From NCBI GenBank assembly GCA_947645675.1, contig CANSDP010000001.1, forward strand, positions 124,001 through 188,000: a stretch of 64,000 nt of DNA, written 5' to 3'. A model generated the notes under the pieces. It saw only the letters and a program-made list of their open reading frames with translations. It did no database searches and had not been told where the DNA came from. Below are positions 1 through 64,000 of this stretch, one piece after another (the stretch's first letter is position 1; each line of letters opens with the position of its first letter). The DNA is from an uncultured Bacillota bacterium. GTDB lineage: Bacteria; Bacillota; Clostridia; Oscillospirales; Oscillospiraceae. The position numbers and the translations under genes are program-made.

Positions 1-444
1 TTTCAGAAGTGTACCACAGAAAACATTAAAAACATATCCACTGTTGCTGGCTGTTACACCATCTAGGGTCAAATTATATCCATTGGCAATAATTGCATTA
101 TGCATGGGGGTTGTAAATGTCAACACCGTATCTTTAAAGGTCACATCCGCGCCCAGCAAAATGCCGCCCCGGTAAATACTAAGCTGTCCACCTTCTATGG
201 TAATGCTTTTGCTTATAACCCAGGGATCATCGCTTGCGTTTGCGCTGGCACCAACCGATATGAGGCCCGAACATTTAATGATATCACCATCATTTATGGT
301 ATGGTCTCGAAGATAAACAAACAAATCTGTGCCAGCCGTAAGTGTGTGAATGTTTCCCCCCGCCGCCAGTCCCACTGGGGGAGCTGCCGTAGAAAGCACG
401 CAGAAGGCCAGCAAGGCCGCGATCAGCCTAAAAGTTTTTTTCAT
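1..444 (-). CDS. Secreted repeat/beta-helix-like surface protein, N-terminal part (runs off window)
   Basis: The reverse strand from 444 reads through the window edge without a stop (148 codons visible). It begins MKKTFRLIAALLAFCVLS, a clear signal peptide (Lys-rich start, hydrophobic stretch, Ala/Gly cleavage region near residue 32). The exported part has short segments of the type T-I-x-x-G-D-I-I and T-I-E-G-G-Q-L-S-I, followed by regularly spaced beta-strand-like turns. This resembles right-handed beta-helix or adhesin-like surface proteins of gut Clostridia, but no family is certain from this fragment. The ATG at 444 has a GGGAG ribosome site 10 bases upstream and a good promoter at 498-526. 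The rest of the protein, including any anchor, lies outside the window. Confidence 0.7.
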   Translation of the reverse strand, partial: MKKTFRLIAALLAFCVLSTAAPPVGLAAGGNIHTLTAGTDLFVYLRDHTINDGDIIKCSGLISVGASANASDDPWVISKSITIEGGQLSIYRGGILLGADVTFKDTVLTFTTPMHNAIIANGYNLTLDGVTASNSGYVFNVFCGTLLK

Positions 445-497
445 GTTCAGAAATTCTCCCTTTCTAAGTGTTAAATGGGGGCAATTCTTAGAATAAC

Positions 498-526
498 ATT
501 ATAACATAAAACTTCCAACTTGACAA
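498..526 (-). promoter_or_regulatory. Sigma-A-type promoter for the secreted protein at 1-444
   Basis: On the minus strand there is TTGTCA (521-526), a 17-base spacer and a perfect TATAAT (498-503), about 50 bases upstream of the ATG. It is divergent from the promoter at 596-624. Confidence 0.7.
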
Positions 527-595
527 CATATATCCTACCAAAATTATAGGAATATTATCCGGCAATATCTGCGGACCTGGAGCCCGGTCTTGAGG

Positions 596-624
596 TTGAC
601 GTTTACAGCCGGTAATGGTATGAT
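596..624 (+). promoter_or_regulatory. Sigma-A-type promoter upstream of the aspartate dehydrogenase remnant
   Basis: TTGACG (596-601), a 17-base spacer and TATGAT (619-624), about 50 bases before the ATG at 677. The promoter is intact although the gene downstream is broken. Confidence 0.65.
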
Positions 625-676
625 GAGTGTATCAAAATATCTGCCGCTGTCCGTTTGGCGGCGGAAGGGAGCGCAT

Positions 677-1233
677 ATGGAACAGAAGAAATTGGCCCTG
701 GTGGGCTGTGGATTTTTGGGAGGCATCGTGGCCGATGCCTATGCCAAGGGGCTGCTGGAGGGCTATGAGCTGGTGGGGCGTTCAGCCGGACGGCGGAGAA
801 AACGGCGGCGCTGGCCGCGCGGACGGGCTGTAAGGCCTGCGCCTCTCTGGACGAGCTGCTGACCCTTGAGCCCGACTACGTGGTGGAGACCGCCTCGGTG
901 GAGATGGTGAAGCGGATGGCTCTGCCGGTGCTCAGCCATGGGGCGAGCCTGGTGCTGATCTCCATCGGGGCGCTGGCAGACGAGGAGTTCCGGGCGCGGG
1001 TGGAGTCGGCGGCCCGGGAGAACGGGGTAAAGGTGCATCTGGCCTCCGGAGCGGTAGGCGGCTTCGATGTGCTGCGGACCGTTACCCTCATGGCCCAGGC
1101 CCAGGGCCTGCCGGAGACCGCCGAGATCGACGGCGTAAAGGCGCTAGTGGACATCTACTCCCGCACCTCCGCCATTGCCAGCTGGAGCGTGGTGGCCCTG
1201 CTGCGCAACCTGGCTTCGCCGATTATGATGTGA
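677..1233 (+). pseudogene. Aspartate dehydrogenase (NAD-binding/DUF108) remnant with frameshift and internal deletion
   Basis: The ATG at 677 opens a Rossmann start (LALVGCGFLGGIVADAYAKG) that runs to about codon 34. The frame then shifts inside a G run (776-778). One missing base would restore ...GYELVG-A-FSRTAEKTAALAARTG and continue in the frame of 781-1233, where the family features SGAVGGFDVLR and LVDIYSRTSAIASWSVV are visible, ending LRNLASPIMM. Even with the frame repaired the product would be about 186 residues against about 260 in the family. The stretch between the GGFDVLR region and the LVDIY region is about 70-80 residues shorter than in the relatives I recall. Two independent lesions suggest real decay rather than only a sequencing error. 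Intact relatives make or oxidise L-aspartate (NAD synthesis). Confidence 0.75.
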
Positions 1234-1247
1234 CGGGAGGGCGTGTG

Positions 1248-2147
1248 ATGTTTAAAAAATTAGTGGCCATTGAGCCGGTCAGCCTGGTCCCGGAGGCGGA
1301 GCGGGCGCTGTACCAGTACGCCAAGGAGGTCGTCCTCTATCCCGACGTGCCCGGGAGCGACGAGGAGATTGCCGCCCGGATCGGCGGCGCCGATACCGTT
1401 CTGCTCAGCTACACCTCCCGTCTGAACGGCGCGGCTATGGAGCGGTGCCCCAACCTGCGCTATGTGGGGATGTGCTGTTCCCTCTACTCCGAGGAGAGCG
1501 CCAACGTGGATATCCCCTGCGCCCGCGCCCGGGGCATCGACGTGCGGGGCATTCGGGACTACGGAGACCGGGGCGTGGTGGAATATGTCCTGTGGCAGCT
1601 GATCGAGATTCTGCACGGCTTCGGCGGACGCCCCGGCTGGGAGGACCTTCCCCGCGAGCTCACCCGCCTCCGGGCCGGCGTGATCGGTCTGGGGACCTCT
1701 GGGGGTATGATCGCCGATGCCCTGCGCTTCATGGGTGCGGACGTGCGGTATTTCAGCCGGACCCGCAAGCCAGGGGCCGAGGAAAAGGGCCTGCGCTATC
1801 AGCCGATGGAGGAGCTGCTGGAGGAGTGTGAGGTGGTGTTCACCTGCCTGAACAAAAATGTGATTCTCCTCCATGAGGAGCAGCTTGCCCACCTGGGCAG
1901 CCACAAGATCATGTTCAATACCTCCATCGGCCCCGCCGCTGACCTGGCGGCGCTGTGGCATTGGCTGGACGACCCCAGCAATCTGTTCTGCTGTGACTCG
2001 GCCGGCGCGCTGGGCGACCCCGCCCTGATGGAGCGGGAAAACGTCCTGTGCATCGACACCTCCGCCGGCCGCACCCGGGAGGCCTTCGGCCTGCTGAGCG
2101 AAAAGGTGCTGGCAAATATCAAAGCCCATTTGCAGGAGAAAGCATGA
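1248..2147 (+). CDS. D-isomer 2-hydroxyacid dehydrogenase-like protein lacking usual catalytic residues
   Basis: 299 residues from ATG 1248, chosen because GGGAGGG lies 8 bases upstream; an in-frame GTG at 1230 would bury that site. The order is a family-type N-terminal substrate domain (VLLSYTSRLNGAAMERCPNLRYVGM), then a Rossmann domain (GVIGLGTSGGMIADALRFMG), then a short C-terminal part. In active family members an Arg (N-x-x-R-G), a Glu and a His (PHIAG) form the active site. Here the first motif reads FNTSIGPAAD and the last reads IDTSAGRTREAF, so Arg and His are absent and no clear Glu replaces them. It may bind NAD(H) without the classical reaction. It sits 15 bases after the broken aspartate dehydrogenase and probably shared its transcript. 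Confidence 0.75.
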   Translation: MFKKLVAIEPVSLVPEAERALYQYAKEVVLYPDVPGSDEEIAARIGGADTVLLSYTSRLNGAAMERCPNLRYVGMCCSLYSEESANVDIPCARARGIDVRGIRDYGDRGVVEYVLWQLIEILHGFGGRPGWEDLPRELTRLRAGVIGLGTSGGMIADALRFMGADVRYFSRTRKPGAEEKGLRYQPMEELLEECEVVFTCLNKNVILLHEEQLAHLGSHKIMFNTSIGPAADLAALWHWLDDPSNLFCCDSAGALGDPALMERENVLCIDTSAGRTREAFGLLSEKVLANIKAHLQEKA

Positions 2148-2186
2148 TAAGCGCTGAGGACAAGCGAGTCAACAGCACATCAGGAA

Positions 2187-2212
2187 AGGGCCGGGGAATA
2201 CTCCCCGGCCCT
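2187..2212 (+). terminator. Hairpin after the hydroxyacid dehydrogenase-like gene
   Basis: AGGGCCGGGGA (2187-2197) pairs with TCCCCGGCCCT (2202-2212), an 11-bp perfect stem with a 4-base loop. There is only a poor T run afterwards, so it could stabilise the 3' end or terminate weakly. Confidence 0.5.
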
Positions 2213-2359
2213 CTGAAGCTTTCTGAAGTGGTTTTGATGAGCTTTATTTGATGTATACCTTGAGCATCCACAGACTGAATACGCCCCGCGTACTTCGATA
2301 CAGGCAGGGATCTGATAATTTTGTTTCATACAGCGAATTGCAATACACCAAAAACTGGA

Positions 2360-2548
2360 TTAAAAACAAAGTTCTCTCTTGTCATAATAATGGTACATAG
2401 ATGGTCGTGAAATGGAGGTTTTCTCAGCAATTGTGGCCAGTGCAATGGATTCGTAGCTCATTGTTATGAACTGCTCTTTCGCCGCGGCCAGAATTTCCTG
2501 TTTCCTTGCGGCAAGCTCTTCATCGGTTCGCGCCCTGATCTTTCCCAT
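2360..2548 (-). pseudogene. TetR/AcrR-family regulator, N-terminal DNA-binding fragment only
   Basis: 62 residues. After MGKIRARTDEELAARKQEIL the fragment carries a complete TetR helix-turn-helix (AATIAEKTSISRPSMYHYY-like: IALATIAEKTSISRPSMYHYY), then stops at KRELCF. The roughly 130-residue ligand-binding and dimer domain is missing, and I do not see it in another frame before 2250. It is divergent from the aldo/keto reductase at 2700, the usual place for a TetR repressor, so it probably once controlled that gene. With no dimer domain it should not work as a normal TetR. Confidence 0.7.
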
Positions 2549-2599
2549 GATTTCGCCTCTTCGCCCTGTTTTTGATTCAGGATATCATATAAAAAGACT

Positions 2600-2665
2600 T
2601 GCGTCAACGCATAGACGACAAGCTGTTCGTTCTGCATTGACAAACCGTTGGTTATATGATAGGAT
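2600..2665 (+). promoter_or_regulatory. Promoter and candidate TetR operator of the aldo/keto reductase
   Basis: TTGACA (2637-2642), a 17-base spacer and TAGGAT (2660-2665). Just upstream lies the inverted repeat TGCGT-CA-ACGCA (2600-2611), inside a looser symmetry between CTTGCGTC and GACGACAAG. Position and symmetry fit an operator for the adjacent, now truncated, TetR gene. Confidence 0.55.
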
Positions 2666-2699
2666 ACCCCATCACACGAATCAACAAGGAGGAACAGGT

Positions 2700-3821
2700 A
2701 TGAAAAAATTAGGCTTTGGACTTATGCGCCTGCCGCAGCTTGACCAGGCAAATGCCGCCTCGGTGGATGTGGAGCAGGTGAAAAAAATGGTGGACCGGTT
2801 TATTGAAAAAGGCTTTACCTACTTCGATACGGCATGGATGTATGCCGGATTTGCCAGCGAGAGCGTGGCCAAGGAAGCCCTGGTGGACCGTTATCCGCGT
2901 GACAGCTTCACCCTGGCGACCAAACTCCATGCCGGTTTCTTCGATTCGCCGGAGGACTGTGATAAAGTGTTTCAGGAGCAGCTCAAAAAGACCGGCGCGG
3001 GTTATTTCGACTACTACCTCCTGCACGGCGTTGACAAGGAAAACCTTTCAAAGTATGAAAAATACGACTGTTTCCACTGGCTGTTGGAGAAAAAAGAGCG
3101 GGGGCTTGTAAAGCACACCGGCTTTTCTTATCATGGCGATGCCGAGTGTCTGGATGGAATTTTGACAAAGCATCCGGAAATGGAATTTGTGCAGTTACAG
3201 ATCAACTATCTCGACTGGGAGAGCGAGTGGATTCAAAGCCGCGCAAACTATGAGGTCTGCGTGCGCCACGGCAAGCCGGTCATTGTGATGGAACCGGTCA
3301 AAGGCGGTTCTCTGGCCCGTGTGCCGGTGGAAGCGGAAAAGCTGTTTCGCGCTGCGGCGCCGGATCGTTCCATCCCCAGTTGGGCCATCCGTTTTGCGGC
3401 ATCGCTGCCCAATGTTATGGTGGTGCTGTCCGGTATGAGCAGCATGGAACAGATGGAGGACAATCTCTCCTATATGGACGAATTTATCCCCCTCAGCGAG
3501 GAAGAACAAAAACTATGTTTTCGGGCGGGCGGCATCATCAACGCACAGATTGCCGTCCCCTGCACCGGCTGCTCCTACTGCACAGAGGGCTGTCCGGTCC
3601 ACATCGCTATCCCTCAGTATTTCTCGCTCTATAATGAGATCATGCGGGAAGATATGGAGCGGAAGGGGTGGACCGTTTCGTTCTCCAGCTATGGCGCTCT
3701 GGCGCAGACCCACGGCAAAGCGTCGGAGTGTATTGCCTGCGGCCAATGCGAGGGGATCTGTCCCCAGCGTCTGCCGGTTATTGAGCATTTGAAGAGCGTG
3801 TCCGCCAAATTTGACCATTAG
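2700..3821 (+). CDS. Aldo/keto reductase with C-terminal two-cluster ferredoxin domain
   Basis: 373 residues from ATG 2700 (AAGGAGG 8 bases upstream); a longer in-frame start at 2466 lies upstream of the promoter and is rejected. The first ~280 residues form an AKR barrel with the expected Asp/Tyr (FDTAWMYAG), Lys (LATKLHAGF) and His (LLHGVD). The C-terminus has two 4Fe-4S motifs, CTGCSYCTEGCPVHI and CIACGQCEGICPQRLPV. Relatives with this architecture are common in anaerobes and are annotated as Fe-S aldo/keto reductases, presumably passing electrons between the clusters and a flavin- or NAD-type partner. The substrate is unknown. The gene is monocistronic, with a TetR remnant on the other side of its promoter. 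Confidence 0.9.
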   Translation: MKKLGFGLMRLPQLDQANAASVDVEQVKKMVDRFIEKGFTYFDTAWMYAGFASESVAKEALVDRYPRDSFTLATKLHAGFFDSPEDCDKVFQEQLKKTGAGYFDYYLLHGVDKENLSKYEKYDCFHWLLEKKERGLVKHTGFSYHGDAECLDGILTKHPEMEFVQLQINYLDWESEWIQSRANYEVCVRHGKPVIVMEPVKGGSLARVPVEAEKLFRAAAPDRSIPSWAIRFAASLPNVMVVLSGMSSMEQMEDNLSYMDEFIPLSEEEQKLCFRAGGIINAQIAVPCTGCSYCTEGCPVHIAIPQYFSLYNEIMREDMERKGWTVSFSSYGALAQTHGKASECIACGQCEGICPQRLPVIEHLKSVSAKFDH

Positions 3822-4054
3822 GGACGAGAACGCATTATAATGCAGGCAGATGATGAAGAATTCAGCTAAAGCTATTTCTTTGTTTTTGCGCGGCGGGATG
3901 ATGCCAGTCGGTTTTTGCTGTTTCGAATTCGTTTATAGGGTGTGAATTTCGTATCAAAAGAAGTGAAAGCGATGTCACTTAGCTGCTCAGAGACAGTATA
4001 CAACAAGGTCAAAAGGATGTATAATAAAGCTACAACGGATACCAGGAGGGCCTT
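3822..4054. other. Intergenic region with possible operator
   Basis: No gene is seen on either strand. The region has lower GC than its neighbours. It contains an inverted repeat AAGTGA (3961-3966) / TCACTT (3975-3980) and the promoter at 3997-4025. Confidence 0.4.
3997..4025 (+). promoter_or_regulatory. Promoter of the 28-codon ORF
   Basis: TATACA (3997-4002), a 17-base spacer and a perfect TATAAT (4020-4025). It lies 17 bases after the AAGTGA/TCACTT inverted repeat, which could be an operator. Confidence 0.5.
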
Positions 4055-4141
4055 ATGGAAGAAAAAGACATGATACTGGACCTGGAGGTGCCTCCGCGGA
4101 AGCTGTTTTGCGGGATTAACGCGATAGAGCTGATGGTTTAG
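4055..4141 (+). CDS. Small ORF (28 aa) or 5' remnant of a lost gene
   Basis: ATG 4055 follows AGGAGG by 7 bases and a strong promoter by 30 bases. It encodes MEEKDMILDLEVPPRKLFC and nine more residues before TAG. The sequence is hydrophilic and matches no small-protein family I recognise. The start somewhat resembles the first residues of some permeases, so it may be the truncated front of a lost gene. A terminator follows at 4199. Promoter, ribosome site and terminator are all present, so some peptide is probably made. Confidence 0.4.
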   Translation: MEEKDMILDLEVPPRKLFCGINAIELMV

Positions 4142-4198
4142 GGGATGGGGTCCAGGGGATTTTGATCGCTGGGAGACAAAAAGGAATAAAACAGTAGG

Positions 4199-4232
4199 AC
4201 TGCCGCGGTGATCCGAGGCAGTTTTTTATTTT
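4199..4232 (+). terminator. Rho-independent terminator before murB
   Basis: ACTGCC (4199-4204) pairs with GGCAGT (4217-4222), with CGG/CCG extending the stem past one mismatch, followed by TTTTTT (4222-4227). Confidence 0.75.
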
Positions 4233-4238
4233 CAGCTA

Positions 4239-4267
4239 TTCTATTTTTTTCATAAATCTGCTATAAT
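4239..4267 (+). promoter_or_regulatory. Probable murB promoter
   Basis: TATAAT at 4262-4267, with a weak -35 (TTCTAT, 4239-4244) 17 bases before it. It lies 35 bases upstream of the murB ATG and directly after the terminator. Confidence 0.5.
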
Positions 4268-4301
4268 CAAACGATAAGCATGATTTGGTTTGGAGGGGCC
4301 T

Positions 4302-5231
4302 ATGGAACGACTGAAGGAGCTGAAAAAAATTCTTGCGGAGGACTGTCCGGGGCTGGAGCTGCGGGCAGACGAGCCCATGTCCAGGCACACCACCTTCCGT
4401 CTCGGCGGGCCGGCGGCGCTGATGGCTCTGCCCAAGTCAGTGAGCGAGGCAAAGGCGGTGCTGAGGGCGGCCCGAAAGGCGGACGTGGAGCCATTTTTCC
4501 TGGGAAATGGCAGCAATCTGCTGGTGGCTGACAGCGGATATCCCGGCTTTGTGGTCAAGCTGGCCGGGGAATTTGAGGAGATTTGTCCAGAGCCCTCCCC
4601 GCAAAACGAAAAGCACCTTCTGCGCGCGGGAGGCGCCGTACTGTTGTCAAAGATGTCCAATCGGGCGCGGGAGCTGGGCCTCGCCGGCTTGGAGTTTGCC
4701 GGGGGCATCCCGGGCAGTGTGGGCGGAGCGGTTACCATGAACGCCGGAGCCTACGGCGGGGAAATCTCCCAAAGCCTGCTCCAGGTCCGCGTCGTGGACC
4801 GGGACGGAGCGGAAAAAACCATCCCCGCTTCCGAGTGCGGCTTTGACTACCGGAAAAGTATTTTTTCCGGCGGGGGCTATCTGATCGTCGGGGCCCTCTT
4901 CCAGCTGGAGCCGGGGGACCCGGCGGCCATCCAGGCCCGCATGGACGAGCTGACTGCCCAGAGAAGAGCGAAACAGCCCCTGGAGTACCCCAGCGCCGGG
5001 TCCATGTTCAAGCGTCCCCCGGGACACTTCGCCGCCGCCCTCATCGACCAGTGCGGCCTGAAGGGCCTCACCGTGGGCGGAGCTCAGGTGTCGGAGAAGC
5101 ATGCCGGGTTCGTAATCAACCGGGGGGGCGCCGTCTGCGGGGACGTTCTGGAGCTGGTGCGTCAGGTTCGGGAGCGGGTCCTGGCCCAGACCGGCGTGGA
5201 GCTGGAGATGGAGGTCAGGGTTTTGCAATAA
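4302..5231 (+). CDS. murB: UDP-N-acetylenolpyruvoylglucosamine reductase MurB
   Basis: 309 residues. It reduces enolpyruvyl-UDP-GlcNAc to UDP-MurNAc with NADPH and FAD in the cytoplasm (peptidoglycan precursor synthesis). The FAD domain shows FFLGNGSNLLVAD near residue 67 and GGIPGSVGGAVTMNAGAYGG near residue 135. The C-terminal substrate domain has PSAGSMFKRP near 230, whose Ser is the catalytic proton donor, and the terminal Glu in EMEVRVLQ. The short type II form fits Firmicutes. Start ATG 4302 follows GGAGG by 5 bases. It leads the murB-rapZ-glmR-whiA cluster, which ties wall synthesis to UDP-GlcNAc sensing. Confidence 0.96.
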   Translation: MERLKELKKILAEDCPGLELRADEPMSRHTTFRLGGPAALMALPKSVSEAKAVLRAARKADVEPFFLGNGSNLLVADSGYPGFVVKLAGEFEEICPEPSPQNEKHLLRAGGAVLLSKMSNRARELGLAGLEFAGGIPGSVGGAVTMNAGAYGGEISQSLLQVRVVDRDGAEKTIPASECGFDYRKSIFSGGGYLIVGALFQLEPGDPAAIQARMDELTAQRRAKQPLEYPSAGSMFKRPPGHFAAALIDQCGLKGLTVGGAQVSEKHAGFVINRGGAVCGDVLELVRQVRERVLAQTGVELEMEVRVLQ

Positions 5232-5237
5232 GACATG

Positions 5238-5255
5238 TGTAGGGCGCGCCCTACA
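5238..5255. repeat. Perfect 18-bp palindrome between murB and rapZ
   Basis: TGTAGGGCGCGCCCTACA is fully self-complementary. It resembles the short GC-rich palindromes at 18035, 26046, 28268 and 46888 and probably belongs to the same scattered family. Confidence 0.6.
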
Positions 5256-5288
5256 GGATACAAGATACCCAAAAGAGAGAGTGATTTG

Positions 5289-6152
5289 ATGGAATTTGTG
5301 ATTATTTCCGGCCTGTCCGGAGCGGGAAAGAGCAAGGCGGCCTCCTTCATGGAGGATATGGACTATTTCTGTGTGGACAATCTGCCCGCGCCGCTGATCC
5401 CCAAGTTTGCCGAGCTGGGCATGGCGGGCTCAGGGGAGTATGACCGGGTGGCCCTGGTCACCGACATCCGGGCGGGCACCAACTTTGACGGGCTGTTCCA
5501 CGCCCTGGAGGCGCTGGAACAGATGCAGTGTCCCTGCCGCATCCTGTTCATGGACGCCTCCAGCGAGACCATCATCAAGCGGTATAAGGAGACCCGCCGC
5601 GCCCACCCTCTTGCGGAGGAGGTGGACAGCCTGGAGGAGGCCATCACCCTGGAGCGGCGGATGCTGGCCCCTCTCCGGGACCGGGCAGACAAGATCGTAG
5701 ACACCACCAATCTGTCCACCGCCAAGCTGAAGGGCGTGCTGCGCCAGATGTTCGGCCGGGCGGGGACCAACCAGGGGCGGATGGAGGTCCGGGTGAGCTC
5801 CTTTGGCTTCAAGCACGGGGTTCCCATGGAGGCCGACCTGGTCTTTGACGCCCGCTTTCTGCCCAACCCCTTCTATGTGGCCCAGCTGCGCCCCCTCACC
5901 GGTCTGGACGCCGGAGTGCGGGACTATGTGTTCGCCAACGGGCAGGCGGAGGAGTTTTTGAACCGCCTGTGGGAGCTGGTGGGCTGGCTGCTGCCCAGGT
6001 ATGAGGAGGAGGGGAAGACCTCCCTGGTCATTGCCGTGGGCTGTACGGGCGGGCACCACCGTTCCGTTGCCATCGCCCACGCCCTGGGGGAGAAAATCAG
6101 GGCCCAGGGCTGGCCGGTGGCGGAGAGCCATCGGGACCTGGGACGGAACTAG
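5289..6152 (+). CDS. rapZ: RNase adapter / nucleotide-binding protein RapZ (YvcJ)
   Basis: 287 residues from ATG 5289 (GAGAG upstream; an earlier in-frame start at 5235 would run through the palindrome). The N-terminal P-loop is GLSGAGKS (residues 8-15), followed by the YFCVDNLP segment typical of the family. The C-terminal domain holds GCTGGHHRSVAIAH near residue 250, proposed to bind amino-sugar metabolites. In E. coli RapZ directs RNase E to a small RNA controlling glmS. In Firmicutes YvcJ binds and hydrolyses GTP and ATP and its role is less clear. Its place between murB and glmR is the usual Firmicutes/Actinobacteria order and suggests amino-sugar homeostasis. Confidence 0.95.
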   Translation: MEFVIISGLSGAGKSKAASFMEDMDYFCVDNLPAPLIPKFAELGMAGSGEYDRVALVTDIRAGTNFDGLFHALEALEQMQCPCRILFMDASSETIIKRYKETRRAHPLAEEVDSLEEAITLERRMLAPLRDRADKIVDTTNLSTAKLKGVLRQMFGRAGTNQGRMEVRVSSFGFKHGVPMEADLVFDARFLPNPFYVAQLRPLTGLDAGVRDYVFANGQAEEFLNRLWELVGWLLPRYEEEGKTSLVIAVGCTGGHHRSVAIAHALGEKIRAQGWPVAESHRDLGRN

Positions 6153-6164
6153 GAGGAATTTTTA

Positions 6165-7202
6165 ATGTCTGAATACCCCACCCTCCAGCAATGGGAGCGG
6201 GGCCCTAAAATCGTCGCCATCGGCGGCGGGACGGGGCTGTCCACCATGCTGCGGGGACTGAAACGATATACCCGGAACCTCACTGCCGTCGTCACCGTGG
6301 CCGACGACGGGGGCGGCTCCGGGCAGCTGCGCCAGGACCTGGGGATGCCCCCGCCGGGGGATATCCGCCACTGTATGGAAGCCCTGGCCAACACCGAGCC
6401 CATCATGGAGAAGCTGCTGACCTACCGCTTCCCCGAGGGCACCCTGGCGGGGCAGTCCTTCGGCAATCTGCTCCTGGCCGCCCTCAACGGGGTGACCGGC
6501 TCCTTCGAGGAGGCGGTCACCGAGATGAGCCATGTGCTGGCCATCACCGGCAAAGTCATTCCGGTGACCAGCGCCGACGTGCAGCTGGAGGCGGTCTTTG
6601 AGAACGGCGCGCGGGTGACGGGGGAGTCTCAGATCGCCGCCTTCAAGAAGGAGCAGGACTGCCGTATCCACCATGTTGCCCTGATTCCCGACCACCCGAA
6701 GGCCACTCCGGCGGCCCTGGAGGCCATTGGGGAGGCCGACCTGATCCTGCTGGGTCCGGGGAGCCTGTACACCAGTGTTATCCCCAACCTGCTGGTGGAG
6801 GGGGTGGCCCAGGCGGTGGCTCAGGCGGACGCGCCCAAAATTTACATCTGCAACATCATGACCCAGGAGGGGGAGACGGAGGGCTACACCGCCGCCGACC
6901 ACCTGGAAGCCCTGCTGGTCCACGGCGCGCCGGGCCTGCTGGACCTGTGTCTGGCCAACACCGCTCCGGTGGACCCGGGCTTGCTGGAGAAGTACCGGGA
7001 GGAGGACGCCGCCCCCCTGAACGTGGACCGGGAGCGGATCGCCAGACTGGGACTGGAGCTGGTGGAGCGGCCGGTGGCCTCGGAGAGGGGCAGCTACGCC
7101 CGACACGACCCGGACCGGCTGGCCCGGGCAATTTTAGAAATCTACCGCCGCCGGGCCATGCGTATCTTCCGGGGCGAGCGGCGGTACATTTTGGAGGAGT
7201 GA
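6165..7202 (+). CDS. glmR: Gluconeogenesis factor GlmR/YvcK (CofD-like, UDP-GlcNAc binding)
   Basis: 345 residues from ATG 6165 (AGGAGGA 8 bases upstream). It starts the CofD-like Rossmann fold with IVAIGGGTGLSTMLRGLK and VTVADDGGGSGQLRQDLG, and continues with GNLLLAALNG and LGPGSLYTSVIPNLLV, all hallmarks of YvcK rather than true CofD. In Bacillus and Listeria the protein binds UDP-GlcNAc and stimulates GlmS, balancing carbon between gluconeogenesis and wall synthesis. It lies 12 bases after rapZ and 2 bases before whiA, in one operon. Confidence 0.95.
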   Translation: MSEYPTLQQWERGPKIVAIGGGTGLSTMLRGLKRYTRNLTAVVTVADDGGGSGQLRQDLGMPPPGDIRHCMEALANTEPIMEKLLTYRFPEGTLAGQSFGNLLLAALNGVTGSFEEAVTEMSHVLAITGKVIPVTSADVQLEAVFENGARVTGESQIAAFKKEQDCRIHHVALIPDHPKATPAALEAIGEADLILLGPGSLYTSVIPNLLVEGVAQAVAQADAPKIYICNIMTQEGETEGYTAADHLEALLVHGAPGLLDLCLANTAPVDPGLLEKYREEDAAPLNVDRERIARLGLELVERPVASERGSYARHDPDRLARAILEIYRRRAMRIFRGERRYILEE

Positions 7203-7204
7203 CC

Positions 7205-8098
7205 ATGTCCTTTTCGGCGGAAGTGAAAACCGAACTGTGCCGGGCTCCCCTGAGCCGGAGGTGCTGCGCCCAGGCGGAGGCCTACGGCGCGCTGCTCTAC
7301 TGCAACACCTTCCGGGGGGACGAGGTCCGGATCGTCACCGAGAACGGGGCCTTCGCCCAGCGTCTGCCCGCTCTGTTCAAAAAGGCCTTTAAGCTGTCCT
7401 TTGACCGCCTGCCCCAGGGGGAGGGAAAGCGGGTCTTTGCCGTCACCGACCCGGCCAAGCTGACGGCCATCCACCAGACCTTCGGCGCTGACCGGAACGC
7501 CCTGGCCCTCCACCTGAACTTCGCCGCGGTGGAGGAGAGCTGCTGCCGCGCCGCCTTCCTCCGGGGGGCCTTTCTGGCGGGGGGGTCGGTGACAGACCCC
7601 CGGAAGGGCTATCACCTGGAGCTGGCCACCTCCCACCACAGCGTGAGCCGGGAGGTGCTGGCCCTCATGCGGGAGCTGGGCCAGGAGCCGAAGGCCGCTC
7701 AGCGCAAGGGCAACGCGGTGCTCTACTTCAAGCAGAGCGACCGGATTGAGGACTTTCTTACCTGCCTGGGCGCGCCGGTGGCCGCTATGGAGGTGATGAA
7801 CGCCAAGCTGGAGCGGGACATTCGGGGGAAGGTGAACCGCCGGGTGAACTGTGACGCCGCCAACCTGGACAAGGCGGTGGAGGCCGCCATGTCTCAGGTG
7901 GAGGCCATCCGCCGCCTGGAGCGGGAGGGCGTGCTGACCGCCCTGCCGGACAAGCTCCGGGAGGTCGCCGCCCTCCGCCTGGCCCACCCGGAGGACACCC
8001 TCTCCCAGCTGGCCGAGCGGTGCGACCCGCCCATCACCAAGTCGGCGCTGAACCACCGCCTGCGCAAGCTGGTGGAGCTGGGGAGGGCGGACTTATGA
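7205..8098 (+). CDS. whiA: DNA-binding protein WhiA
   Basis: 297 residues from ATG 7205 (GGAGG 6 bases upstream). The N-terminal half is the LAGLIDADG homing-endonuclease-like fold without cleavage residues (FLRGAFLAGGSVTDP near 120, then LELATSHHSVSREVL). The C-terminal helix-turn-helix includes RLAHPEDTLSQLAE and ITKSALNHRLRKL. WhiA controls sporulation genes in Streptomyces and affects cell division and chromosome segregation in Bacillus. Its stop codon overlaps the start of the next gene (ATGA), so the downstream small gene is translationally coupled. Confidence 0.95.
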   Translation: MSFSAEVKTELCRAPLSRRCCAQAEAYGALLYCNTFRGDEVRIVTENGAFAQRLPALFKKAFKLSFDRLPQGEGKRVFAVTDPAKLTAIHQTFGADRNALALHLNFAAVEESCCRAAFLRGAFLAGGSVTDPRKGYHLELATSHHSVSREVLALMRELGQEPKAAQRKGNAVLYFKQSDRIEDFLTCLGAPVAAMEVMNAKLERDIRGKVNRRVNCDAANLDKAVEAAMSQVEAIRRLEREGVLTALPDKLREVAALRLAHPEDTLSQLAERCDPPITKSALNHRLRKLVELGRADL

Positions 8099-8427
8099 CC
8101 CATGAATTGCAGCCCCTGCGGCTCCAGACAGGTTGGACAGTCCAGTGGAACGACTTTACCGAATACGACATGGCTGTCCACGGACCGGGGGATGCCTTTG
8201 AGCTTCATGAGGATTTGTTTCAGCTTGTTCACCAAAAAGCTGGCTTGACGATTGACCTGGGCTGGTATCCGAGTTATGATCCTGGCGGTCACTATCTATT
8301 GCTGCTGGTCCAAAACCACCAGTGGGACCGGCCGCTGGAACGAGTGGAGACAAGGTTAAAAGCTGAAGTTATTTCCTGCGTTGAAAAGTGGGTGGATCAC
8401 GGCTTTTGGAGCAAGTATAAAATATGA
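8095..8427 (+). CDS. Conserved-looking hypothetical protein (110 aa) coupled to whiA
   Basis: The ATG at 8095 overlaps the whiA stop (ATGA). The product is soluble and rich in Trp, Asp and His (TGWTVQWNDFTEYD, EDLFQLVHQKAG, YPSYDPGGHYLLLLVQN, CVEKWVDHGFWSKYKI), with no signal peptide or membrane segment. The alternating hydrophobic strands and acidic loops recall small immunity-type or stress proteins, but I do not recognise a family. GC drops relative to whiA, which suggests a later arrival despite the tight coupling. Confidence 0.7.
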   Translation: MTHELQPLRLQTGWTVQWNDFTEYDMAVHGPGDAFELHEDLFQLVHQKAGLTIDLGWYPSYDPGGHYLLLLVQNHQWDRPLERVETRLKAEVISCVEKWVDHGFWSKYKI

Positions 8428-8440
8428 AGGAGAGAAAATT

Positions 8441-8926
8441 ATGTCAAACTGCACCTTCCGTCCCGCCGTGCCCGGCGATGAGGAATTGATTCTGAGCTTC
8501 ATCCGCGCTCTGGCGGAATACGAGCACATGTCCGACCAGGTGATAGCCACCCGGTCAATTCTGCGGGAGTGGCTCTTTGAGAAAAAGACGGCGGAGGTCA
8601 TTTTCGCCGAGGTGGAGGGGAAAGCGGTGGGCTACGCCCTGTTTTTCCACAATTTCTCCACCTTCCTGGGCCGGGCGGGCATCTACCTGGAGGACCTGTT
8701 CGTCCTCCCCGAGGAGCGGGGAAGCGGCTATGGCAAGGCCCTGTTGAAGGAGCTGGCCCGCATCACCGTGGAGCGGGGCTGCGGCCGGCTGGAGTGTGCG
8801 TGTCTCGACTGGAACCAGCCCTCCATCGACTTCTACACCAAGAAGATGCACGCCGTCCCCATGGACGAGTGGACGGTCTACCGCCTGACCGGAGAGACCC
8901 TGGAGGAAGCGTCAAGACCAGAGTAG
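8441..8926 (+). CDS. GNAT-family N-acetyltransferase (diamine acetyltransferase-like)
   Basis: 161 residues from ATG 8441 (AAGGAGAG 7 bases upstream); a longer in-frame start at 8381 overlaps the previous gene without a ribosome site. It shows the GNAT fold in order: FRPAVPGDEELILSFI, GYALFFHNFSTFLGRAG, YLEDLFVLPEERGSGYG with the acetyl-CoA loop (Arg93 to Gly98), and CLDWNQPSIDFYTKK. The FLGRAGIYLEDLFV segment is characteristic of the spermidine/spermine or thialysine acetyltransferase branch, so polyamines or related amines are the likely substrates. That is family knowledge, not proof. Confidence 0.88.
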   Translation: MSNCTFRPAVPGDEELILSFIRALAEYEHMSDQVIATRSILREWLFEKKTAEVIFAEVEGKAVGYALFFHNFSTFLGRAGIYLEDLFVLPEERGSGYGKALLKELARITVERGCGRLECACLDWNQPSIDFYTKKMHAVPMDEWTVYRLTGETLEEASRPE

Positions 8927-8934
8927 ACGCACCA

Positions 8935-8961
8935 AAAGGCTCCTTTGGCAAAGGAGCCTTT
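8935..8961. repeat. Perfect 12-bp stem hairpin after the acetyltransferase
   Basis: AAAGGCTCCTTT (8935-8946) pairs with AAAGGAGCCTTT (8950-8961) around a GGC loop. It may end the transcript, but with no clear U tract it looks more like a dispersed palindromic repeat related to the elements at 17901-18025. Confidence 0.6.
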
Positions 8962-8991
8962 GCCCCTGCAGAGGGAAAAGGAGGGGATCCC

Positions 8992-9447
8992 ATGTCCACA
9001 CGCTATGAATTTCACAGCAAGCTGTATCCAGAGGAAATCTATATCCGGCTGAGGGCCTGCGCGAAGCCGGCAAAATGGGACAGCTTCAACAGCGGAACCT
9101 TTTATTATAAACGGAATAAAAAGGGATTTTTGCTGTGGTACATAGGGCAAATGAGGGGGATGCTTCCATTCAGGGCAGAGGTCACAGAGAAAGACGGCGG
9201 AAGCCGGATATTGGGAGGCTTTCCTGTATGGCGCATGGCATGGAGGACGGCCGCGCTGTTTTTTGGATTTACTGTTCTGATGTCGCCGGTATTTGGGATT
9301 CCTTTGTGTATGTATCCTATCATAGTTACAATGCTTCTCTTGGCTGTGCCCTTCTATGCCGGCTTTTGGGGATTGACAAACGCGGCGTTTCACAGAAAGA
9401 AGCGCAAAGTTATACTGGAATTTATCCAGCAGCATCTGTTGGAGTGA
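8992..9447 (+). CDS. Small membrane protein, unknown function (151 aa)
   Basis: Start ATG 8992 follows GGAGGGG by 6 bases. The N-terminal ~75 residues are soluble and basic (YYKRNKKGFLLWYIGQMRG, RAEVTEKDGGSRILGGF). They are followed by two membrane segments (residues ~83-125, TAALFFGFTVLMSPVFG and IIVTMLLLAVPFYAGFWGL) and a charged tail (FHRKKRKVILEFIQQHLLE). The layout resembles PH-like/YcxB-type small membrane proteins, but this is not a firm assignment. It lies 24 bases before dnaE and may share its transcript. Confidence 0.7.
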   Translation: MSTRYEFHSKLYPEEIYIRLRACAKPAKWDSFNSGTFYYKRNKKGFLLWYIGQMRGMLPFRAEVTEKDGGSRILGGFPVWRMAWRTAALFFGFTVLMSPVFGIPLCMYPIIVTMLLLAVPFYAGFWGLTNAAFHRKKRKVILEFIQQHLLE

Positions 9448-9471
9448 GATAGAAAGAAGGAGGAAAGCGTC

Positions 9472-12400
9472 ATGTCCTTTGTCCACTTACACTTACATAC
9501 GGAATTTTCCCTGCTGGACGGCGCCTGCCGGATCAAGAAGCTGGTGGAGCGGGTAAAGGACCTGGGCCAGGAGGCGGTAGCCATCACCGACCACGGCTGC
9601 ATGTACGGGGTGATCGACTTCTACCGGGCCTGCAAGGCAGCGGGAGTGAAACCCGTCATCGGCTGCGAGGTCTATGTGGCCCCCCGGGGCCGCACCCGGT
9701 TCCAGAAGGTCCATGAGTTCGACTCCCACTATAACCACCTGGTTCTGCTGTGCCGGAACGAGGAGGGCTACCGCAACCTGTCCTACATGGTTTCCAAGGG
9801 CTATCTGGAGGGCTTTTATATCAAGCCCCGGATCGATCTGGACCTGCTGCGGGAGCATACCGCTGGCCTGATCGCCTGTTCCGCCTGCATGTCCGGAGAA
9901 ATATCCCGGCTGCTGCTGGCGGAGGAGTATGACAAGGCCAAGGAGATCGCCCTGGAGATGCGGGGCCTGTTCGGGGAGGACGGCTATTACCTGGAGCTTC
10001 AGGACCACGGCATTGCCGCCCAGAAGCGGGTGAACGCCGGCCTCATCCGCCTCAGCGAGGAGACAGGCATCCCCCTCATCGCCACCAACGACGCCCACTA
10101 CCTCCGCCGGGAGGACGCGGAGATGCAGGACATCCTCATGTGCATCCAGACGGGCAAGACCCTGGACGATCCCAACCGGATGAGGTTCGAGACCAAGGAA
10201 TTTTTTGTCAAATCAGAGGAGGAGATGGCCGCCCTCTTCCCCGATCACCCCGAAGCCATTGCCAACACCGCCAAAATCGCGGAATTGTGCAACCTGGACT
10301 TTGAGTTCGGCAAATACCACCTGCCCCTGTTCCAGCTCCCCGAGGGCTGGACCGACGGGGACGCCTACTTTGAAAAGCTCTGCTTGGACGGCTTCGCCCA
10401 GCGGTATCCGGACCGGCCGGAGGCGTATTTGAAGCAGCTGCACTATGAGATGGACATGATCCGCAAGATGGGCTTTGTGGACTACTTTCTCATCGTCTCC
10501 GACTTCATCGGCTTCGCCAAGGGTCAGGGCATCCCGGTGGGACCGGGGCGGGGGTCGGCGGCGGGGTCCATGGTGTCCTACTGCCTGAACATCACCGACC
10601 TGGACCCCATGAAGTACGGCCTGTACTTCGAGCGCTTCCTCAACCCGGAGCGGGTGTCCATGCCCGATATCGACATCGACTTCTGCATCCGCCGGAGGCA
10701 GGAGGTCATCGACTACGTCAACCGAAAGTACGGTGCGGACCATGTGGCCCAGATTGTCACCTTCGGCACCATGGCCGCCCGGGGCTCCGTCCGGGACGTG
10801 GGCCGGGTGCTGGGGGTGCCCTACGGCGAGGTGGACGCCCTGGCGAAGCTGATTCCCAGCGGCCCGGGGGCCCTGCATATCACCTTGGAGGACTCCCTAA
10901 AGCTGTCCAAGCAGCTCAAGGAGGCCTACGACGGCGACCCCAGCACCAAAAAGCTCATCGACACGGCGATGGCGATTGAGGGGATGCCCCGCAACACCTC
11001 CACCCACGCCGCCGGAGTGGTCATCACCCGCCGGCCGGTGGTGGACTACGTCCCCCTGGCCTCCAACGACGGCCTGCCTGTCACCCAGTACATCATGACC
11101 ACTTTGGAGGAGCTGGGGCTGCTGAAAATGGACTTCCTGGGCCTGCGCAACCTGACCATTCTGGACGACGCGGTGAGGATGGTCCGGGAGCGGGAGCCCG
11201 GCTTCTCCCTCCGGGACGTGCCGGACAACGACCCGGCCACCATGGCGATGCTGTCCGAGGGCAAGACCGCCGGGGTGTTTCAGCTGGAGTCCGCCGGTAT
11301 GACCGGCGTGTGCGTGGGGCTGAAACCCAAGAGCGTGGAGGACATCTGTGCCGTCATCGCCCTGTACCGGCCCGGGCCCATGGACTCTATCCCCCGGTTC
11401 CTGGCCTGTGCCCAGAACCCGGAGAAGGTGACCTATAAACACCCCTCCCTGGTGCCCATCCTGTCCAATACCTACGGCTGTATCGTCTATCAGGAGCAGG
11501 TCATCCGCATTTTCCAGGACCTGGCGGGCTACTCCCTGGGCCAGGCGGACATGGTGCGCCGGGCCATGAGCAAGAAGAAGGTCAAGGAGATCGAGAAGGA
11601 GCGGGAGTCCTTCCTCCACGGCGACCCGGCCCGGGGGATTACCGGCTGCGTAGCCAACGGCGTGGATGAGAGCGCCGCCCAGGCCATCTATGACGAGATG
11701 TACGATTTTGCCAACTACGCCTTCAACAAGGCCCACTCGGTGGCCTATGCCGTGGTGGCCTATCAGACCGCCTGGTTCAAGTGCCGCCACCCCAAAGAGT
11801 ATATGGCCGCTCTGCTCACTTCGGTGCTGGACTCCACTGAGAAGGTGGCCGAGTACATCGCCGAGTGCCGGGACATGGGCATCCCCCTTCTGCCCCCTGA
11901 CGTGAATCAGTCCGGGGCCGACTTCACCGTGGTGGAGGAGGGCATCCGCTTCGGCCTGGTGGCGTTGAAGGGAGTGGGGCGGAACTTTATCGCCAATCTG
12001 CTGTCTGAGCGGGAGAAAAACGGCCCCTTCGCCGGCTTTATGGACTTCTGCGACCGGCTCTTCGACCAGGACATGAACCGCCGGATGCTGGAGAGCCTCA
12101 TCAAAAGCGGGGCCTTTGACGCCATGGGCTGCCGCCGGTCTCAGCTGATGCAGATCTACGGCCAGGTGCTGGACGGCATCGCCGCCGCCCGGAAGCGGAA
12201 TCTGGAGGGCCAGCTGGACCTGTTCGGCTTCGGCGGCGGGGAGGAGGAGAGCGCCCCCCTGCCCGACCTGGTCCTGCCCGACCTGCCGGAGTACACTCCC
12301 CAGGAGCTGATGACCATGGAGAAGGAGACCACCGGCCTCTATCTGTCCGGCCACCCCATGGACCAGTACCGGGAGCTGGCGAAGCGGTTCGGGGCGGTGA

Positions 12401-12942
12401 CCATTGGCTCTATCCTAAGCGATTTCGCACGGGAGGAGGGCCCCCAGGCGTACCGGGACGACCAGCGTGTGTCCATCGCCGGAGTGATCTCCAGCTACCG
12501 CACCCGGACCACCCGGAACAACACCCTGATGGCCTATGTGATGCTGGAGGACGACACCGCCTCCATGGAGCTGATCTGCTTCTCTCGGGCGCTGAACGAG
12601 TGCGGCGGCTATATCCGGGAGAACAGCGCCATTCTGGCCGCCGGAAAAATCTCCGTCCGGGACGACAAGGAGCCCCAGCTGATGGTGGACAGCATCCGTC
12701 CCCTGTCCAACCTGGAGGAGGCGGCCGGCGGGGGACAGACCCTCTACCTCCGCCTGCCCAGCCGGGAGGACCCCCGCCTGCGGAAGGTGCGGCTGGCTCT
12801 GTCCTTTTTCCCGGGGGAGAGCCAGGTGGTGCTCTATTTCGCGGACTGCAAAAAGCGGGTGGGCTCCCGCTGTGAGATTCACCCCGCCCTACTCAAGGAC
12901 CTGAAGGAGCGGCTGGGGGAGGAAAACGTGGTGGTGAAATAA
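9472..12942 (+). CDS. dnaE: DNA polymerase III alpha subunit DnaE
   Basis: 1156 residues from ATG 9472 (AAGGAGG 8 bases upstream). The N-terminal PHP domain keeps the metal-binding look (FVHLHLHTEFSLLDG, AITDHGCMYG). The palm shows GPGRGSAAGSMVSYCLNITDLDP near 360 and the catalytic Asp pair in MPDIDIDFCIRRR near 399-403. Then come the fingers, helix-hairpin-helix (FGLVALKGVG), and a C-terminal OB fold (RVSIAGVISSYRTRTTRNNTL) with a short tail. It is the replicative or lesion-tolerant DnaE type; Clostridia usually also carry PolC, not visible here. A strong bidirectional terminator follows. Confidence 0.97.
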   Translation: MSFVHLHLHTEFSLLDGACRIKKLVERVKDLGQEAVAITDHGCMYGVIDFYRACKAAGVKPVIGCEVYVAPRGRTRFQKVHEFDSHYNHLVLLCRNEEGYRNLSYMVSKGYLEGFYIKPRIDLDLLREHTAGLIACSACMSGEISRLLLAEEYDKAKEIALEMRGLFGEDGYYLELQDHGIAAQKRVNAGLIRLSEETGIPLIATNDAHYLRREDAEMQDILMCIQTGKTLDDPNRMRFETKEFFVKSEEEMAALFPDHPEAIANTAKIAELCNLDFEFGKYHLPLFQLPEGWTDGDAYFEKLCLDGFAQRYPDRPEAYLKQLHYEMDMIRKMGFVDYFLIVSDFIGFAKGQGIPVGPGRGSAAGSMVSYCLNITDLDPMKYGLYFERFLNPERVSMPDIDIDFCIRRRQEVIDYVNRKYGADHVAQIVTFGTMAARGSVRDVGRVLGVPYGEVDALAKLIPSGPGALHITLEDSLKLSKQLKEAYDGDPSTKKLIDTAMAIEGMPRNTSTHAAGVVITRRPVVDYVPLASNDGLPVTQYIMTTLEELGLLKMDFLGLRNLTILDDAVRMVREREPGFSLRDVPDNDPATMAMLSEGKTAGVFQLESAGMTGVCVGLKPKSVEDICAVIALYRPGPMDSIPRFLACAQNPEKVTYKHPSLVPILSNTYGCIVYQEQVIRIFQDLAGYSLGQADMVRRAMSKKKVKEIEKERESFLHGDPARGITGCVANGVDESAAQAIYDEMYDFANYAFNKAHSVAYAVVAYQTAWFKCRHPKEYMAALLTSVLDSTEKVAEYIAECRDMGIPLLPPDVNQSGADFTVVEEGIRFGLVALKGVGRNFIANLLSEREKNGPFAGFMDFCDRLFDQDMNRRMLESLIKSGAFDAMGCRRSQLMQIYGQVLDGIAAARKRNLEGQLDLFGFGGGEEESAPLPDLVLPDLPEYTPQELMTMEKETTGLYLSGHPMDQYRELAKRFGAVTIGSILSDFAREEGPQAYRDDQRVSIAGVISSYRTRTTRNNTLMAYVMLEDDTASMELICFSRALNECGGYIRENSAILAAGKISVRDDKEPQLMVDSIRPLSNLEEAAGGGQTLYLRLPSREDPRLRKVRLALSFFPGESQVVLYFADCKKRVGSRCEIHPALLKDLKERLGEENVVVK

Positions 12943-12944
12943 AA

Positions 12945-12989
12945 AACATGTCCCCCGCACGGGCTCTATGAACCCGTGCGGGGGATTTT
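12945..12989. terminator. Bidirectional terminator between dnaE and the peptidase remnant
   Basis: CCCCCGCACGGG (12952-12963) pairs with CCCGTGCGGGGG (12973-12984). Read rightward it is followed by ATTTT; read leftward the hairpin is followed by a T-rich run (complement of AAAAAAC at 12941-12947). It serves the two convergent transcripts. Confidence 0.85.
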
Positions 12990-12993
12990 GCCG

Positions 12994-13443
12994 TCAGCCC
13001 TCGGTGTGGATGATGGCGGGTGTCCAGCGGGGGACGTTGTACAGGTCGGTGATGCGGTAGGCGGCCCGGGTGGTTCCGATCAGGGGCACGTTGCTGATGG
13101 TCAGCTCCTCCTCGGTGACGGTGATGGGGTCGCCCATCAGATAGCTGTCCTGATACTGCATACCGGAGCCGTCAAGGGTGTAGTAGTCGCATATGAACTC
13201 CAAAACATCCCCCGGCTGGAGGGCCTCCTGGGCCTTGGCTGCCGTGTCGGTCGCCCCGTCCTTGTAGACGGCCTGGACTCCGGCCACATAGCCGTAGGGG
13301 GTGTCGTTGTCAAAGACCAGGATCAGCTCGGAGCGCTGGCCGTTGTGGAGCACAGGCACCCGGCCGGTGATGGTGTAGTTCTCCCCGTCGTCCACAGTGG
13401 ACATGTGGTAGTAGGCCACCGGCTGGCCGTTGATGGCGAGCTA
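12994..13443 (-). pseudogene. C-terminal domain of the clostripain-family protein, separated by an in-frame TAG
   Basis: Directly after the TAG at 13443-13441 the same frame continues for 149 codons: LAINGQPVAYYHMSTVDDG, a beta-rich domain, and ends IIHTEG. The continuity (same frame, no gap, plausible T-x-LAINGQPV junction where TGG for Trp would fit) shows that it was, or still is, the end of the preceding protein. No ribosome site or good start precedes it, so independent translation is unlikely. It is made only by readthrough, or if the TAG is a sequence error. Confidence 0.7.
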
Positions 13444-15354
13444 GGTGCCGTCGTACTCCCCCTTCAGCGCGCCGTCCTCGTCGAACTCATAGACGTTGTC
13501 CAGCCCCAGGTCGATGAAGCCCTCGCCGTCGTTGTAGAACACGTTCAGCTTCAGGGTGTGGACCAGGGACCACTGCTCCTCGCTCAGCCGGAGAACGGCG
13601 CTGCCGTCACCCTTTCCGCTGTCCTGCCATATCAGCTCCCGGTCGTCCAGGTGGTGGTCCGCCAAATACCGGGCGGCCTGCTCCATGTCCATGGACCGGT
13701 CGCTGAAAAAGCCGGAGCCCAGGACCAGTCCCAACAGCTCGGAGATGCCCTCCGCGTCGCCGCCGGGGTTTCCGGTACCGAATATGCCGGACAGAACGCC
13801 GATGGGGCTGGTCTGCGCCTGGGTGCCCGCGGCGCCGATGGTCTGCTGGTCGGCGAACTGCTGGATACAGCGGGCGTACGCGTCGTCCATGCCGATCTGC
13901 TTATAGGTCGCCACCGCCTGGGTCAGGGTGGACTGCTTCCGGTTCTGATAGGGGAAGTAGATGGAGATGCCGTAGGCGTTGGTCATGTTGGAGGAGGTGC
14001 GGTTGTACTTCACCGCCCCAAGCAGGGCCTCTGTCAGGGCCCCTCCCTCCTTGATGCCCAGGTTTTGGGCCAGGTGGACCAGGTCGATCTGGTCGATCTT
14101 GCTGGACTGGGCGAACTCCCGGGTCCCGCTCCGGGCTCTGGAGACGGTCTGATACTCCTGGTTCTGGATCAGCTGGCTGGCGGCCCGGGAGAAGGCGGAC
14201 AGGGGGGCGGGGAGGGTGACCTCCAGCTCAGCCAGGTCGATGACTGAAAGGGTGGTCAGCTGGCCCCGGCACTTCTGGGCGCAGGTGTCCACAAAGGTGT
14301 CCACGATCCGCTGTCCCACCTCGATGGTGGGCATGGAGGTGTTGGACCCGAGAGCGGTGAGCCAGTCGGTGTAGTACCAGCCCACGCCGGGCTCAGTCTC
14401 CTCCGAGGCGATGAGGTAGTCGGCGTACTGGGCCAAGGTGAGGGCGGTCTCCGCCGTAGCCATGAGGCAGGCGTCGAAGCCGATGAAGTCGAATTTCACC
14501 CCCGCCCGCTCCAGGGCCTGGTCCACCCCCGCCAGGCTCATGGAGCCGGTGGAGGCAAATTTTTCATCGTAGCCATAGCCGCTGACCGAGCCCCCGCCGT
14601 GGTCCCACAGAATGAGCTCATACCGGCTGGCGGGGTGGCTCTTGGCGCACCACTGGATGTATCCCGCCAAAACGCCGGGGTCGGTCATGGACACGGCGCC
14701 CAGGTCCTTTTGCAGGCAGACCAGCTTGCCGTCCCTGACCTGCCAGATCTGGTTGACAGCGCTGCTCACCGCGCTGTTTTTCCAGCCCTTACAGCCGCCG
14801 GTGTAGACCAGAAGGTTGATGTTGTCCCCGAATTTGGCCCCCAGCATCTCCTGGAGGTCGGAGGTGCCCATTCCAGCCCGGGACTCCAGGTCGGTGCCGC
14901 ACATGTAGACCATGATGGTGACGGTGTCTTTACCGTTTCCAAGCAGCTTGGTGTACTTATCTCGGGCGCCGGGGGCCACGGTGGTGTCCAGACGGCCGGT
15001 GTTGGGCTGGAGCTTCCAGCCGGAGGAGGTGCTGCCGGCGTTGAGGCCGCCCAGGAGGGGGGCCCAGCCGGAGCCCTGCCCGTCCTGGAGCTGCTGGGTT
15101 CCGGCGGGGGGCTGTCCGCCGCTGGGGGCGGGCTGGGACTGCTGGCCGCCCTGCAGGGCGAACAGTCCGCCTCCGCCGCCCAGGAGCAGGGCCAGGAGCA
15201 GCGCGATCAGCTTGCTGCCTCCCCGGGTCCCGCCGCTTCGGGTTCCGGCGCTCTGGCGCTGTTCCCTGCGCTCCGCATAGCCGCCGGACTCGCCCACCGG
15301 GCCGGTCCCCAGGCCGGAGCCCCGCTTATGTACCCCTGTTCCGGGGCCGGTCAC
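13441..15354 (-). CDS. Clostripain-family (C11) cysteine peptidase, secreted or membrane-anchored
   Basis: The start is set at GTG 15354 (purine-rich GGCCGGGAAAAG upstream). A longer in-frame start at 15492 would begin inside the scattered repeat and upstream of a -10-like TATAAT (15416-15421). A basic Gly/Ser/Arg-rich head precedes one hydrophobic segment (LIALLLALLLGGGGGLFAL, residues ~50-68), then a Gln/Pro/Gly linker and the peptidase domain. The C11 dyad is visible: His in ILWDHGGGS (residue ~252) and Cys in IGFDACLMAT (~296), with TIMVYMCGTDLESR before them. It is probably an extracytoplasmic Arg/Lys-specific peptidase. The frame ends at a TAG that looks like a mutated Trp codon; see 12994-13443. 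Confidence 0.85.
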   Translation of the reverse strand: MTGPGTGVHKRGSGLGTGPVGESGGYAERREQRQSAGTRSGGTRGGSKLIALLLALLLGGGGGLFALQGGQQSQPAPSGGQPPAGTQQLQDGQGSGWAPLLGGLNAGSTSSGWKLQPNTGRLDTTVAPGARDKYTKLLGNGKDTVTIMVYMCGTDLESRAGMGTSDLQEMLGAKFGDNINLLVYTGGCKGWKNSAVSSAVNQIWQVRDGKLVCLQKDLGAVSMTDPGVLAGYIQWCAKSHPASRYELILWDHGGGSVSGYGYDEKFASTGSMSLAGVDQALERAGVKFDFIGFDACLMATAETALTLAQYADYLIASEETEPGVGWYYTDWLTALGSNTSMPTIEVGQRIVDTFVDTCAQKCRGQLTTLSVIDLAELEVTLPAPLSAFSRAASQLIQNQEYQTVSRARSGTREFAQSSKIDQIDLVHLAQNLGIKEGGALTEALLGAVKYNRTSSNMTNAYGISIYFPYQNRKQSTLTQAVATYKQIGMDDAYARCIQQFADQQTIGAAGTQAQTSPIGVLSGIFGTGNPGGDAEGISELLGLVLGSGFFSDRSMDMEQAARYLADHHLDDRELIWQDSGKGDGSAVLRLSEEQWSLVHTLKLNVFYNDGEGFIDLGLDNVYEFDEDGALKGEYDGT

Positions 15355-15446
15355 ATTCTTTTCCCGGCCTCTGGGTCTGTTGTTCTCTATGTTTCTTCTC
15401 TTCCTTTCCGTTGCGATTATAAGATTCAGAATGACTGACGGCGTTC

Positions 15447-15524
15447 TGTAGGGGCGGGTATTACCCGCCCGTTCCACTGGCACACACCGCACAATCGCAC
15501 GGGCGGATGATATCCGCCCCTACA
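15447..15524. repeat. Dispersed repeat, copy 1 (78 bp)
   Basis: It starts TGTAGGGGCGGGTATTACCC, has a variable middle, and ends GGATGATATCCGCCCCTACA. The ends are inverted repeats, so the whole can fold. A second copy in the same orientation lies at 56995-57070 and differs mainly in the middle. Here it fills the gap between the RNA helicase and the peptidase. Confidence 0.85.
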
Positions 15525-15529
15525 GGGCG

Positions 15530-17761
15530 TCATGTATTCTGGTGATCGCTGTAGCTTGACTGAGGCGTCCGGCGGTTTTTCCGGAAACAGGCGTCGCACA
15601 GCCGCCCCCGGTGGTGGAGGGGGAGGGCCTTGCCGCACCGGGCGCAGAAACGGATGTTGCTGCGCAGGTGGTGGAGCAGAATTTCATTGATCTCATCGGC
15701 CACCCGCTCCCGGCTGTCATAGAGCTTGTCCTCGTCCACAGGACAGCCGAAGGTCTTGGCGAAGGAGAAATAGAGGTCCAGCTTTTTGTAGTACAGCTCC
15801 AGCTCGGGCAGGGTGGCCTCCTCCTCGGAAAGGCCGGGCTGTTCTACCGCCTCCCCCTGCTGCCAGCGGCGGAGGAGCTGGAAAAACAGCTCCCGCAGGG
15901 CCTCTTCGGTCTCGTCAAAGGGGATGTTGGCGGCGCGGAGCTCCTGCTCCTTGGACAGGAGAAAGCCCATCTCCCGCAGCTTGGAGATGATGGTGATATA
16001 TCGGGTGATGTCCAGCTTTTGATAGGGCTCCGCCGTGGGCATCTGGTTCCACTGGGTCAGGACCTCCAAAAGGTCGAAATCCACCTGGAGGACCAGGTCG
16101 GAGAAGCCGGCCACGGCGTATTCCAGGGGCGGGACCACCGCCTCCAGCCCTGCCCGAATGGCGGGCAGGTTCTGGGTGGCCCCCACGAAGCCCTTGCTGT
16201 ACATCCCAAACCGCCCCGCCCGTCCGGCGATCTGTTTGATCTCCTCCGGCTTCAGCTCCCGGCGCTCAATGCCGTCGAACTTCTCCGTCTCCATAAAGAT
16301 GACGCGCCGGATGGGCAGGTTCAGCCCCATGCCGATGGCGTCGGTGGAAACCACGTACTCCATCCGTCCCTCCAGAAAGCCCTCCATCTGCTTCCGGCGG
16401 GTGGCGTAGGGGAGGGCGCCGTAGATAATGGCCGGCTCCTTGCCGCTCTGGCGCAGGTCCTCCGCCACGCTGAGCACCCCCACCTTGGAGAAGGTAATGA
16501 GGGCGTCCCCCGGCTGGACCCGCTGGTAGTCGATGGTGTGGGACATGCAGATCAGCGGGGTGGTCCGCTGGTGGACCTCCACCGTATAGCTGTCTCCGCA
16601 GCTCTCGATGAGGCGGATGAGCAGCTCCTTGGCCTCGGGGGCGGCGCACAGGTGGACCTCCGGGGCCAGGACGCCCAGGATGGCCCGGGTCCAGGCATAG
16701 CCCCGCTGGCGGTCGGAGATCATCTGGCACTCGTCGATGACGGCCACCTCATAGCGCTGCTTCAGGTCCAGCTTTTCCGCCGTGGCGGCGACGTGGGTGT
16801 CCTCCTCCCGCCGGTCCTCCTCCTCCCCGGTGGACAGGGAGCACTCCACCCCCGCGTCTAAGAGGGTCTCCTGGGCCTCCAGGGCCAGCAGGCGCAGAGG
16901 GGCCAGATAGACCCCCGTTTTGGCCCGGATCAGCCGCTGAAAGCCGGTGTAGGTCTTGCCGGTGTTGGTGCCCCCCAGGTGGAGGACAAAGCGGCGGTGC
17001 ATGCTGCGGGCCTCGGGGTACTCGTCCTTGGGGTTCAGGGCGATGAGCAGGGACAGGCTGGTGCGGATGGCCTGGGGGACATACCACACCGACCAGACGG
17101 TGCCCAGACCCTCGGCCAGCAGCTGACGGGCGGGAAAGCCCTCCGCCCGGAGGAAGGCGTCCAGGTCGGCCTCGGGCTGTGCCTCGGAGAAAGCGGCGAG
17201 GACCTGCTTGGCGGTGTTGAGCAGCACCCGGGGATAGCGCTCAGAGACCCGGGCCGCTCTGGGATGGTCGGGGTAGTCCCCCAGCCAGGCCCAGGCCTTG
17301 GTGAAGCCGCGGAAAATGTCCTGGAGCCGCTTGCCGTTGTACTGCTCCTCCAGAGAGAGAAACTCGTCAATCCGGGAGGTGATCTGAGAGGAGCGCAGGC
17401 CCTTGCTGTTCTTAGCCGCCGGGAGCCGGGCGGTGATGGCGGCGTGGTAGTGGCTGGCCAGCAGCCAGGCCAGGGAGCTGTCGGGCTCCACGGCCTGCCA
17501 GGCCTGGTCCAGAATGGCCCGGGCCCGCTTGACCGACTGGGGGACGGGCCGCGCCGGACTGTCCGTCCCGCTCTTTCGGTTGGCGAATTGGGGGCCGCTC
17601 TCCGCCAGCAGCACGTCCTCTCTGTTCCAGACCCGGACAGGCCGTCCGCCGCGCATGAAAAAGAGGGGCTTGGGGAGCAAGGCCCTCATCAGCTCTGTGG
17701 TCCAGCCCCGCCGCTTCAGCGTGGGTACCGTCCAAAAATTATCCCGGTTCTGTCTGGACAT
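15530..17761 (-). CDS. SUV3-like superfamily 2 RNA helicase with C-terminal zinc ribbon
   Basis: 743 residues from ATG 17761 (GGGGGAA 7 bases upstream, promoter at 17811-17839). A ~250-residue helical N-terminus precedes the helicase core: Walker A HLGGTNTGKTYTGFQRL, motif II VIDECQMISD (DEIH/DEAH variant), motif VI QIAGRAGRFG, and METEKFDGIERRELKPEEI. This set matches the SUV3/Ski2-like group, known from mitochondria as an RNA-degradosome helicase and present in some bacteria with little study. The C-terminus carries four Cys as CARCGK and CDACFRK, a zinc ribbon. Likely roles are RNA unwinding or decay; no nuclease partner is adjacent. Confidence 0.85.
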   Translation of the reverse strand: MSRQNRDNFWTVPTLKRRGWTTELMRALLPKPLFFMRGGRPVRVWNREDVLLAESGPQFANRKSGTDSPARPVPQSVKRARAILDQAWQAVEPDSSLAWLLASHYHAAITARLPAAKNSKGLRSSQITSRIDEFLSLEEQYNGKRLQDIFRGFTKAWAWLGDYPDHPRAARVSERYPRVLLNTAKQVLAAFSEAQPEADLDAFLRAEGFPARQLLAEGLGTVWSVWYVPQAIRTSLSLLIALNPKDEYPEARSMHRRFVLHLGGTNTGKTYTGFQRLIRAKTGVYLAPLRLLALEAQETLLDAGVECSLSTGEEEDRREEDTHVAATAEKLDLKQRYEVAVIDECQMISDRQRGYAWTRAILGVLAPEVHLCAAPEAKELLIRLIESCGDSYTVEVHQRTTPLICMSHTIDYQRVQPGDALITFSKVGVLSVAEDLRQSGKEPAIIYGALPYATRRKQMEGFLEGRMEYVVSTDAIGMGLNLPIRRVIFMETEKFDGIERRELKPEEIKQIAGRAGRFGMYSKGFVGATQNLPAIRAGLEAVVPPLEYAVAGFSDLVLQVDFDLLEVLTQWNQMPTAEPYQKLDITRYITIISKLREMGFLLSKEQELRAANIPFDETEEALRELFFQLLRRWQQGEAVEQPGLSEEEATLPELELYYKKLDLYFSFAKTFGCPVDEDKLYDSRERVADEINEILLHHLRSNIRFCARCGKALPLHHRGRLCDACFRKNRRTPQSSYSDHQNT

Positions 17762-17810
17762 GAAGCGTTCCCCCTTTCTGGCAAAATTTGAGCTCTGTTG
17801 AGCACTGTAT

Positions 17811-17839
17811 AGTATAGCCCAGAAAGGGAGAATCTTCAA
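17811..17839 (-). promoter_or_regulatory. Promoter of the SUV3-like helicase
   Basis: On the minus strand, TTGAAG (17834-17839), a 17-base spacer and TATACT (17811-17816), about 50 bases upstream of the ATG. Confidence 0.65.
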
Positions 17840-17899
17840 CGAAAAATTTTCGGGGGACAGGGTAATTGAATGAGCAAACAAATTGTGAACGGCCGGGGT

Positions 17900-18063
17900 C
17901 CAAAAGCCTCCCTCTTGGAGGGAGGTGGCACGGCGAAGCCGTGACGGAGGGAGTCCTCCGGAGGTTTGCGGGGGTGACTCCCTCAGTCAGCTTCGCTGAC
18001 AGCTCCCTCGGGGAGGGAGCCTTTGGGTGCGGTTTGCAGGGGCGGCCACAGGCCGCCCCTGCA
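17900..18063. repeat. Cluster of intergenic palindromic repeats
   Basis: The gap between the helicase and glpK (17762-18079) holds three fold-back elements and no gene. One, at 17901-17956, contains CCTCCCTC/GGAGGGAGG arms and GGCACGGCGAAGCCGTGACG. The second, at 17976-18025, contains CTCCCTCAGTCAGCTTCGC, TGACAGCTCCCTC and GAGGGAGCC. The third, at 18035-18063, is a perfect inverted repeat TGCAGGGGCGGCC-ACA-GGCCGCCCCTGCA. Elements of this kind are very common between genes of gut Oscillospiraceae. They could act as terminators for glpK (minus strand) or be REP-like mobile repeats. Confidence 0.8.
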
Positions 18064-18079
18064 TGAAATCCGCGAATGT

Positions 18080-19582
18080 TTAGGCTTCCTCCTCCTTCGC
18101 CCAGCCGTAGGAGCAGCGGACGGCCCGGTCCCAGCCCCGGATGCGGACGGCACGCTCCTCCTCGGAGAGGGAGGGGAGGAAGGTGCGGTCGGTGGCCCAG
18201 TTTTGCCGGACCTCCTCCTTGCCGGACCAGTAGCCCACCGCCAGGCCGGCCAGATAGGCCGCTCCCATAGCGGTGGTCTCCACGCAGGCGGGCCGGTTGA
18301 CAGGCGCGCCGCTGATGTCCGCCTGGAGCTGCATGAGCAGATTGTTGGCGCTGGCTCCGCCGTCGGCCTTGAGGGCGGCCAGCTCCACGCCGGAGTCGGC
18401 CCGCATGGCTTGAAGCACGTCGTTGACCTGATAGCACATGGACTCCAGGGTGGCCCGGATGATGTGGTATTTGTTCACCCCCCGGGTGAGCCCCACAATG
18501 GTCCCTCGGGCATACTGGTCCCAGTGGGGAGCCCCCAGGCCGGTGAAGGCGGGGACCACATAGCAGCCGTTGGTGTCGTTCACCTTCCGGGCCATATATT
18601 CGGAGTCGGCGGAGGAGTCGATGAACCGCAGCTCGTCCCGCAGCCACTGGATGGAGGCCCCGGCCACAAAGATGGAGCCCTCCAAGGCGTACTCCACCCT
18701 GCCGTCCAGCCCCCAGGCGATGGTGGTGACCAGACCGTTTTTGGAAAAGACAGGCTTCTCCCCCACGTTCATCAGGAGGAAGCAGCCGGTGCCGTATGTA
18801 TTTTTGGCCTCACCGGGGGTGAAGCAGGTCTGACCGAAAAGGGCGGCCTGCTGGTCTCCCGCCGCCCCGGCAATGGGGATGGGTCCGCCGAAGAATTGGG
18901 GGTCGGCCTCGCCGTAGATACAGCTGGAGGGCTTCGCCTGGGGCAGCATAGCCGCCGGAATGTTCAGCTTGGCCAGGATATCCCGGTCCCACTCCAGGGT
19001 GTTGATGTTGAACATCATGGTGCGGGAGGCGTTGGAGTAGTCGGTGACGTGGACCCGGCCCTTGGTCAATTTCCAGATCAGCCAGCTCTCCACCGTGCCG
19101 AAGAGGAGCTCGCCCCGCTCCGCCCGCGCCCGGGCGCCGGGCACGTTGTCCAGAATCCATTTCAGCTTGGTGCCGGAAAAATAGGCGTCGATAATCAGGC
19201 CGGTTTTGGCGCGGAAGTCCTCCGCCAAGCCCTCGGCCTTCAGGCTGTCGCAGTATCCGGCGGTGCGGCGGCACTGCCACACGATGGCCCGGCTCACAGG
19301 CTCGCCGGTCTGCCGGTCCCAGACGATGGTGGTCTCCCGCTGGTTGGTGATGCCGATGGCCGCGATGTCCGCGGCGGAGGCGTTCAGGTTGCGCATGGCC
19401 TCCTGAGCTACCTCCAGCTGGATGGACCAGATCTCCTCCGCGTCGTGCTCCACCCATCCGGGCTTGGGAAAGTACTGGGTGAACTCCTTCTGGGCCGAGC
19501 CGCACATCTCGCCCCTCCTGTTGAACAGGATGCACCGGCAGCTGGTGGTTCCGGAATCCAGGGCCATAATATATTGTGCCAT
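18080..19582 (-). CDS. glpK: Glycerol kinase GlpK
   Basis: 500 residues from ATG 19582, 8 bases after AGGAGG; an ATG six bases earlier (19588) is only 2 bases from it and is less likely. Product: ATP-dependent phosphorylation of glycerol in the cytoplasm. The FGGY fold is complete: [62 protein letters not shown] and [12 protein letters not shown]. In many low-GC Firmicutes a His in a Y-H-F-Y-G context is phosphorylated by HPr to activate GlpK. The matching segment here reads DPQFFGG (Gln near residue 229), so this switch looks absent. It lies downstream of a PTS enzyme-I-like gene on the same strand. Confidence 0.93.
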
Positions 19583-19648
19583 TGCCATGTCCTCCTTTTT
19601 CTGTGTTGGTTATGAAAACAGCCCCTCCGCCCGCGGCTGGAGAGGCTG

Positions 19649-20410
19649 CTATGCATGAATCAGAGCGGAGCCCTTGGGCCGTCCGTTGGCCTGGTACAGC
19701 TCCCGCAGCTGGTTGAGCTGCTCCGGCCCTGGGTCTACGTAGATATTGCCGGTGTAGCCGTCCATCACGGCCAGGTGGCCCTCCCATTTGGGAATCAGGT
19801 CCACCTCCACAATGGCGGGGATGTGATAGGCCCGGACCAGCATAGCGGTGTGGCTGTCCAAGCTGCCCTTCCGGGTGATGAGGCCCAGAAGCCGCCGCTG
19901 GTCGAAGTCCATCACCTCGCTGGGAAGGAAGTCCTCGGAAACCAGAATGGCGGGCTCGTCCATCAGGAGGGTCTGGCGGCCCCCCATCAGCGCCCGGAGC
20001 ACCCGCTGGGAGATGTCCCGGATGTCCGCCGACCGGGCCTGCATGTAGGGGCTGTCCATAGCGGAGAAAGCGGCGGAGAAGCTGATCTCCGCCATCTGAA
20101 CGGCGTATTCCGCCGTGACGCCCTGGCCGTTGATCAGGCCCCGGACGGTCTCCACATAGTCGTGGTCCTCCAGAAGCATCCCGTGGATCAGGAAGATGGA
20201 GGCCACCCCCTCGCCCACCTGGTTCAGCGCCCGGTGATAGAGGGTGTTCAGCTCCAGAATGGCCAGCTGCTGGGCCCGGTGGAAGCGGTTGATCTCCTGC
20301 CTCCAGTCCCCCAGCGTGTAAAGCTGAACCTGGGGCGCGGGGCGGCGGTATACGCACAGCCTTCCTGCTACGATCTGCTCCATAATTGCCTTGCCGGATA
20401 AGATATGCAC
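19649..20410 (-). CDS. Stand-alone PTS enzyme I N-terminal (phospho-His) domain protein
   Basis: 253 residues from GTG 20410 (GGGAGG 8 bases upstream, good promoter at 20459-20487). It matches only the first half of enzyme I: the HPr-binding helical region (INRFHRAQQLAILELN, MLLEDHDYVETVRGLI) and the swivelling phospho-His domain with GLITRKGSLDSHTAMLVRAY, whose His is the phosphorylation site. The PEP-binding TIM barrel is entirely missing and the gene ends cleanly. Such a domain cannot take phosphate from PEP alone. It could relay phosphate between HPr-like and other partners, as the EI-like part of DhaM does, or act as a sensor. It precedes glpK by 67 bases, so a role in glycerol/dihydroxyacetone control is inferred. 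Confidence 0.75.
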   Translation of the reverse strand: MHILSGKAIMEQIVAGRLCVYRRPAPQVQLYTLGDWRQEINRFHRAQQLAILELNTLYHRALNQVGEGVASIFLIHGMLLEDHDYVETVRGLINGQGVTAEYAVQMAEISFSAAFSAMDSPYMQARSADIRDISQRVLRALMGGRQTLLMDEPAILVSEDFLPSEVMDFDQRRLLGLITRKGSLDSHTAMLVRAYHIPAIVEVDLIPKWEGHLAVMDGYTGNIYVDPGPEQLNQLRELYQANGRPKGSALIHA

Positions 20411-20458
20411 TCCGCCACCTCCCTTTGCTGAACACGGCTCGCTTCTTGTAATTTAGCT

Positions 20459-20487
20459 ATTATAGCGCCCCGGGCCCTGTTTGTAAA
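20459..20487 (-). promoter_or_regulatory. Promoter of the EI-like / glpK transcript
   Basis: On the minus strand, TTTACA (20482-20487), a 17-base GC-rich spacer and a perfect TATAAT (20459-20464), about 50 bases before the GTG start. Confidence 0.7.
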
Positions 20488-20546
20488 GGTAAGTAATTTC
20501 CAATTCGGCTATCTTTACTTAAAATTTATTTGGAGGAGGACGGAAC

Positions 20547-21098
20547 TCATTTATGGTTCGGGAAAAGCCGGGGGTACCAGTCTGCCATAAACTCAGACCT
20601 TGGCATGGTGTAGATCTCGCGGTAGAGTTTTCCATGGACCCTCCGCAGGTCAAAGAGGATAGGGTCCCTCTCCGGCATATTTGCCAGCCCATGTACTTTT
20701 CGCCGAAGCTTCTCAAAGCTGACGTCGTCCTCGCTGTCCTGATAGATGATAAGCAGGACCAGATGCTCCCGAGACTCGTCCACAGACATCTCCTGTTCGA
20801 AGGCCAGACGGAACAGGTGAAAGCTTTGAAAGGCTTTCCGGGCGAGCTGAGCCGCATCAACTTTTTTGGAGGGCTGATTTTTAAACTCTAAAAGATAATA
20901 GGTCCCGTCCCGTTCCAGAAGGCCGTCGCAGGAGGCCGCCTCTTCTCTGCGCTGAAGCTGCTTGCACAGATACTTTTTGATGCTGTCAAAATTGTAAAGT
21001 ATATCGTCCGTGTCGACCAGGGAAACTGTCTTGGAGTCATCCAGGGATACCTTGCTCAACGGCTGCAGGTACGCCTGTTTATTAGGTAAAAAATCCAT
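20547..21098 (-). CDS. PD-(D/E)XK nuclease-like protein, partner of an ATPase
   Basis: 183 residues from ATG 21098, 2 bases after the stop of the ATPase gene, with GAGGAG inside that gene's end, so translation is coupled. The centre has a nuclease-type motif: Asp58 in SCDGLLERDG and Glu71-x-Lys73 in YYLLEFKNQ, on consecutive predicted strands, followed by an amphipathic helix (AAQLARKAFQSFHLF). This D-(12)-ExK spacing fits the PD-(D/E)XK fold of restriction-type nucleases. The C-terminus (RRVHGKLYREIYTMPRSEF) is unassigned. No signal or membrane segment is present. With the upstream OLD-like ATPase it forms a two-gene unit. A defence or nuclease-effector role is inference. Confidence 0.7.
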   Translation of the reverse strand: MDFLPNKQAYLQPLSKVSLDDSKTVSLVDTDDILYNFDSIKKYLCKQLQRREEAASCDGLLERDGTYYLLEFKNQPSKKVDAAQLARKAFQSFHLFRLAFEQEMSVDESREHLVLLIIYQDSEDDVSFEKLRRKVHGLANMPERDPILFDLRRVHGKLYREIYTMPRSEFMADWYPRLFPNHK

Positions 21099-21100
21099 AG

Positions 21101-22339
21101 CTACAGCTCCTCAAGGGGTAGGTACAGGTCGCGAAAAATCTGCTCCGTATTGCCGGTCACGTCCACGACCTGATACATCCCATGATTGCCGGGCCTCGTC
21201 TGGTAAAAATGGCAGCGGTCGGCGATTTCATAGCGCTGAGAGTACACCTCCACCGCACGGACGAAATAGGGGCTATGGGAGTTTAAAAATATCTTCAGGC
21301 CTAACTCCTTATGGAGGATGACCAGCACGTTGGCCAGTGTGAGCTGCCACGCCGGATGCAGATTGACCTCCGGCTCGTCAATAATCAGCGTGTGGTTTTT
21401 GTAAAACTGCCCGTTTTCCAGTAAGCGTCTGATTACGGCAAAGGTCTTGTTGCCCGAGGCGAGGTTCTTGAGGGAGATTAAGGAGAACTGCTCGTCCATG
21501 TATTGCAGGGAGCTTCCGTTTTCCACCAGGCCGCCCCGGATCGCCTTGTTGATGATAGCAATGACCCGCTCTGACCGCTCCTGGTCCTCAATGGTTCTAT
21601 CTGCCAGCTGATTTTTTTCGTTTGCCAGCAGGTCGTTGACCAGCGGTTCCAGAATACGGATACTGCTTTTTCTGGACAGGTCGTCCAAAGCGTGCTTTGG
21701 CTCCAGGTAGATCGGCCTGGATTCCTTGATGGCGTTATAGGAGCAGTTTGTGACCTTATTCCCCTTAAGCTTCACATAGCAAATGACAGTTCCGCTGTCG
21801 TCCCGCAGAGTGATGGTACCGACCGATGTCTGACCAAGGGTATTGACTTGGCGGTCGAAAACCTCGCGGATATTGGACTCCACCAGAAATTGTATGTGCT
21901 CCTCCAAGGGGCGGCTGAGGGCCCGCTGCATTTGTCCAAGGAAGTCCTGGTATAATTCCTCCGTTTCGGCGGAAGGCTCGGGAAAGTCTTCGTGCATATC
22001 TGAGACATAGAGTAGGAACAGGTCAGGGAAGGGCTTGTAATTGCTGGGCAAGCTGACATCCTTGGACAGAATGGCCTGAATAAGGTTGCGGTTATTCCGC
22101 ATATAGAGTCCCTCTTCGGGGATCAGCTCCTCAATAAAACTGTCTATGATGGAGTCGATGCTTCTGATCTGAGAATTATGAGCCCGCTGATGGATATTTG
22201 TATAGGCGCGGATAATTCCGCTCAGGGATTTGCTGATGGTGCTTTTGCCGGTGGCGTTGTAGCCCGCCAGCACGGAGATCCCGTCCACAGCCACCTCGGC
22301 GGATTCGATTTTAGCGATGTTTTGGACATAAAGCTTCAT
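21101..22339 (-). CDS. AAA/ABC-type ATPase (OLD-like, AAA_15/AAA_21 group)
   Basis: 412 residues from ATG 22339 (AAGGAGA 5 bases upstream; a -10-like TATAAT lies at 22395-22400). Walker A is GYNATGKST (residues 26-34). After a ~250-residue helical insertion come a signature-like NLASGNKTF (~292), Walker B LIIDEPEVNLHP (Asp321-Glu322) and the switch His in LNSHSPYF (His355). This is the layout of RecF/OLD-type ATPases that partner with nucleases in several known phage-defence systems. There is no TOPRIM domain at the C-terminus, which is short (YQVVDVTGNTEQIFRDLYLP). The two genes have clearly lower GC than the surrounding region, suggesting horizontal acquisition. Confidence 0.8.
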   Translation of the reverse strand: MKLYVQNIAKIESAEVAVDGISVLAGYNATGKSTISKSLSGIIRAYTNIHQRAHNSQIRSIDSIIDSFIEELIPEEGLYMRNNRNLIQAILSKDVSLPSNYKPFPDLFLLYVSDMHEDFPEPSAETEELYQDFLGQMQRALSRPLEEHIQFLVESNIREVFDRQVNTLGQTSVGTITLRDDSGTVICYVKLKGNKVTNCSYNAIKESRPIYLEPKHALDDLSRKSSIRILEPLVNDLLANEKNQLADRTIEDQERSERVIAIINKAIRGGLVENGSSLQYMDEQFSLISLKNLASGNKTFAVIRRLLENGQFYKNHTLIIDEPEVNLHPAWQLTLANVLVILHKELGLKIFLNSHSPYFVRAVEVYSQRYEIADRCHFYQTRPGNHGMYQVVDVTGNTEQIFRDLYLPLEEL

Positions 22340-22509
22340 AGTAATCTCCTTAACCTTCGCAAGACACGGGGAATTTGCTGAAAATCTTCCATACATTATA
22401 ACAGAGACCGGGTACCTTTATACAAAATCAGTCTATCACAAAATTCCCCGCTTTACAAGCGGCCAAGCGAATTTGGCCGGGATGTTTTACCTCGCCGTCC
22501 ATATTTTGC

Positions 22510-22538
22510 TTTACTCCGGTAAACCGCTGTGCTATAAT
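22510..22538 (+). promoter_or_regulatory. Promoter of the aminotransferase gene
   Basis: TTTACT (22510-22515), a 17-base spacer and a perfect TATAAT (22533-22538), 45 bases upstream of the ATG. Confidence 0.65.
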
Positions 22539-22582
22539 AGCGGCAATTACCAAAGCGGAGAAAACATATGGAGGTTTGTTTC

Positions 22583-23764
22583 ATGGTATCTGAACGTATG
22601 AAGGGGCTGGGCACCGCCCGGTCGGTGATTCGGGAGCTGTTTGAATACGGCAAGCTGCGGGCCGCCCAGGTGGGGCCGGAGAATGTCTTTGATTTCTCCA
22701 TCGGCAACCCCAGCGTCCCCTCTCCCGCCGCCGTCAATGAGGAGGCCGTCCGCCTGCTCAAAGAGCAGCCCGATCTCATCCACGCCTACACCAGCGCCCA
22801 GGGGGACCAGGAGTCCCGCCAGCGATTTGCCGATTCCCTGAACCGGCGCTTTGGCACCAGCTACACCGCCGGTCAGCTCTATCTCACCGTGGGAGCCGCC
22901 GCCTCCCTGTGCTGTGTGCTCAACGGCCTGAGCTGTCCCGGGGATGAGTTTATTGTCTTTGCCCCCTATTTCCCGGAGTATAAGGTGTTCATCGAGGGGG
23001 CCGGGGCCAGGATGGTCCTTGTTCCCCCGGAGGTGGAGCGCTTTCAGATCGACTTCGGCGCCTTTGAGCGGGCTGTCGGCGAGCACACCAAGGGGGTGCT
23101 TATCAACTCCCCCAACAACCCCTCCGGCGTGGTCTACTCCCGGCAGACGCTGGAGCGGCTGGCCGGTATCCTGACCGAGAAGAGCCGGGAGTACGGCCAC
23201 CCCATCTACCTCATCTCCGACGAGCCCTACCGGGAGATCGTCTATGCCGGGGTGGAGGTGCCCTGGGTGCCCAGCGTGTACCGGGACACCATTGTGTGCT
23301 ACTCCTTCTCCAAGTCCCTGTCCCTTCCAGGCGAGCGCATCGGCTATGTGCTGGTGCCGGGGGAGGTTACGGACAGCGGCGATGTCTACGCCGCCGTGGC
23401 CGGGGCGGGCCGGTCCCTGGGCTACGTGAACGCCCCCAGCCTGTTCCAGCGGGTCACCTCCCTGTGCTGCGACATGACCTCCGATATCAAGGTCTATGAG
23501 GAGAACGCGAAGATTCTTGTAACTGCCCTGCGGGAGATGGGCTACCATGTGGCGGAGCCCAACGGGGCCTTCTATCTCTTCCCCCGCACCCTGGAGCCAA
23601 ACGATCTGGCCTTCTGTGAGCGGGCCAAGAAGCTGGACCTGCTCATTGTCCCCGGCACCGGCTTCGGGGCCCCCGGCCACACCCGTATTTCCTACTGTGT
23701 CCAGACCGACATGATCCGCCGCTCCCTGCCCAAATTCCGGGAGCTGGCCGAGTCCTACCGCTGA
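22583..23764 (+). CDS. PLP-dependent class I/II aminotransferase
   Basis: 393 residues from ATG 22583, which follows GGAGG by 8 bases; an upstream in-frame ATG (22568) would contain that site. The fold-type I features appear in order: FDFSIGNPSVPSP near the N-terminus, HAYTSAQGDQESRQ, LTVGAAASL, SPNNPSGVVYSRQTL (Asn contacting PLP), LISDEPYREIVY (Asp and Tyr), and YSFSKSLSLPGERIGYV with the Schiff-base Lys. The C-terminal Arg contacting the carboxylate fits HTRISYC. Family relatives act on aspartate, aromatic or branched substrates; specificity is not clear here. The gene is monocistronic, with its own promoter and a terminator at 23773. Confidence 0.9.
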   Translation: MVSERMKGLGTARSVIRELFEYGKLRAAQVGPENVFDFSIGNPSVPSPAAVNEEAVRLLKEQPDLIHAYTSAQGDQESRQRFADSLNRRFGTSYTAGQLYLTVGAAASLCCVLNGLSCPGDEFIVFAPYFPEYKVFIEGAGARMVLVPPEVERFQIDFGAFERAVGEHTKGVLINSPNNPSGVVYSRQTLERLAGILTEKSREYGHPIYLISDEPYREIVYAGVEVPWVPSVYRDTIVCYSFSKSLSLPGERIGYVLVPGEVTDSGDVYAAVAGAGRSLGYVNAPSLFQRVTSLCCDMTSDIKVYEENAKILVTALREMGYHVAEPNGAFYLFPRTLEPNDLAFCERAKKLDLLIVPGTGFGAPGHTRISYCVQTDMIRRSLPKFRELAESYR

Positions 23765-23772
23765 TGCTACGA

Positions 23773-23808
23773 CACCGGCCCGCCCTCAAAAATGGGGACG
23801 GGCCGGTG
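23773..23808. terminator. Bidirectional terminator
   Basis: CACCGGCCCG (23773-23782) pairs with CGGGCCGGTG (23799-23808), with CCC/GGG extending the stem. It separates the convergent aminotransferase and minus-strand hypothetical gene; T runs are weak on both sides. Confidence 0.6.
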
Positions 23809-23813
23809 AAGCT

Positions 23814-24617
23814 TTATCTGCGGCCGGCCCGCTGCTCCTGGCGGCGCTGGATGCCGGTCTGGGCGGCGTAGGGGCCGATCTCGGCCCAGGGGGCCAGGAA
23901 GGTGCGGATGCCCAGCCGGCGGGCCACCTCCGTCTTGTGCCGCAGGGTGTCTCCGTCGTCGAAGAGGACGAAGTGGGCCCCGTTCTCCCGGCTCATATAG
24001 GTGAAGTACCGGGCGCACAGCTCCCCGGAGAAGAAAACGGAGGGGGACAGCCGCCGCTTCAGCTCGGCCAGCTCCTGGTCGGTGAGGGGCTGGCCGCTTC
24101 CGGTGGGGGAGGGGAGGTAGAAGTCCTCCGCCCGCTTCTCCAGGGCCAGGACCACCCGGCTCTCTCCAAAGCGCTCCAGGGCTTCCTCCAGCCGCTTCTG
24201 GAGGGAGCCCCCCGACAGGGCGGAGGGGATCATCACCCGGGAGTGGGGGGCATGGGCCCCGTACCGCTCCGGCACCAGGAGGGTCCAGCCCCGGCGGGCA
24301 AACTGCTCGTCCAGGCGGGCCGCGATCTGCTCCAGGGGGGGCAGGCAGTTTTCAAAGTCCAGAATGGCCCCGGAGAAGCTCCGGGCCTGACACTCCCGAA
24401 TGACCTCCTGGCACAGTGGACCGGTGGGGGCCAGCGGGCTGAACTCCTGGTCGTCCACCACCATCAGCCCGCCCTTGGGGGGCGCTGTTCCCTCAGACCG
24501 GAACAGATGGGCCCCCGGCCCCAGCCGGTAGGCCAGATGGGCCGGTGTGACCCGCCACCCCTGAAGCAGAGGCAGCTGCCTGGGCGGCAGGGTGATGATA
24601 AAAGTGTCCTGTGCCAT
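23814..24617 (-). CDS. Hypothetical protein, glycoside-hydrolase-like barrel (267 aa)
   Basis: It starts at ATG 24617 with GGGGG about 5 bases upstream. No signal peptide is seen. Segments such as SGAILDFENCLPPLEQIA, WTLLVPERYGAHAPHSRVMI, FGESRVVLALEKRAEDFYL, AHFVLFDDGDTLRHKTEVA and IRTFLAPWAEIGPYA follow the alternating strand/helix pattern of TIM barrels, with a D-F-E-N segment reminiscent of GH18/GH25-like folds. No certain catalytic pair can be named. It is divergent from the yqeG cluster. Function unknown. Confidence 0.65.
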   Translation of the reverse strand: MAQDTFIITLPPRQLPLLQGWRVTPAHLAYRLGPGAHLFRSEGTAPPKGGLMVVDDQEFSPLAPTGPLCQEVIRECQARSFSGAILDFENCLPPLEQIAARLDEQFARRGWTLLVPERYGAHAPHSRVMIPSALSGGSLQKRLEEALERFGESRVVLALEKRAEDFYLPSPTGSGQPLTDQELAELKRRLSPSVFFSGELCARYFTYMSRENGAHFVLFDDGDTLRHKTEVARRLGIRTFLAPWAEIGPYAAQTGIQRRQEQRAGRR

Positions 24618-24629
24618 GGGACTACCCCC

Positions 24630-24658
24630 TTGTCCGAAGTTTCGTCCTGTGATATACT
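24630..24658 (+). promoter_or_regulatory. Promoter of the yqeG-nfo-pepP operon
   Basis: TTGTCC (24630-24635), a 17-base spacer and TATACT (24653-24658), 41 bases before the ATG of the YqeG-type gene. Confidence 0.65.
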
Positions 24659-24698
24659 ACGTTGTACACAGTATGAAATCAGGCGAGAGGTTAGAACT

Positions 24699-25205
24699 AT
24701 GTCCTTATCACCCATCCCCCGAGGGGTTTACCCCTCCATAACCGATATCTCCCCCAAAGCCCTGGCGGAGAAGGGCGTCAGGCTGGTGCTGGCCGACCTG
24801 GACAACACCCTGGCGCCCTACAAGGTGACGGTTCCCCCCGCCGGTGTAATCGCCTGGAAGGAGTCGCTGGCGGCGGAAGGAATCTCACTGTTTCTGCTGT
24901 CCAACAGCCGCAAGCCGGGCCGGGCGCAGAAATTCGCCGAGCAGCTGGGCATCCCCTATCAGGGCCGCTCAGGCAAGCCCAAGAGGGCGGGCTATCTCCG
25001 GGCCATGGAGCGGATGGGGGCGGCGCCCGAGGAAACCGTCATGGTGGGGGACCAGATCTTTACCGACACCCTGGGGGCCAACAACGCCGGGGTGATCCCT
25101 CTGCTGGTTTTGCCCATCCGGCTGGCGGGCAACCCGGGGCGGTATATCCGCTATGCTGTTGAGACGCCCTTCCGTCTGCTGGGAAAAAGGAGGCCCTTCC
25201 TATGA
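24699..25205 (+). CDS. YqeG-family HAD IIIA-type phosphatase
   Basis: 168 residues from ATG 24699. HAD motifs are complete: motif I VLADLDNTLAP (two Asp), motif II FLLSNSRK, Lys in GKPKRAGYL, and motif IV MVGDQIFTDTLGANNAG. The short size without a cap fits YqeG, a phosphatase of unclear substrate (phosphatidylglycerophosphate phosphatase in related families). In Bacillus it sits beside yqeH and aroE; here it leads a different run and its stop overlaps the next start (ATGA). Confidence 0.9.
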   Translation: MSLSPIPRGVYPSITDISPKALAEKGVRLVLADLDNTLAPYKVTVPPAGVIAWKESLAAEGISLFLLSNSRKPGRAQKFAEQLGIPYQGRSGKPKRAGYLRAMERMGAAPEETVMVGDQIFTDTLGANNAGVIPLLVLPIRLAGNPGRYIRYAVETPFRLLGKRRPFL

Positions 25206-26113
25206 GCGCGAAATTCGGCCCCGCGGGCAATTCGGAGAGCTTTTCCAAGGTCCACAGGTCCTCCCTGGCCGCCCCCAAGTGGATTGCCGGTTTTGGCCTG
25301 GACTGCTATGAGTACCAGTGCGGCAAGGGGGTCCACGTGGGGAAGGAGACCGCCGTGAAGATCGGCGAGAACGCCCGGGCGGCGGGGATTTCCCTGTCCA
25401 TTCACGCCCCCTACTTCATCAACCTGGCCAACCCGGAGAACATCCAGAAAAACAACGGCTATGTGCTCACCTCCTGCGCCCTGGCGGAGTGGATGGGGGC
25501 CGGTCGGGTGGTGGTCCACACCGGCGCCCTCATGGGCCGCTCCCGCCGGGAGGCGCTGGACATCGCCAAACGGGGGATGACCGCTCTGCTGGCCGTGCTG
25601 GACACCGCCGGGTTGGGGCACATCGCCCTGTGCCCTGAGACCATGGGCAAGATCAACCAGCTGGGCGATCTGGACGAGGTGCTGGAGTTGTGCACCCTGG
25701 ACGGGCGGCTGGTGCCCTGCATCGACTTCGGCCACCTCTACGCCCGCTCCCTGGGGGCGGACAACGGAGCGGAGGCCTTTTCCCGGATGCTGGACCGGGT
25801 GGAGGAGGTCCTGGGCCCCGACCGGGCCAGTACCTTCCACAGCCACTTCTCCCACATTGAGTTCACACCAAACGGCGGCGAGAAGTGCCACCGCACCTTT
25901 GACGACGACGGGGGCTACGGCCCCAACTGGGTCCCGCTGGCGGCGGAGATCGTCCGCCGGGGCTGGTCGCCCACCTTCATCTGCGAGTCCGCCGGCACCC
26001 AGGCGGAGGACGCGTCTGCTATGAAACGGGTCTACGAGGCGCTTTTGCAGGGGCGGCCACAGGCCGCCCCGACACAATCATCCGAAGGAGCGAAAAAACA
26101 TGAACCACATTGA
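25202..26113 (+). CDS. Apurinic/apyrimidinic endonuclease IV (Nfo)-like protein
   Basis: 303 residues from ATG 25202, overlapping the YqeG stop. The xylose-isomerase-like barrel shows the zinc-site segments: ISLSIHAPYFINLANP (His), GRVVVHTGALMG (His), LCPETMGKINQLGDLDEV (Glu), CIDFGHLYARSLG (Asp, His), FHSHFSHIEFTPNGGE (His) and TFICESAGTQAEDA (Glu). These match Nfo relatives that cut DNA at abasic sites, though the N-terminus is divergent. The last ~18 residues (LQGRPQAAPTQSSEG onward) are encoded by the scattered palindrome at 26046-26070 and run past the start of the next gene, so the repeat has extended the protein. Confidence 0.85.
   Translation: MSAKFGPAGNSESFSKVHRSSLAAPKWIAGFGLDCYEYQCGKGVHVGKETAVKIGENARAAGISLSIHAPYFINLANPENIQKNNGYVLTSCALAEWMGAGRVVVHTGALMGRSRREALDIAKRGMTALLAVLDTAGLGHIALCPETMGKINQLGDLDEVLELCTLDGRLVPCIDFGHLYARSLGADNGAEAFSRMLDRVEEVLGPDRASTFHSHFSHIEFTPNGGEKCHRTFDDDGGYGPNWVPLAAEIVRRGWSPTFICESAGTQAEDASAMKRVYEALLQGRPQAAPTQSSEGAKKHEPH
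26046..26070. repeat. GGGGCGGCC-ACA palindrome inside the 3' end of the nfo-like gene
   Basis: TGCAGGGGCGGCC-ACA-GGCCGCCCC is nearly identical to the element at 18035-18063. It is read through as LQGRPQAAP in the frame of the endonuclease. Confidence 0.8.
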
Positions 26114-27164
26114 AAAAATCGCCGCTAAGTTGGCGGATTTTGGGCTGGACGCCATGATGATTACCAGCGAGTCCGGGGAGCGGTACGCCTTGGGCTTCCA
26201 TGGGGAGGGGCTTCTCCTCGTTACCCGGGAGGGGGCTCAATACACCACAGACGGGCGGTACATCGAGGCCGCCCGGGAGCAGATCGACGGGGCGGAGGTC
26301 CTGCTGACCACGCCGGACAAGGGGCATATGGCCTTTGCCAGGGAGTATATCGAGGCCAAACAGCTCCACAATGTGGGCTTTGAGAGCGGGGCCGTGACGG
26401 TGGACGGCCACAAGAAGTACGCTCAGGCTCTGCCCTGCGTCCTCACCCCCGCCCAGGATCTGTTGGATGGGTTGCGGGCCTCCAAAGACGAGGGTGAGTT
26501 GGCTCTGATGCGCCGGGCCCAGGAGATCACCGACGAGGCCTTCAAGGCCATTTTGAACTTCATCCGCCCCGGCATGACCGAGCGGGAGATTGCCGCCCGG
26601 CTGGTCTATGAGCTGCTCAGCCGGGGAGGAGAGAAGGTGTCCTTCGACCCCATCGTAGCCGCCGGCCCCAACGGCTCCCGGCCCCACGCCGTCCCTGGCG
26701 ACCAGCTTGTGGACGCGGGGATGTTCATTACTATGGACTTCGGCTGCAAGGTGGGGGGCTACTGCTCCGACATGACCCGCACCGTGGCCCTGGGCCAGCC
26801 CACTGAGGAGATGGAGGTGGTGTACAACGCCGTCCTGGCCGCTCAGAAGGCGGGCATCAACGCCGCCCGGGCCGGGGTCACCGGACAGGAGATCGACGGC
26901 GCCGCCCGGAAGGTCCTCCAGGAGGCGGGGTATGGAGAATATTTTTCCCACGGCTTCGGCCACTCTCTGGGGGTGGACATCCATGAGGCCCCCAGCGCCA
27001 GCTCCAAGGAGACCCGCCCCATGCCCGCGGGCGCGGTTATCTCCGCCGAGCCCGGGGTCTATCTCCCGGGAAAATTCGGCGTGCGCATTGAGGACGTGCT
27101 CATCCTCAACGAGACCGGCTGTGAGGATATCACCCGATCGCCCAAGGACCTGATTGTGCTGTGA
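26100..27164 (+). CDS. M24-family metallopeptidase (Xaa-Pro aminopeptidase-like)
   Basis: 354 residues from ATG 26100 (AAGGAGCG 8 bases upstream). A creatinase-type N-terminal domain (residues 1-125) precedes the pita-bread peptidase domain. The dinuclear metal ligands are visible: Asp in ITMDFGCKVGGYCSDMTRT (two Asp), His in SHGFGHSLGVDIHEAP, Glu in VISAEPGVYLPG, and Glu in FGVRIEDVLIL. Its function is cytoplasmic removal of N-terminal residues before proline. The start overlaps the end of the endonuclease gene by 14 bases. Confidence 0.93.
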   Translation: MNHIEKIAAKLADFGLDAMMITSESGERYALGFHGEGLLLVTREGAQYTTDGRYIEAAREQIDGAEVLLTTPDKGHMAFAREYIEAKQLHNVGFESGAVTVDGHKKYAQALPCVLTPAQDLLDGLRASKDEGELALMRRAQEITDEAFKAILNFIRPGMTEREIAARLVYELLSRGGEKVSFDPIVAAGPNGSRPHAVPGDQLVDAGMFITMDFGCKVGGYCSDMTRTVALGQPTEEMEVVYNAVLAAQKAGINAARAGVTGQEIDGAARKVLQEAGYGEYFSHGFGHSLGVDIHEAPSASSKETRPMPAGAVISAEPGVYLPGKFGVRIEDVLILNETGCEDITRSPKDLIVL

Positions 27165-27676
27165 TGGACTACGAAAAAACCTGCTGCTTCACCGGCCACC
27201 GGCCCGACAAGCTGCCCTGGGGAGAGGAGGAGTCCGACCCCCGGTGCCTGCGGCTGAAGGAGGCCGTCGCCCGGGCGGTGGAGGACGCCTATGTGTCGGG
27301 GATCCGGCGCTTCATCACCGGCATGGCCCGGGGGATCGACTTATACTGCGCCGAGGCGGTGCTGGCTCTGCGGGAGGCGGAACAGGACATCGCCCTGGAG
27401 TGTGCCCGGCCCTGTGAAACCCAGGCGGACAGTTGGCCGGAGGAACAGAAGCGGCGCTACCAGTCCATTCTGGACCGGTGTGATTTTGAGACCCTGGTCC
27501 AGCACGGCTATGACCGCTTCTGCATGATGCGCCGCAACCGGTATATGGTGGACCGGTCCTCCCGGCTCATTGCCATCTACAACGGTGTGCCCAAGGGGGG
27601 CACCTTCCAGACCCTGGCCTACGCCATGAAAAAGGGGCTGGCCATCCACACCATCTACCTGGAGGACTTCCTATGA
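27164..27676 (+). CDS. SLOG-family protein (DUF1273/YspA-like)
   Basis: 170 residues. ATG 27164 overlaps the previous TGA. Its CCFTGHRPDKLPWG start and FITGMARGIDLYCAEAVL segment mark the SLOG (SMF/DprA-LOG) nucleotide-binding fold, followed by YMVDRSSRLIAIYNG and GGTFQTLAYAMKKG. SLOG proteins bind nucleotides or nucleotide-derived ligands; some sense signals in defence or stress. This short stand-alone type is common in Clostridia with unknown role. It is coupled to queH downstream by ATGA. Confidence 0.85.
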   Translation: MDYEKTCCFTGHRPDKLPWGEEESDPRCLRLKEAVARAVEDAYVSGIRRFITGMARGIDLYCAEAVLALREAEQDIALECARPCETQADSWPEEQKRRYQSILDRCDFETLVQHGYDRFCMMRRNRYMVDRSSRLIAIYNGVPKGGTFQTLAYAMKKGLAIHTIYLEDFL

Positions 27677-28257
27677 ACACCCTGATGCACATCTGCTGCG
27701 CCCCCTGCGCCAACCGGCCCATCGCCCAGCTCCGGGAGGAGGGCCTGTCCGTCACCGGCTTCTGGTTCAACCCCAATATCCACCCATACACCGAGTACCA
27801 GGCCCGGAAGCGGACGCTGGAGGAGTATGCCAAAGAGATCGGCATGAAGCTGGTCATCGGCGGGACCTACGACCTGCGGCCCTTCATCACCGCTGTGGCG
27901 GGGAACATCGACGGCCGGTGCGCCTACTGCTACCGGGTCCGCATGGAGGAGACGGCCAAATACGCCGCCGAAAACGGGTTTGACAGCTTCACCACCTCTC
28001 TGCTCATCTCCCCCTATCAGAACCACGACGGGATCGCCGCCGCGGCCCGGGAGATGGGGGAGCGGTACGGGGTGGCCTTTCTCTACCGGGATTTCCGCCC
28101 CCTCTTTCAGGAGGGCCAGCGGTTTGCCCGGGAGCATGGGTTTTATATGCAGAAATACTGCGGCTGCATTTTTAGCGAGGAGGACCGGTATATGGCGGCC
28201 AAACGGAAGAAAAAGCGGGCCGGCCCTTGCGCTTCCGGCGGGAAAGAGGTATACTGA
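27673..28257 (+). CDS. queH: Epoxyqueuosine reductase QueH
   Basis: 194 residues from ATG 27673, overlapping the SLOG stop. It carries the Cys pairs of the family: HICCAPCANRP at the N-terminus, GRCAYCYRVRM in the middle, and QKYCGCIFSEEDRY near the C-terminus, which hold a 4Fe-4S cluster and a second metal. QueH reduces epoxyqueuosine to queuosine in tRNA, replacing cobalamin-dependent QueG. Other queuosine genes are not in the window. The Lys/Arg-rich tail (KRKKKRAGP) is usual. Confidence 0.93.
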   Translation: MNTLMHICCAPCANRPIAQLREEGLSVTGFWFNPNIHPYTEYQARKRTLEEYAKEIGMKLVIGGTYDLRPFITAVAGNIDGRCAYCYRVRMEETAKYAAENGFDSFTTSLLISPYQNHDGIAAAAREMGERYGVAFLYRDFRPLFQEGQRFAREHGFYMQKYCGCIFSEEDRYMAAKRKKKRAGPCASGGKEVY

Positions 28258-28267
28258 GGTCACAAAT

Positions 28268-28282
28268 GGGGCGGCGCGCCCC
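28268..28282. repeat. Short GC palindrome after queH
   Basis: GGGGCG-GCG-CGCCCC, 8 bases after the QueH stop codon. It resembles the other scattered palindromes and may act as a weak 3' hairpin. Confidence 0.45.
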
Positions 28283-28309
28283 AAAGACAGTGAATAGGAG
28301 AGGAAGCAT

Positions 28310-30103
28310 ATGAAAAAGCGAGGATTTCTCAGCGCCCTGGCAGCTCTGGCCCTGGTGTTTACCCTGAGTCCGGCAGTCCGGGCGGAGGCGCCTGCGCCGG
28401 CGGTGTCCTCCAACCGGGGGGGACATGAGTATGTAAATGGCCGGCGGTGGGCCCAGCCCGCCAAGTCCTACCTCTATGAGAACCAGTCCGGCGGACTGAC
28501 CCGGGTGGAGTATATTGAGGACCACGTGGTGGTGGAGGACTATGACGCCTCCTTCGGCCTCCAGTCCAGCCGGACGCTCCCGGCGGAGCTCCCCCTGTGG
28601 GGCGGCTTTTTCGCCGGGGAGAAGTATAACTTCCTGATCTTCGGCCAGGAGAACAAGGAGGAGGACGACAGCAGGGAGGTTATCCGCGTCGTCCAGTATG
28701 ACAAGAGCTGGAACCGCCTGGGGCAGGCCAGCCTCAAGGGAGCCAACACCATCGTTCCCTTTGACGCAGGGTCGCTCCGCTGCGACGAGTACGGCGGATA
28801 CCTCTATATCCGCACCAGCCACAAGATGTACACCGCCAAGGACGGGCTGAACCATCAGGCCAACGTGATGATCGCCCTGCGGCAGAAGGACATGGAGATC
28901 ACCGACTCCTTCTGGAAGGTGATGAACGTGAGCTACGGCTATGTCAGCCACTCCTTTAACCAGTTCGTCTTGATCGACCAGGAGGGCCGCATTGTCACCC
29001 TGGATCACGGCGACGCCGGTCAGACCCGGGCGGCGGTCCTGCTGCGGTACAACGCCAAGGCCGGGCAGGACAGCTTTCAGGAGGGGGTCAAGGTGCCTCT
29101 GGAGGATGGCTATTACACCTGGAGCTATGTGAACCGGGTGGATGTCCTGGCATTCCCCCAGGCCGCCCAGCACTACAACGACACCGGCTGCGCCCTGGGC
29201 GGCTTCGCCGAGACCTCCAAGGGCTATGTGACCGCCTATCAGTTCGACGGTACCGCCTCAAACCTGGGCGCGGACAGCCGGGACCTGTATCTGTCCATGG
29301 TGAGCAAGGACCTGAAGGGCCCTGAAACCGTCCGGCTGACCACCGGCCAGAATGTCTCCAATCCCCAGCTGGCTCCCACCGGACTGGAGGGCGGCTATGT
29401 GCTGTGGAACACGGTGGACCAGAAGAACTGGTACACCGCCGCCTTTGGGGATATCCTCTACTACGCCGCATATGACGCCAACGGCGCTGTGGGCCAGGTC
29501 CAGACCGCGCAGGGACAGCTGTCTGACTGCCAGCCCATTTTCTGGCAGGGCAAGGCGGTGTGGTACACCACCGACAACTCCGTCCCCACCTTCTACCTCC
29601 TGGACGGAGCCGGCGTGACTGCCCGCAAGGCCGGTACCGCCGCCGCTCCCGACCCCACCCCTGTTCCCGATACCGCCACGGCCCACGCCTCCACCCAGCT
29701 GGTGCTGGTGGACGGCAAAAGCGTGGAGTTCCAGGCCTACGCCCTTCTGGATGAACAGGGAAACCCCACCAACTATGTGAAGCTGCGGGACCTGGCCTAT
29801 GTGCTCAACGGCACGGGGGCCCAGTTCGAGGTGGACTGGGACGGCGGCGTGGTGGTCACCACCAACGCTCCCTACACCGTCAGAGGAGGGGAGATGGTCA
29901 CCCCCTATGAGGGGAACCAGCCCTGTACCTCGGTTGAGGGCGACACCAATGTGGACGGAAAGCCCGTCCGCCTGGACGCCTTCACCATCTACGACAGCCA
30001 GAATAACGGCTACACCTACTACAAGCTGAGGGACCTGGGCAGCGTCCTGGGCTTCGGTGTGGACTGGACAGACGGGCAGGGCATTACAATCAGCACCCGC
30101 TGA
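28310..30103 (+). CDS. Secreted protein with propeller-like body and C-terminal stalk-type repeats
   Basis: 597 residues from ATG 28310 (AGGAGAGG 7 bases upstream). A signal peptide (MKKRGFLSALAALALVFTL, cleavage near AVRA-E) is followed by ~420 residues rich in aromatic strands (GGYLYIRTSHKMYTA, GYVLWNTVDQKNWYTA), suggesting a beta-propeller. Then comes a Pro/Thr linker (PDPTPVPDTATA) and two copies of a module containing FQAYALLDEQGNPTNYVKLR and LDAFTIYDSQNNGYTYYKLR. These pairs are typical of exported proteins of this group. It probably acts at the cell surface. The end is just before a 16-bp hairpin. Confidence 0.85.
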   Translation: MKKRGFLSALAALALVFTLSPAVRAEAPAPAVSSNRGGHEYVNGRRWAQPAKSYLYENQSGGLTRVEYIEDHVVVEDYDASFGLQSSRTLPAELPLWGGFFAGEKYNFLIFGQENKEEDDSREVIRVVQYDKSWNRLGQASLKGANTIVPFDAGSLRCDEYGGYLYIRTSHKMYTAKDGLNHQANVMIALRQKDMEITDSFWKVMNVSYGYVSHSFNQFVLIDQEGRIVTLDHGDAGQTRAAVLLRYNAKAGQDSFQEGVKVPLEDGYYTWSYVNRVDVLAFPQAAQHYNDTGCALGGFAETSKGYVTAYQFDGTASNLGADSRDLYLSMVSKDLKGPETVRLTTGQNVSNPQLAPTGLEGGYVLWNTVDQKNWYTAAFGDILYYAAYDANGAVGQVQTAQGQLSDCQPIFWQGKAVWYTTDNSVPTFYLLDGAGVTARKAGTAAAPDPTPVPDTATAHASTQLVLVDGKSVEFQAYALLDEQGNPTNYVKLRDLAYVLNGTGAQFEVDWDGGVVVTTNAPYTVRGGEMVTPYEGNQPCTSVEGDTNVDGKPVRLDAFTIYDSQNNGYTYYKLRDLGSVLGFGVDWTDGQGITISTR

Positions 30104-30115
30104 ACCAAACAAAAC

Positions 30116-30155
30116 CGCGCTCAGCCGCCGCGTCTTAATGCGGCGGCTGAGCGCG
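30116..30155 (+). terminator. Perfect 16-bp hairpin between the secreted protein gene and recQ
   Basis: CGCGCTCAGCCGCCGC (30116-30131) pairs with GCGGCGGCTGAGCGCG (30140-30155), loop of 8. Only TTGCAG follows, so termination may be partial. It ends 14 bases before the recQ ATG, with AGGTGA as the ribosome site right after it. Confidence 0.7.
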
Positions 30156-30169
30156 TTGCAGGTGATGAA

Positions 30170-32008
30170 ATGGACAAGCATGAGGTTCTAAAGCAGTATT
30201 TCGGCCACAGTACCTTCCGCCAGGGGCAGGAGCGGCTGATCGATGGCATTCTGTCCGGCCGGGACGTGCTGGGCGTGATGCCCACCGGCGGGGGAAAGTC
30301 CATGTGCTATCAGGTGCCCGCCCTGCTTCTGCCGGGGCTGACCCTGGTGGTGTCGCCTTTGATTTCCCTGATGAAGGACCAGGTGGCCGCCCTGAAGGAG
30401 GCCGGAGCGCCCGCCGCCTATATCAACAGCTCGCTGACAGGGGAACAGCTGCGGACGGTGTACAGCCGTGCCCGTCAGGGGGCCTATAAGCTGATCTACA
30501 TCGCCCCGGAACGGCTGGAGGGGGAGGGCTTTGCCGCCCTGGCCCGGGAGGCGGACCTGTCCCTGGTGGCGGTGGATGAGGCCCACTGCATCTCCCAGTG
30601 GGGTCAGGATTTCCGGCCCAGCTATCTGAGAATCCGGGAATTTGTGGACAGCCTGCCCCGCCGCCCGGTGCTGGCTGCCTTCACCGCCACCGCCACCGGC
30701 CAGGTGCGGGAGGATATCGTCCAGCGGCTGGAGCTGCGGGACCCGGTCCGGGAGGTCACCGGCTTCGACCGGCCCAACCTGTTTTTCGACGTGCGCCACC
30801 CCAGAAACAAGATGGAGGAGCTGACCCGCCTGCTCCGGGAGCGGGAGGGGCGGTGCGGCATCATCTACTGCGCCACCCGGGGCGGAGTGGACCGGGTGTG
30901 CAGGGCCCTGGAGGACAAGGGAGTCCCCGCCGCCCGCTACCACGCGGGGATGGAGGACGGGGAGCGGCGGGCCAGTCAGGACGACTTCCAGTTCGACCGC
31001 AGGCCCGTCATGGTGGCCACCAACGCCTTCGGAATGGGTATTGACAAGTCCAACGTCAGCTTTGTCATTCATTACAACATGCCCAAGAGTCTGGAGGCCT
31101 ATTACCAGGAGGCGGGCCGGGCGGGCCGGGACGGCGAGCCGGCGGACTGCGTGCTGCTCTACTCCGCCGGGGACGTGACCACCGCCCGGTTCCTCATTGA
31201 AAACGGCGGCGAGGAGCTGAGCCCGGAGGACCGGGCCGAGGTCCGCCGCCGGGACTATGAGCGGCTGAATCTCATGGTGGACTACTGCAAGACCACCGGC
31301 TGTCTCCGGGGATATATTCTGGATTACTTTGGCCAGGAGCACGGTCCGGACTGCGGCAGCTGCGGCAACTGCGTCGGGGAGTATACCCAGGAGGACGTGA
31401 CCGTCCCCGCCCAGATGATCCTGTCCTGCGTCCTCCGGGTGCGGGAGAAGCTGGGCTACTACGTGGGCAAGACGCTGATTGTCCGCACCCTACGGGGCAG
31501 CCGGGACCAGCGGGTGCTGGAGCTGGGGCTGGACGGCCTGTCCACCTACGGCCTGATGAGCAAGCTCGCCGCCTCCCGCATCCGGGAGATCATGGACTTT
31601 TTGGAGCTGGAGGGCTGTCTGCGCCTCAACCCGGCCCACTCCACCCTGGAGCCGGCGGGGGAGGCCCGGGCGGTTCTCTTCCAGGGGAAGCGGCTGTCCA
31701 TGTCCGTCCGGAAGGACCGGGCGGAGGAGCGGGCAAAGGAGAAGCGCCGGACGCCCGCCCCGGCGGGAGAGGCCCCGGAGGAGCTGACAGCCGCCCTCAA
31801 GGCGGTGCGGAACCGCCTGGCCCAGCGGGAGGATGTGCCCGCCTACATCGTATTCTCCAACGCCACCCTCACCGACATGGCGGCAAAGCGGCCCCAGAGC
31901 ATGGAGTCCCTGCTGGAGGTCTCCGGCGTGGGCCGGGTGAAGGCGGCGAAGTACGGCGCGGCCTTTTTGGAGGCTATCGCCCAGTTTGAGGCAGGAAAAA
32001 AACTGTAA
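30170..32008 (+). CDS. recQ: ATP-dependent DNA helicase RecQ
   Basis: 612 residues from ATG 30170. The helicase core shows motif 0 ([11 protein letters not shown]), Walker A TGGGKS (residues 39-44), DEAH box (136-139) with [14 protein letters not shown], and the arginine-finger region [12 protein letters not shown]. The RQC domain has four Cys ([17 protein letters not shown]), and the C-terminal HRDC domain ([35 protein letters not shown]) ends at 605. It unwinds DNA 3'-5' for repair and recombination. It has no clear own promoter; the strong hairpin upstream may tune read-through from the previous gene. Confidence 0.96.
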
Positions 32009-32015
32009 AAAAAGC

Positions 32016-32044
32016 TTGCATTCCCTGGAAGAAAGTGATATACT
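32016..32044 (+). promoter_or_regulatory. Promoter of rpsB-tsf
   Basis: TTGCAT (32016-32021), a 17-base spacer and TATACT (32039-32044), giving a ~110-base untranslated leader before rpsB. The leader has short fold-back segments; a ribosomal protein leader is possible but no named structure is recognised. Confidence 0.65.
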
Positions 32045-32159
32045 ACTCAGGCATTATGCGTGGGAGTGCGGATTTTTCGCCCGGTGCCCGGAAAAACTCC
32101 AGGTTGGCGGAGAATATGATGCCCCCAGAAGAATAACTGAAAAACAGGAGGAAAAAACT

Positions 32160-32885
32160 ATGGCAGTCGTATCTATGAAGCAGCTGCTGGAGGCCGGCGT
32201 TCACTTCGGCCACCAGACCCGCCGGTGGAACCCCAAGATGGCCACCTACATCTACACGGAGCGCAACGGGATCTATATCATTGATCTCCAGAAGACCGTG
32301 AAGAAGCTGGAGGAGGCCTACAACTTCGTCCGCTCCCTGGGCGAGAAGGGCGAGACCCTGCTCTTCGTGGGCACCAAGAAGCAGGCCCAGGAGGCCATCA
32401 AGGAGGAGGCCAGCCGCGTTGGCATGTACTGGGTGAACGCCCGGTGGCTGGGCGGCATGCTCACCAACTTCAAGACCATGCGGGGCCGTGTGGACCGTCT
32501 GGCACAGCTGAAGAAGATGCAGGAGGACGGCACCTTCGACATGCTGCCCAAGAAGGAAGTCATCAAGCACATGGGCGAGATCGCCAAGCTGGAGAAGTAC
32601 CTGGGCGGCGTCACCGAGATGCGCAAGCTCCCCGGCGCCCTGTTCGTGGTGGACCCCCGCAAGGAGCGCAACGCCATCAACGAGGCCCGCAAGCTCCACA
32701 TCCCCATCGTGGCTATCGTAGACACCAACTGCGACCCCGACGAGATCGACTATGTGATCCCCGGCAATGACGACGCCATCCGCGCCATCAAGCTGATCTC
32801 CTCCGTCATGGCCAACGCCATCCAGGAGGGCAAGCAGGGTCAGGACGCCCCCGCCGCTGAGGCTGAGGCTCCCGCCGCTGAGTAA
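32160..32885 (+). CDS. rpsB: 30S ribosomal protein S2
   Basis: 241 residues from ATG 32160 (AGGAGG 8 bases upstream). Family segments: [67 protein letters not shown] and [19 protein letters not shown]. The tail is Ala/Glu-rich ([13 protein letters not shown]). S2 joins late to the small subunit. Order rpsB-tsf is the standard arrangement. An intergenic hairpin at 32891 may reduce tsf expression. Confidence 0.98.
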
Positions 32886-32890
32886 TTTCA

Positions 32891-32921
32891 AAGCGCCCGC
32901 CCAGGCGGGCGGGCGCTTTTT
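32891..32921 (+). terminator. Terminator/attenuator between rpsB and tsf
   Basis: AAGCGCCCGCCC (32891-32902) pairs with GGGCGGGCGCTT (32907-32918), a 12-bp stem with a 4-base loop followed by TTTTT. Because tsf follows within 30 bases without a visible promoter, it likely terminates part of the transcripts. Confidence 0.75.
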
Positions 32922-32950
32922 CATACAACAAGAAAAGAGGTAATTTAATT

Positions 32951-33871
32951 ATGGCAATTACTGCAAAAGACGTACAGAAGCTGCGCGAGATGACCGGCGT
33001 GGGCATGATGGACTGCAAGAAGGCCCTGGTCGAGGCCGACGGCGATTTTGACAAGGCCATCGAGTGGCTGCGTGAGAAGGGCCTCGCCGCCCAGACCAAG
33101 AAAGCCGGCAAGGTTGCCGCCGAGGGCGTGTCCATGGCCATCGTGGCCGACAACGGCGTGGGCGTTCTGATTGAGGTCAATTCTCAGACTGACTTCGTCG
33201 CCAAGAACGACGTGTTCCAGGGCTTCGTCAAGGACGTGGCCGCCGCCGTCGCCACCCAGGACCCCGCCGACGTGGAGGCCCTGAAGAACTGCACCTACCC
33301 CGGCACCGACCGCACCATCGCCGACGTTACCGCCGACAAGGTGCTGGCCATCGGTGAGAACATTCAGATTCGCCGCTTCGTCCGCTACGCCGAGGGCGTC
33401 AGCGTGCCCTACGTTCACATGAACGGCAAGGTGGGCGTGCTGGTCAACCTGGCCGTGGAGGGCATCGACGCCGCCAAGGTGGTCGAGCTGGGCAAGGACG
33501 TGGCTATGCAGATCTGCGCCATGAACCCCACCTACCTGGACAAGTCCGACGTGAGCCAGGAGATTCTGGATAAGGAAAAGGAAATCCAGCTGGCCATCAT
33601 GGCCAACGACCCCAAGATGGCCGCCAAGCCTGACAAGGTGAAGGAGGGCATCGTCATGGGCAAGCTGGGCAAGTACTATGAGGAGAACTGCCTGCTCCAG
33701 CAGGCCTTCGTCAAGGAGAACAAGGTCTCCGTGGAGAAGCATGTGGAGGCCGTTGCCAAGGAGCTGGGCGGCAAGATTACCGTCAAGGCGTTCACCCGTT
33801 TCGCCACCGGCGAGGGCATCGAGAAGAAGGAGGACGACTTCGCCGCTGAGGTCGCGTCCATGATTAAGTAA
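32951..33871 (+). CDS. tsf: Translation elongation factor Ts
   Basis: 306 residues from ATG 32951 (AGAGG 11 bases upstream). N-terminal UBA-like domain with VQKLREMTGVGMMDCKKAL, then the core with VLIEVNSQTDFVAKND (the TDFVA loop that displaces Mg from EF-Tu), and the coiled coil/dimer part. Full length. It recycles EF-Tu-GDP. The tail KKEDDFAAEVASMIK is typical of Clostridia. It is followed by an 11-bp terminator. Confidence 0.98.
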   Translation: MAITAKDVQKLREMTGVGMMDCKKALVEADGDFDKAIEWLREKGLAAQTKKAGKVAAEGVSMAIVADNGVGVLIEVNSQTDFVAKNDVFQGFVKDVAAAVATQDPADVEALKNCTYPGTDRTIADVTADKVLAIGENIQIRRFVRYAEGVSVPYVHMNGKVGVLVNLAVEGIDAAKVVELGKDVAMQICAMNPTYLDKSDVSQEILDKEKEIQLAIMANDPKMAAKPDKVKEGIVMGKLGKYYEENCLLQQAFVKENKVSVEKHVEAVAKELGGKITVKAFTRFATGEGIEKKEDDFAAEVASMIK

Positions 33872-33890
33872 GCAGGACTGATTGGAACAG

Positions 33891-33926
33891 GGGCCTGAGT
33901 CGTATTACGGTGACTCAGGCCCTTTT
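33891..33926 (+). terminator. Terminator after tsf
   Basis: GGGCCTGAGTC (33891-33901) pairs with GACTCAGGCCC (33912-33922), followed by TTTT. Confidence 0.85.
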
Positions 33927-33963
33927 ATATTCGCTTTCTGGAGCGGAGGAAAGGAACGGTACC

Positions 33964-35532
33964 ATGAATCAAAGCGCTGTGTTTCGTTGGCCCGCCGTGC
34001 CTGGGCCGTGGAAAAAGATTTCACCTGCCTTTTGGCTGGCATTTCTGACGGCTGGTATCGGAGGGTTTATCACCCATCTTTACATCTTCACCAACCTCCT
34101 GCCCAACCACGACAGCATCGGGGGCCTGTTTACCGATAACAATATGCTGGACATTGGCCGCTGGTCCTCCAGCCCCATGTCGCTGCCCAGCACCTTTTTT
34201 CAGCTCCCGGTGGTCATCGGACTGGTGTCGGTGCTGGCGCTGGGGGCGGCGGCGGGGCTTACCGTCCGGGTGCTGGAGATCAGCCACCCCGTCCATATTG
34301 TGTTGACCTCCGCCTTGATGGTCACCTATCCCGCCGCCTGCGCCATCTTCTCCTATCTCTTCACCGCTGACGCCTACTTTATGGCCCTGTTCCTAAACGC
34401 TCTGGCTGTCTGGTGTACCAAGAAATACCGCTGGGGCTGGACCGCCGCCATCCTGATGATGGCATGGGCCTGCGGCACTTATCAGGCGTTCATCTGCTAT
34501 GCCATCGGCCTGTTCCTGATTGACTGCATCCTGGCTCTGCTCAAAGGAGAGGAGGTTCCCGGGGTGGTGGTCCGGGGGCTGAAATACATCGGGATTTGTC
34601 TGGCCAGTCTGGCGCTGTACTATGTGGTGCTGAAAATTGTCCTGACGGTCACCGGCACGGAGCTCGCCGACTACCAGGGACTGAGCGGCCTGGGGCTGAT
34701 CAGTCTGGCGGAATATTTCAGCCGCGTCCCGGAGGCCTACCGGATCTTCTTTGACTATCTGCTGACCCCGAGCTTTTTGGACAGCTTTTTCTGCTTTGTC
34801 CTCCGGGCCGGCTTTGTCTACGCCGCCGCCGCTCTGGTTGGACTGGCGGTGATGAACGGCCTGTTTCGGGACCCTCTTCGGTTGGCGCTGACGGCGGCGG
34901 GGGCGGCCCTGCTGCCCCTGGCCCTGAATTTCGTTGCCCTCCTGGCCGCCGGGGGAGAGGTTCACCACCTGATGATCTATGCCTTTGTGCTGGTCTTTGT
35001 GCTGGGCATCAAGCTCACCGAGCTGATTATGGCCCGGCTGATCTCCGCCGGGAGGCCGGGCTGGACCGGAGTGTTCTGGCCCAACCTGGTGCTGTGCGCG
35101 GTGCTGGCCTGGTGCGGATTCTATACTGACAACATCGCCTATCTGCGGATGGAGCTGCGCTATGAGAACTCGCTGGCCCTGGCCAACCGCATTGCTGCCC
35201 GGGCGGAGAATCTGGAGGGCTATACCACAGACGCCCCCATCGCCATTGTGGGCCGGCTGCCCATCGACCTGTACGGCCAGACTGTGTCAGAGCTCTCGGA
35301 GTACGACTCCATCACCGGCACGGACGGCTTCATGCTGCAGTGCTACTACTCGGGGCGGGACGTGCTGGAGTACTGTATTGGTCTGCCAATGTCTCAGTCA
35401 ACGGCGGAGCAGTGGGACCACCTCTATAAATCCGGTATTCTGTACCAGACCCCCAACTGGCCCGACCAGGGCTGTATGTTCATGTTTGAGGGGATGGTCG
35501 TGGTAAAGCTGTCGGATGTGTATATTGAATGA
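33964..35532 (+). CDS. GtrII-like glucosyltransferase, polytopic membrane protein
   Basis: 522 residues from ATG 33964 (GGAGGAAAGG upstream). About eleven hydrophobic segments span the first 400 residues, beginning AFWLAFLTAGIGGFITHLYI. The first external loop has NLLPNHDSIGGLF and DIGRWSS, matching the conserved D/E and R region of GtrII-type glucosyltransferases that decorate surface polysaccharide from lipid-linked sugar. The C-terminal ~110 residues are extracellular and soluble (LANRIAARAENLEGYTTD). No gtrA/gtrB partner is adjacent. Assignment is from architecture plus motif, so the sugar is unknown. Confidence 0.8.
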   Translation: MNQSAVFRWPAVPGPWKKISPAFWLAFLTAGIGGFITHLYIFTNLLPNHDSIGGLFTDNNMLDIGRWSSSPMSLPSTFFQLPVVIGLVSVLALGAAAGLTVRVLEISHPVHIVLTSALMVTYPAACAIFSYLFTADAYFMALFLNALAVWCTKKYRWGWTAAILMMAWACGTYQAFICYAIGLFLIDCILALLKGEEVPGVVVRGLKYIGICLASLALYYVVLKIVLTVTGTELADYQGLSGLGLISLAEYFSRVPEAYRIFFDYLLTPSFLDSFFCFVLRAGFVYAAAALVGLAVMNGLFRDPLRLALTAAGAALLPLALNFVALLAAGGEVHHLMIYAFVLVFVLGIKLTELIMARLISAGRPGWTGVFWPNLVLCAVLAWCGFYTDNIAYLRMELRYENSLALANRIAARAENLEGYTTDAPIAIVGRLPIDLYGQTVSELSEYDSITGTDGFMLQCYYSGRDVLEYCIGLPMSQSTAEQWDHLYKSGILYQTPNWPDQGCMFMFEGMVVVKLSDVYIE

Positions 35533-35561
35533 AAATTTCCGCCTGTTTGCGCATATAGAAT

Positions 35562-35600
35562 AACAGCTTCCCGGTGCGAGGGCCCGGGAAGCTGTTTGTT
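35562..35600 (+). terminator. Terminator after the GtrII-like gene
   Basis: AACAGCTTCCCGG (35562-35574) pairs with CCGGGAAGCTGTT (35584-35596), followed by TGTTTTC. Confidence 0.8.
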
Positions 35601-35826
35601 TTCTCAGAAAAAATTTAACAAAAGCGGTAGGCGTATCGTCCGTTTTTTAGTATATTTATTCGGTGCTGGAAATGCGGGAAAGCACTTCCCTTTCTGGAGG
35701 AGCTATGGTATACTTCTCTCAAAGTCTATCGTCTATCCGTTCAGCGCGGCGCAAAAGCCGGCAAGCGGAGCGAGCGGCTTTTCTTCTGTCTGTCAGCAAA
35801 AAAATCAGAAAAGGAGCGAAAGGGAC

Positions 35827-37959
35827 GTGTGGGGAAAGAAAGTGGACCCCTCCGTCAGCGGAGGGATCAAACGGAGCCTGAATAGGAAGATTTTGAGGAG
35901 TACCACCCTGAATATCCTGATTTTAGTGGTTGTGTGCTGCGCGATTATGGCCCTTTCCATGCAGTCGCTTGCCAACAGTATCCTCTTGGACAGCCTTCAG
36001 CCCATGGCCCGGCAGTCAGCCAAGACGGTGGAAGCCAACATTCATATGCTGGCCGACCGAATGATGACCATCGCCGGCGATCCCCGGATGGATACAGTAT
36101 ACGTGGAGGGCCCGGCCAGGGCGCCGGAGGTACCGAACGCGCCGGAGACGCCCGACGGGGAGGAGCCGGGGACTGAGACGCCGGCTGAGACTCCAGAGGA
36201 GCCGGAGGAGGAGCGGGACACCCGAGTCACGGACACCGAGGCCACCGAAGCCAACCGCGGGGAGGTCCTGGAGGAGGCGGCGGAGATCTATGAGCTCTAT
36301 ACCATCGCTCTGTACGGCCTGGACGGGCAGCTGATCCAGGGGATCGACGGCGCCCCCGAGAGTCTGGAGAGCGAGTTTCTGTCCCTTCTGCAGGAGACCG
36401 ACAACCTGACCACCCGCTCCTCTACCATCTTCCAGGGCAAGCTGGGCATTATGATGGGTATGCCGGTGAAGGAGGAGGGGGCGACCGCCTTCTATGTGAT
36501 GGGCGTTTATAAGTACGACACCCTCAACGATGTTATCAGCAGCATCAACCTGGGCCGGACGGGCACGGCTTACATGGTCAGCGAGGACGGCACCGTCACC
36601 GGCCACCCCGACCAGTCCCTGGCCCTGAACAGAAGCTCGCTGTCCCAGCTCAGCGACGGCAACAGTGAGGCGGTGGAGCGGGTGACCACCGGGGAGACGG
36701 GGGCCACGGAGTTCCCCATCAACGGAAAGCGGATGCTGGTGGCCTTTTCGCCCATCCGGGGAACCCAGTGGTCGCTGGTCATTCAGATTCCCAAGGCGGA
36801 TTACAACCACTTTATCAACGCGGCGATGCTGGTGGCCGTGCTGGCGACCATGGCGGTGCTGGTCATCTCCATGCTTCTGGTCCTGCGTCTGGCCCGGTCC
36901 ATCTCCCGCCCGGTGAAGCGGGTTACCGACCGCATGGTGGCCTTCTCCAACGGCGACCTGCATACCGAGGTCACCCTCCTCAATACCGGGGATGAGCTGG
37001 AGGTCATGACCCAGACCCTGAGCAACACCCTGGAGAACATGAACCAGTACTTATCCGATGTTCAGCTGGTGCTGAACCGGGTGGCGCGGGGCGACCTGCG
37101 CGCCGAGCCCCAGGAGGGCTATAAGGGTGACTTCGTGCTGATCCGCAGCAGTCTGGTCACCATCACCGAGTCGATGAACGAGACCATGCTGGGCCTGCGC
37201 TCCGCCGCCGACCGGCTGACCAGTATGGCCGCCGAGCTGAGCGGCCAGTCCGCACAGCTGCACCAGGCCTCTCTGGAGCAGAACCAGTCCACCGAGGAGC
37301 TGGTGGACGAGGTGACCCGCGTAAAGGAGCGGCTGGCCGACGTGACCGTGAGCAGCGGCCAGACCCGGACCCAGACGGAGGAGATCATTCAGCGGGTCCA
37401 GGGGGCCAATGAGCAGATGGCCGCCCTGTCCTCCGCCATGGACGACATCAGCGCCAACGCCCAGCAGATCACCAAGATCGCCAAGGACATTGAGGATATC
37501 GCTTTCCAGACCAATATCCTGTCCCTCAACGCCTCGGTAGAGGCCGCTCGGGCCGGGGCGGCGGGCAAGGGCTTCGCTGTGGTGGCCAACGAGGTGAAGC
37601 GGCTGGCCGCCAAGAGCGCCGAGGCCGCGCAGAGCGCCACCGGGATGGTCAACAACACCAAGGCCATCATCCAGACCGGCGTGGAGCTGACGGCGGACAC
37701 CGCCGGCTCCCTCCGGGCCATCTCCGATGTCTCCGCCCAGATCGGCGCGATCTCCGACCAGCTGGCGGCGGCGGTGGAGGGCCAGGAGGCCGCCCTGACC
37801 GTGATGGAGGCCCGGATCGCTACCATCTCCGATATCGCAGACCGCAACCTGCAAAACGCGGGGGAGACGGAGCTGTCCAGCAGCTCCCTGGCCCAGGAGG
37901 CCGAGGCCCTCCAGTCCCAGGTGAAAAAATTTGCTTTGAAGGAGAATAGCGCCAAATGA
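35827..37959 (+). CDS. Methyl-accepting chemotaxis protein
   Basis: 710 residues from GTG 35827 (AAGGAG 10 bases upstream); an in-frame ORF from 35596 starts inside the previous terminator and has no ribosome site. TM1 (ILILVVVCCAIMALSM) is followed by a ~290-residue extracellular Cache-type sensor containing a Pro/Glu-rich insertion (about residues 95-140). TM2 is AAMLVAVLATMAVLVISMLL. HAMP follows (ARSISRPVKRVTDRMVAFSNG), then the signalling tip with DIAFQTNILSLNASVEAARAG. It is full length, without an obvious NWETF CheR tether. It is coupled by ATGA to an FMN-binding lipoprotein gene, hinting that the two act together. Confidence 0.92.
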   Translation: MWGKKVDPSVSGGIKRSLNRKILRSTTLNILILVVVCCAIMALSMQSLANSILLDSLQPMARQSAKTVEANIHMLADRMMTIAGDPRMDTVYVEGPARAPEVPNAPETPDGEEPGTETPAETPEEPEEERDTRVTDTEATEANRGEVLEEAAEIYELYTIALYGLDGQLIQGIDGAPESLESEFLSLLQETDNLTTRSSTIFQGKLGIMMGMPVKEEGATAFYVMGVYKYDTLNDVISSINLGRTGTAYMVSEDGTVTGHPDQSLALNRSSLSQLSDGNSEAVERVTTGETGATEFPINGKRMLVAFSPIRGTQWSLVIQIPKADYNHFINAAMLVAVLATMAVLVISMLLVLRLARSISRPVKRVTDRMVAFSNGDLHTEVTLLNTGDELEVMTQTLSNTLENMNQYLSDVQLVLNRVARGDLRAEPQEGYKGDFVLIRSSLVTITESMNETMLGLRSAADRLTSMAAELSGQSAQLHQASLEQNQSTEELVDEVTRVKERLADVTVSSGQTRTQTEEIIQRVQGANEQMAALSSAMDDISANAQQITKIAKDIEDIAFQTNILSLNASVEAARAGAAGKGFAVVANEVKRLAAKSAEAAQSATGMVNNTKAIIQTGVELTADTAGSLRAISDVSAQIGAISDQLAAAVEGQEAALTVMEARIATISDIADRNLQNAGETELSSSSLAQEAEALQSQVKKFALKENSAK

Positions 37960-38399
37960 AACGAATCCTTGTCATGGGTCTGAGCCTGCTTCTGACGGCC
38001 TCCCTCCTGGCCTCCTGCGGAGGTCAAACGGAGCTTCAGGACGGCTATTATACCGCCCAGGCCGCCGCCTTCAGCCACGGCTGGAAGGAATATGTTACCA
38101 TCCTGGTCAAGGGAGGGGCCATCCTTTCCGTGGAATACAACGCCGAGAACGCCAGCGGATTTATCAAGAGCTGGGACAACGCCTATATGCAGACCATGCT
38201 CCACACCAACGGCACCTACCCCAACGAGTACACCCGCTACTACGCGGGCCAGCTTCTGGACGGCCAGGGCGAGGGGACCATTGACGCCATCTCCGGAGCG
38301 TCCTCCTCCCACAGCTCCTTCCAGCTTCTGGCCAAGGCCGTTCTGGAGCAGGCCCGGAAGGGAGACTCCAGCATCGCCATTGTGGATACGGCTCACTGA
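37956..38399 (+). CDS. FMN-binding domain lipoprotein
   Basis: 147 residues from ATG 37956, overlapping the chemoreceptor stop (ATGA). Lipobox LLASC puts the lipid Cys at residue 21. The rest is an FMN_bind domain: KEYVTILVKGGAILSVEYNA, followed by TIDAISGASSSHSSFQLL. The latter resembles the ApbE flavinylation motif (D-x-x-S/T-G-A-T/S), with Ser replacing the usual Thr, so covalent FMN attachment is possible but not assured. It is probably an extracytoplasmic redox protein anchored in the membrane. Confidence 0.85.
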   Translation: MKRILVMGLSLLLTASLLASCGGQTELQDGYYTAQAAAFSHGWKEYVTILVKGGAILSVEYNAENASGFIKSWDNAYMQTMLHTNGTYPNEYTRYYAGQLLDGQGEGTIDAISGASSSHSSFQLLAKAVLEQARKGDSSIAIVDTAH

Positions 38400-38407
38400 G
38401 AATGATA

Positions 38408-38457
38408 CAGCCTCCCGGCAGCGCGGAGCCTTCCAGCTTCGTTCTGTAGGGAGGCTG
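38408..38457 (+). terminator. Probable terminator after the FMN-binding lipoprotein gene
   Basis: CAGCCTCCC (38408-38416) pairs with GGGAGGCTG (38449-38457), with a 32-base partly folded loop, followed by CGTATTTAT. Confidence 0.5.
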
Positions 38458-38528
38458 CGTATTTATGCGGTAAAATGATCCGGACAGAGAAAATGAGAGC
38501 AAGGGACTGATTTCTGATTTCGGAACTG

Positions 38529-38557
38529 TGGACATATTGGAAATTTTATGTTATAAT
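38529..38557 (+). promoter_or_regulatory. Promoter of the PPC/SLH surface protein
   Basis: TGGACA (38529-38534), a 17-base AT-rich spacer and a perfect TATAAT (38552-38557), 60 bases before the ATG. Confidence 0.7.
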
Positions 38558-38617
38558 TCATACATCTGTATAAAGGCGGAGTCTCAGAAAACATTTATTT
38601 TGGAGGAGGTTACTATT

Positions 38618-40978
38618 ATGAGGAAAAGTAAATCCAATCCAGCTGCCCGCTGGCTCCTGCGGGGTATCACGGCGGCATGTCTGGCCGCGTTTTTGTGCGT
38701 GCCTGCGCTAGCCGCCGCGGAAGCGGAGGAAAACGACAGTATTGAGACCGCAAACGCGATCTCGGTGAACTCAGAGGTCAGCGGGTCAATCAGCAAGTCG
38801 TCTGATGTGGACTGGTTCGTGTTTCAGATTCCCGAGGATGGCGTGATCTCGCTGACGTTTGACCATGATTATGTGGACAGTTCCAGTTATTATTGGGGAA
38901 CGTACTTTTTCACAAGTGAAAATAAGCAGTTATCCGGCTGGCGGTGGGCCGGAAACACCATGTCGGCAAAGACAGCAGGTAATATTGGCGTGGCGGCAGG
39001 CACTTATTATCTTCGAGTCACTGACGATAGTTACTATTCTGCCGAAAACTACCGTTTTACTGTAAATTATACCCAATCTGACAGCTGGGAAAAGGAATTT
39101 AATGAAACAATAGTTACTGCAAATACAATTCCTGTAAATACGAAAATTTCCGGAAGTATGATGACCAGTTCTGACGTTGACTGGTACAAGTTTGAACTAC
39201 CTGAAGATGGCACAATATCACTTACTTTCGAGCATGATTATGTGGACAGTTCCAGCTATTATTGGTCGACATACTTCTATACAAATGAAAATAAGCAGCT
39301 GTCCGGCTGGCGGTGGGCGGGAAATGCAGTGTCTGCAAGAACAGGCGGCAGTATTGGCTTGGCTGCGGGTACATATTATCTTCGTGTCGTTGATGATAGT
39401 TACTATTCTTCCGCTGTTTACTCTTTTACGGTAAACTACACTCCGTCCAATACTTGGGAAAAGGAGTTTAATGAGATTATTACTGCGGCCAACACGATCC
39501 AAACAGATGTGGAGATGTTGGGGAGCATCATGACCAGTTCAGATGTTGACTGGTATAAGTTTGAGATACCTGAAAACGGAACAATATCAATTACTTTTGG
39601 ACATGATTTTGTTGACAGCTCTAGCCTCTATTGGAATACAGCTTTCTACACAAGCGAAAATAAAAAATTAGCTGACTGGCGGTGGAAAGGAAATGCCACA
39701 TCGGATGAAACGGGGAGTGGGATTGGTATTCCTGCGGGTACATATTATCTCCGCATTGCGGATGACAGCTATTATTCTAATGCGACCTATCACTTCACTG
39801 TAAATTATAATTCTGGCTCAGGGAGCGATGTTCCGGGGCCGGGCGGGGATGAACAGCAGCCGGAACCGCCTGTTGTAAAGCCCAGCGAGGTAGTACTGAA
39901 CAAGAGCCGGCTTTCCCTTTCTGTGGGGGAATCGTCGGTACTGACCGCCGAGGTTTTGCCGTCTGACGCGGCGAACAAGACCATCACATGGCGGAGCGGG
40001 AACACGAAGGTGGCAACAGTGTCCAACGGCAGAGTGACCGCCGTTGGGGAAGGCAGTACAACCATCACCGCGTCCTGCGGTGACGCGTCTGCCTCATGTA
40101 CGGTGACTGTGGAGCAAGAAGAGGTCAAAGTAACCGGTATTTCCTTGAACAAGAAGTCTCTCTCACTGAAGGTTGGAGAAACGGCGGCGCTCAGCGCGGC
40201 GGTGACGCCCTCCAACGCGACAGACGAAAACATTGTGTGGCGGAGCGAAGACAAGAAGGTAGCCACGGTGGCCAACGGCAAGGTGACTGGAGTTGGAAAA
40301 GGCACTACGACAATCACAGCTTCCTGTGGCGATATGACCGCGTCCTGCTCTGTCTCTGTTGTGGAGGAGAAGCCCCGGTCCGAGGTGCATTTTGAGCGGG
40401 TAACCATATATTTTCAGGACCAGTTCACCGACGTGCCAGCGAATCAATGGTACACAAGCAGCGTGGCCGAGGCCTTTGAGTTGGGGCTGATGGTGGGGGA
40501 CAGCAAGACCACATTCAACCCCTACGGCGATGTAACCATTGCCGAGGCCGTGACGATGGCGGCCCGCATCCACAGTATTTACGTTCAGGACAACGAGACC
40601 TTCAGCCAGACCGGCGGCGAGTGGTATCAGGTCTACCTGGACTATGCCTATGAAAAGGGGATCATCAGTCGGGCCTATTATAATTGTGATGTTACACGGA
40701 AGGCCTCTCGGGCGCAGTTTGCGGAAATTTTCTCCAACTCCCTGCCCTCTGAGGCGCTGGCTGCGGTCAACGATGTGGCGGACGGGGCAATTCCAGACGT
40801 CAAAATGGGGGACCGGTACGCGGAATATATTTATACGCTCTATCGCGCGGGTATTCTGGCCGGCAGTGATGCCAATGGGACCTTCAACCCCACGACCTAT
40901 ATTACCCGAGCTGAGGCCGCCGCGATTGTATCCCGCATGGCGGAATCGGATAACCGTATTTCGGTCACGCTGAGATAA
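38618..40978 (+). CDS. Surface protein: three PPC-like repeats, two BIG2 domains, SLH anchor
   Basis: 786 residues from ATG 38618 (GGAGGAGG 8 bases upstream). A signal peptide (WLLRGITAACLAAFLCVPAL, cut near ALA-A) is followed by three ~125-residue repeats, each with SSDVDWF/YKFEIPE, SGWRWAGN and AGTYYLRV-DDSYYS, resembling pre-peptidase C-terminal domains. After a Gly/Pro/Glu linker come two bacterial Ig-like (BIG2) domains (KSLSLKVGETAALSAAVTP and its partner). The C-terminus has SLH motifs (FTDVPANQWYTSSVAEAFE, FNPTTYITRAEAAAI) that anchor proteins to the wall. The repeats are about 45-50% GC, lower than the BIG2 region, suggesting a separate origin. Ligand unknown. Confidence 0.88.
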   Translation: MRKSKSNPAARWLLRGITAACLAAFLCVPALAAAEAEENDSIETANAISVNSEVSGSISKSSDVDWFVFQIPEDGVISLTFDHDYVDSSSYYWGTYFFTSENKQLSGWRWAGNTMSAKTAGNIGVAAGTYYLRVTDDSYYSAENYRFTVNYTQSDSWEKEFNETIVTANTIPVNTKISGSMMTSSDVDWYKFELPEDGTISLTFEHDYVDSSSYYWSTYFYTNENKQLSGWRWAGNAVSARTGGSIGLAAGTYYLRVVDDSYYSSAVYSFTVNYTPSNTWEKEFNEIITAANTIQTDVEMLGSIMTSSDVDWYKFEIPENGTISITFGHDFVDSSSLYWNTAFYTSENKKLADWRWKGNATSDETGSGIGIPAGTYYLRIADDSYYSNATYHFTVNYNSGSGSDVPGPGGDEQQPEPPVVKPSEVVLNKSRLSLSVGESSVLTAEVLPSDAANKTITWRSGNTKVATVSNGRVTAVGEGSTTITASCGDASASCTVTVEQEEVKVTGISLNKKSLSLKVGETAALSAAVTPSNATDENIVWRSEDKKVATVANGKVTGVGKGTTTITASCGDMTASCSVSVVEEKPRSEVHFERVTIYFQDQFTDVPANQWYTSSVAEAFELGLMVGDSKTTFNPYGDVTIAEAVTMAARIHSIYVQDNETFSQTGGEWYQVYLDYAYEKGIISRAYYNCDVTRKASRAQFAEIFSNSLPSEALAAVNDVADGAIPDVKMGDRYAEYIYTLYRAGILAGSDANGTFNPTTYITRAEAAAIVSRMAESDNRISVTLR

Positions 40979-40990
40979 GCGAAAACGGCG

Positions 40991-41019
40991 TTGACATCCG
41001 GTCTGTTTTCCTGTATGAT
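40991..41019 (+). promoter_or_regulatory. Promoter of RNase P RNA
   Basis: A perfect TTGACA (40991-40996), a 17-base spacer and TATGAT (41014-41019), placing transcription start at about 41026, right at the RNA 5' end. Confidence 0.85.
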
Positions 41020-41026
41020 AGGGGAC

Positions 41027-41375
41027 GCAGTAAGCTGGACAGCCGCGCGGGCGGGGCGAAAGGCCCGTCTGTGAGGAAAGTCCGGGCTCCGCAGGGCAAG
41101 GATAACGGGTAACACCCGCCGGGGGCGACCCTAGGAAAAGTGCAACAGAAATAGACCGCCTGTCCGCTAGGGCAGGTAAGGATGGAAAGGCGAGGTAAGA
41201 GCTCACCCAATGGCGTGGAAGCGTCCATTGCTGTAAACTCTATCCGGAGCAACGCCGTGGAGGGACATACAGGCCGGCCCGGCCGTCCCAGGGAGGCGGC
41301 TTGAGCGCACCGGCAACGGTGCGTCGAGATAGATGGCTGTCTTAAAAGACAGAACCCGGCTTACAGGCTTACTGC
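41027..41375 (+). ncRNA. rnpB: RNase P RNA, class A
   Basis: Catalytic RNA that removes 5' leaders from pre-tRNAs. Helix P1 is formed by GCAGTAAGC (41027-41035) and GCTTACTGC (41367-41375). Universal segments are present: GAGGAAAGTCCGGGCTCC near 41075, ACAGAAATAGACCGCC near 41145, and GAGATAGATGGCTGTC with ACAGAACCCGGCTTA before the 3' end. The length (~349 nt) and arrangement fit the ancestral class A type, not the Bacillus class B. It has its own promoter and terminator. Confidence 0.95.
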
Positions 41376-41389
41376 ACCAGAAGCAAATA

Positions 41390-41415
41390 CCGCCGCCCTG
41401 ACAACAGGGCGGCGG
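41390..41415 (+). terminator. Terminator after rnpB
   Basis: CCGCCGCCCTG (41390-41400) pairs with CAGGGCGGCGG (41405-41415), loop of 4, followed by TTCGCTT. It also serves the convergent minus-strand gene. Confidence 0.75.
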
Positions 41416-41420
41416 TTCGC

Positions 41421-42140
41421 TTATGCTTCCACACTGATCTCCGGGGCCGGGGCGGGTTCGGCGGCGGAGGAGGCGTACTGCTGGATGGCGGCGTCCACGG
41501 TGGAGCGGGTCTGTTCAGTGAGGCCGGTCAGCTGCTGGCGCAGCTCCATCCGGGAGGCCTGGAGCTGGTCCTGAACGCGGTTGTCCACCGCGGCCTCCCG
41601 CATATAGCCGGACTCCCGGAGGATCCGCATAGCCTGGCGGCTTCTCAGCTGGTGGCGCAGGCGTTTTGCCTCGCGGTTCCGCTTCTCCCGGGCCAGGCGG
41701 GCCTGACGCTTTTCCTCCAGCCGCTCCTGAGAGAGCTCACGCCGCTTCCGTCCCGCCCGGTTCACCGTCTTTTGCAGCTGGTTGATGACGGCCTGAATGC
41801 GGTCGGCGTTGTCGCTGTCGCTCCGCTTGGCGGCCCGGAGCTGGGCGATCTGCCGCCGGGCATAGCCGGAGGCGGCGTCCACCTCCCCCGGGCTCCTGGC
41901 CCGGGCCAGACGGGAACAGGCCATAATGGCCGCGTCGCCGTACCGGCGGCTGTTTTTGGGGAGCTTGAACTGCTCCTTTCTCTGTTCGATCTGTTCCCTG
42001 GCGTCCTTCATCATCTCGGCCAGGTCGGGCTGACGCTCCCGCTCCTCCCGAAGGGCGGCGGAGAGCCCGTCGTCCTGGGCAGGGGCGGACTGCTGGACCG
42101 GGTAATACCCGCCGCTCCCGGCGGCGCTTATGGTGCTCAC
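41421..42140 (-). CDS. Coiled-coil hypothetical protein (239 aa)
   Basis: The start is GTG 42140, 6 bases after GGAGGAG. An ATG at 42158 contains the ribosome site itself, so GTG is preferred. A short low-complexity head (STISAAGSGGYYPVQQ) is followed by long charged helices: REERERQPDLAEMMKDAR, then RKRRELSQERLEEKRQARLA and REKRNREAKRLRHQLR, with strong heptad character. The tail is Ala/Glu/Pro-rich. No membrane segment or enzyme motif is seen. Proteins of this shape (Arg/Glu coiled coil) recur in Oscillospiraceae; the role is unknown. Confidence 0.7.
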   Translation of the reverse strand: MSTISAAGSGGYYPVQQSAPAQDDGLSAALREERERQPDLAEMMKDAREQIEQRKEQFKLPKNSRRYGDAAIMACSRLARARSPGEVDAASGYARRQIAQLRAAKRSDSDNADRIQAVINQLQKTVNRAGRKRRELSQERLEEKRQARLAREKRNREAKRLRHQLRSRQAMRILRESGYMREAAVDNRVQDQLQASRMELRQQLTGLTEQTRSTVDAAIQQYASSAAEPAPAPEISVEA

Positions 42141-42248
42141 AGGCGCTCCTCCTCCCATTGAAAACGGTATATAATATGGTTATCGGCCAGAGGAGGGTGT
42201 TTCGATAGTGAGGGAGGAAAAATTTACAGCGCTGGGGGAATCTTTCCC

Positions 42249-42277
42249 TTTACATCTGTGCCGGGGTATGGTAAACT
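42249..42277 (+). promoter_or_regulatory. Promoter of degV
   Basis: TTTACA (42249-42254), a 17-base spacer and TAAACT (42272-42277), 46 bases upstream of the ATG. Confidence 0.6.
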
Positions 42278-42323
42278 AATTGTACAAATCTAATTTAAAA
42301 GACCACGTATGGAGATGAAACAC

Positions 42324-43157
42324 ATGAGTTTTAAGATTGTTGTGGACAGCTGCTGCGACCTGACCCCCGCCATGCTGAAGGACCCCGTCTTTGTCAAGGT
42401 CCCTCTGACTATCCGCTCCAACGGCAGTACCTTTGTGGACGACGAGACCTTTGACCAGGCGGACCTGATCTGGTCCATGCGGCAGAGCGAGGACGCCCCC
42501 TCCACCGCCTGTCCCTCCCCCCAGGCCTACCTGGACGCCTATCAGGGCGCGGACGATGTGTATGTGGTCACACTGAGCGCCCTTCTCAGCGGCTCCCACA
42601 ACAGCGCCGAGCAGGCCCGCATTCTCATGGAGGAGGACCGGCCGGAAGTGAATGTCCATGTGTTCAACTCCTGTTCCGCCGCCTCCGGAGAGCTGCTGGT
42701 GGCCTTGGCGGTCCAGCGTCTGGCCTCCGCCGGGATGCCCTTTAAGCGGGTGGTCACCGAGGTGGAGCAGTTTATCTCCCAAATGCAGACCATGTTCGTG
42801 CTGGAATCCCTGGAGAACCTGCGGAAAAATGGCCGCCTGACCAAGCTTCAGGCGGTGATTACCGGGGCGCTGAAGATCAAGCTGTTCATGGGGGCCACCC
42901 CCGAGGGGGAGATCTGTAAGCTGGGGCAGGCCCTGACCATCAAGCAGGCGCTGAGCAAGATGGTGGACAAGGTGGCCGCCGACGCCAGCCATGTGGGCCG
43001 CACCCTGGCTATCTGCCACTGCAACTGCCTGGAGCGGGCGTTCCAGGTGAAAAGCATGATCGAGGCCAAGTGCAAATTCGCCCACATCCTGATTACCGAG
43101 GCCGGGGGCATTACCAGCGTCTACGCCAACGACGGCGGTATCGTCATCGCGTATTAA
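42324..43157 (+). CDS. DegV-family fatty-acid-binding protein
   Basis: 277 residues. ATG 42324 follows GGAG by 9 bases; an in-frame ATG at 42309 lies in front of it. The fold's landmarks are IVVDSCCDLTPAMLK, VVTLSALLSGSHNSAEQAR (the Ser/Gly acyl-carboxylate pocket), VFNSCSAASGELLVAL, VLESLENLRKNGRLTK and the C-terminal ILITEAGGITSVYAND. DegV/FakB proteins present fatty acids to FakA kinase for phospholipid synthesis. FakA is not in the window. Usual length. It has its own promoter and a terminator at 43164. Confidence 0.9.
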   Translation: MSFKIVVDSCCDLTPAMLKDPVFVKVPLTIRSNGSTFVDDETFDQADLIWSMRQSEDAPSTACPSPQAYLDAYQGADDVYVVTLSALLSGSHNSAEQARILMEEDRPEVNVHVFNSCSAASGELLVALAVQRLASAGMPFKRVVTEVEQFISQMQTMFVLESLENLRKNGRLTKLQAVITGALKIKLFMGATPEGEICKLGQALTIKQALSKMVDKVAADASHVGRTLAICHCNCLERAFQVKSMIEAKCKFAHILITEAGGITSVYANDGGIVIAY

Positions 43158-43163
43158 AAAATT

Positions 43164-43186
43164 CGGCTCCCCCAACGGGGGAGCCG
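43164..43186 (+). terminator. Hairpin after degV
   Basis: CGGCTCCCCC (43164-43173) pairs with GGGGGAGCCG (43177-43186) around AAC. It is followed by GTCATTTG, a weak T run, and lies 24 bases before the next ATG. Confidence 0.55.
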
Positions 43187-43209
43187 GTCATTTGAAAGGA
43201 GAAATCGCT

Positions 43210-43785
43210 ATGCCAATGACCCGAGAGCAGGCTTGGGACCTGCTGACGGCCTACAACAAGGAGCCCTTCCATCTGCGCCACGCTGTAACGGTGGAGCGCG
43301 TCATGGGCTGGTACGCCCGGGAGCTGGGCTATGGGGAGGAGGCCGGGTTCTGGTCCATTGTGGGCCTGCTCCACGACCTGGACTTCGAGCAGTGGCCCGA
43401 GGAGCACTGCACCAAATCCCAGGAGCTGATGCGTCAGGCCGGGGTGGAGGAGTCCATCATCCGGGCTGCCGCCAGCCACGGCTGGGGGCTCCGGGTGGAC
43501 ATCAAGCCAGAGCATGAGATGGAAAAGGTCCTCTACGCCTGCGACGAGCTTACCGGACTCATTGGAGCGGCGGCCCTCATGCGGCCCTCTAAAAGTGTGG
43601 CGGACATGGAGCTGAAGTCGCTGAAAAAGAAGTTCAAGGATAAGCGCTTTGCCGCCGGGTGCTCCCGGGAGGTAATCGCCGGCGGGGCGGAGCTTCTGGG
43701 CTGGGAGCTGGACAAGCTTCTGGATATGACCCTCCGGGCCATGCAGGCCGAGGAGAACGCCATCGAGGCGGAAGCGCCGGCGTGA
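43210..43785 (+). CDS. HD-domain phosphohydrolase-like protein
   Basis: 191 residues from ATG 43210 (AAAGGAG 8 bases upstream; the in-frame TTG at 43192 would remove this site). HD signature: LRHAVTVERVMGWYARELG, IVGLLHDLDFEQWPEEH (His-Asp), then ASHGWG and LYACDELTGLI with the later Asp. That set binds one or two metals in HD phosphohydrolases. The C-terminus is helical (MELKSLKKKFKDKRFA, ELDKLLDMTLRAMQAEE). Close relatives are annotated only as HD-domain proteins, so the substrate is unknown. Confidence 0.87.
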   Translation: MPMTREQAWDLLTAYNKEPFHLRHAVTVERVMGWYARELGYGEEAGFWSIVGLLHDLDFEQWPEEHCTKSQELMRQAGVEESIIRAAASHGWGLRVDIKPEHEMEKVLYACDELTGLIGAAALMRPSKSVADMELKSLKKKFKDKRFAAGCSREVIAGGAELLGWELDKLLDMTLRAMQAEENAIEAEAPA

Positions 43786-43797
43786 TATGTAAACCGC

Positions 43798-44064
43798 TCA
43801 ACCCAGAATCCATTGCAGCATCAGCAGCAGCCCGAAGCCGGGCAAACCAAGCAGACCCAGGACCAGGGCATTGACCAGGTTGACCCCCAGATGAATGCCG
43901 ATGAACTGGCTCACCTGGGCGAAGAGCGCCAGGACGGCCAGCCCCACCGTGGACCGCAGAGCCAGGTGGAGCAGCCGGGTGGCTGGCCGGCGCAGCAGGA
44001 CCAGCGCCGCGCACAGCACCAGCCCCGCCAGACACCAGGCCAGATATCCGGGGATGGGGTTCAT
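43798..44064 (-). CDS. bofA: BofA-family membrane protein (pro-sigma-K processing inhibitor type)
   Basis: 88 residues from ATG 44064, overlapping the yaaL stop (ATGA). There are two to three membrane segments, LAWCLAGLVLCAALVLL and the family motif region GVNLVNALVLGLLGLPGFGLLLML, which is the diagnostic NxxN-type C-terminal helix of BofA. In Bacillus BofA sits in the outer forespore membrane and holds the protease SpoIVFB inactive. Many Clostridia keep BofA without SpoIVFB and its role there is less clear. Its presence suggests a sporulation-competent lineage. Confidence 0.85.
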   Translation of the reverse strand: MNPIPGYLAWCLAGLVLCAALVLLRRPATRLLHLALRSTVGLAVLALFAQVSQFIGIHLGVNLVNALVLGLLGLPGFGLLLMLQWILG

Positions 44065-44297
44065 GTGGTCCCCTCCAGCTCCTTGACCCGGCGAAGGAGA
44101 TAGTTGTAGCGGGCCTGGAGGGCGTTGATCTCGAAGACGTAGGACTCGATCAAATCGCTGTCGCTGGCGGTGTTGAAGCCGCCGTAGGCCTGACTGATCA
44201 GGGCCCGGGTGTGGGACAGGGAGTCCAAAAGCTCCCGGCGGGCCTGGTGGTTGGGGTCGCCCCGGCGAAGGCCGGACCGTTTGACTGATTGTGCCAT
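44061..44297 (-). CDS. yaaL: YaaL-family (DUF2508) protein
   Basis: 78 residues from ATG 44297 (AAAGGAGCG about 11 bases upstream). Helical and charged; the segment RRELLDSLSHTRALISQAY and the ending NALQARYNYLLRRVKELEG fit DUF2508. In Bacillus the order is recR-yaaL-bofA; here yaaL-bofA remains but recR is not next to them. No function is established for the family. Confidence 0.8.
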   Translation of the reverse strand: MAQSVKRSGLRRGDPNHQARRELLDSLSHTRALISQAYGGFNTASDSDLIESYVFEINALQARYNYLLRRVKELEGTT

Positions 44298-44335
44298 AGA
44301 GAAGACCGCTCCTTTCTGATAAAACCTGTTGGTCT

Positions 44336-44364
44336 ATTCTATGGGTAGTATGGACAAATATTCC
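44336..44364 (-). promoter_or_regulatory. Possible sigma-E-like promoter for yaaL-bofA
   Basis: On the minus strand, GGAATATT (44357-44364) is followed after about 13 bases by CATAGAAT (44336-44343). Mother-cell sigma-E promoters have an ATA-centred -35 and CATA-type -10 with 14-15 base spacing, so this is close but one base short. bofA is sigma-E-dependent in Bacillus. Confidence 0.3.
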
Positions 44365-44388
44365 AGCTGATAAACTGGAGAGTACAGA

Positions 44389-44428
44389 AACCCGGCCGGC
44401 GGTCTCAGGACCGCCGGCCGGGTTTTTT
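44389..44428. terminator. Strong terminator after the SLH protein / before yaaL
   Basis: AACCCGGCCGGCGGTC (44389-44404) pairs with GACCGCCGGCCGGGTT (44409-44424), a 16-bp perfect stem. TTTTTT follows on the plus strand and AAA precedes it (a shorter T run on the minus strand). The minus-strand SLH gene reads into it. Confidence 0.8.
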
Positions 44429-44433
44429 GTAAA

Positions 44434-45654
44434 TCAATAATATATCCTGCCGCCGTGGAGCCCCGCGTTCAGGGTGAAGGAGTACAGAGCGGCGGCCAGC
44501 TCGGCCCGGGTCACCATGTCCTGGGGGCGCAGAGCGCCGTCGGAGCCGGAGATCAGCCCGTTGGTCACAGCCCATTCCATGCTGTCCACAGCCCAGCTGG
44601 AGACGCTGTCCCCGTCGGAGAAGCGGGACAGGTCGGCGTTGGAGCGCAGGGTGGTGCCCAGGTAGCGGGCGTAGTTGTGGAGGATGACCGTCATCTGCTC
44701 CCGGGACAGAAGGCCCATGGGGTCAAAGGTCTGGGGTGTGTAGCCGGAGATCAGATGCTCCTGTTGGCACCAGGCCACGGCGGCGTGGAACCAGTCGTCG
44801 GGGGAGACATCTGTGAAGGAGAGCCAGGTCTGGTCGGCCTCCAGAGAGCCCGACATAGCCCACAGCACCTGAGCCATCTGAGCCCTGGGGAGGTAGTCGT
44901 CGGGGAAGAAGCAGCCGTCGTCCGCTCCGGCGAAATAGCCCTGGGACAGGCCGAAGGACACCGCGTCGTAGTACCAGTCGTCAGGGGAGACATCAAAGGG
45001 GATGAGCACATCGTTGTAAATTTGCAGGTAATAGGTCTGGGTGCGGTCCAGGCCGTCCTCGGGGTCGGTGCGGTGGAGCTTAATCATACACAGCGGGAAC
45101 TCCTGCCAGAGAACGGTCTCCAGGCTGTCGTCCAGGGCGTGATCTCCGCTGGCTGACCGGTCCCGAACCGCCAGCTGACTGCGGTAGACCAGCAGCTCGG
45201 GGGAGAGGATGTAGGGCTGTCCCACCTCCAGGGTGGGGGGCGTCTCCTCGGGCTGGAGCTGGGCCAGCGCCCCTTCGGTGTCCATCACGTCCCAGACGGG
45301 CTCGTCTCCGCCCTCCAGGAGCTCATAGACACCGTCGCCGTCGATGTCGGTGAGATAGTCCACCGACACCCAAACACCCTCCTCGGTGGCCTGGATAAAG
45401 AAGCCTGCGTCGATGGTGACGCGGTTGAGCTTGCAGTCATATTCGCCGCTGGTGTCGAGCTGAAAGCGGCCGTCCTCGTCCCTGCGGTAGATATCGACGG
45501 AGATGCTCCGCACCGGCTTGTCAATGGCGGAGGCGTCCATGCGGAACTCGCCAAAAAACGTATCCGCAGAGGAGGCGAAGCCGCAGGGGACAGAGGCGGC
45601 CGTCATGAGGGCCGCGGCCATCAAACCGGCGATCCATCGTCTGGTTCGTTTCAT
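44434..45654 (-). CDS. SLH-domain surface protein (406 aa)
   Basis: It starts at ATG 45654 (AAAGGAGC 8 bases upstream) with signal peptide IAGLMAAALMTAASVPCGF. The first ~190 residues form a beta-rich domain with an EF-hand-like acidic loop (DYLTDIDGDGVYELLEGGDE). Then three SLH repeats occupy 220-400: VSPDDWYYDAVSFGLSQGY, FTDVSPDDWFHAAVAWCQQ and FSDGDSVSSWAVDSMEWAV, each followed by R-A/E-Q/L-M type segments. SLH repeats bind pyruvylated wall polymer. It has its own promoter and terminator. Confidence 0.88.
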   Translation of the reverse strand: MKRTRRWIAGLMAAALMTAASVPCGFASSADTFFGEFRMDASAIDKPVRSISVDIYRRDEDGRFQLDTSGEYDCKLNRVTIDAGFFIQATEEGVWVSVDYLTDIDGDGVYELLEGGDEPVWDVMDTEGALAQLQPEETPPTLEVGQPYILSPELLVYRSQLAVRDRSASGDHALDDSLETVLWQEFPLCMIKLHRTDPEDGLDRTQTYYLQIYNDVLIPFDVSPDDWYYDAVSFGLSQGYFAGADDGCFFPDDYLPRAQMAQVLWAMSGSLEADQTWLSFTDVSPDDWFHAAVAWCQQEHLISGYTPQTFDPMGLLSREQMTVILHNYARYLGTTLRSNADLSRFSDGDSVSSWAVDSMEWAVTNGLISGSDGALRPQDMVTRAELAAALYSFTLNAGLHGGRIYY

Positions 45655-45703
45655 GAGAGAGCTCCTTTCTGGACAGATGGGGGATCAAAATTAACATGGC
45701 CCC

Positions 45704-45732
45704 ATTATACCCAAATTTTTCTCTGTTGACAA
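45704..45732 (-). promoter_or_regulatory. Promoter of the SLH-domain gene
   Basis: On the minus strand, TTGTCA (45727-45732), a 17-base spacer and a perfect TATAAT (45704-45709), 50 bases before the ATG. Confidence 0.75.
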
Positions 45733-45764
45733 GAGATGTAACACAACAGTAAGAATTTAGCAGC

Positions 45765-46919
45765 TCAAACGCAGGGCGGAAGGGTGGCCGGGTCCCAGAT
45801 ATAGCCCAGCTCCTGGAGCTGAAGGTCTGTATATAGTGGCAGCTCCTCCCCGTCTGAGGCCGCCAGATCCAGGTGCCGCCAGCCCTCTCCAGTCTGGACG
45901 GCGACCCAAAAGCGAGGCGATTCCTCCAGCGTGCCCTGGGCCGTCTGGCAGGGCAGCTCCAGCCGCTGGCACAGGGCGGCGAAGGCCAGAGAGAGGCCCT
46001 CGCTGTTGGCTGAGCCGTCCATGAAGAGGTCATAGGCGGTGGAGCCCCCCAGGGGGTCGAAGTCCCCGGCCTCCAGCACGGCCCTGGCTGCGGCCAAAAG
46101 CCGCTTCTGGCCCGAGAGAGCGGGCAGCTCCTGGGCCAGCTTGTCCACCGCCCCGGCCAGCTCGCTCTGCCGGGCCAGGAGCTCGGCGTGGTCCAGCGGA
46201 TAGTTTAGGGTGATCTCCACGATCCTCTGCCGGCCGCTGTTGGGGTAGATGGACACGGAGATCTCCGGCATCCCCAGGGCGAAGGCGGGGGCGTCATAAT
46301 AGGCCTGGTGGGCCAGGTCCTGAATGAAGGCCTCGTCCTCCTCAAAGTAGTGGATGCGCAGGGTGCGCTCCGGGGCGAAGGAGGTCAGGGCGGTGCCCAG
46401 CTCACTGCGGATGGCGGCGGCGCCGGTGGCCTGGACAATGGATGCCACCTGCTCCCGGGTGCGGCGGTAGGTGATGTCAACCTCAGCCTGAGAGAAGGTG
46501 ACCACCGGGTCCACGCTGTAGGTAATAAATTCCACACAGTAGGCCCCCAGGGGGTCCTCCTGCACCACCTCCAGGCAGGCGTTGGACAGAAAATCCTCCA
46601 CATCCTCCGAGTCGGTATACAGCCGGATGGTCCCCTGTTCCGCCCCAAGGTTGACCAGATAGACCAACGCGTTGACAAGCTCCTGATAGCTCTCCGCCCG
46701 CAGGATGGAGGGGTCCCCCTCGGTGGTGGGGGCGGCGTTGTGGGGGGTGACGTGGCTGTAGTCCCGTTCCAGCATGGCGGAGCAGCCGGTGAGGAGGAGG
46801 GAAGCGGCCGCCAAACCGGCCAGAAGACGCCGCCTTCCGCAGAGGCGGCCTGTGGCCGTCCGCCGCGTATCTCTGCCGGTCCGGGACGGGCGGCTACAGG
46901 CCGCCCCTGCATTGTTCAC
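45765..46919 (-). CDS. Lipoprotein with inactive transglutaminase-like C-terminal domain
   Basis: 384 residues from GTG 46919, 2 bases after the stop of the LUD gene; the nearest GAGGAG is about 13 bases away. The first ~30 codons come from two copies of a scattered palindrome, then a hydrophobic segment LLAGLAAASLLLTGC supplies a lipobox Cys. The middle is mixed alpha/beta (YQELVNALVYLVNLGAEQG, EVDITYRRTREQVASIVQ). The C-terminus aligns by eye with transglutaminase-like domains (SEGLSLAFAALCQRLELPC, GWRHLDLA). However, the catalytic Cys is Ser (SANSEG), the His is missing (PRFWVAV) and only the Asp remains. It is probably a structural or binding protein. Confidence 0.7.
   Translation of the reverse strand: MNNAGAACSRPSRTGRDTRRTATGRLCGRRRLLAGLAAASLLLTGCSAMLERDYSHVTPHNAAPTTEGDPSILRAESYQELVNALVYLVNLGAEQGTIRLYTDSEDVEDFLSNACLEVVQEDPLGAYCVEFITYSVDPVVTFSQAEVDITYRRTREQVASIVQATGAAAIRSELGTALTSFAPERTLRIHYFEEDEAFIQDLAHQAYYDAPAFALGMPEISVSIYPNSGRQRIVEITLNYPLDHAELLARQSELAGAVDKLAQELPALSGQKRLLAAARAVLEAGDFDPLGGSTAYDLFMDGSANSEGLSLAFAALCQRLELPCQTAQGTLEESPRFWVAVQTGEGWRHLDLAASDGEELPLYTDLQLQELGYIWDPATLPPCV
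46839..46911. repeat. Two scattered palindromes in the 5' end of the lipoprotein gene
   Basis: GCAGAGGCGGCC-TGT-GGCCGTCCGC (46839-46863) and GGGCGGC-TACA-GGCCGCCC (46888-46908, continuing CTGC) belong to the same family as 18035 and 26046. Both are inside the reading frame, ahead of the signal sequence. Confidence 0.75.
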
Positions 46920-46921
46920 AA

Positions 46922-47515
46922 TCAAAAACCCAGCTCCTCGTCGATGAGGATCACCTCCATGGTCTCGATGGCCTTGGGCTTCTCCCACAGCACCACCAGT
47001 CCCCGGCAGATGCGATGAGGGCTCTGGCAGTCGTAGCATTTGTCCCCTTTGACGGCGCAGGGGGTATCCATTCCCAGCCGCTGGGCGTTTTTTGGGGAGG
47101 CGATGTTCCGGGCCCGCCACAGGGCGGCGTCATAGTCGGGGGCAATTTTGTTCCGGCCCACCACGAAATAGACCTTCTTGTGGCCGAAGAGGGTGGAGGC
47201 CACCCGATTGCCGGTGCCGTCGATGTTGATGAGCTCGCCGGTCTCGGCCAGACCGTTGACAGAGGTGATGTACACATCGGTGACGGCGGCCTGTTCCAGT
47301 CCGGCCTTGTCCCAGTGCCAGACGGCGTTGTTATGGGCGGCCAGCCGGGGGTAGAGCCCCATCTCCTGCACGGTCATGGAGCCGCCAAAGCCCACGCTCA
47401 CCCCGTCGACCTCCTTGTCCAGATAGACGGCGGCCTCCTCCTTTGCGGCAAAACGGCGGACGGAGAAGCCCCGCTTCTCCAGGTTTTGAGTCAGCTTGGT
47501 CCAATCGGTCATCAT
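46922..47515 (-). CDS. LUD-domain protein (lactate utilisation LutC/YkgG-like)
   Basis: 197 residues from ATG 47515 (AAGGAG 6 bases upstream; the next codon is also ATG). LUD features: VGFGGSMTVQEMGL near 42, YITSVNGLAETGELINIDGTGNRVAS cut into the family NG-x-x-x-TG motif, VYFVVGRNKIAPDYDAAL, and C-terminal Cys in KCYDCQSPHRICR. LUD proteins are part of lactate oxidation complexes in some bacteria, but this single-gene clostridial type is usually of unknown function. It follows the YitT gene by 16 bases. Confidence 0.85.
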   Translation of the reverse strand: MMTDWTKLTQNLEKRGFSVRRFAAKEEAAVYLDKEVDGVSVGFGGSMTVQEMGLYPRLAAHNNAVWHWDKAGLEQAAVTDVYITSVNGLAETGELINIDGTGNRVASTLFGHKKVYFVVGRNKIAPDYDAALWRARNIASPKNAQRLGMDTPCAVKGDKCYDCQSPHRICRGLVVLWEKPKAIETMEVILIDEELGF

Positions 47516-47531
47516 AAAACACTCCTTCTGA

Positions 47532-48404
47532 TTAAATATCGTTCTTCTGATACCTTCTAAAGCCCTGCCCCAGCACCTCATGGGCGTCGCAGACGATGAG
47601 GAAGGCCTCCGGGTCCAGATCGTGGACGATGGCCTTCAGCGGGACGATCTGCCGCTGCTTGAAGGCGCACATGAGCACCAGCTTGTCCTGGCCGGTGAAG
47701 CTGCCCTCCCCGTGGAGGAAGGTGGTTCCCCGTTCCAGCTGCTTGTCGATCTCCGCCGCCATGGGCCGGGGGTTGGAGGTGACGATATAGGCCACCTTGG
47801 ACCGGTCCAGGCCATAGAGCACGTTGTCCATAATGACGGTGGAGATATATAGGGCGATTCCTCCGTACATACCGCTCTCCAGGCTGCGGAAGGCGGCGGC
47901 GACGGCCAGCAGCATGGACAGGTCCACCAAAAGGAGCAGCTTGCCCACCGGGAGCCAGGCGAAGGGGATTTTCAGCAGCCGGGCGACCAGATCGGTCCCT
48001 CCGGTGGTGGCCCCCCGGGAGAAGATCATCCCCAGCGCCACCCCCAGCGTCAGCCCGCCGAAGACGGAGGCCAGCATGGGGTCCATGGGCGGGAAGGTGT
48101 ACGCGGCGGCGATCAGGTCCACCAGGATGGAGGTGGCCGCCATAGCGAAGAGGGAGGACACCAGGGTGTGTCCGCCCAGCAGCTTCCAGCCCAGGAGGAA
48201 TATGGGGATGTTCAGCACCAGCACCACCGTACCGATGGGCAGACCGGGAATAAGGCGGTTCAGGATCATGCCCAGAGCGGTGATCCCCCCGAAGCCGATC
48301 TCATTGGGGACATAGAACCAGTCGAAGCTGAGGGAGTAGATCACCGCCCCCAGCGTGATCCAGATATAGTCCCGCGCCAGTCGGGAGGGGGTGTGTTTGG
48401 TCAT
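47532..48404 (-). CDS. YitT-family membrane protein (DUF161 + DUF2179)
   Basis: 290 residues from ATG 48404. Five membrane helices: YIWITLGAVIYSLSFDWF, VVLVLNIPIFLLGWKLLG, LVSSLFAMAATSILVDLI, ASVFGGLTLGVALGMIF and LLLVDLSMLLAVAAAF. Conserved FGGITALGMILN and SRGATTGGTDLVARL follow. The ~80-residue cytoplasmic DUF2179 domain (AYIVTSNPRPMAAEIDKQL, FTGQDKLVLMCAFKQRQI) is typical. Function of the family is not established. It lies 13 bases after the topoisomerase A gene. Confidence 0.9.
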   Translation of the reverse strand: MTKHTPSRLARDYIWITLGAVIYSLSFDWFYVPNEIGFGGITALGMILNRLIPGLPIGTVVLVLNIPIFLLGWKLLGGHTLVSSLFAMAATSILVDLIAAAYTFPPMDPMLASVFGGLTLGVALGMIFSRGATTGGTDLVARLLKIPFAWLPVGKLLLLVDLSMLLAVAAAFRSLESGMYGGIALYISTVIMDNVLYGLDRSKVAYIVTSNPRPMAAEIDKQLERGTTFLHGEGSFTGQDKLVLMCAFKQRQIVPLKAIVHDLDPEAFLIVCDAHEVLGQGFRRYQKNDI

Positions 48405-48417
48405 AGGGGGCCTCCTG

Positions 48418-50661
48418 TTACAGCAGTGTCATTTGCTCCTCCCCCCGGTCCTCCTCCTTGAGGAGGGCGCCGGCGATGGGCAGGGAGCGGGCCCGGTAGC
48501 GGGCGGCGTTTTGGATGTGGGTGCGGTCCAGGGGGAGGACCTTCTCCACCTTATATTTGGGCTTCAAGGTCATGATGTTGACCCCCTGGGTGCTTCGGGT
48601 GGCCTTGGGGTTGAGGCTGGCGGTGTGGAACACCACGCAGCGGCCCTCGGTGGAGATCACCGCCGCCTCGAAGTCCTCCCGGAGGAGGAAGGCGGAGGCC
48701 AGGGGGGACTTGTCCGAGTAGGCTCCGGTGAGCTTTTTCCGCCGGGTCTGGGTCTGATAGGCGGACAGCTCCACCCGGGCGGCCTTGCCGTTTTCAAAGA
48801 AAAACAGCAGATGTCCGGAGTAGTCCCCGGGAATGCAGGCCCACAGGGCCCTCTCCTCCGGGTCCATGGACAGCTTGGAGGGCAGGTAGTCCCCCAGGGC
48901 GCTGGCCTTGGTGTCGTCGAAGTCGGCAAGCCGGGTCTTGTAGCACTGCTGCTTGTCGGTGAACACCAGCAGCTCGTCCCGGTTATTGGCCTCCCACTGG
49001 AGGAGGGGACCGTCTCCCTCCTTGTACTTCTGGTCGCTGGCCATCCGCAGGGACTGGGGGGTGATCTTTTTCAAATACCCCTCCTGGGAGAAGAACAGGT
49101 GGACCGGGTAGTCCGGGGTCTCGTCCTCCACCGTCATGACAGGCTCGTCCATGTGGTCATAGACAATCTGGGTGCGCCGGGGCTGGGCGTACTTCTTTTT
49201 TACCTCCGTCAGCTCGTCCACGATAATTTTCCGGATGCGCTTGGGGGAGTTGACAATGTCCTCCAGGTCGGCGATCTCATCCTCCAGCGTGTCCACCTCC
49301 CGGGTGCGCTTGAGGATGTATTCCTTGTTGATGTTCCGCAGGCGGATATCGGCCACGTACTCCGCCTGGACCTGGTCGATGCCGAAGCCGATCATCAGGT
49401 TGGGAATGACCTCGGCGTCCTCCTCGGTGTCCCGGATGATCTGGATGGCCCGGTCAATGTCCAGCAAAATCCGCCGCAGGCCCTTGAGCAGATGCAGCTT
49501 CTCCTTCTTCTTGTTCATGGAGAAGTATACCCGCCGGCGTACCGACTCCATGCGCCAGGCGGTCCACTCCTCCAAAATTTCCCGGACCCCCATCACCCGG
49601 GGCATTCCGGCGATGAGGATGTTGAAGTTGCAGGACTGGCTGTCCAGCAGGGGGGTGAGTTTGAAGAGCTTGGCCATCAGCTTTTCCGGGTCGGTCCCCC
49701 GCTTCAGGTCGATGGTCAGCTTCAGGCCGGACAGGTCAGTCTCGTCCCGCATGTCGGCGATCTCCTTCACCTTGCCCAGCTTGACCAGCTCGGTCACCTT
49801 GTCCATAATAGCTTCGCTGGTGGTGGAGTAGGGAATCTCATAGACCTCGATGAGGTTTTCCGCTTTCACATACCGCCACCGGGCCCGGACCTTGAAGGAG
49901 CCCCGGCCGGTGCGGTAGATGTCCGCCAGGGCGGCCCCGTCGTAGAGCAGCTCGCCGCCGGTGGGCAGGTCGGGGGCCTTGAGGGTGGTCATCATGTCGT
50001 GGTCCGGTTTTTTCAAAAAGGCAATGGTGGTGTCGCACACCTCGCCCAGGTTGAAGCCGCACAGGTCGCTGGCCATACCCACGGCGATGCCCTTGTTGGC
50101 AGAGACCAGCACGTTGGGGAAGGTGGTGGGCAGCAGGGAGGGCTCCTTCAGCTTGCCGTCGTAGTTGTCCACAAAGTCCACGGTGTCCTGGTCAATATCC
50201 CGGAAGAGCTCGGCGCAGATGGGGTCCAGCCGGGCCTCGGTGTACCGGCTGGCGGCGTAGGCCATGTCCCGGGAGTACACCTTGCCGAAGTTGCCCTTGC
50301 TGTCCACCAGAGGGTGGAGCAGGGCCCCGTAGCCCCGGGACAGGCGGACCATGGTGTCGTAAATCGGGCCGTCGCCGTGGGGATTCAGCTTCATGGTCTG
50401 ACCCACGATGTTGGCGCTTTTGGTGCGCCCGCCCCCCAGCAGCTTCATCTGATACATGGTGTACAGCAGCTTGCGGTGGGAGGGCTTGAAGCCGTCGATC
50501 TCGGGGATGGCCCGGGAGATGATGACCGACATGGCGTAGGGCATGTAGTTGATCTCCAGGGTCTGGGTGATGGGCTGCTCCAGCACCTCCGCCCGCAGGC
50601 CCATCACGTTGGGGTCCGTCCTGCGGACGTTGTTCTCATTTGGCGTCTTTTTCTTCGGCAT
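48418..50661 (-). CDS. Type II DNA topoisomerase subunit A (ParC/GyrA-like, divergent)
   Basis: 747 residues from ATG 50661. The catalytic Tyr140 lies in AYAASRYTEARL, following KPSHRKLLYTMY and GPIYDTMVRLSRG, so the DNA-cleaving domain is intact. The coiled coil is VDTLEDEIADLEDIVNSPKR. The C-terminal domain is short, with no canonical GyrA box (QRRGGKG); the nearest is ATRSTQGVNIM, arguing for topoisomerase IV-like decatenation rather than gyrase. Its B partner is probably the gene at 54396-56378. Between them lie a secreted-protein gene and sdaAA/sdaAB on the same strand. Confidence 0.88.
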   Translation of the reverse strand: MPKKKTPNENNVRRTDPNVMGLRAEVLEQPITQTLEINYMPYAMSVIISRAIPEIDGFKPSHRKLLYTMYQMKLLGGGRTKSANIVGQTMKLNPHGDGPIYDTMVRLSRGYGALLHPLVDSKGNFGKVYSRDMAYAASRYTEARLDPICAELFRDIDQDTVDFVDNYDGKLKEPSLLPTTFPNVLVSANKGIAVGMASDLCGFNLGEVCDTTIAFLKKPDHDMMTTLKAPDLPTGGELLYDGAALADIYRTGRGSFKVRARWRYVKAENLIEVYEIPYSTTSEAIMDKVTELVKLGKVKEIADMRDETDLSGLKLTIDLKRGTDPEKLMAKLFKLTPLLDSQSCNFNILIAGMPRVMGVREILEEWTAWRMESVRRRVYFSMNKKKEKLHLLKGLRRILLDIDRAIQIIRDTEEDAEVIPNLMIGFGIDQVQAEYVADIRLRNINKEYILKRTREVDTLEDEIADLEDIVNSPKRIRKIIVDELTEVKKKYAQPRRTQIVYDHMDEPVMTVEDETPDYPVHLFFSQEGYLKKITPQSLRMASDQKYKEGDGPLLQWEANNRDELLVFTDKQQCYKTRLADFDDTKASALGDYLPSKLSMDPEERALWACIPGDYSGHLLFFFENGKAARVELSAYQTQTRRKKLTGAYSDKSPLASAFLLREDFEAAVISTEGRCVVFHTASLNPKATRSTQGVNIMTLKPKYKVEKVLPLDRTHIQNAARYRARSLPIAGALLKEEDRGEEQMTLL

Positions 50662-50692
50662 CGGTATCCATCCTTACTCATTTCGTCATAGG

Positions 50693-50721
50693 GCCTCCCC
50701 GCCCCAGAGGGCGGGCGAGGC
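50693..50721 (-). terminator. Hairpin between the secreted protein and topoisomerase A genes
   Basis: GCCTCCCCGCCC (50693-50704) pairs with GGGCGGGCGAGGC (50709-50721) with one bulge. No T run follows on the minus strand, so it may be an RNA-stabilising hairpin. Confidence 0.45.
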
Positions 50722-50728
50722 GTTTGGG

Positions 50729-52795
50729 TCAAAAGAAATCTACAATCTCCGCGCCCTCGGGCGGGGCGGACTTGGGGGCGTTGCTGGTCTTCTGGCGGGC
50801 GGAGGTCCCGGACATCTCCAGCTTAAACTGGTTCTTCCAGTGGAAAGTGGAGGAGCTGGAGCTCTTGTCCGCGGTGCCGGAGGCGTGGGATTCCACCCGG
50901 AAGTCGAACAGATTGGTCATCCAGGAGATGAGGGCGGCGGAGAGGGGATCGGAGCCCAACCCTCCCTGGGAGATGAAGGCGGCCAGGGAGTCCATATCCA
51001 GACGGAAGACCGCGTCGGAGGTCAGCTTTCCGTTCTTGTCCGCCGACAGGGTGACGCTGTACTCCTTGAAAACAGAAGCAATTTGAGCGGCGGCCCCCTC
51101 ATCCTCCTCGTCCAGCAGGTTTTTCAGGCTCTGGACGTTGAGGGTCCAGGTGAGGGTCCCGTTTTTCTCGGTGAAGTTCTGGGGGCCCATGAGGGCGGAC
51201 AGCATCTCCTGGTTGGCGAGATAGCGGAAATAGGCGAAGTAGGAGAAGTACATAGTGTCCTGGGCGGTGCTGTCCAGCAGCTCCTGATAGAGGAGGTCGT
51301 TGGTGTTCCACTCCAGATTCTCAAGGTCCAGGATCTGAGCGAGGTCCGTTTCCAGGCTGGCGTGGAGCCAGGTATTTTCCTTGTAGGTACTGTCGAGCAG
51401 GGCCAGAAGGGGGGCGTTGATGTAGAGGTCGCCGGTCTCCCCGTTCAGCAGCAGGGTGAACTTGCAGCCCCGCATCAGGGTGGTCAGGTCCTTGATAAGC
51501 TGGGCGTCCATCAGGTTCAGGCTGGCCTTGGGGATCAGGGGCATCAGGCCGGCGGCGTCCAGGGTGGCGGTGACCTCATAGAGGGCGTCCCGCTGGACCA
51601 GTTCGACAGTGAGCTGAGCGGTGTGGGTCTTGTCCCCGTCCAGGGTGTTGAAGGCGGTGAATTTCAGGTCGATGGTCTCGGTGGTCTTGTAGCTCTGGCC
51701 CTTCTCCGTCTTGGCGGCGGCGAGGAGGCGGTTCATCAGCGCGTCAAATTTGGAAAAATCCCCCTGGGGCAGGTCGGCCTGGCGGTACAGGTACACCGTG
51801 CGGTCAGTGGCGTTCCAAACCACGTCCCACCCGGCCTCCTGAGCGGCCTGACGGATGGAAACCTGGTCCCCGGTGAGCTGGGTGCCCAGAATGGGGTTGA
51901 GCACATCGGCGCTGGCATAGCACACACCGTCAATCATGGCGATATCCGCGGTGGAGGACTCGCCGTTGACCACCAGAGCGACGTAGTCGCCTCCAGGATA
52001 GCCGGTGGACCACTTCCAGGATTCGCTGTCCACATAGTCTACAAACATCTCTTCCCGGAACTGCTCTTCCGAGGAAATGTCGTATATACTCATATATTCT
52101 GTTTTGTCATAGTGGGGGTATTCCTGGGCAAGCCAGGAGTCTGCGTCAAAGGAAGCCCACTGTTCAGGGTACTGTTCCTGACAGGACAGGAAGATGAAAT
52201 GTCTTTTCTCTGCCCACAGGCGGCCTTTCGCATAGATGGTGAGCAATGTGGGGCGGGCCTGAGCGGGGTCAGTGATTCCCTGGTCCTCCATAAACTGGTC
52301 CATGGGGGTGAGGGTTTGGGTGTAGCCCTGGTCGACCAGGAGCTGTTCGTTGGTGAGACTGTCCAGCTCACCGGGGTAGCGAGCCTCATAGATTCCAATG
52401 ATGTATGTGTCGTAAGCGGCAGAGATTTCTTGGTAGAGAGGGTCGTCCTCGATTTCAAAATACCTAAGATTATCCTGATAAGAGAACCACATGGCCTCCC
52501 TAAATTCGGTTTCCTCTGTCAGGCCCCAAGACACCATAAATTCTTCCTTGGACCCATAATAGCTGAAGTATTCCACAAACCATGCGTCGGCGTCGAAGGT
52601 CTCATAGCACTCCGGGTGCTCCTCCAGATACTGCTCGAGGAAGTCATCCCAGTCCAAATAGCCGGCGCTGTCCGCCGGGGCGGGGGAGACGAGGAGCGGC
52701 GGGGTGTCCTCAATGGCCCAGGCGGGGAGGGCCAGGGTGAGCGCCATGGTGAGGGACAGGAGCAGAGCGGTGAGTTTCGATAGCTTCTTTTTCAT
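50729..52795 (-). CDS. Large secreted protein with internal duplication and stalk-like domain
   Basis: 688 residues from ATG 52795 (AAAGGAG 8 bases upstream). Signal peptide LTALLLSLTMALTLALPAWA. Two related acidic, aromatic-rich units follow: FDADAWFVEYFSYYGSKEEF with EFREAMWFSYQDN, and FDADSWLAQEYPHYDKTEY with QFREEMFVDYVDS, separated by ~110 residues. The region around VALVVNGESSTADIAMIDG and NATDRTVYLYRQA resembles the copper-amine-oxidase-N/stalk fold. The C-terminal ~300 residues are lipoprotein-like beta/alpha (LTVELVQRDALYEVTATLD). No enzyme motif is seen. It lies among topoisomerase and serine dehydratase genes without an obvious link. Confidence 0.75.
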   Translation of the reverse strand: MKKKLSKLTALLLSLTMALTLALPAWAIEDTPPLLVSPAPADSAGYLDWDDFLEQYLEEHPECYETFDADAWFVEYFSYYGSKEEFMVSWGLTEETEFREAMWFSYQDNLRYFEIEDDPLYQEISAAYDTYIIGIYEARYPGELDSLTNEQLLVDQGYTQTLTPMDQFMEDQGITDPAQARPTLLTIYAKGRLWAEKRHFIFLSCQEQYPEQWASFDADSWLAQEYPHYDKTEYMSIYDISSEEQFREEMFVDYVDSESWKWSTGYPGGDYVALVVNGESSTADIAMIDGVCYASADVLNPILGTQLTGDQVSIRQAAQEAGWDVVWNATDRTVYLYRQADLPQGDFSKFDALMNRLLAAAKTEKGQSYKTTETIDLKFTAFNTLDGDKTHTAQLTVELVQRDALYEVTATLDAAGLMPLIPKASLNLMDAQLIKDLTTLMRGCKFTLLLNGETGDLYINAPLLALLDSTYKENTWLHASLETDLAQILDLENLEWNTNDLLYQELLDSTAQDTMYFSYFAYFRYLANQEMLSALMGPQNFTEKNGTLTWTLNVQSLKNLLDEEDEGAAAQIASVFKEYSVTLSADKNGKLTSDAVFRLDMDSLAAFISQGGLGSDPLSAALISWMTNLFDFRVESHASGTADKSSSSSTFHWKNQFKLEMSGTSARQKTSNAPKSAPPEGAEIVDFF

Positions 52796-52846
52796 GTTGG
52801 GGACTCCTTTCGTAAAATTTTATCAATAGAGGGGCCTCAGCCCCAG

Positions 52847-53713
52847 CTATTCTGATTTAGGGGCATATTCCAGCCCGAAGGGGGTGGCGGCCAGACCGCC
52901 CCTGCCCGTCTCCCGGAGGGTGTGGGGGAGGGAGCGGCCCACCTCGGCCATAGCGTCCAGCACCTGGTCGGGGGGCACCCGGCTCTCGATGCCCGCCAGG
53001 GCCATCTGGGCGGCGGACAGGGCGTCCATCGCCCCGATGACGTTGCGCTTGACGCAGGGCACCTCCACCAGCCCCCCGACGGGGTCGCACACCAGCCCCA
53101 GCAGATTCTTCACCGCCATAGCGCAGGCGTGGGCCATCTGCGCCGGCGCGCCCCCCTGGAGGTGGACCAGAGCGGGGGCGGCCATCGCGGCGGCGGAGCC
53201 GATCTCCGCCTGACAGCCCCCCTCCGCTCCGGAGATGGAGGCCCGGGCGGCAATGACCATACCAAAGCCGGAGGCCACATACAGCGCCTGAATCAGGGCC
53301 TCGTCCGAGACGCCGAGGTGTTTCCGGCAGGGCAGGAGCACCGCGGGCAGCACCCCGCAGGCCCCGGCGGTGGGGGCGGCGACGATGCGCTTCATGCAGG
53401 CGTTGCACTCACCCATGCGCAGGGCCCCGGCCATCACGTCGGTGAGGAAGGGGCCGCACAGGGTCTCGCCCTGTCCGTAATCGGACATTTTTCCCCCGTC
53501 GCCCCCGGTCAGGCCGCTGCGGGAGCGGTCCCCGGCCCGATAGCCCCCGTCGGCCTGGGTCATAGCCTCCAGCATGGCGGACATCCTGGCCCAGGAGGCC
53601 TCCGGGGTGATGTTCTGGCGCTGGCAGTCGGACAGCTGGATGCCCTTCCACAGGGGGAGACCAGCCTGCTCCGCGCCGGCTATCATCTGTTCAATGGATG
53701 TGAAGTCGATCAT
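52847..53713 (-). CDS. sdaAA: L-serine ammonia-lyase, iron-sulfur-dependent, alpha subunit
   Basis: 288 residues from ATG 53713 (AGGAGG 6 bases upstream), overlapping the stop of sdaAB (ATGA). Converts L-serine to pyruvate and ammonia using a 4Fe-4S cluster. Conserved segments are GECNACMKRIVAAPTAGAC, GAEGGCQAEIGSAAAMAA and VCDPVGGLVEVPCVKRN, which supply the cluster Cys and substrate site. Length fits the two-subunit Firmicutes type. The subunits are coded beta then alpha on the minus strand. Confidence 0.95.
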   Translation of the reverse strand: MIDFTSIEQMIAGAEQAGLPLWKGIQLSDCQRQNITPEASWARMSAMLEAMTQADGGYRAGDRSRSGLTGGDGGKMSDYGQGETLCGPFLTDVMAGALRMGECNACMKRIVAAPTAGACGVLPAVLLPCRKHLGVSDEALIQALYVASGFGMVIAARASISGAEGGCQAEIGSAAAMAAPALVHLQGGAPAQMAHACAMAVKNLLGLVCDPVGGLVEVPCVKRNVIGAMDALSAAQMALAGIESRVPPDQVLDAMAEVGRSLPHTLRETGRGGLAATPFGLEYAPKSE

Positions 53714-54384
53714 AACGGTTCCTCCTGATCTGGGGTGTAGCGGTTGACCCGCAGAATGCCGGGCAGACTGCGCAGCCACTGGGCTGTGGCCTCGCTTACC
53801 GGCTGGTCGCACTCGATGACCATCACGGCGCTGCCTCCCCGCCCGCCCCGGTTGAGCTGGAGGGTAGCCACGTTCAGTCCCTGAGCGGCCAGCGCCCCGG
53901 TGACCTGGCTGACGCAGCCGGGCTTGTCCGAATTGTGGACCACCAGGGTGGGCAGCTCCCCGGTGAAGGAGGTGTCCAGGCCGTCCACCTGAAAGACCTT
54001 GATCCGCCCGCCCCCGGGGGAGGAGGCCCCCACCTCCAGCCGGCCGCCCCGCTCCCCCTCCAGCCTGATGAGGACGCTGTTGGGGTGGACGTCCCGCAGC
54101 TCTCGGGTCCCGAAGGTAAAGGTCAGCCCCCGCTCCTTCGCCAGGGAGAAGCTGTCCGGCACCCGGCTGTCGTCGGGGGCCAGCCCCAGCAGCCCGGCGA
54201 TCAGGGCCTGATGGGTGCCGTGGCCCTCCCCGGTGGAGGCGAAGGAGCCGTGAAGCAGCAGCTCGGCCTGGACGGGCGTCTGTCCCAGCAGCGCCCGGGC
54301 CATCCGCCCGATGCGCACCGCCCCCGCCGTGTGGGAGCTGGACGGCCCCACCATCACAGGCCCTAAAATGTCAAACAGATTCAT
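53710..54384 (-). CDS. sdaAB: L-serine ammonia-lyase, iron-sulfur-dependent, beta subunit
   Basis: 224 residues from ATG 54384 (AAGGAGGA 7 bases upstream). N-terminal segment LFDILGPVMVGPSSSHTAGAVRIG is the substrate/cluster-facing loop of the family. The C-terminal ACT domain runs from PTLVVHNSDKPGCVSQVTGA to the end and probably binds serine as regulator. The start is 12 bases after the end of the topoisomerase B gene, so the two may be cotranscribed. Confidence 0.94.
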   Translation of the reverse strand: MNLFDILGPVMVGPSSSHTAGAVRIGRMARALLGQTPVQAELLLHGSFASTGEGHGTHQALIAGLLGLAPDDSRVPDSFSLAKERGLTFTFGTRELRDVHPNSVLIRLEGERGGRLEVGASSPGGGRIKVFQVDGLDTSFTGELPTLVVHNSDKPGCVSQVTGALAAQGLNVATLQLNRGGRGGSAVMVIECDQPVSEATAQWLRSLPGILRVNRYTPDQEEPL

Positions 54385-54395
54385 GGCGCTCCTCC

Positions 54396-56378
54396 TTATG
54401 AAATATCCGCCAGCTCCAGAAATTCGTGGCCATGGTCGGCGATGTGGGTCTTCCGGCCGGGGAGGTCGTCGCCCAGGAGGAGGTCGAACATCTGGCCGGT
54501 GCGCTCCACATCCTCGGGTATGACCTTGATGAGCCGCCGGGTGTCGGGGGACATGGTGGTCAGCCACATCATCTCCGGGTCGTTCTCACCCAGGCCCTTA
54601 GAGCGCTGAACGTCATATTTTTTCCCCTGAAGGGTGGCAACTATGTCATCCTTCTCCTTGTTGGAGTAGGCGAACCAGGTCTTTTCCTTGCAGGTGATCT
54701 CAAACAGGGGGGACTCGGCGATGTAGACATAGCCCTCCTGGATCAGGGTGGGGGTGAGCCGGTAGAGCATGGTGAGGATCAGCGTCCTGATCTGGAAGCC
54801 GTCCACGTCGGCGTCGGTGCAGATGACCACCTTGTTCCACCTCAGGTTGTTGATATCAAAAGCGGCCATATCCTTGGCCCGCTTGTCCTGGACCTCCACG
54901 CCGCAGCCCAGCACCTTCAAGAGGTCGGTGATGATCTCGCTCTTGAAGATCTTGCCGTAGTCGGCCTTAAGGCAGTTGAGAATTTTGCCCCGGACGGGCA
55001 TGATGCCCTGAAACTCCGCGTCCCGGCTCAGCTTGACGCTGCCCATAGCGGAGTCGCCCTCCACGATATACAGCTCCCGGCGGGACACGTCCTTGGTGCG
55101 GCAGTCCACAAACTTCTGCACCCGGTTGGAGATGTCCATGGACCCGGTGAGCTTCTTCTTGATGTTCAGCCGGGTCTTTTCCGCGTTCTCCCTGGCCCGC
55201 TTGTTGATTAAAACCTGCTCGGCGATCTTCTGTGCGTCCAAGGGGTTTTCGATAAAGTAGACCTCCATCTGGGCCCGGAGAAATTCCGTCATGGCCTCCT
55301 GGACGAATTTGTTGTTGATGGCCTTCTTGGTCTGGTTTTCATAGGAGGTCTGAGTGGAGAAATTGCTGCTCACCAGCACCAGGGCGTCCTGAATGTCAGG
55401 GAAGGTAATTTTGCTCTCATTTTTGGTATACTTGCCCTGCTGTTTCAAATAGGCGTCCAGGGCGGAGACAAAGGCGGAGCGCATGGCCTTCTCCGGGGAG
55501 CCGCCGTGCTCCAGCCAGGAGGAGTTGTGATAGTGCTCCACCAGCTGCACCTTGTTGGAAAAGCAGAAGGAGACGGACAGCTTCACCTTGTACTCCGGCT
55601 TGTCCGCCCGGTCCCGTCCCTTCCGCTCGGTCTGCCAGAAGACGGGGGTAGTGAGGCTGTCCTCCCCGGACAGCTCGGTGACATAGTCCACGATGCCGTT
55701 TTCGTACTTGAAATCGGTGGTCTCAAATTTACCGCCCACCTGGTTTTTAAAACGGAAGGTCACCCCGGCGTTGACCACCGCCTGACGCTTCATCACGTCC
55801 AGGTAGTAGTCCACCGGGATGCTGATATCGGTGAACACCTCCAGGTCGGGCTTCCAGCGGAAGGTGGAGCCGGTTTTTTTCCCCCGGTCGGTGGGCTCCT
55901 TATTCAGTCCCCCGATATTCTCCCCCTTTTCAAAGTGGAGGGAGTATTTGAAGCCGTCCCGGTAGATCACCGCGTCGAAAAATTCGCTGGCATATTGGGT
56001 GGCGCAGGAGCCCAGGCCGTTGAGGCCCAGGGAGTATTCATAGTTGTCCCCGCCCTCGTTGTCATACTTGCCGCCGGCGTACAGCTCACAGAACACCAGC
56101 TCCCAGTTGAATTTCTGCTCCTTCTCGTTCCAGTCCACAGGACAGCCCCGGCCCTGGTCCTCCACCTGGATGGAGCCGTCCTCAAACCGGGTGACGGTGA
56201 TGAGGGAGCCGTGGCCCTCCCGGGCCTCGTCAATGGCGTTGGACATGATCTCAAAGACGGCGTGCTCACAGCCCTCCAGCCCGTCGGAGCCGAAAATAAC
56301 CCCCGGGCGCTTGCGGACCCGGTCGGCCCCCTTCAGGGCGGAGATGGAGTCGTTGCCGTAGTTCTTCTTCTGTGCCAT
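54396..56378 (-). CDS. Type II DNA topoisomerase subunit B (ParE/GyrB-like, divergent)
   Basis: 660 residues from ATG 56378. The GHKL ATPase shows FEIMSNAIDEAREGHG and VEDQGRGCPVDWN. The TOPRIM region shows IVEGDSAMGSVKLSRDAEF, where the usual EGDSAGGSA reads EGDSAMGS, and CTDADVDGFQIRTLILTMLY, where the usual His of DGAHIRT is Gln. Asp residues binding Mg remain. The transducer domain is also divergent (SLGLNGLGSCATQYAS instead of GVGVSVVNALS). It still looks functional and partners with the A subunit at 48418. The changes mark it as a second, unusual type II enzyme rather than the main gyrase. Confidence 0.86.
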   Translation of the reverse strand: MAQKKNYGNDSISALKGADRVRKRPGVIFGSDGLEGCEHAVFEIMSNAIDEAREGHGSLITVTRFEDGSIQVEDQGRGCPVDWNEKEQKFNWELVFCELYAGGKYDNEGGDNYEYSLGLNGLGSCATQYASEFFDAVIYRDGFKYSLHFEKGENIGGLNKEPTDRGKKTGSTFRWKPDLEVFTDISIPVDYYLDVMKRQAVVNAGVTFRFKNQVGGKFETTDFKYENGIVDYVTELSGEDSLTTPVFWQTERKGRDRADKPEYKVKLSVSFCFSNKVQLVEHYHNSSWLEHGGSPEKAMRSAFVSALDAYLKQQGKYTKNESKITFPDIQDALVLVSSNFSTQTSYENQTKKAINNKFVQEAMTEFLRAQMEVYFIENPLDAQKIAEQVLINKRARENAEKTRLNIKKKLTGSMDISNRVQKFVDCRTKDVSRRELYIVEGDSAMGSVKLSRDAEFQGIMPVRGKILNCLKADYGKIFKSEIITDLLKVLGCGVEVQDKRAKDMAAFDINNLRWNKVVICTDADVDGFQIRTLILTMLYRLTPTLIQEGYVYIAESPLFEITCKEKTWFAYSNKEKDDIVATLQGKKYDVQRSKGLGENDPEMMWLTTMSPDTRRLIKVIPEDVERTGQMFDLLLGDDLPGRKTHIADHGHEFLELADIS

Positions 56379-56511
56379 GATGATACCTCGTCTTCCTTGG
56401 GGCATAAAAACCCAATTTATCAATTTAATATTACCAGAAAGCCGGGGGAAAATCAAGGCGGCGCATAAAATCCGAGGATACGACCAGACTGACAGGAAGG
56501 GGGAGAGACGG

Positions 56512-56973
56512 ATGGAATGTTTTCAGGTTTTTGAGGCCGGAGAGGGCATCGAGCGGGCCATCCTCCGGGGACTGTCCGCCCGGGGCGGACTGAGGGGCCG
56601 GTGCGCCAACGGCGGGCATCCGGCGCTGCTGGTGGTGTCTCCCAGGGCGGCGGCCCGGGGGACGCGTCTGCCCCGGCAGTGCCGCACGGTGCTGCTGCCC
56701 GGCGGGATGGGGGGCGTGCCGCCCCAGGCGGCCAGCGCCGTCAGCTACGGCGCCTCCCCCCGGGACAGTCTGACCGTCTCCAGCCGGGAGGAGGGCGTCC
56801 TGTGGGCCGCCCTCCAGCGGGAGCTGGTGACGGTGGAGGGCCAGGTGGTGGAGCGGCAGGAGTTCCCCCTGCCTCTGGCCCCGGGGGAGGAGGAGCTGCC
56901 CCTTCTGGCCTGCGCCGGGGCCCTCCTCCTGCTGGGCATCCCGCCGGAGGAGCTGGGACAGGCGCTCAGCTGA
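56512..56973 (+). CDS. Hypothetical protein (153 aa)
   Basis: ATG 56512 with GGGGGAGAG 6 bases upstream, divergent from the topoisomerase B gene. The sequence is Arg/Gly/Pro/Leu-rich: ERAILRGLSARGGLRGRC, HPALLVVSPRAAARGTRL, CRTVLLPGGMGGVPPQAAS, AVSYGASPRDSLTVSSREE, and a Leu-rich end ELPLLACAGALLLLGIPP. The segment VVSPRAAARG...VLLPGG...AVSYGASPRDSLT has the strand-turn character of a Rossmann-like domain. The codon pattern fits a real gene. I do not recognise a family. Confidence 0.6.
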   Translation: MECFQVFEAGEGIERAILRGLSARGGLRGRCANGGHPALLVVSPRAAARGTRLPRQCRTVLLPGGMGGVPPQAASAVSYGASPRDSLTVSSREEGVLWAALQRELVTVEGQVVERQEFPLPLAPGEEELPLLACAGALLLLGIPPEELGQALS

Positions 56974-56994
56974 TCGAAATGACCGGCGGCGGCC

Positions 56995-57070
56995 TGTAGG
57001 GGCGGGTATTACCCGCCCGCTCCACTGACGTACCGCATGGTCGCGCGGGCGGATGATATCCGCCCCTGCA
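56995..57070. repeat. Dispersed repeat, copy 2 (76 bp)
   Basis: Same orientation and ends as the copy at 15447-15524: TGTAGGGGCGGGTATTACCC at one end and GGATGATATCCGCCCCTGCA at the other, with a slightly different middle. It separates the hypothetical gene from the aromatic operon leader. Confidence 0.85.
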
Positions 57071-57145
57071 CGGTGTGATGGGCCAATGGACGCTATAGAT
57101 AAAAAGGTTGAGGGAATTGTGATAAGATTTTGTAATAATCCACAA

Positions 57146-57174
57146 TTCACTTTTCCTCGGCAAAGTGGTATGCT
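57146..57174 (+). promoter_or_regulatory. Promoter of the aromatic amino acid operon
   Basis: TTCACT (57146-57151), a 17-base spacer and TATGCT (57169-57174). It places the transcription start near 57181, about 30 bases before the leader peptide ATG. Confidence 0.65.
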
Positions 57175-57209
57175 GTGTACAGCTCAACAGCATGAAGGAG
57201 ATACAAACG

Positions 57210-57308
57210 ATGGCTAACATGATCCGCTCCAGCTTTTACCGCTACTTTAGCTTTACCTGCTTTGAGGGTAAGGCTTGTTTCGGTTTGGCTGAATATGTGG
57301 GCGTGTAA
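57210..57308 (+). CDS. Phe/Tyr-rich leader peptide of the aromatic operon
   Basis: 32 codons from ATG 57210 (AAGGAG 9 bases upstream; an in-frame ATG at 57192 lacks a site) to TAA 57306. Peptide start MANMIRSSFYRYFSFTCF: within residues 9-18 six of ten are Phe or Tyr, and eight of the 32 are aromatic, with no Trp. It is too short and too biased for a normal protein and ends 30 bases before a strong terminator. This is the classical design of ribosome-mediated attenuation: stalling at Phe/Tyr codons when charged tRNA is scarce would prevent terminator formation. Confidence 0.8.
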   Translation: MANMIRSSFYRYFSFTCFEGKACFGLAEYVGV

Positions 57309-57310
57309 CC

Positions 57311-57369
57311 TGGTTTTGTAATACCACCAGTGCATGATAACCCGCGGCCAGACCGGCCGCGGGTTTTTT
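57311..57369 (+). terminator. Attenuator terminator of the aromatic operon
   Basis: AACCCGCGGCC (57339-57349) pairs with GGCCGCGGGTT (57355-57365), an 11-bp stem with a 5-base loop, followed by TTTTTT (57364-57369). Just before it CTGGT (57311-57315) can pair with ACCAG (57326-57330), a possible pause hairpin next to the leader stop codon. I could not define the antiterminator pairing by eye with confidence. Confidence 0.75.
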
Positions 57370-57397
57370 GTACAGTGAAATTAAGGAGGAAGCCGCT

Positions 57398-58411
57398 ATG
57401 ATAGTCATTTTAAAGCCCAATCACAACCCCGACCAGCTGAACAGCCTGATTTCCTGGCTCCAGGAGAAGGGCATCACCATCCACACCAGCATCGGCGAGG
57501 CCAACACCGTCCTGGGCCTGGTGGGGGACACCTCCACCCTGGACACCGACCTCATTGCCGCCCTGGACATTGTAGAGGACGTGAAGCGGGTCCAGGAGCC
57601 CTATAAAAACGCCAACCGGAAATTCCATCCAGAGGACACGGTCATCCAGGTGGGCGGCACCCAGATCGGCGGCGGGACCTTGACCATTATGGCCGGGCCC
57701 TGCTCGGTGGAGAGCGAGGACCAGGTGGTGGCGATCGCCAAGGCGGTGAAGGCCAGCGGGGCCACCATGCTCCGAGGCGGGGCCTTCAAGCCCCGCACCT
57801 CCCCCTACGCCTTCCAGGGCCTGGGAGAGACCGGCCTGGAGTATCTGAAGGCCGCCCGGGCCGAGACCGGCCTGCCCATCGTCACCGAGCTGATGGACGT
57901 GACCCACCTGCCCCTGTTCAAGGATGTGGACGTGATTCAGATCGGCGCCCGGAACATGCAGAATTTCGACCTGCTGAAGGCCGTGGGCCACCAGGACAAG
58001 CCCGTGATGATCAAGCGGGGCATGTCGGCCACCTATGAGGAGTGGCTGATGAGCGCCGAGTATGTCATGGCCGGGGGCAACGAGAACGTGATCCTCTGCG
58101 AGCGGGGCATCCGCACCTTTGAGAGCTACACCCGCAACACCTTAGACCTGGCAGCTATCCCCGTTCTGCGGCGAATGACCCACTTGCCCGTCATTGTGGA
58201 CCCCAGCCACGCCACCGGCAAGTACTGGCTGGTAGAGCCCCTGGCCATGGGGGCGGTGGCTATCGGGGCGGACGGCTTGCAGATCGAGGTCCACAACGAC
58301 CCTGCCCACGCCCTGTGCGACGGCCCCCAGTCCCTCAAGCCCGAGGCCTTTGACCCTCTGGCTAAAAAGCTGCTGGCCCTGCACAGCGCCCTCCAGGGCA
58401 TGGAGGGGTAA
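57398..58411 (+). CDS. aroF: 3-deoxy-7-phosphoheptulonate (DAHP) synthase, type I-beta with N-terminal regulatory domain
   Basis: 337 residues from ATG 57398 (AAGGAGG 8 bases upstream). First enzyme of the shikimate pathway: PEP plus erythrose-4-phosphate. Residues 1-70 form the ferredoxin-like domain (MIVILKPNHNPDQLNSLISW) that gives Phe/Tyr feedback in Thermotoga-type enzymes. The barrel shows IMAGPCSVES, LRGGAFKPRTSPYAFQG, QIGARNMQNFDLLK, ILCERGIRTFE and IVDPSHATGK with metal Cys, His, Glu and Asp. Transcription is likely controlled by the leader just upstream, so synthesis is probably regulated at both levels. Confidence 0.95.
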   Translation: MIVILKPNHNPDQLNSLISWLQEKGITIHTSIGEANTVLGLVGDTSTLDTDLIAALDIVEDVKRVQEPYKNANRKFHPEDTVIQVGGTQIGGGTLTIMAGPCSVESEDQVVAIAKAVKASGATMLRGGAFKPRTSPYAFQGLGETGLEYLKAARAETGLPIVTELMDVTHLPLFKDVDVIQIGARNMQNFDLLKAVGHQDKPVMIKRGMSATYEEWLMSAEYVMAGGNENVILCERGIRTFESYTRNTLDLAAIPVLRRMTHLPVIVDPSHATGKYWLVEPLAMGAVAIGADGLQIEVHNDPAHALCDGPQSLKPEAFDPLAKKLLALHSALQGMEG

Positions 58412-58414
58412 GGA

Positions 58415-59251
58415 ATGAGGGTTGGAATCGTCGGCCTGGGCCTGATCGGGGGCTCTATGGCAAAGAGCGTCAAGGCCCGCACCGGCCACACCGTATACGG
58501 CGTCGACCTGGACCAGGAGACCATGATGCTGGCCCGGATGTGCGGGGCCATTGACGGGGCGCTGGACGGGGACACCCTGCCCCAGTGCGATTTGATTCTG
58601 GTGGCCGTCCGCCCCGGCGCGGCGGTGCGCTGGGTCCGGGAACACGCCGGTCAGATCGCCAGCTCCGCCATCCTGGTGGACCTGTGCGGCGTGAAGCGGA
58701 CGGTGGTGACTCAGATTGCCCCCATCGCGGCGGAGCGGGGCTTTGCCTACATCGGCGGCCACCCCATGGCCGGGAAGGAGCGGGGGGGCTTTACCTCCTC
58801 CAGCGACAGCCTGTATGTGGGGGCCTCCATGATCCTCACCCCTGACGAGCACACCGATATGAAGCTGCTGGAGACTCTCCAGGCCTTTTTCCTGGATGTG
58901 GGCTTTGCCCGGCTCACCTTCTCCCAGCCGGAGGAGCACGACCGGATCATCGCCTTTACCTCCCAGCTGGCCCACATTGTATCCAGCGCCTATGTAAAGT
59001 CCCCCGAGGCCCAGCGGAGGCGGGGCTTCTCCGCCGGCAGCTTTCAGGATATGACCCGGGTGGCCCGGCTGGACGAGGACATGTGGACCGAGCTCTTCCT
59101 GGACGACGCCGACTTTTTGACAAAGGAGCTGGAGGTCCTTATTGGACACCTGGAGGAGTACCGGGCCGCCTTGGAGAGCGGGGACGCGGAGAAGCTCCGC
59201 GGGCTCCTCAAGGAGGGCCGGGAACTGAAAGCTACCGCGGGCGGAAACTGA
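58415..59251 (+). CDS. tyrA: Prephenate dehydrogenase TyrA
   Basis: 278 residues from ATG 58415, 3 bases after aroF. Rossmann start VGIVGLGLIGGSMAKSVK; the active-site His lies in YIGGHPMAGKERGGF and a second conserved segment is FTSQLAHIVSSAYV. It makes 4-hydroxyphenylpyruvate for tyrosine. No C-terminal ACT domain is present, so Tyr feedback would have to act elsewhere. The ribosome site is the GGAGGGG at the end of aroF. Confidence 0.93.
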   Translation: MRVGIVGLGLIGGSMAKSVKARTGHTVYGVDLDQETMMLARMCGAIDGALDGDTLPQCDLILVAVRPGAAVRWVREHAGQIASSAILVDLCGVKRTVVTQIAPIAAERGFAYIGGHPMAGKERGGFTSSSDSLYVGASMILTPDEHTDMKLLETLQAFFLDVGFARLTFSQPEEHDRIIAFTSQLAHIVSSAYVKSPEAQRRRGFSAGSFQDMTRVARLDEDMWTELFLDDADFLTKELEVLIGHLEEYRAALESGDAEKLRGLLKEGRELKATAGGN

Positions 59252-59264
59252 AAGGAGCGATTCT

Positions 59265-60347
59265 ATGTCCATCCAAACCATCCATGTCCACACCCAACCG
59301 GAGTATGACGTAACCATCGGCCCCGGCCTTTTGAAGGAGTGCGGCTCCCGGCTGAAGGAGGTGCTGCCCCTGTGCCACATGGCGGTGGTCACCGACAGCA
59401 ACGTGGCCCCGCTGTACCTGGAGACCGTGAAAAGCTCTCTTTTAGAAGCGGGATTCAAGGTCAGCGCCTACATTTTCCCCGCCGGGGAGGAGAGCAAGAA
59501 TTTCGACACCCTATCTAAGATCCTGGAGTTCCTGGCCCAGGAGCAGCTTACCCGCGTTGACTGCGTGGCCGCGTTGGGCGGCGGCGTCACCGGGGATATG
59601 GCGGGGCTGGCCGCGGCCCTGTACCTGCGGGGAGTGAAGTATGTCCAGCTGCCCACCACCCTGCTGGCGGCGGTAGACTCCTCCGTGGGAGGCAAGACGG
59701 CCATCGATCTGTCCGCCGGGAAAAATCTGGCCGGGGCCTTTATGCAGCCCTCCGCCGTAATCTGCGACACCAACTGCCTCAAAACCCTGCCCCCGGACGT
59801 TTTCGCGGACGGGGCGGCGGAGGCGCTCAAGACGGGCGTGCTGTGCAGCGAGGCGCTGTTTGCCCGCATGGAGTCCGGACTGCGCGTGTCCGAGCTGGAG
59901 GAGATCATCGCCCAGTGCGTGGCGTTCAAGGCCGGTGTGGTGGAGCGGGACGAGAAGGAGCAGGGGGAGCGGAAGCTGCTCAACCTGGGCCACACCGTGG
60001 GCCACGCCATTGAGAAGTGCAGCGATTTTCGCATCCCCCATGGCCACGCCGTGGCGGCGGGGCTGGCAATTATGACCCGTGCGGCGGAAAACCTGGGGTG
60101 GATGACAGGCGAGTCCAAGCGGACCCTTGAAGCGGAACGGATTGAAAGCGCCGTGGAAACGCTAGGATTGCCCTCCGCGACAGAATATCCCCCCGCGGCC
60201 CTGGCCCAGGCGGCGTTGAGCGACAAAAAGCGGGCAAGAGATAGTATCACGATTGTGGTGCCGAGTAAGATCGGCCGCTGTGAGTTGAAAACGATCCCGG
60301 TCACGGAGCTGCAATCCATCATCGAAGCGGGGTGGGCGCTGGAATGA
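59265..60347 (+). CDS. aroB: 3-dehydroquinate synthase AroB
   Basis: 360 residues from ATG 59265 (AAAGGAGCG 7 bases upstream). NAD site GGGVTGDMAGLAAALYLRG, metal site GHTVGHAIE and IPHGHAVAAGL with Glu and His ligands, and FMQPSAVICDTNCLKTLP. It converts DAHP to 3-dehydroquinate. Usual length. Its last bases overlap the aroA start (ATGA). Confidence 0.96.
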   Translation: MSIQTIHVHTQPEYDVTIGPGLLKECGSRLKEVLPLCHMAVVTDSNVAPLYLETVKSSLLEAGFKVSAYIFPAGEESKNFDTLSKILEFLAQEQLTRVDCVAALGGGVTGDMAGLAAALYLRGVKYVQLPTTLLAAVDSSVGGKTAIDLSAGKNLAGAFMQPSAVICDTNCLKTLPPDVFADGAAEALKTGVLCSEALFARMESGLRVSELEEIIAQCVAFKAGVVERDEKEQGERKLLNLGHTVGHAIEKCSDFRIPHGHAVAAGLAIMTRAAENLGWMTGESKRTLEAERIESAVETLGLPSATEYPPAALAQAALSDKKRARDSITIVVPSKIGRCELKTIPVTELQSIIEAGWALE

Positions 60348-61513
60348 ACCTCCGTATCACCCCCGGCCCCCTGGAGGGGACGGTCACCCCGCCCCCCAGC
60401 AAGTCCCAGGCCCACCGGGCCATTCTGGCCCAGCTGCTGGCAGGGGGCGGCACCGTCTCCAACCTGGCTGTGTCTCAGGACATTGAGGCCACCCGGCGCT
60501 GTGCCGCCGCTCTGAAAACGGAGGGGGACGGCCTGCCCCTGCTGGACTGCGGGGAATCCGGGTCCACCCTGCGGTTTCTGATCCCGATTGCGCTGGCCCT
60601 CCGGAGTGGGGGGATATTCACCGGCCGGGGCCGGCTGATGGAGCGTCCCCAGAAGCCCTACTTCGACATCTTTGACGAGAAGGGCATCTCCTACGAACAA
60701 AAGGACGGCGTTCTCACCGTTCGGGGGGAGCTGAAGCCGGGGGAGTACCGCCTGCCCGGCAACGTGTCCAGCCAGTTCGTCACCGGACTGCTCTACGCCC
60801 TGCCCCTCTTGGACGGGGACAGCGAGATCGTGCTCACCTCCCCTCTGGAGAGCCGGGGCTATGTGGACATGACCCTGGATGTGCTGAAAAACTTTGGAAT
60901 CACCGCAGAGAACCAGAACTATAAGCGGTTTGTTGTTCCCGGAGATCAGGAGTATATCCCCCAAAATGTTACCATCGAGGCCGACTGGTCCCAGGCGGCG
61001 TTCTGGTACGGGGCTGTCGCCCTGGGGAATCAGGTGGAGCTGGAGGGGCTGAACGCCTTCTCTGCCCAGGGGGATATGTGTATTGTTCCCTGCTGTTTGA
61101 AGCTGCAAGGAGCGGGGGAGGTGGAGCTGGATGTCTCCGGCTGTCCCGATTTAGTACCACCCCTGACGGTCATGTCGGCCCTGCGGGCAGGGGAGACCAC
61201 CTGTCTGACCAACGCCGCCCGTCTGCGCATCAAGGAGAGTGACCGTTTGGCCACAGTGACCCAAACGCTCAACGCCCTGGGCGCTCAGGTGGAGGAGGGC
61301 CCGGACTTCCTCAAGATCACAGGCCGGGACGGTCTGGAGGGAGGCGTCACGGTGGACTGCTGCAACGACCACCGTATTGCCATGATGGCCGCCGTGGCCG
61401 CCACCCGGTGCAGGGAGTCCGTCACCCTCCTGGGGGCGGAGTGTGTCAGTAAGTCCTACCCCAATTTCTGGGATGATTACCGTATGCTGGGAGGGAAATT
61501 CGATGTCCTCTGA
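60344..61513 (+). CDS. aroA: 3-phosphoshikimate 1-carboxyvinyltransferase (EPSP synthase)
   Basis: 389 residues from ATG 60344, overlapping the aroB stop. N-terminal PPPSKSQAHRAILAQLL with the shikimate-3-phosphate Lys and Ser; LLDCGESGSTLRFLIP; NVSSQFVTGLLYALPLL; SDRLATVTQTLNALG and DHRIAMMAAVAATR near the C-terminus. Joins PEP to shikimate-3-phosphate. The short form fits Firmicutes. It ends inside the aroC start region (11-base overlap). Confidence 0.95.
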   Translation: MNLRITPGPLEGTVTPPPSKSQAHRAILAQLLAGGGTVSNLAVSQDIEATRRCAAALKTEGDGLPLLDCGESGSTLRFLIPIALALRSGGIFTGRGRLMERPQKPYFDIFDEKGISYEQKDGVLTVRGELKPGEYRLPGNVSSQFVTGLLYALPLLDGDSEIVLTSPLESRGYVDMTLDVLKNFGITAENQNYKRFVVPGDQEYIPQNVTIEADWSQAAFWYGAVALGNQVELEGLNAFSAQGDMCIVPCCLKLQGAGEVELDVSGCPDLVPPLTVMSALRAGETTCLTNAARLRIKESDRLATVTQTLNALGAQVEEGPDFLKITGRDGLEGGVTVDCCNDHRIAMMAAVAATRCRESVTLLGAECVSKSYPNFWDDYRMLGGKFDVL

Positions 61514-62594
61514 GTTTGGAAAAATTTTAAAGGTGTCCGTCTTCGGCCAGTCTCACGGGACGGCCATCGGGGTGAATATCGACGGCCTGCCCGCCGGGGA
61601 AACCATCGGCCTGGAGGAGCTCCAGCGCTTTCTGGACCGGCGCAGGCCAGGGAAAAGTCCCCTGTCTACCGCCCGGAATGAGGGGGATGTGCCGGAAATC
61701 CTCTCCGGTCTGCTGGACGGCAAAACCTGCGGCGCGCCTCTGTGCGCCGTCATCCGGAACAGTGACCAGCATTCCAAGGACTACTCGGAGCTGGCCGACA
61801 AGCCCCGGCCCGGCCACGCCGACTACACCGCCTGGGTGAAGTGGAAGGGTTTTGCCGATATGCGGGGCGGAGGCCACTTCTCCGGGCGGCTCACCGCCCC
61901 CCTGTGCATCGCCGGAGGCATCGCCAAGCAGATTCTGGCCCGCCGGGGGATTTATGTGGGGGCCCACCTGGATTCTGTGGGTACGGTCTGTGACGAACAC
62001 TTCCCCCTGTTCCCCACAAGGGAGCTGTTTGAGGAAATTGCCGCAAAGCCCTTCCCGGCTCTTGACGATGCCTCCGGGATCCGGATGCAGGATGTGATCC
62101 TGGCGGCGAAAAGCGCGCTGGACAGCGTGGGAGGCGTCATTGAGTGCGCCGCCATCGGCCTGCCCGCCGGGCTGGGTGACCCCATGTTTGACGGCGTGGA
62201 GAACCGTCTTGCCGCCGCCCTGTTCGGAATTCCAGCCGTCAAGGGGGTGGAGTTCGGCGCGGGCTTTAACGCCGCGGCCCGCCGGGGCTCGGAGAACAAC
62301 GACCCCTTTGCGGTGGAGAACGGCAGAATTGCTGCCGTCAGCAACAACGCCGGCGGCATTTTAGGCGGGATTACCACGGGAATGCCGCTGACCCTGCGGG
62401 CGGCTGTCAAGCCCACCGCGTCCATTGCCAAGGAACAGCAGACCGTCAGCCTCTCGAAGCTGGAGGACGCCCAACTGCGAATCCACGGCCGCCACGACCC
62501 CTGCATCGCCCACCGGGCGGTCCCGGTGGTGGAGGCGGTGACGGCCACTGTACTGTTAGACTTACTGTTGGAGGGAAATCATGGAACTTTCTGA
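61503..62594 (+). CDS. aroC: Chorismate synthase
   Basis: 363 residues from ATG 61503 (GGGAGGGA 7 bases upstream), overlapping aroA by 11 bases. Family signatures: GQSHGTAIGVNIDGLPAG near the start, RPGHADYTAWVKWKG, DMRGGGHFSGRLTAPL, and NNAGGILGGITTGMPL near the C-terminus. It needs reduced FMN; bifunctional flavin reductase is not fused here. It overlaps the pheA start by 14 bases. Confidence 0.96.
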   Translation: MSSEFGKILKVSVFGQSHGTAIGVNIDGLPAGETIGLEELQRFLDRRRPGKSPLSTARNEGDVPEILSGLLDGKTCGAPLCAVIRNSDQHSKDYSELADKPRPGHADYTAWVKWKGFADMRGGGHFSGRLTAPLCIAGGIAKQILARRGIYVGAHLDSVGTVCDEHFPLFPTRELFEEIAAKPFPALDDASGIRMQDVILAAKSALDSVGGVIECAAIGLPAGLGDPMFDGVENRLAAALFGIPAVKGVEFGAGFNAAARRGSENNDPFAVENGRIAAVSNNAGGILGGITTGMPLTLRAAVKPTASIAKEQQTVSLSKLEDAQLRIHGRHDPCIAHRAVPVVEAVTATVLLDLLLEGNHGTF

Positions 62595-63717
62595 AATTCG
62601 TACCAAGATCGACGCGGTAGACGACCAGCTGCTGAAGCTCTTCCTGGAGCGCATGGAGCTCAGCGAGGCGGTCGCCGCCTACAAAAACGAGCACAAGCTG
62701 CCCATCCTGAACAAGGCCCGGGAGCGGGAAATTCTGGCCAAGGTCACGGAGCGGGCCGGGGACAAGGAGCGGTACGCCTACCACCTGTACTCCACCCTCT
62801 TCGAGCTGGCCCGGTCCCGCCAGGCGGAGCTCATCTCCGCTCCCACCAGGGTAGCGGCCCGGGTGGAAGCCGCCCTGGCCTCCAACAGCGAGGTCTTCCC
62901 CCAGACGGGGATGGTGGCCTGCCAGGGGGTGGAGGGGGCCAACTCTCAGATGGCCTGCGACCGGCTGCTCCCCCGGGGAAATATCGTCTATGTAAAGAGC
63001 TTCGAGGCGGTGGTGGCCGCGGTGGAGTCCGGGCTGTGTAAATTTGGGGTGCTGCCCATTGAGAACAGCTCCAACGGTTCGGTCCGGGCGGTGTATCAGC
63101 TCCTCCAGGAGCACGACCTGAGCGTGGTCCGGTCCACCCGCCTGTGCATCCGCCATGAGCTGCTGGCCCTGCCCGGGACGAAGCTGGAGGATATTACCGA
63201 GATCTACTCCCATGAGCAGGCCATTGGCCAGTGCTCCAAATTCCTGGGCGGGCTGAAGGACGTGAAGGTGATCCCCTGCGGCAACACCGCCGCCGCCGCC
63301 AAGCTGGTGGCCGAGAGCGGGAACCCTCATGCCGCCGCCATCTCCTCCCACCCCTGCGCCGCCCTCTACGGCCTGGAGTGCGTCAACGGCAGCATTCAGG
63401 ACAGCGACAACAACTACACCCGCTTCATCTGCGTCACCAAGGACCCGGTCATCTACGCCGGGGCCAACAAGATCAGCCTGATTATCGCCCTGGACAACAA
63501 GCCGGGGGCTCTGTACGAGGTGCTGTCCAAGCTGGCGGCGCTGGACATCGACATGACCAAGCTGGAGTCCTGCCCCGTGGCGGGGAGCGATTTTGAGTTT
63601 GTCTTTTTCCTGGAGCTGGAGGCCAGCGTGAAGGACCCCAGCGTCCGGGCCTGCCTGGAGGAGCTGGAGCGCAGCTGCGCCCAGTTCCACTTCCTGGGCG
63701 GCTATGCGGAAGTGTGA
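62581..63717 (+). CDS. pheA: Bifunctional chorismate mutase / prephenate dehydratase (P-protein)
   Basis: 378 residues from ATG 62581 (GGAGGGA 6 bases upstream). Residues 1-85: AroQ mutase (LSEIRTKIDAVDDQLLKLFLE). Residues ~108-285: dehydratase, with FGVLPIENSSNGSVRAVY and DNNYTRFICVTKD (the T-R-F catalytic motif). Residues ~290-378: ACT domain with ALDNKPGALYEVLSKL and LESCPVAGSDFEFVFFLE. In other P-proteins the last motif is E-S-R-P and helps bind Phe; here Arg is Cys, which may weaken feedback. Together with tyrA it splits prephenate between Phe and Tyr. Confidence 0.94.
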   Translation: MELSEIRTKIDAVDDQLLKLFLERMELSEAVAAYKNEHKLPILNKAREREILAKVTERAGDKERYAYHLYSTLFELARSRQAELISAPTRVAARVEAALASNSEVFPQTGMVACQGVEGANSQMACDRLLPRGNIVYVKSFEAVVAAVESGLCKFGVLPIENSSNGSVRAVYQLLQEHDLSVVRSTRLCIRHELLALPGTKLEDITEIYSHEQAIGQCSKFLGGLKDVKVIPCGNTAAAAKLVAESGNPHAAAISSHPCAALYGLECVNGSIQDSDNNYTRFICVTKDPVIYAGANKISLIIALDNKPGALYEVLSKLAALDIDMTKLESCPVAGSDFEFVFFLELEASVKDPSVRACLEELERSCAQFHFLGGYAEV

Positions 63718-63721
63718 CGCA

Positions 63722-64000
63722 ATGGGAGAGAAAATTTACGGCCTGCTGGGCCGCAGGCTGGGACACAGCTGGTCCGTCCCCATCCATCAGGCCCTGGGCT
63801 GTGAGGACTATCGCCTCATCGAGCTGGAGCCCGAGCAGCTGGGGGACTTCCTCCGCCGGGAGGCCATCGGCGGGCTGAACGTCACCATCCCCTACAAGCG
63901 GGATGTAATGGCCTTCTGCGACGTGATTGACGAGGGGGCGAAGGCCATCGGCAGTGTGAACACCATTGTCCGCCGGGAGGGCAAGCTGTATGGCTACAAC
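63722..64000 (+). CDS. aroE: Shikimate dehydrogenase AroE, N-terminal part (runs off window)
   Basis: 93 codons visible from ATG 63722, 4 bases after pheA. Substrate domain: YGLLGRRLGHSWSVPIHQAL (the usual G-x-P-x-x-H-S-x-S-P segment reads GRRLGHSWSVPIH), GGLNVTIPYKRDVMAF with the catalytic Lys, and AIGSVNTIVRREGKLYGYN. NADPH-dependent reduction of 3-dehydroshikimate. The position of a missing aroK/aroD lies beyond the window. Confidence 0.9.
   Translation, partial: MGEKIYGLLGRRLGHSWSVPIHQALGCEDYRLIELEPEQLGDFLRREAIGGLNVTIPYKRDVMAFCDVIDEGAKAIGSVNTIVRREGKLYGYN

Follow-up and report, generated by a model that had tools for sequence, protein, structure and literature searches.

Several pairs of an OLD-type ABC ATPase and a nuclease have been described. 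WonAB, an OLD-ABC ATPase with a PD-(D/E)xK nuclease carried on the WASA-1 prophage of V. cholerae, was reported to abort phage infection, needing both genes and being inactivated by point mutations in either the ATPase or the nuclease (PMC12137116). In that account the toxicity of WonB depends on WonA, simple sequestration is ruled out by the authors, and DNA stays intact while translation stops, for which an rRNA or tRNA target is suggested. The same paper ties WonAB to PD-T4-4 and to a 2020 operon, "OLD-ABC ATPase + Novel REase", of which it gives an example from Anaerovibrio lipolyticus (Krishnan et al. 2020, through PMC12137116); a later review draws the same ties (PMC12409358). Its accessions are AWB73975.1/AWB73976.1 for WonAB, SHI83489.1/SHI83462.1 for the Anaerovibrio pair and RCO57999.1/RCO57988.1 for PD-T4-4 (PMC12137116). 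PD-T4-4 of E. coli is listed as an ATPase plus a PD(D/E)XK nuclease, PF11645 (PMC10952713). A 2026 survey found, beside BREX-type systems in 594 taxa, OLD-ABC ATPases coupled to nucleases of the HNH, PD-(D/E)XK or PIN kind; it takes them to be suicidal back-up effectors, as a proposal, and states that such couplings had been reported earlier (PMC12839542). The OLD classes are treated in PMC10568477, and PMC12988326 cites a preprint as the origin of the HEC and PDC models used below.

The window analysed here (the whole stretch of 64,000 nucleotides, positions 124001-188000 of contig 1 in the 2.46-Mb draft genome of a clostridial bacterium) contains a gene pair that looks like a new, strongly diverged, Bacillota-centred representative of this already known ATPase–nuclease type. 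The pair had been thought to match no known system; this does not hold, since WonAB, PD-T4-4 and the published OLD-ABC + PD-(D/E)XK pairs have its layout. Our literature search found no paper named for exactly this family. Both open reading frames, the 2-base gap between them, and the Walker A, Asp321-Glu322, His355, Asp58 and Glu71-x-Lys73 residues lie where the original prediction placed them. The features are listed below, with residue counts over 39 aligned members:

20547-21098, minus strand: PD-(D/E)XK-like nuclease P0001, proposed effector, 183 aa
21101-22339, minus strand: OLD-type ABC ATPase P0002, proposed sensor, 412 aa
22238-22264, minus strand: Walker A GYNATGKST, P0002 residues 26-34; G31, K32 and T34 in 38/39, S33 in 36/39
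21374-21379, minus strand: Walker B Asp321-Glu322 of P0002, each 39/39
21275-21277, minus strand: switch His355 of P0002, 39/39
20985-20987, minus strand: Asp38 of P0001, candidate motif I acid, at the start of modelled helix 37-47; 39/39, unbaited
20925-20927, minus strand: Asp58 of P0001, acid preceding the first core-hairpin strand (modelled strands 59-63 and 66-73); 39/39, unbaited
20880-20888, minus strand: Glu71-Phe72-Lys73 (ExK motif) of P0001; 7/7 unbaited, 39/39 overall, mostly baited
20575-22499, no strand: islet of ~1.92 kb, missing in the related genome G007; left edge uncertain by some bases

Two nucleotides separate the ATPase stop from the nuclease start, and a ribosome-binding-like GAGGAG can be seen by eye within the final ATPase codons. 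Upstream of the pair, on the opposite strand, is a class I/II aminotransferase gene; downstream are a 253-aa gene on the same strand, PTS-enzyme-I-like by eye, and then an FGGY kinase. In a consensus scan, each of the flanking genes is preceded by a promoter-like site (20487-20459, minus strand; 22510-22538, plus strand), and none lies immediately upstream of the ATPase.

P0002 matched the Pfam families AAA_21 (2.3e-12, residues 293-360) and AAA_15 (3.5e-11, residues 2-360) and, among other PADLOC models, HEC-02A (3.3e-22, the best), PD-T4-4_A (1.9e-19), AriA (8.8e-13) and PtuA (5.6e-12). It also matched an unnamed phage protein family, phrog_14430, at 1.8e-33. Its AlphaFold2 model (pLDDT 86.3) had PtuA as best Foldseek match (3.1e-9, TM 0.42) and resembles Rad50, SMC and RecN. 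No TOPRIM match was found, and the protein stops at residue 412, a short way past the ATPase match. The protein had been called an OLD-type ATPase without TOPRIM, and the profiles, the conserved Walker and His residues and the PtuA/OLD/Rad50-like model bear this out; the predicted structure fits an OLD/Septu/Rad50-like ATPase.

P0001 is much harder to place. It had no match in Pfam or PHROGs at E<=1, only sub-threshold ones in NCBIfam and weak ones in PADLOC (PDC-M29B, 0.0021). Single-sequence searches gave no match in viral contigs, plasmids or phages, and none by sequence in the PDB. With no Pfam family for P0001, a Pfam-based annotation would give the effector no name. Matches of single members to Cas4_II, PDC-M29B, PDC-S18, PDC-S24, HamA, DruK, MTase_II and "Effector" were weak (E 3.6e-5 or worse) and were discarded. 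The AlphaFold2 model (pLDDT 91) lies nearest to structures that are mostly DNA endonucleases (EcoO109I, BspD6I, FokI), and these matches, taken collectively, weakly support a PD-(D/E)XK nuclease. The PD-(D/E)XK-like partner originally predicted is supported, with a nuclease-like fold in the model and with Asp58, Glu71 and Lys73 kept. Both proteins are strongly diverged, the closest relatives found being 29% (P0001) and 31% (P0002) identical.

Homologues were collected in two ways. Protein and profile searches found the nuclease in 3/149 relatives and in 6/391 genomes of the class, the source genome included. Pattern scans baited with EFKN gave 35 loci among 84,980 genomes and a further two from viral contigs; a first profile scan of the viral contigs had found no loci, and these two emerged once a less diverged member headed the scan. 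Removing five duplicates with identical nuclease proteins (L017, L022, L030, L035 and L041, equal to L003, L002, L005, L006 and L007, respectively) left 41 distinct loci. A5 excludes L004; A6 excludes L004 together with L034 and L037.

Asp38, Asp58, Glu71 and Lys73 are identical in all 39 aligned paired nucleases. Because EFKN is part of the scan pattern, only Asp38 and Asp58 count as independent evidence in the scanned loci; among the seven nucleases found without the bait (that of the window and six others), Asp58, Glu71 and Lys73 are identical in every one. In the ATPase, both Walker B residues, the switch His and Gly296 are kept in 39/39, and the Walker A residues G31, K32, S33 and T34 in 36-38 of the 39.

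The two genes are tightly linked, as had been proposed: the ATPase lies directly upstream of the nuclease, on the same strand, in 39 of the 41 distinct loci. The two exceptions are L008, a remnant in genome G405, and L009, a second copy. The match at L009 (genome G439) is interrupted by a stop; this locus has no ATPase within its ~1.5 kb flank, and the same genome carries the intact pair L006. Two more pairs, L092 and L100, were found later, bringing the total to 43 loci, 41 with both genes. The ATPase profile, used at 1e-40 with up to four candidates scored in each genome, recovered 5/391 class genomes, the same five that have an intact nuclease; G405, the sixth nuclease genome, with only the remnant, was not matched. 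Distances among the ATPases and among the nucleases correlate (r=0.81, n=38, excluding L034 with its shortened ATPase), and none of 5000 permutations, which ignore relatedness, was as high (maximum 0.38). Chance is excluded as the source of the pairing and motifs, because 39/41 loci have the genes adjacent on the same strand and the unbaited Asp38 and Asp58 are kept in 39/39. Homologues that never co-occur with the ATPase, which would have told against the original prediction, are not what we observe.

The likeness to WonAB, as far as that system is described, is in a two-gene operon with an OLD-type ABC ATPase followed by a small PD-(D/E)xK nuclease, in the 33 residues from catalytic Glu to switch His in both ATPases (E300/H333 in WonA, E322/H355 in P0002), and in carriage by prophages, as at L045 and L046. 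They differ in that WonB is given as 16.1 kDa and P0001 has 183 aa, a distinction by description rather than by sequence, and in that WonAB homologues are reported mainly from Gram-negatives whereas the present set is mainly Bacillota, judged by record titles. Membership in the WonAB-type class is likely, the reference proteins being likened by description. The "OLD-ABC ATPase + Novel REase" operon, as reported, has the same layout and the same fold classes; 2/16 genomes in the genus of Anaerovibrio sp. JC8 (L031) carry a member of the window-pair family, which likely corresponds to that class, again by description.

PD-T4-4 came, according to its report, from a selection for anti-phage systems, and its ATPase profile is among those that match P0002; its nuclease model matched none of 38 family members at E<=0.1. 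HEC-02A matched 36/36 ATPases, as did several other families, and HEC-02B matched 6/38 nucleases weakly (best 1.4e-5), P0001 not among them at E<=1. At L047, where the HEC-02B match is partial, the ATPase has 306 aa and its short partner 93 aa. The BREX-linked pairs, likened by description, are presented as auxiliaries of BREX or BREX-related systems, whereas we recognised no BREX gene beside the window pair. Four other systems were set aside because of the partner. Septu shares with the pair its ATPase PtuA, the best structural match noted above, but its partner is the HNH protein PtuB, and P0001 has no HNH or PtuB match at E<=1 and a PD-(D/E)XK-like model. In PARIS the partner is the TOPRIM (DUF4435) protein AriB; P0001 matched neither at E<=1, although P0002 matches AriA. 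Gabija and class 1 OLD proteins have a C-terminal TOPRIM fusion (with a helicase for Gabija), whereas P0002 has no TOPRIM match and its nearest genes are the aminotransferase and the PTS-enzyme-I-like gene, the latter judged by eye.

That the pair is an islet, present in one and missing in another of two close relatives, is borne out by G007. At the corresponding locus (L078), the window flanks 17007-20574 and 22500-24697 lie 14 bases apart, with 95.4% identity over 3.6 kb and 96.8% over 2.2 kb (immediate flanks thus 95-97% identical), and 86% further out. We surveyed this site in 10 relatives, mostly drawn from the best matches, of the 39 genus members with the aminotransferase. In eight of the nine besides G007, the flanking genes are neighbours with no room for the pair, and the match ends are 144-653 bases apart; in one of these eight, L087, the left match is partial, and the ninth, L084, has no left match. 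Within the genus the nuclease occurs in 2/64 genomes, including the source genome, and the other carrier, G040, has a version only 20-24% identical. At the junction we found no target-site duplication and no terminal repeats; a 7-bp direct and an 8-bp inverted match were taken as chance. The final ~30 nt of the nuclease gene resemble the empty site of G007, the resemblance fading near 20580. Either the last codons were therefore supplied by the host where the islet inserted, or the pair was lost from G007 and left a scar behind.

The pair had also been described as plainly less GC-rich than all its neighbours. This stands against the five nearest genes, with GC of 0.509 and 0.522 and GC3 of 0.641 and 0.700 for the pair, compared to 0.636-0.660 and 0.733-0.881 for those five. 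It does not stand as a singular property, since the window has other low-GC stretches, 4.3% of its 1.8-kb stretches being equally AT-rich; for this reason low GC by itself was dropped as evidence. Elsewhere in the window, a low-GC gene (0.504) at 38528-40978 encodes a surface protein in which pre-peptidase-like, Ig-like and SLH-like parts are repeated, and another at 2466-3821 an aldo/keto reductase with ferredoxin-like cysteine motifs (both by eye); 41027-41379 is a class A RNase P RNA (Rfam RF00010, 263 bits). Across the family, the pair has lower GC than its own flanks in 36/39 loci, the exceptions being L005, L006 and L036, in a comparison that used flanks of 1.5-2.1 kb for L001-L007 and no control gene set.

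Some relatives sit in mobile or defence-like settings. In the viral contigs L045 and L046 the pair is bordered on one side by an M78 (ImmA-like) protease gene and on the other by a large serine recombinase. L045 additionally has DnaB, a GH25 lysin and an HTH_3 gene; both loci lie in prophage lysogeny modules. At L100 (MT835532.1, filed as Bacteriophage sp.) the pair follows a MobL relaxase, so this record may represent not a phage but an element that is integrative or mobilisable. Two loci look by eye like defence islands: L038, with AbiH-like, reverse transcriptase and SLATT-like neighbours, and L044, with a Septu-like ATPase and HNH pair and a DUF1016-like gene. These two are the only loci, of 31 in named genomes, where other defence genes were recognised by eye; most of the others look like lone islets among metabolic genes. 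A housekeeping setting had been named as evidence against defence, and on this point the neighbourhoods speak in part against the original prediction. A scan of 112 of the 136 listed neighbouring ORFs gave one RT_UG17 match.

Other neighbourhoods are of separate interest. A serine recombinase lies 1.3 kb upstream of the pair at L013, and both Brachyspira loci share a common setting beside lgt. At L022 (2978-8091) the pair lies in a repair-like stretch, between genes for an sbcD-like metallophosphatase and an SMC_N ATPase, with an addA-like gene downstream. A KptA/Tpt1-like RNA 2'-phosphotransferase gene (L015, 8610-9155) begins ~18 nt past the nuclease stop, and a macrodomain-like gene of TIGR02452 type (L017, 8574-9476; L003, 2050-2955) ~30 nt past it, both by eye and counted from the first possible start; these may be accessory RNA-repair or ADP-ribose genes.

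By analogy with WonAB, we consider it probable that the pair is a phage defence system in which an ATPase sensor switches on an abortive-infection nuclease. P0002 would act as a dimeric ABC-type ATPase with the OLD/PtuA/Rad50 fold, keeping P0001 silent and responding to a cue of infection; P0001 would be a small PD-(D/E)XK effector with Asp58, Glu71 and Lys73 as active-site residues, which, once activated, would cleave nucleic acid and stop the infected cell from growing before it can produce phage. The data themselves show the anatomy, the modelled folds, the conservation, the tight pairing, the islet as present or absent, and that mobile elements carry some relatives; the dimer and its complex with P0001, the silencing, the cue, the target and defence itself are what we infer. 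Of the possible targets RNA, either rRNA or tRNA, seems the likelier, because WonB is reported to leave DNA intact and to stop translation.

The same module could instead cut DNA, of the phage or of the host; it would then be an abortive system of a restriction-like or DNA-degrading sort, with DNA ends or replication intermediates as its trigger. This reading overlaps with the one we prefer, and we hold it to be possible if on balance doubtful: the DNA endonucleases around the P0001 model and the Rad50/SMC/RecN-like model of P0002 point towards it, but the fold does not fix the substrate, and the intact genomic DNA and arrested translation reported for WonB argue the other way. More ambitious, and unlikely, is that the 43 loci form a separate, mainly Bacillota immunity clade with its own trigger and an RNA target, in which some members would have added RNA-repair-like or ADP-ribose genes and the ATPase would read a Rad50-type DNA structure arising from phage replication.

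Readings without an immune role fit the data less well. If the ATPase restrained a toxic nuclease and the benefit were maintenance of the islet, as in a toxin-antitoxin or mobile-element stabilisation unit, the two-gene coupling with the nuclease second in the operon would be accounted for, as would the occurrence of relatives on two prophage-like contigs and on a MobL element; we nevertheless think this quite improbable, as the toxicity of WonB is reported to need WonA, its authors ruling out simple sequestration, and as 72,556 plasmid records held no match for P0001 or for its L004 homologue. A DNA-repair accessory of Rad50/Mre11 type, an ATPase head with its nuclease, would suit the Rad50/SMC-like model and the position of L022 between sbcD-like and SMC_N genes. 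It is hard to reconcile with so patchy a distribution (2/64 genomes of the genus and 6/391 of the class), with GC below the flanks in 36/39 loci and with prophage and relaxase neighbours in some, which make it highly improbable.

As a probable defence system of the WonAB kind, the pair would extend, in Clostridia and other Bacillota, a recently proven and poorly understood immune class, that of an ABC-ATPase sensor with a PD-(D/E)XK effector. The family also provides a resource of ~40 diverse natural pairs, for which candidate catalytic residues are defined and an islet boundary and two prophage settings are described, so that the cue of the ATPase and the target of the nuclease become testable by comparing pairs.
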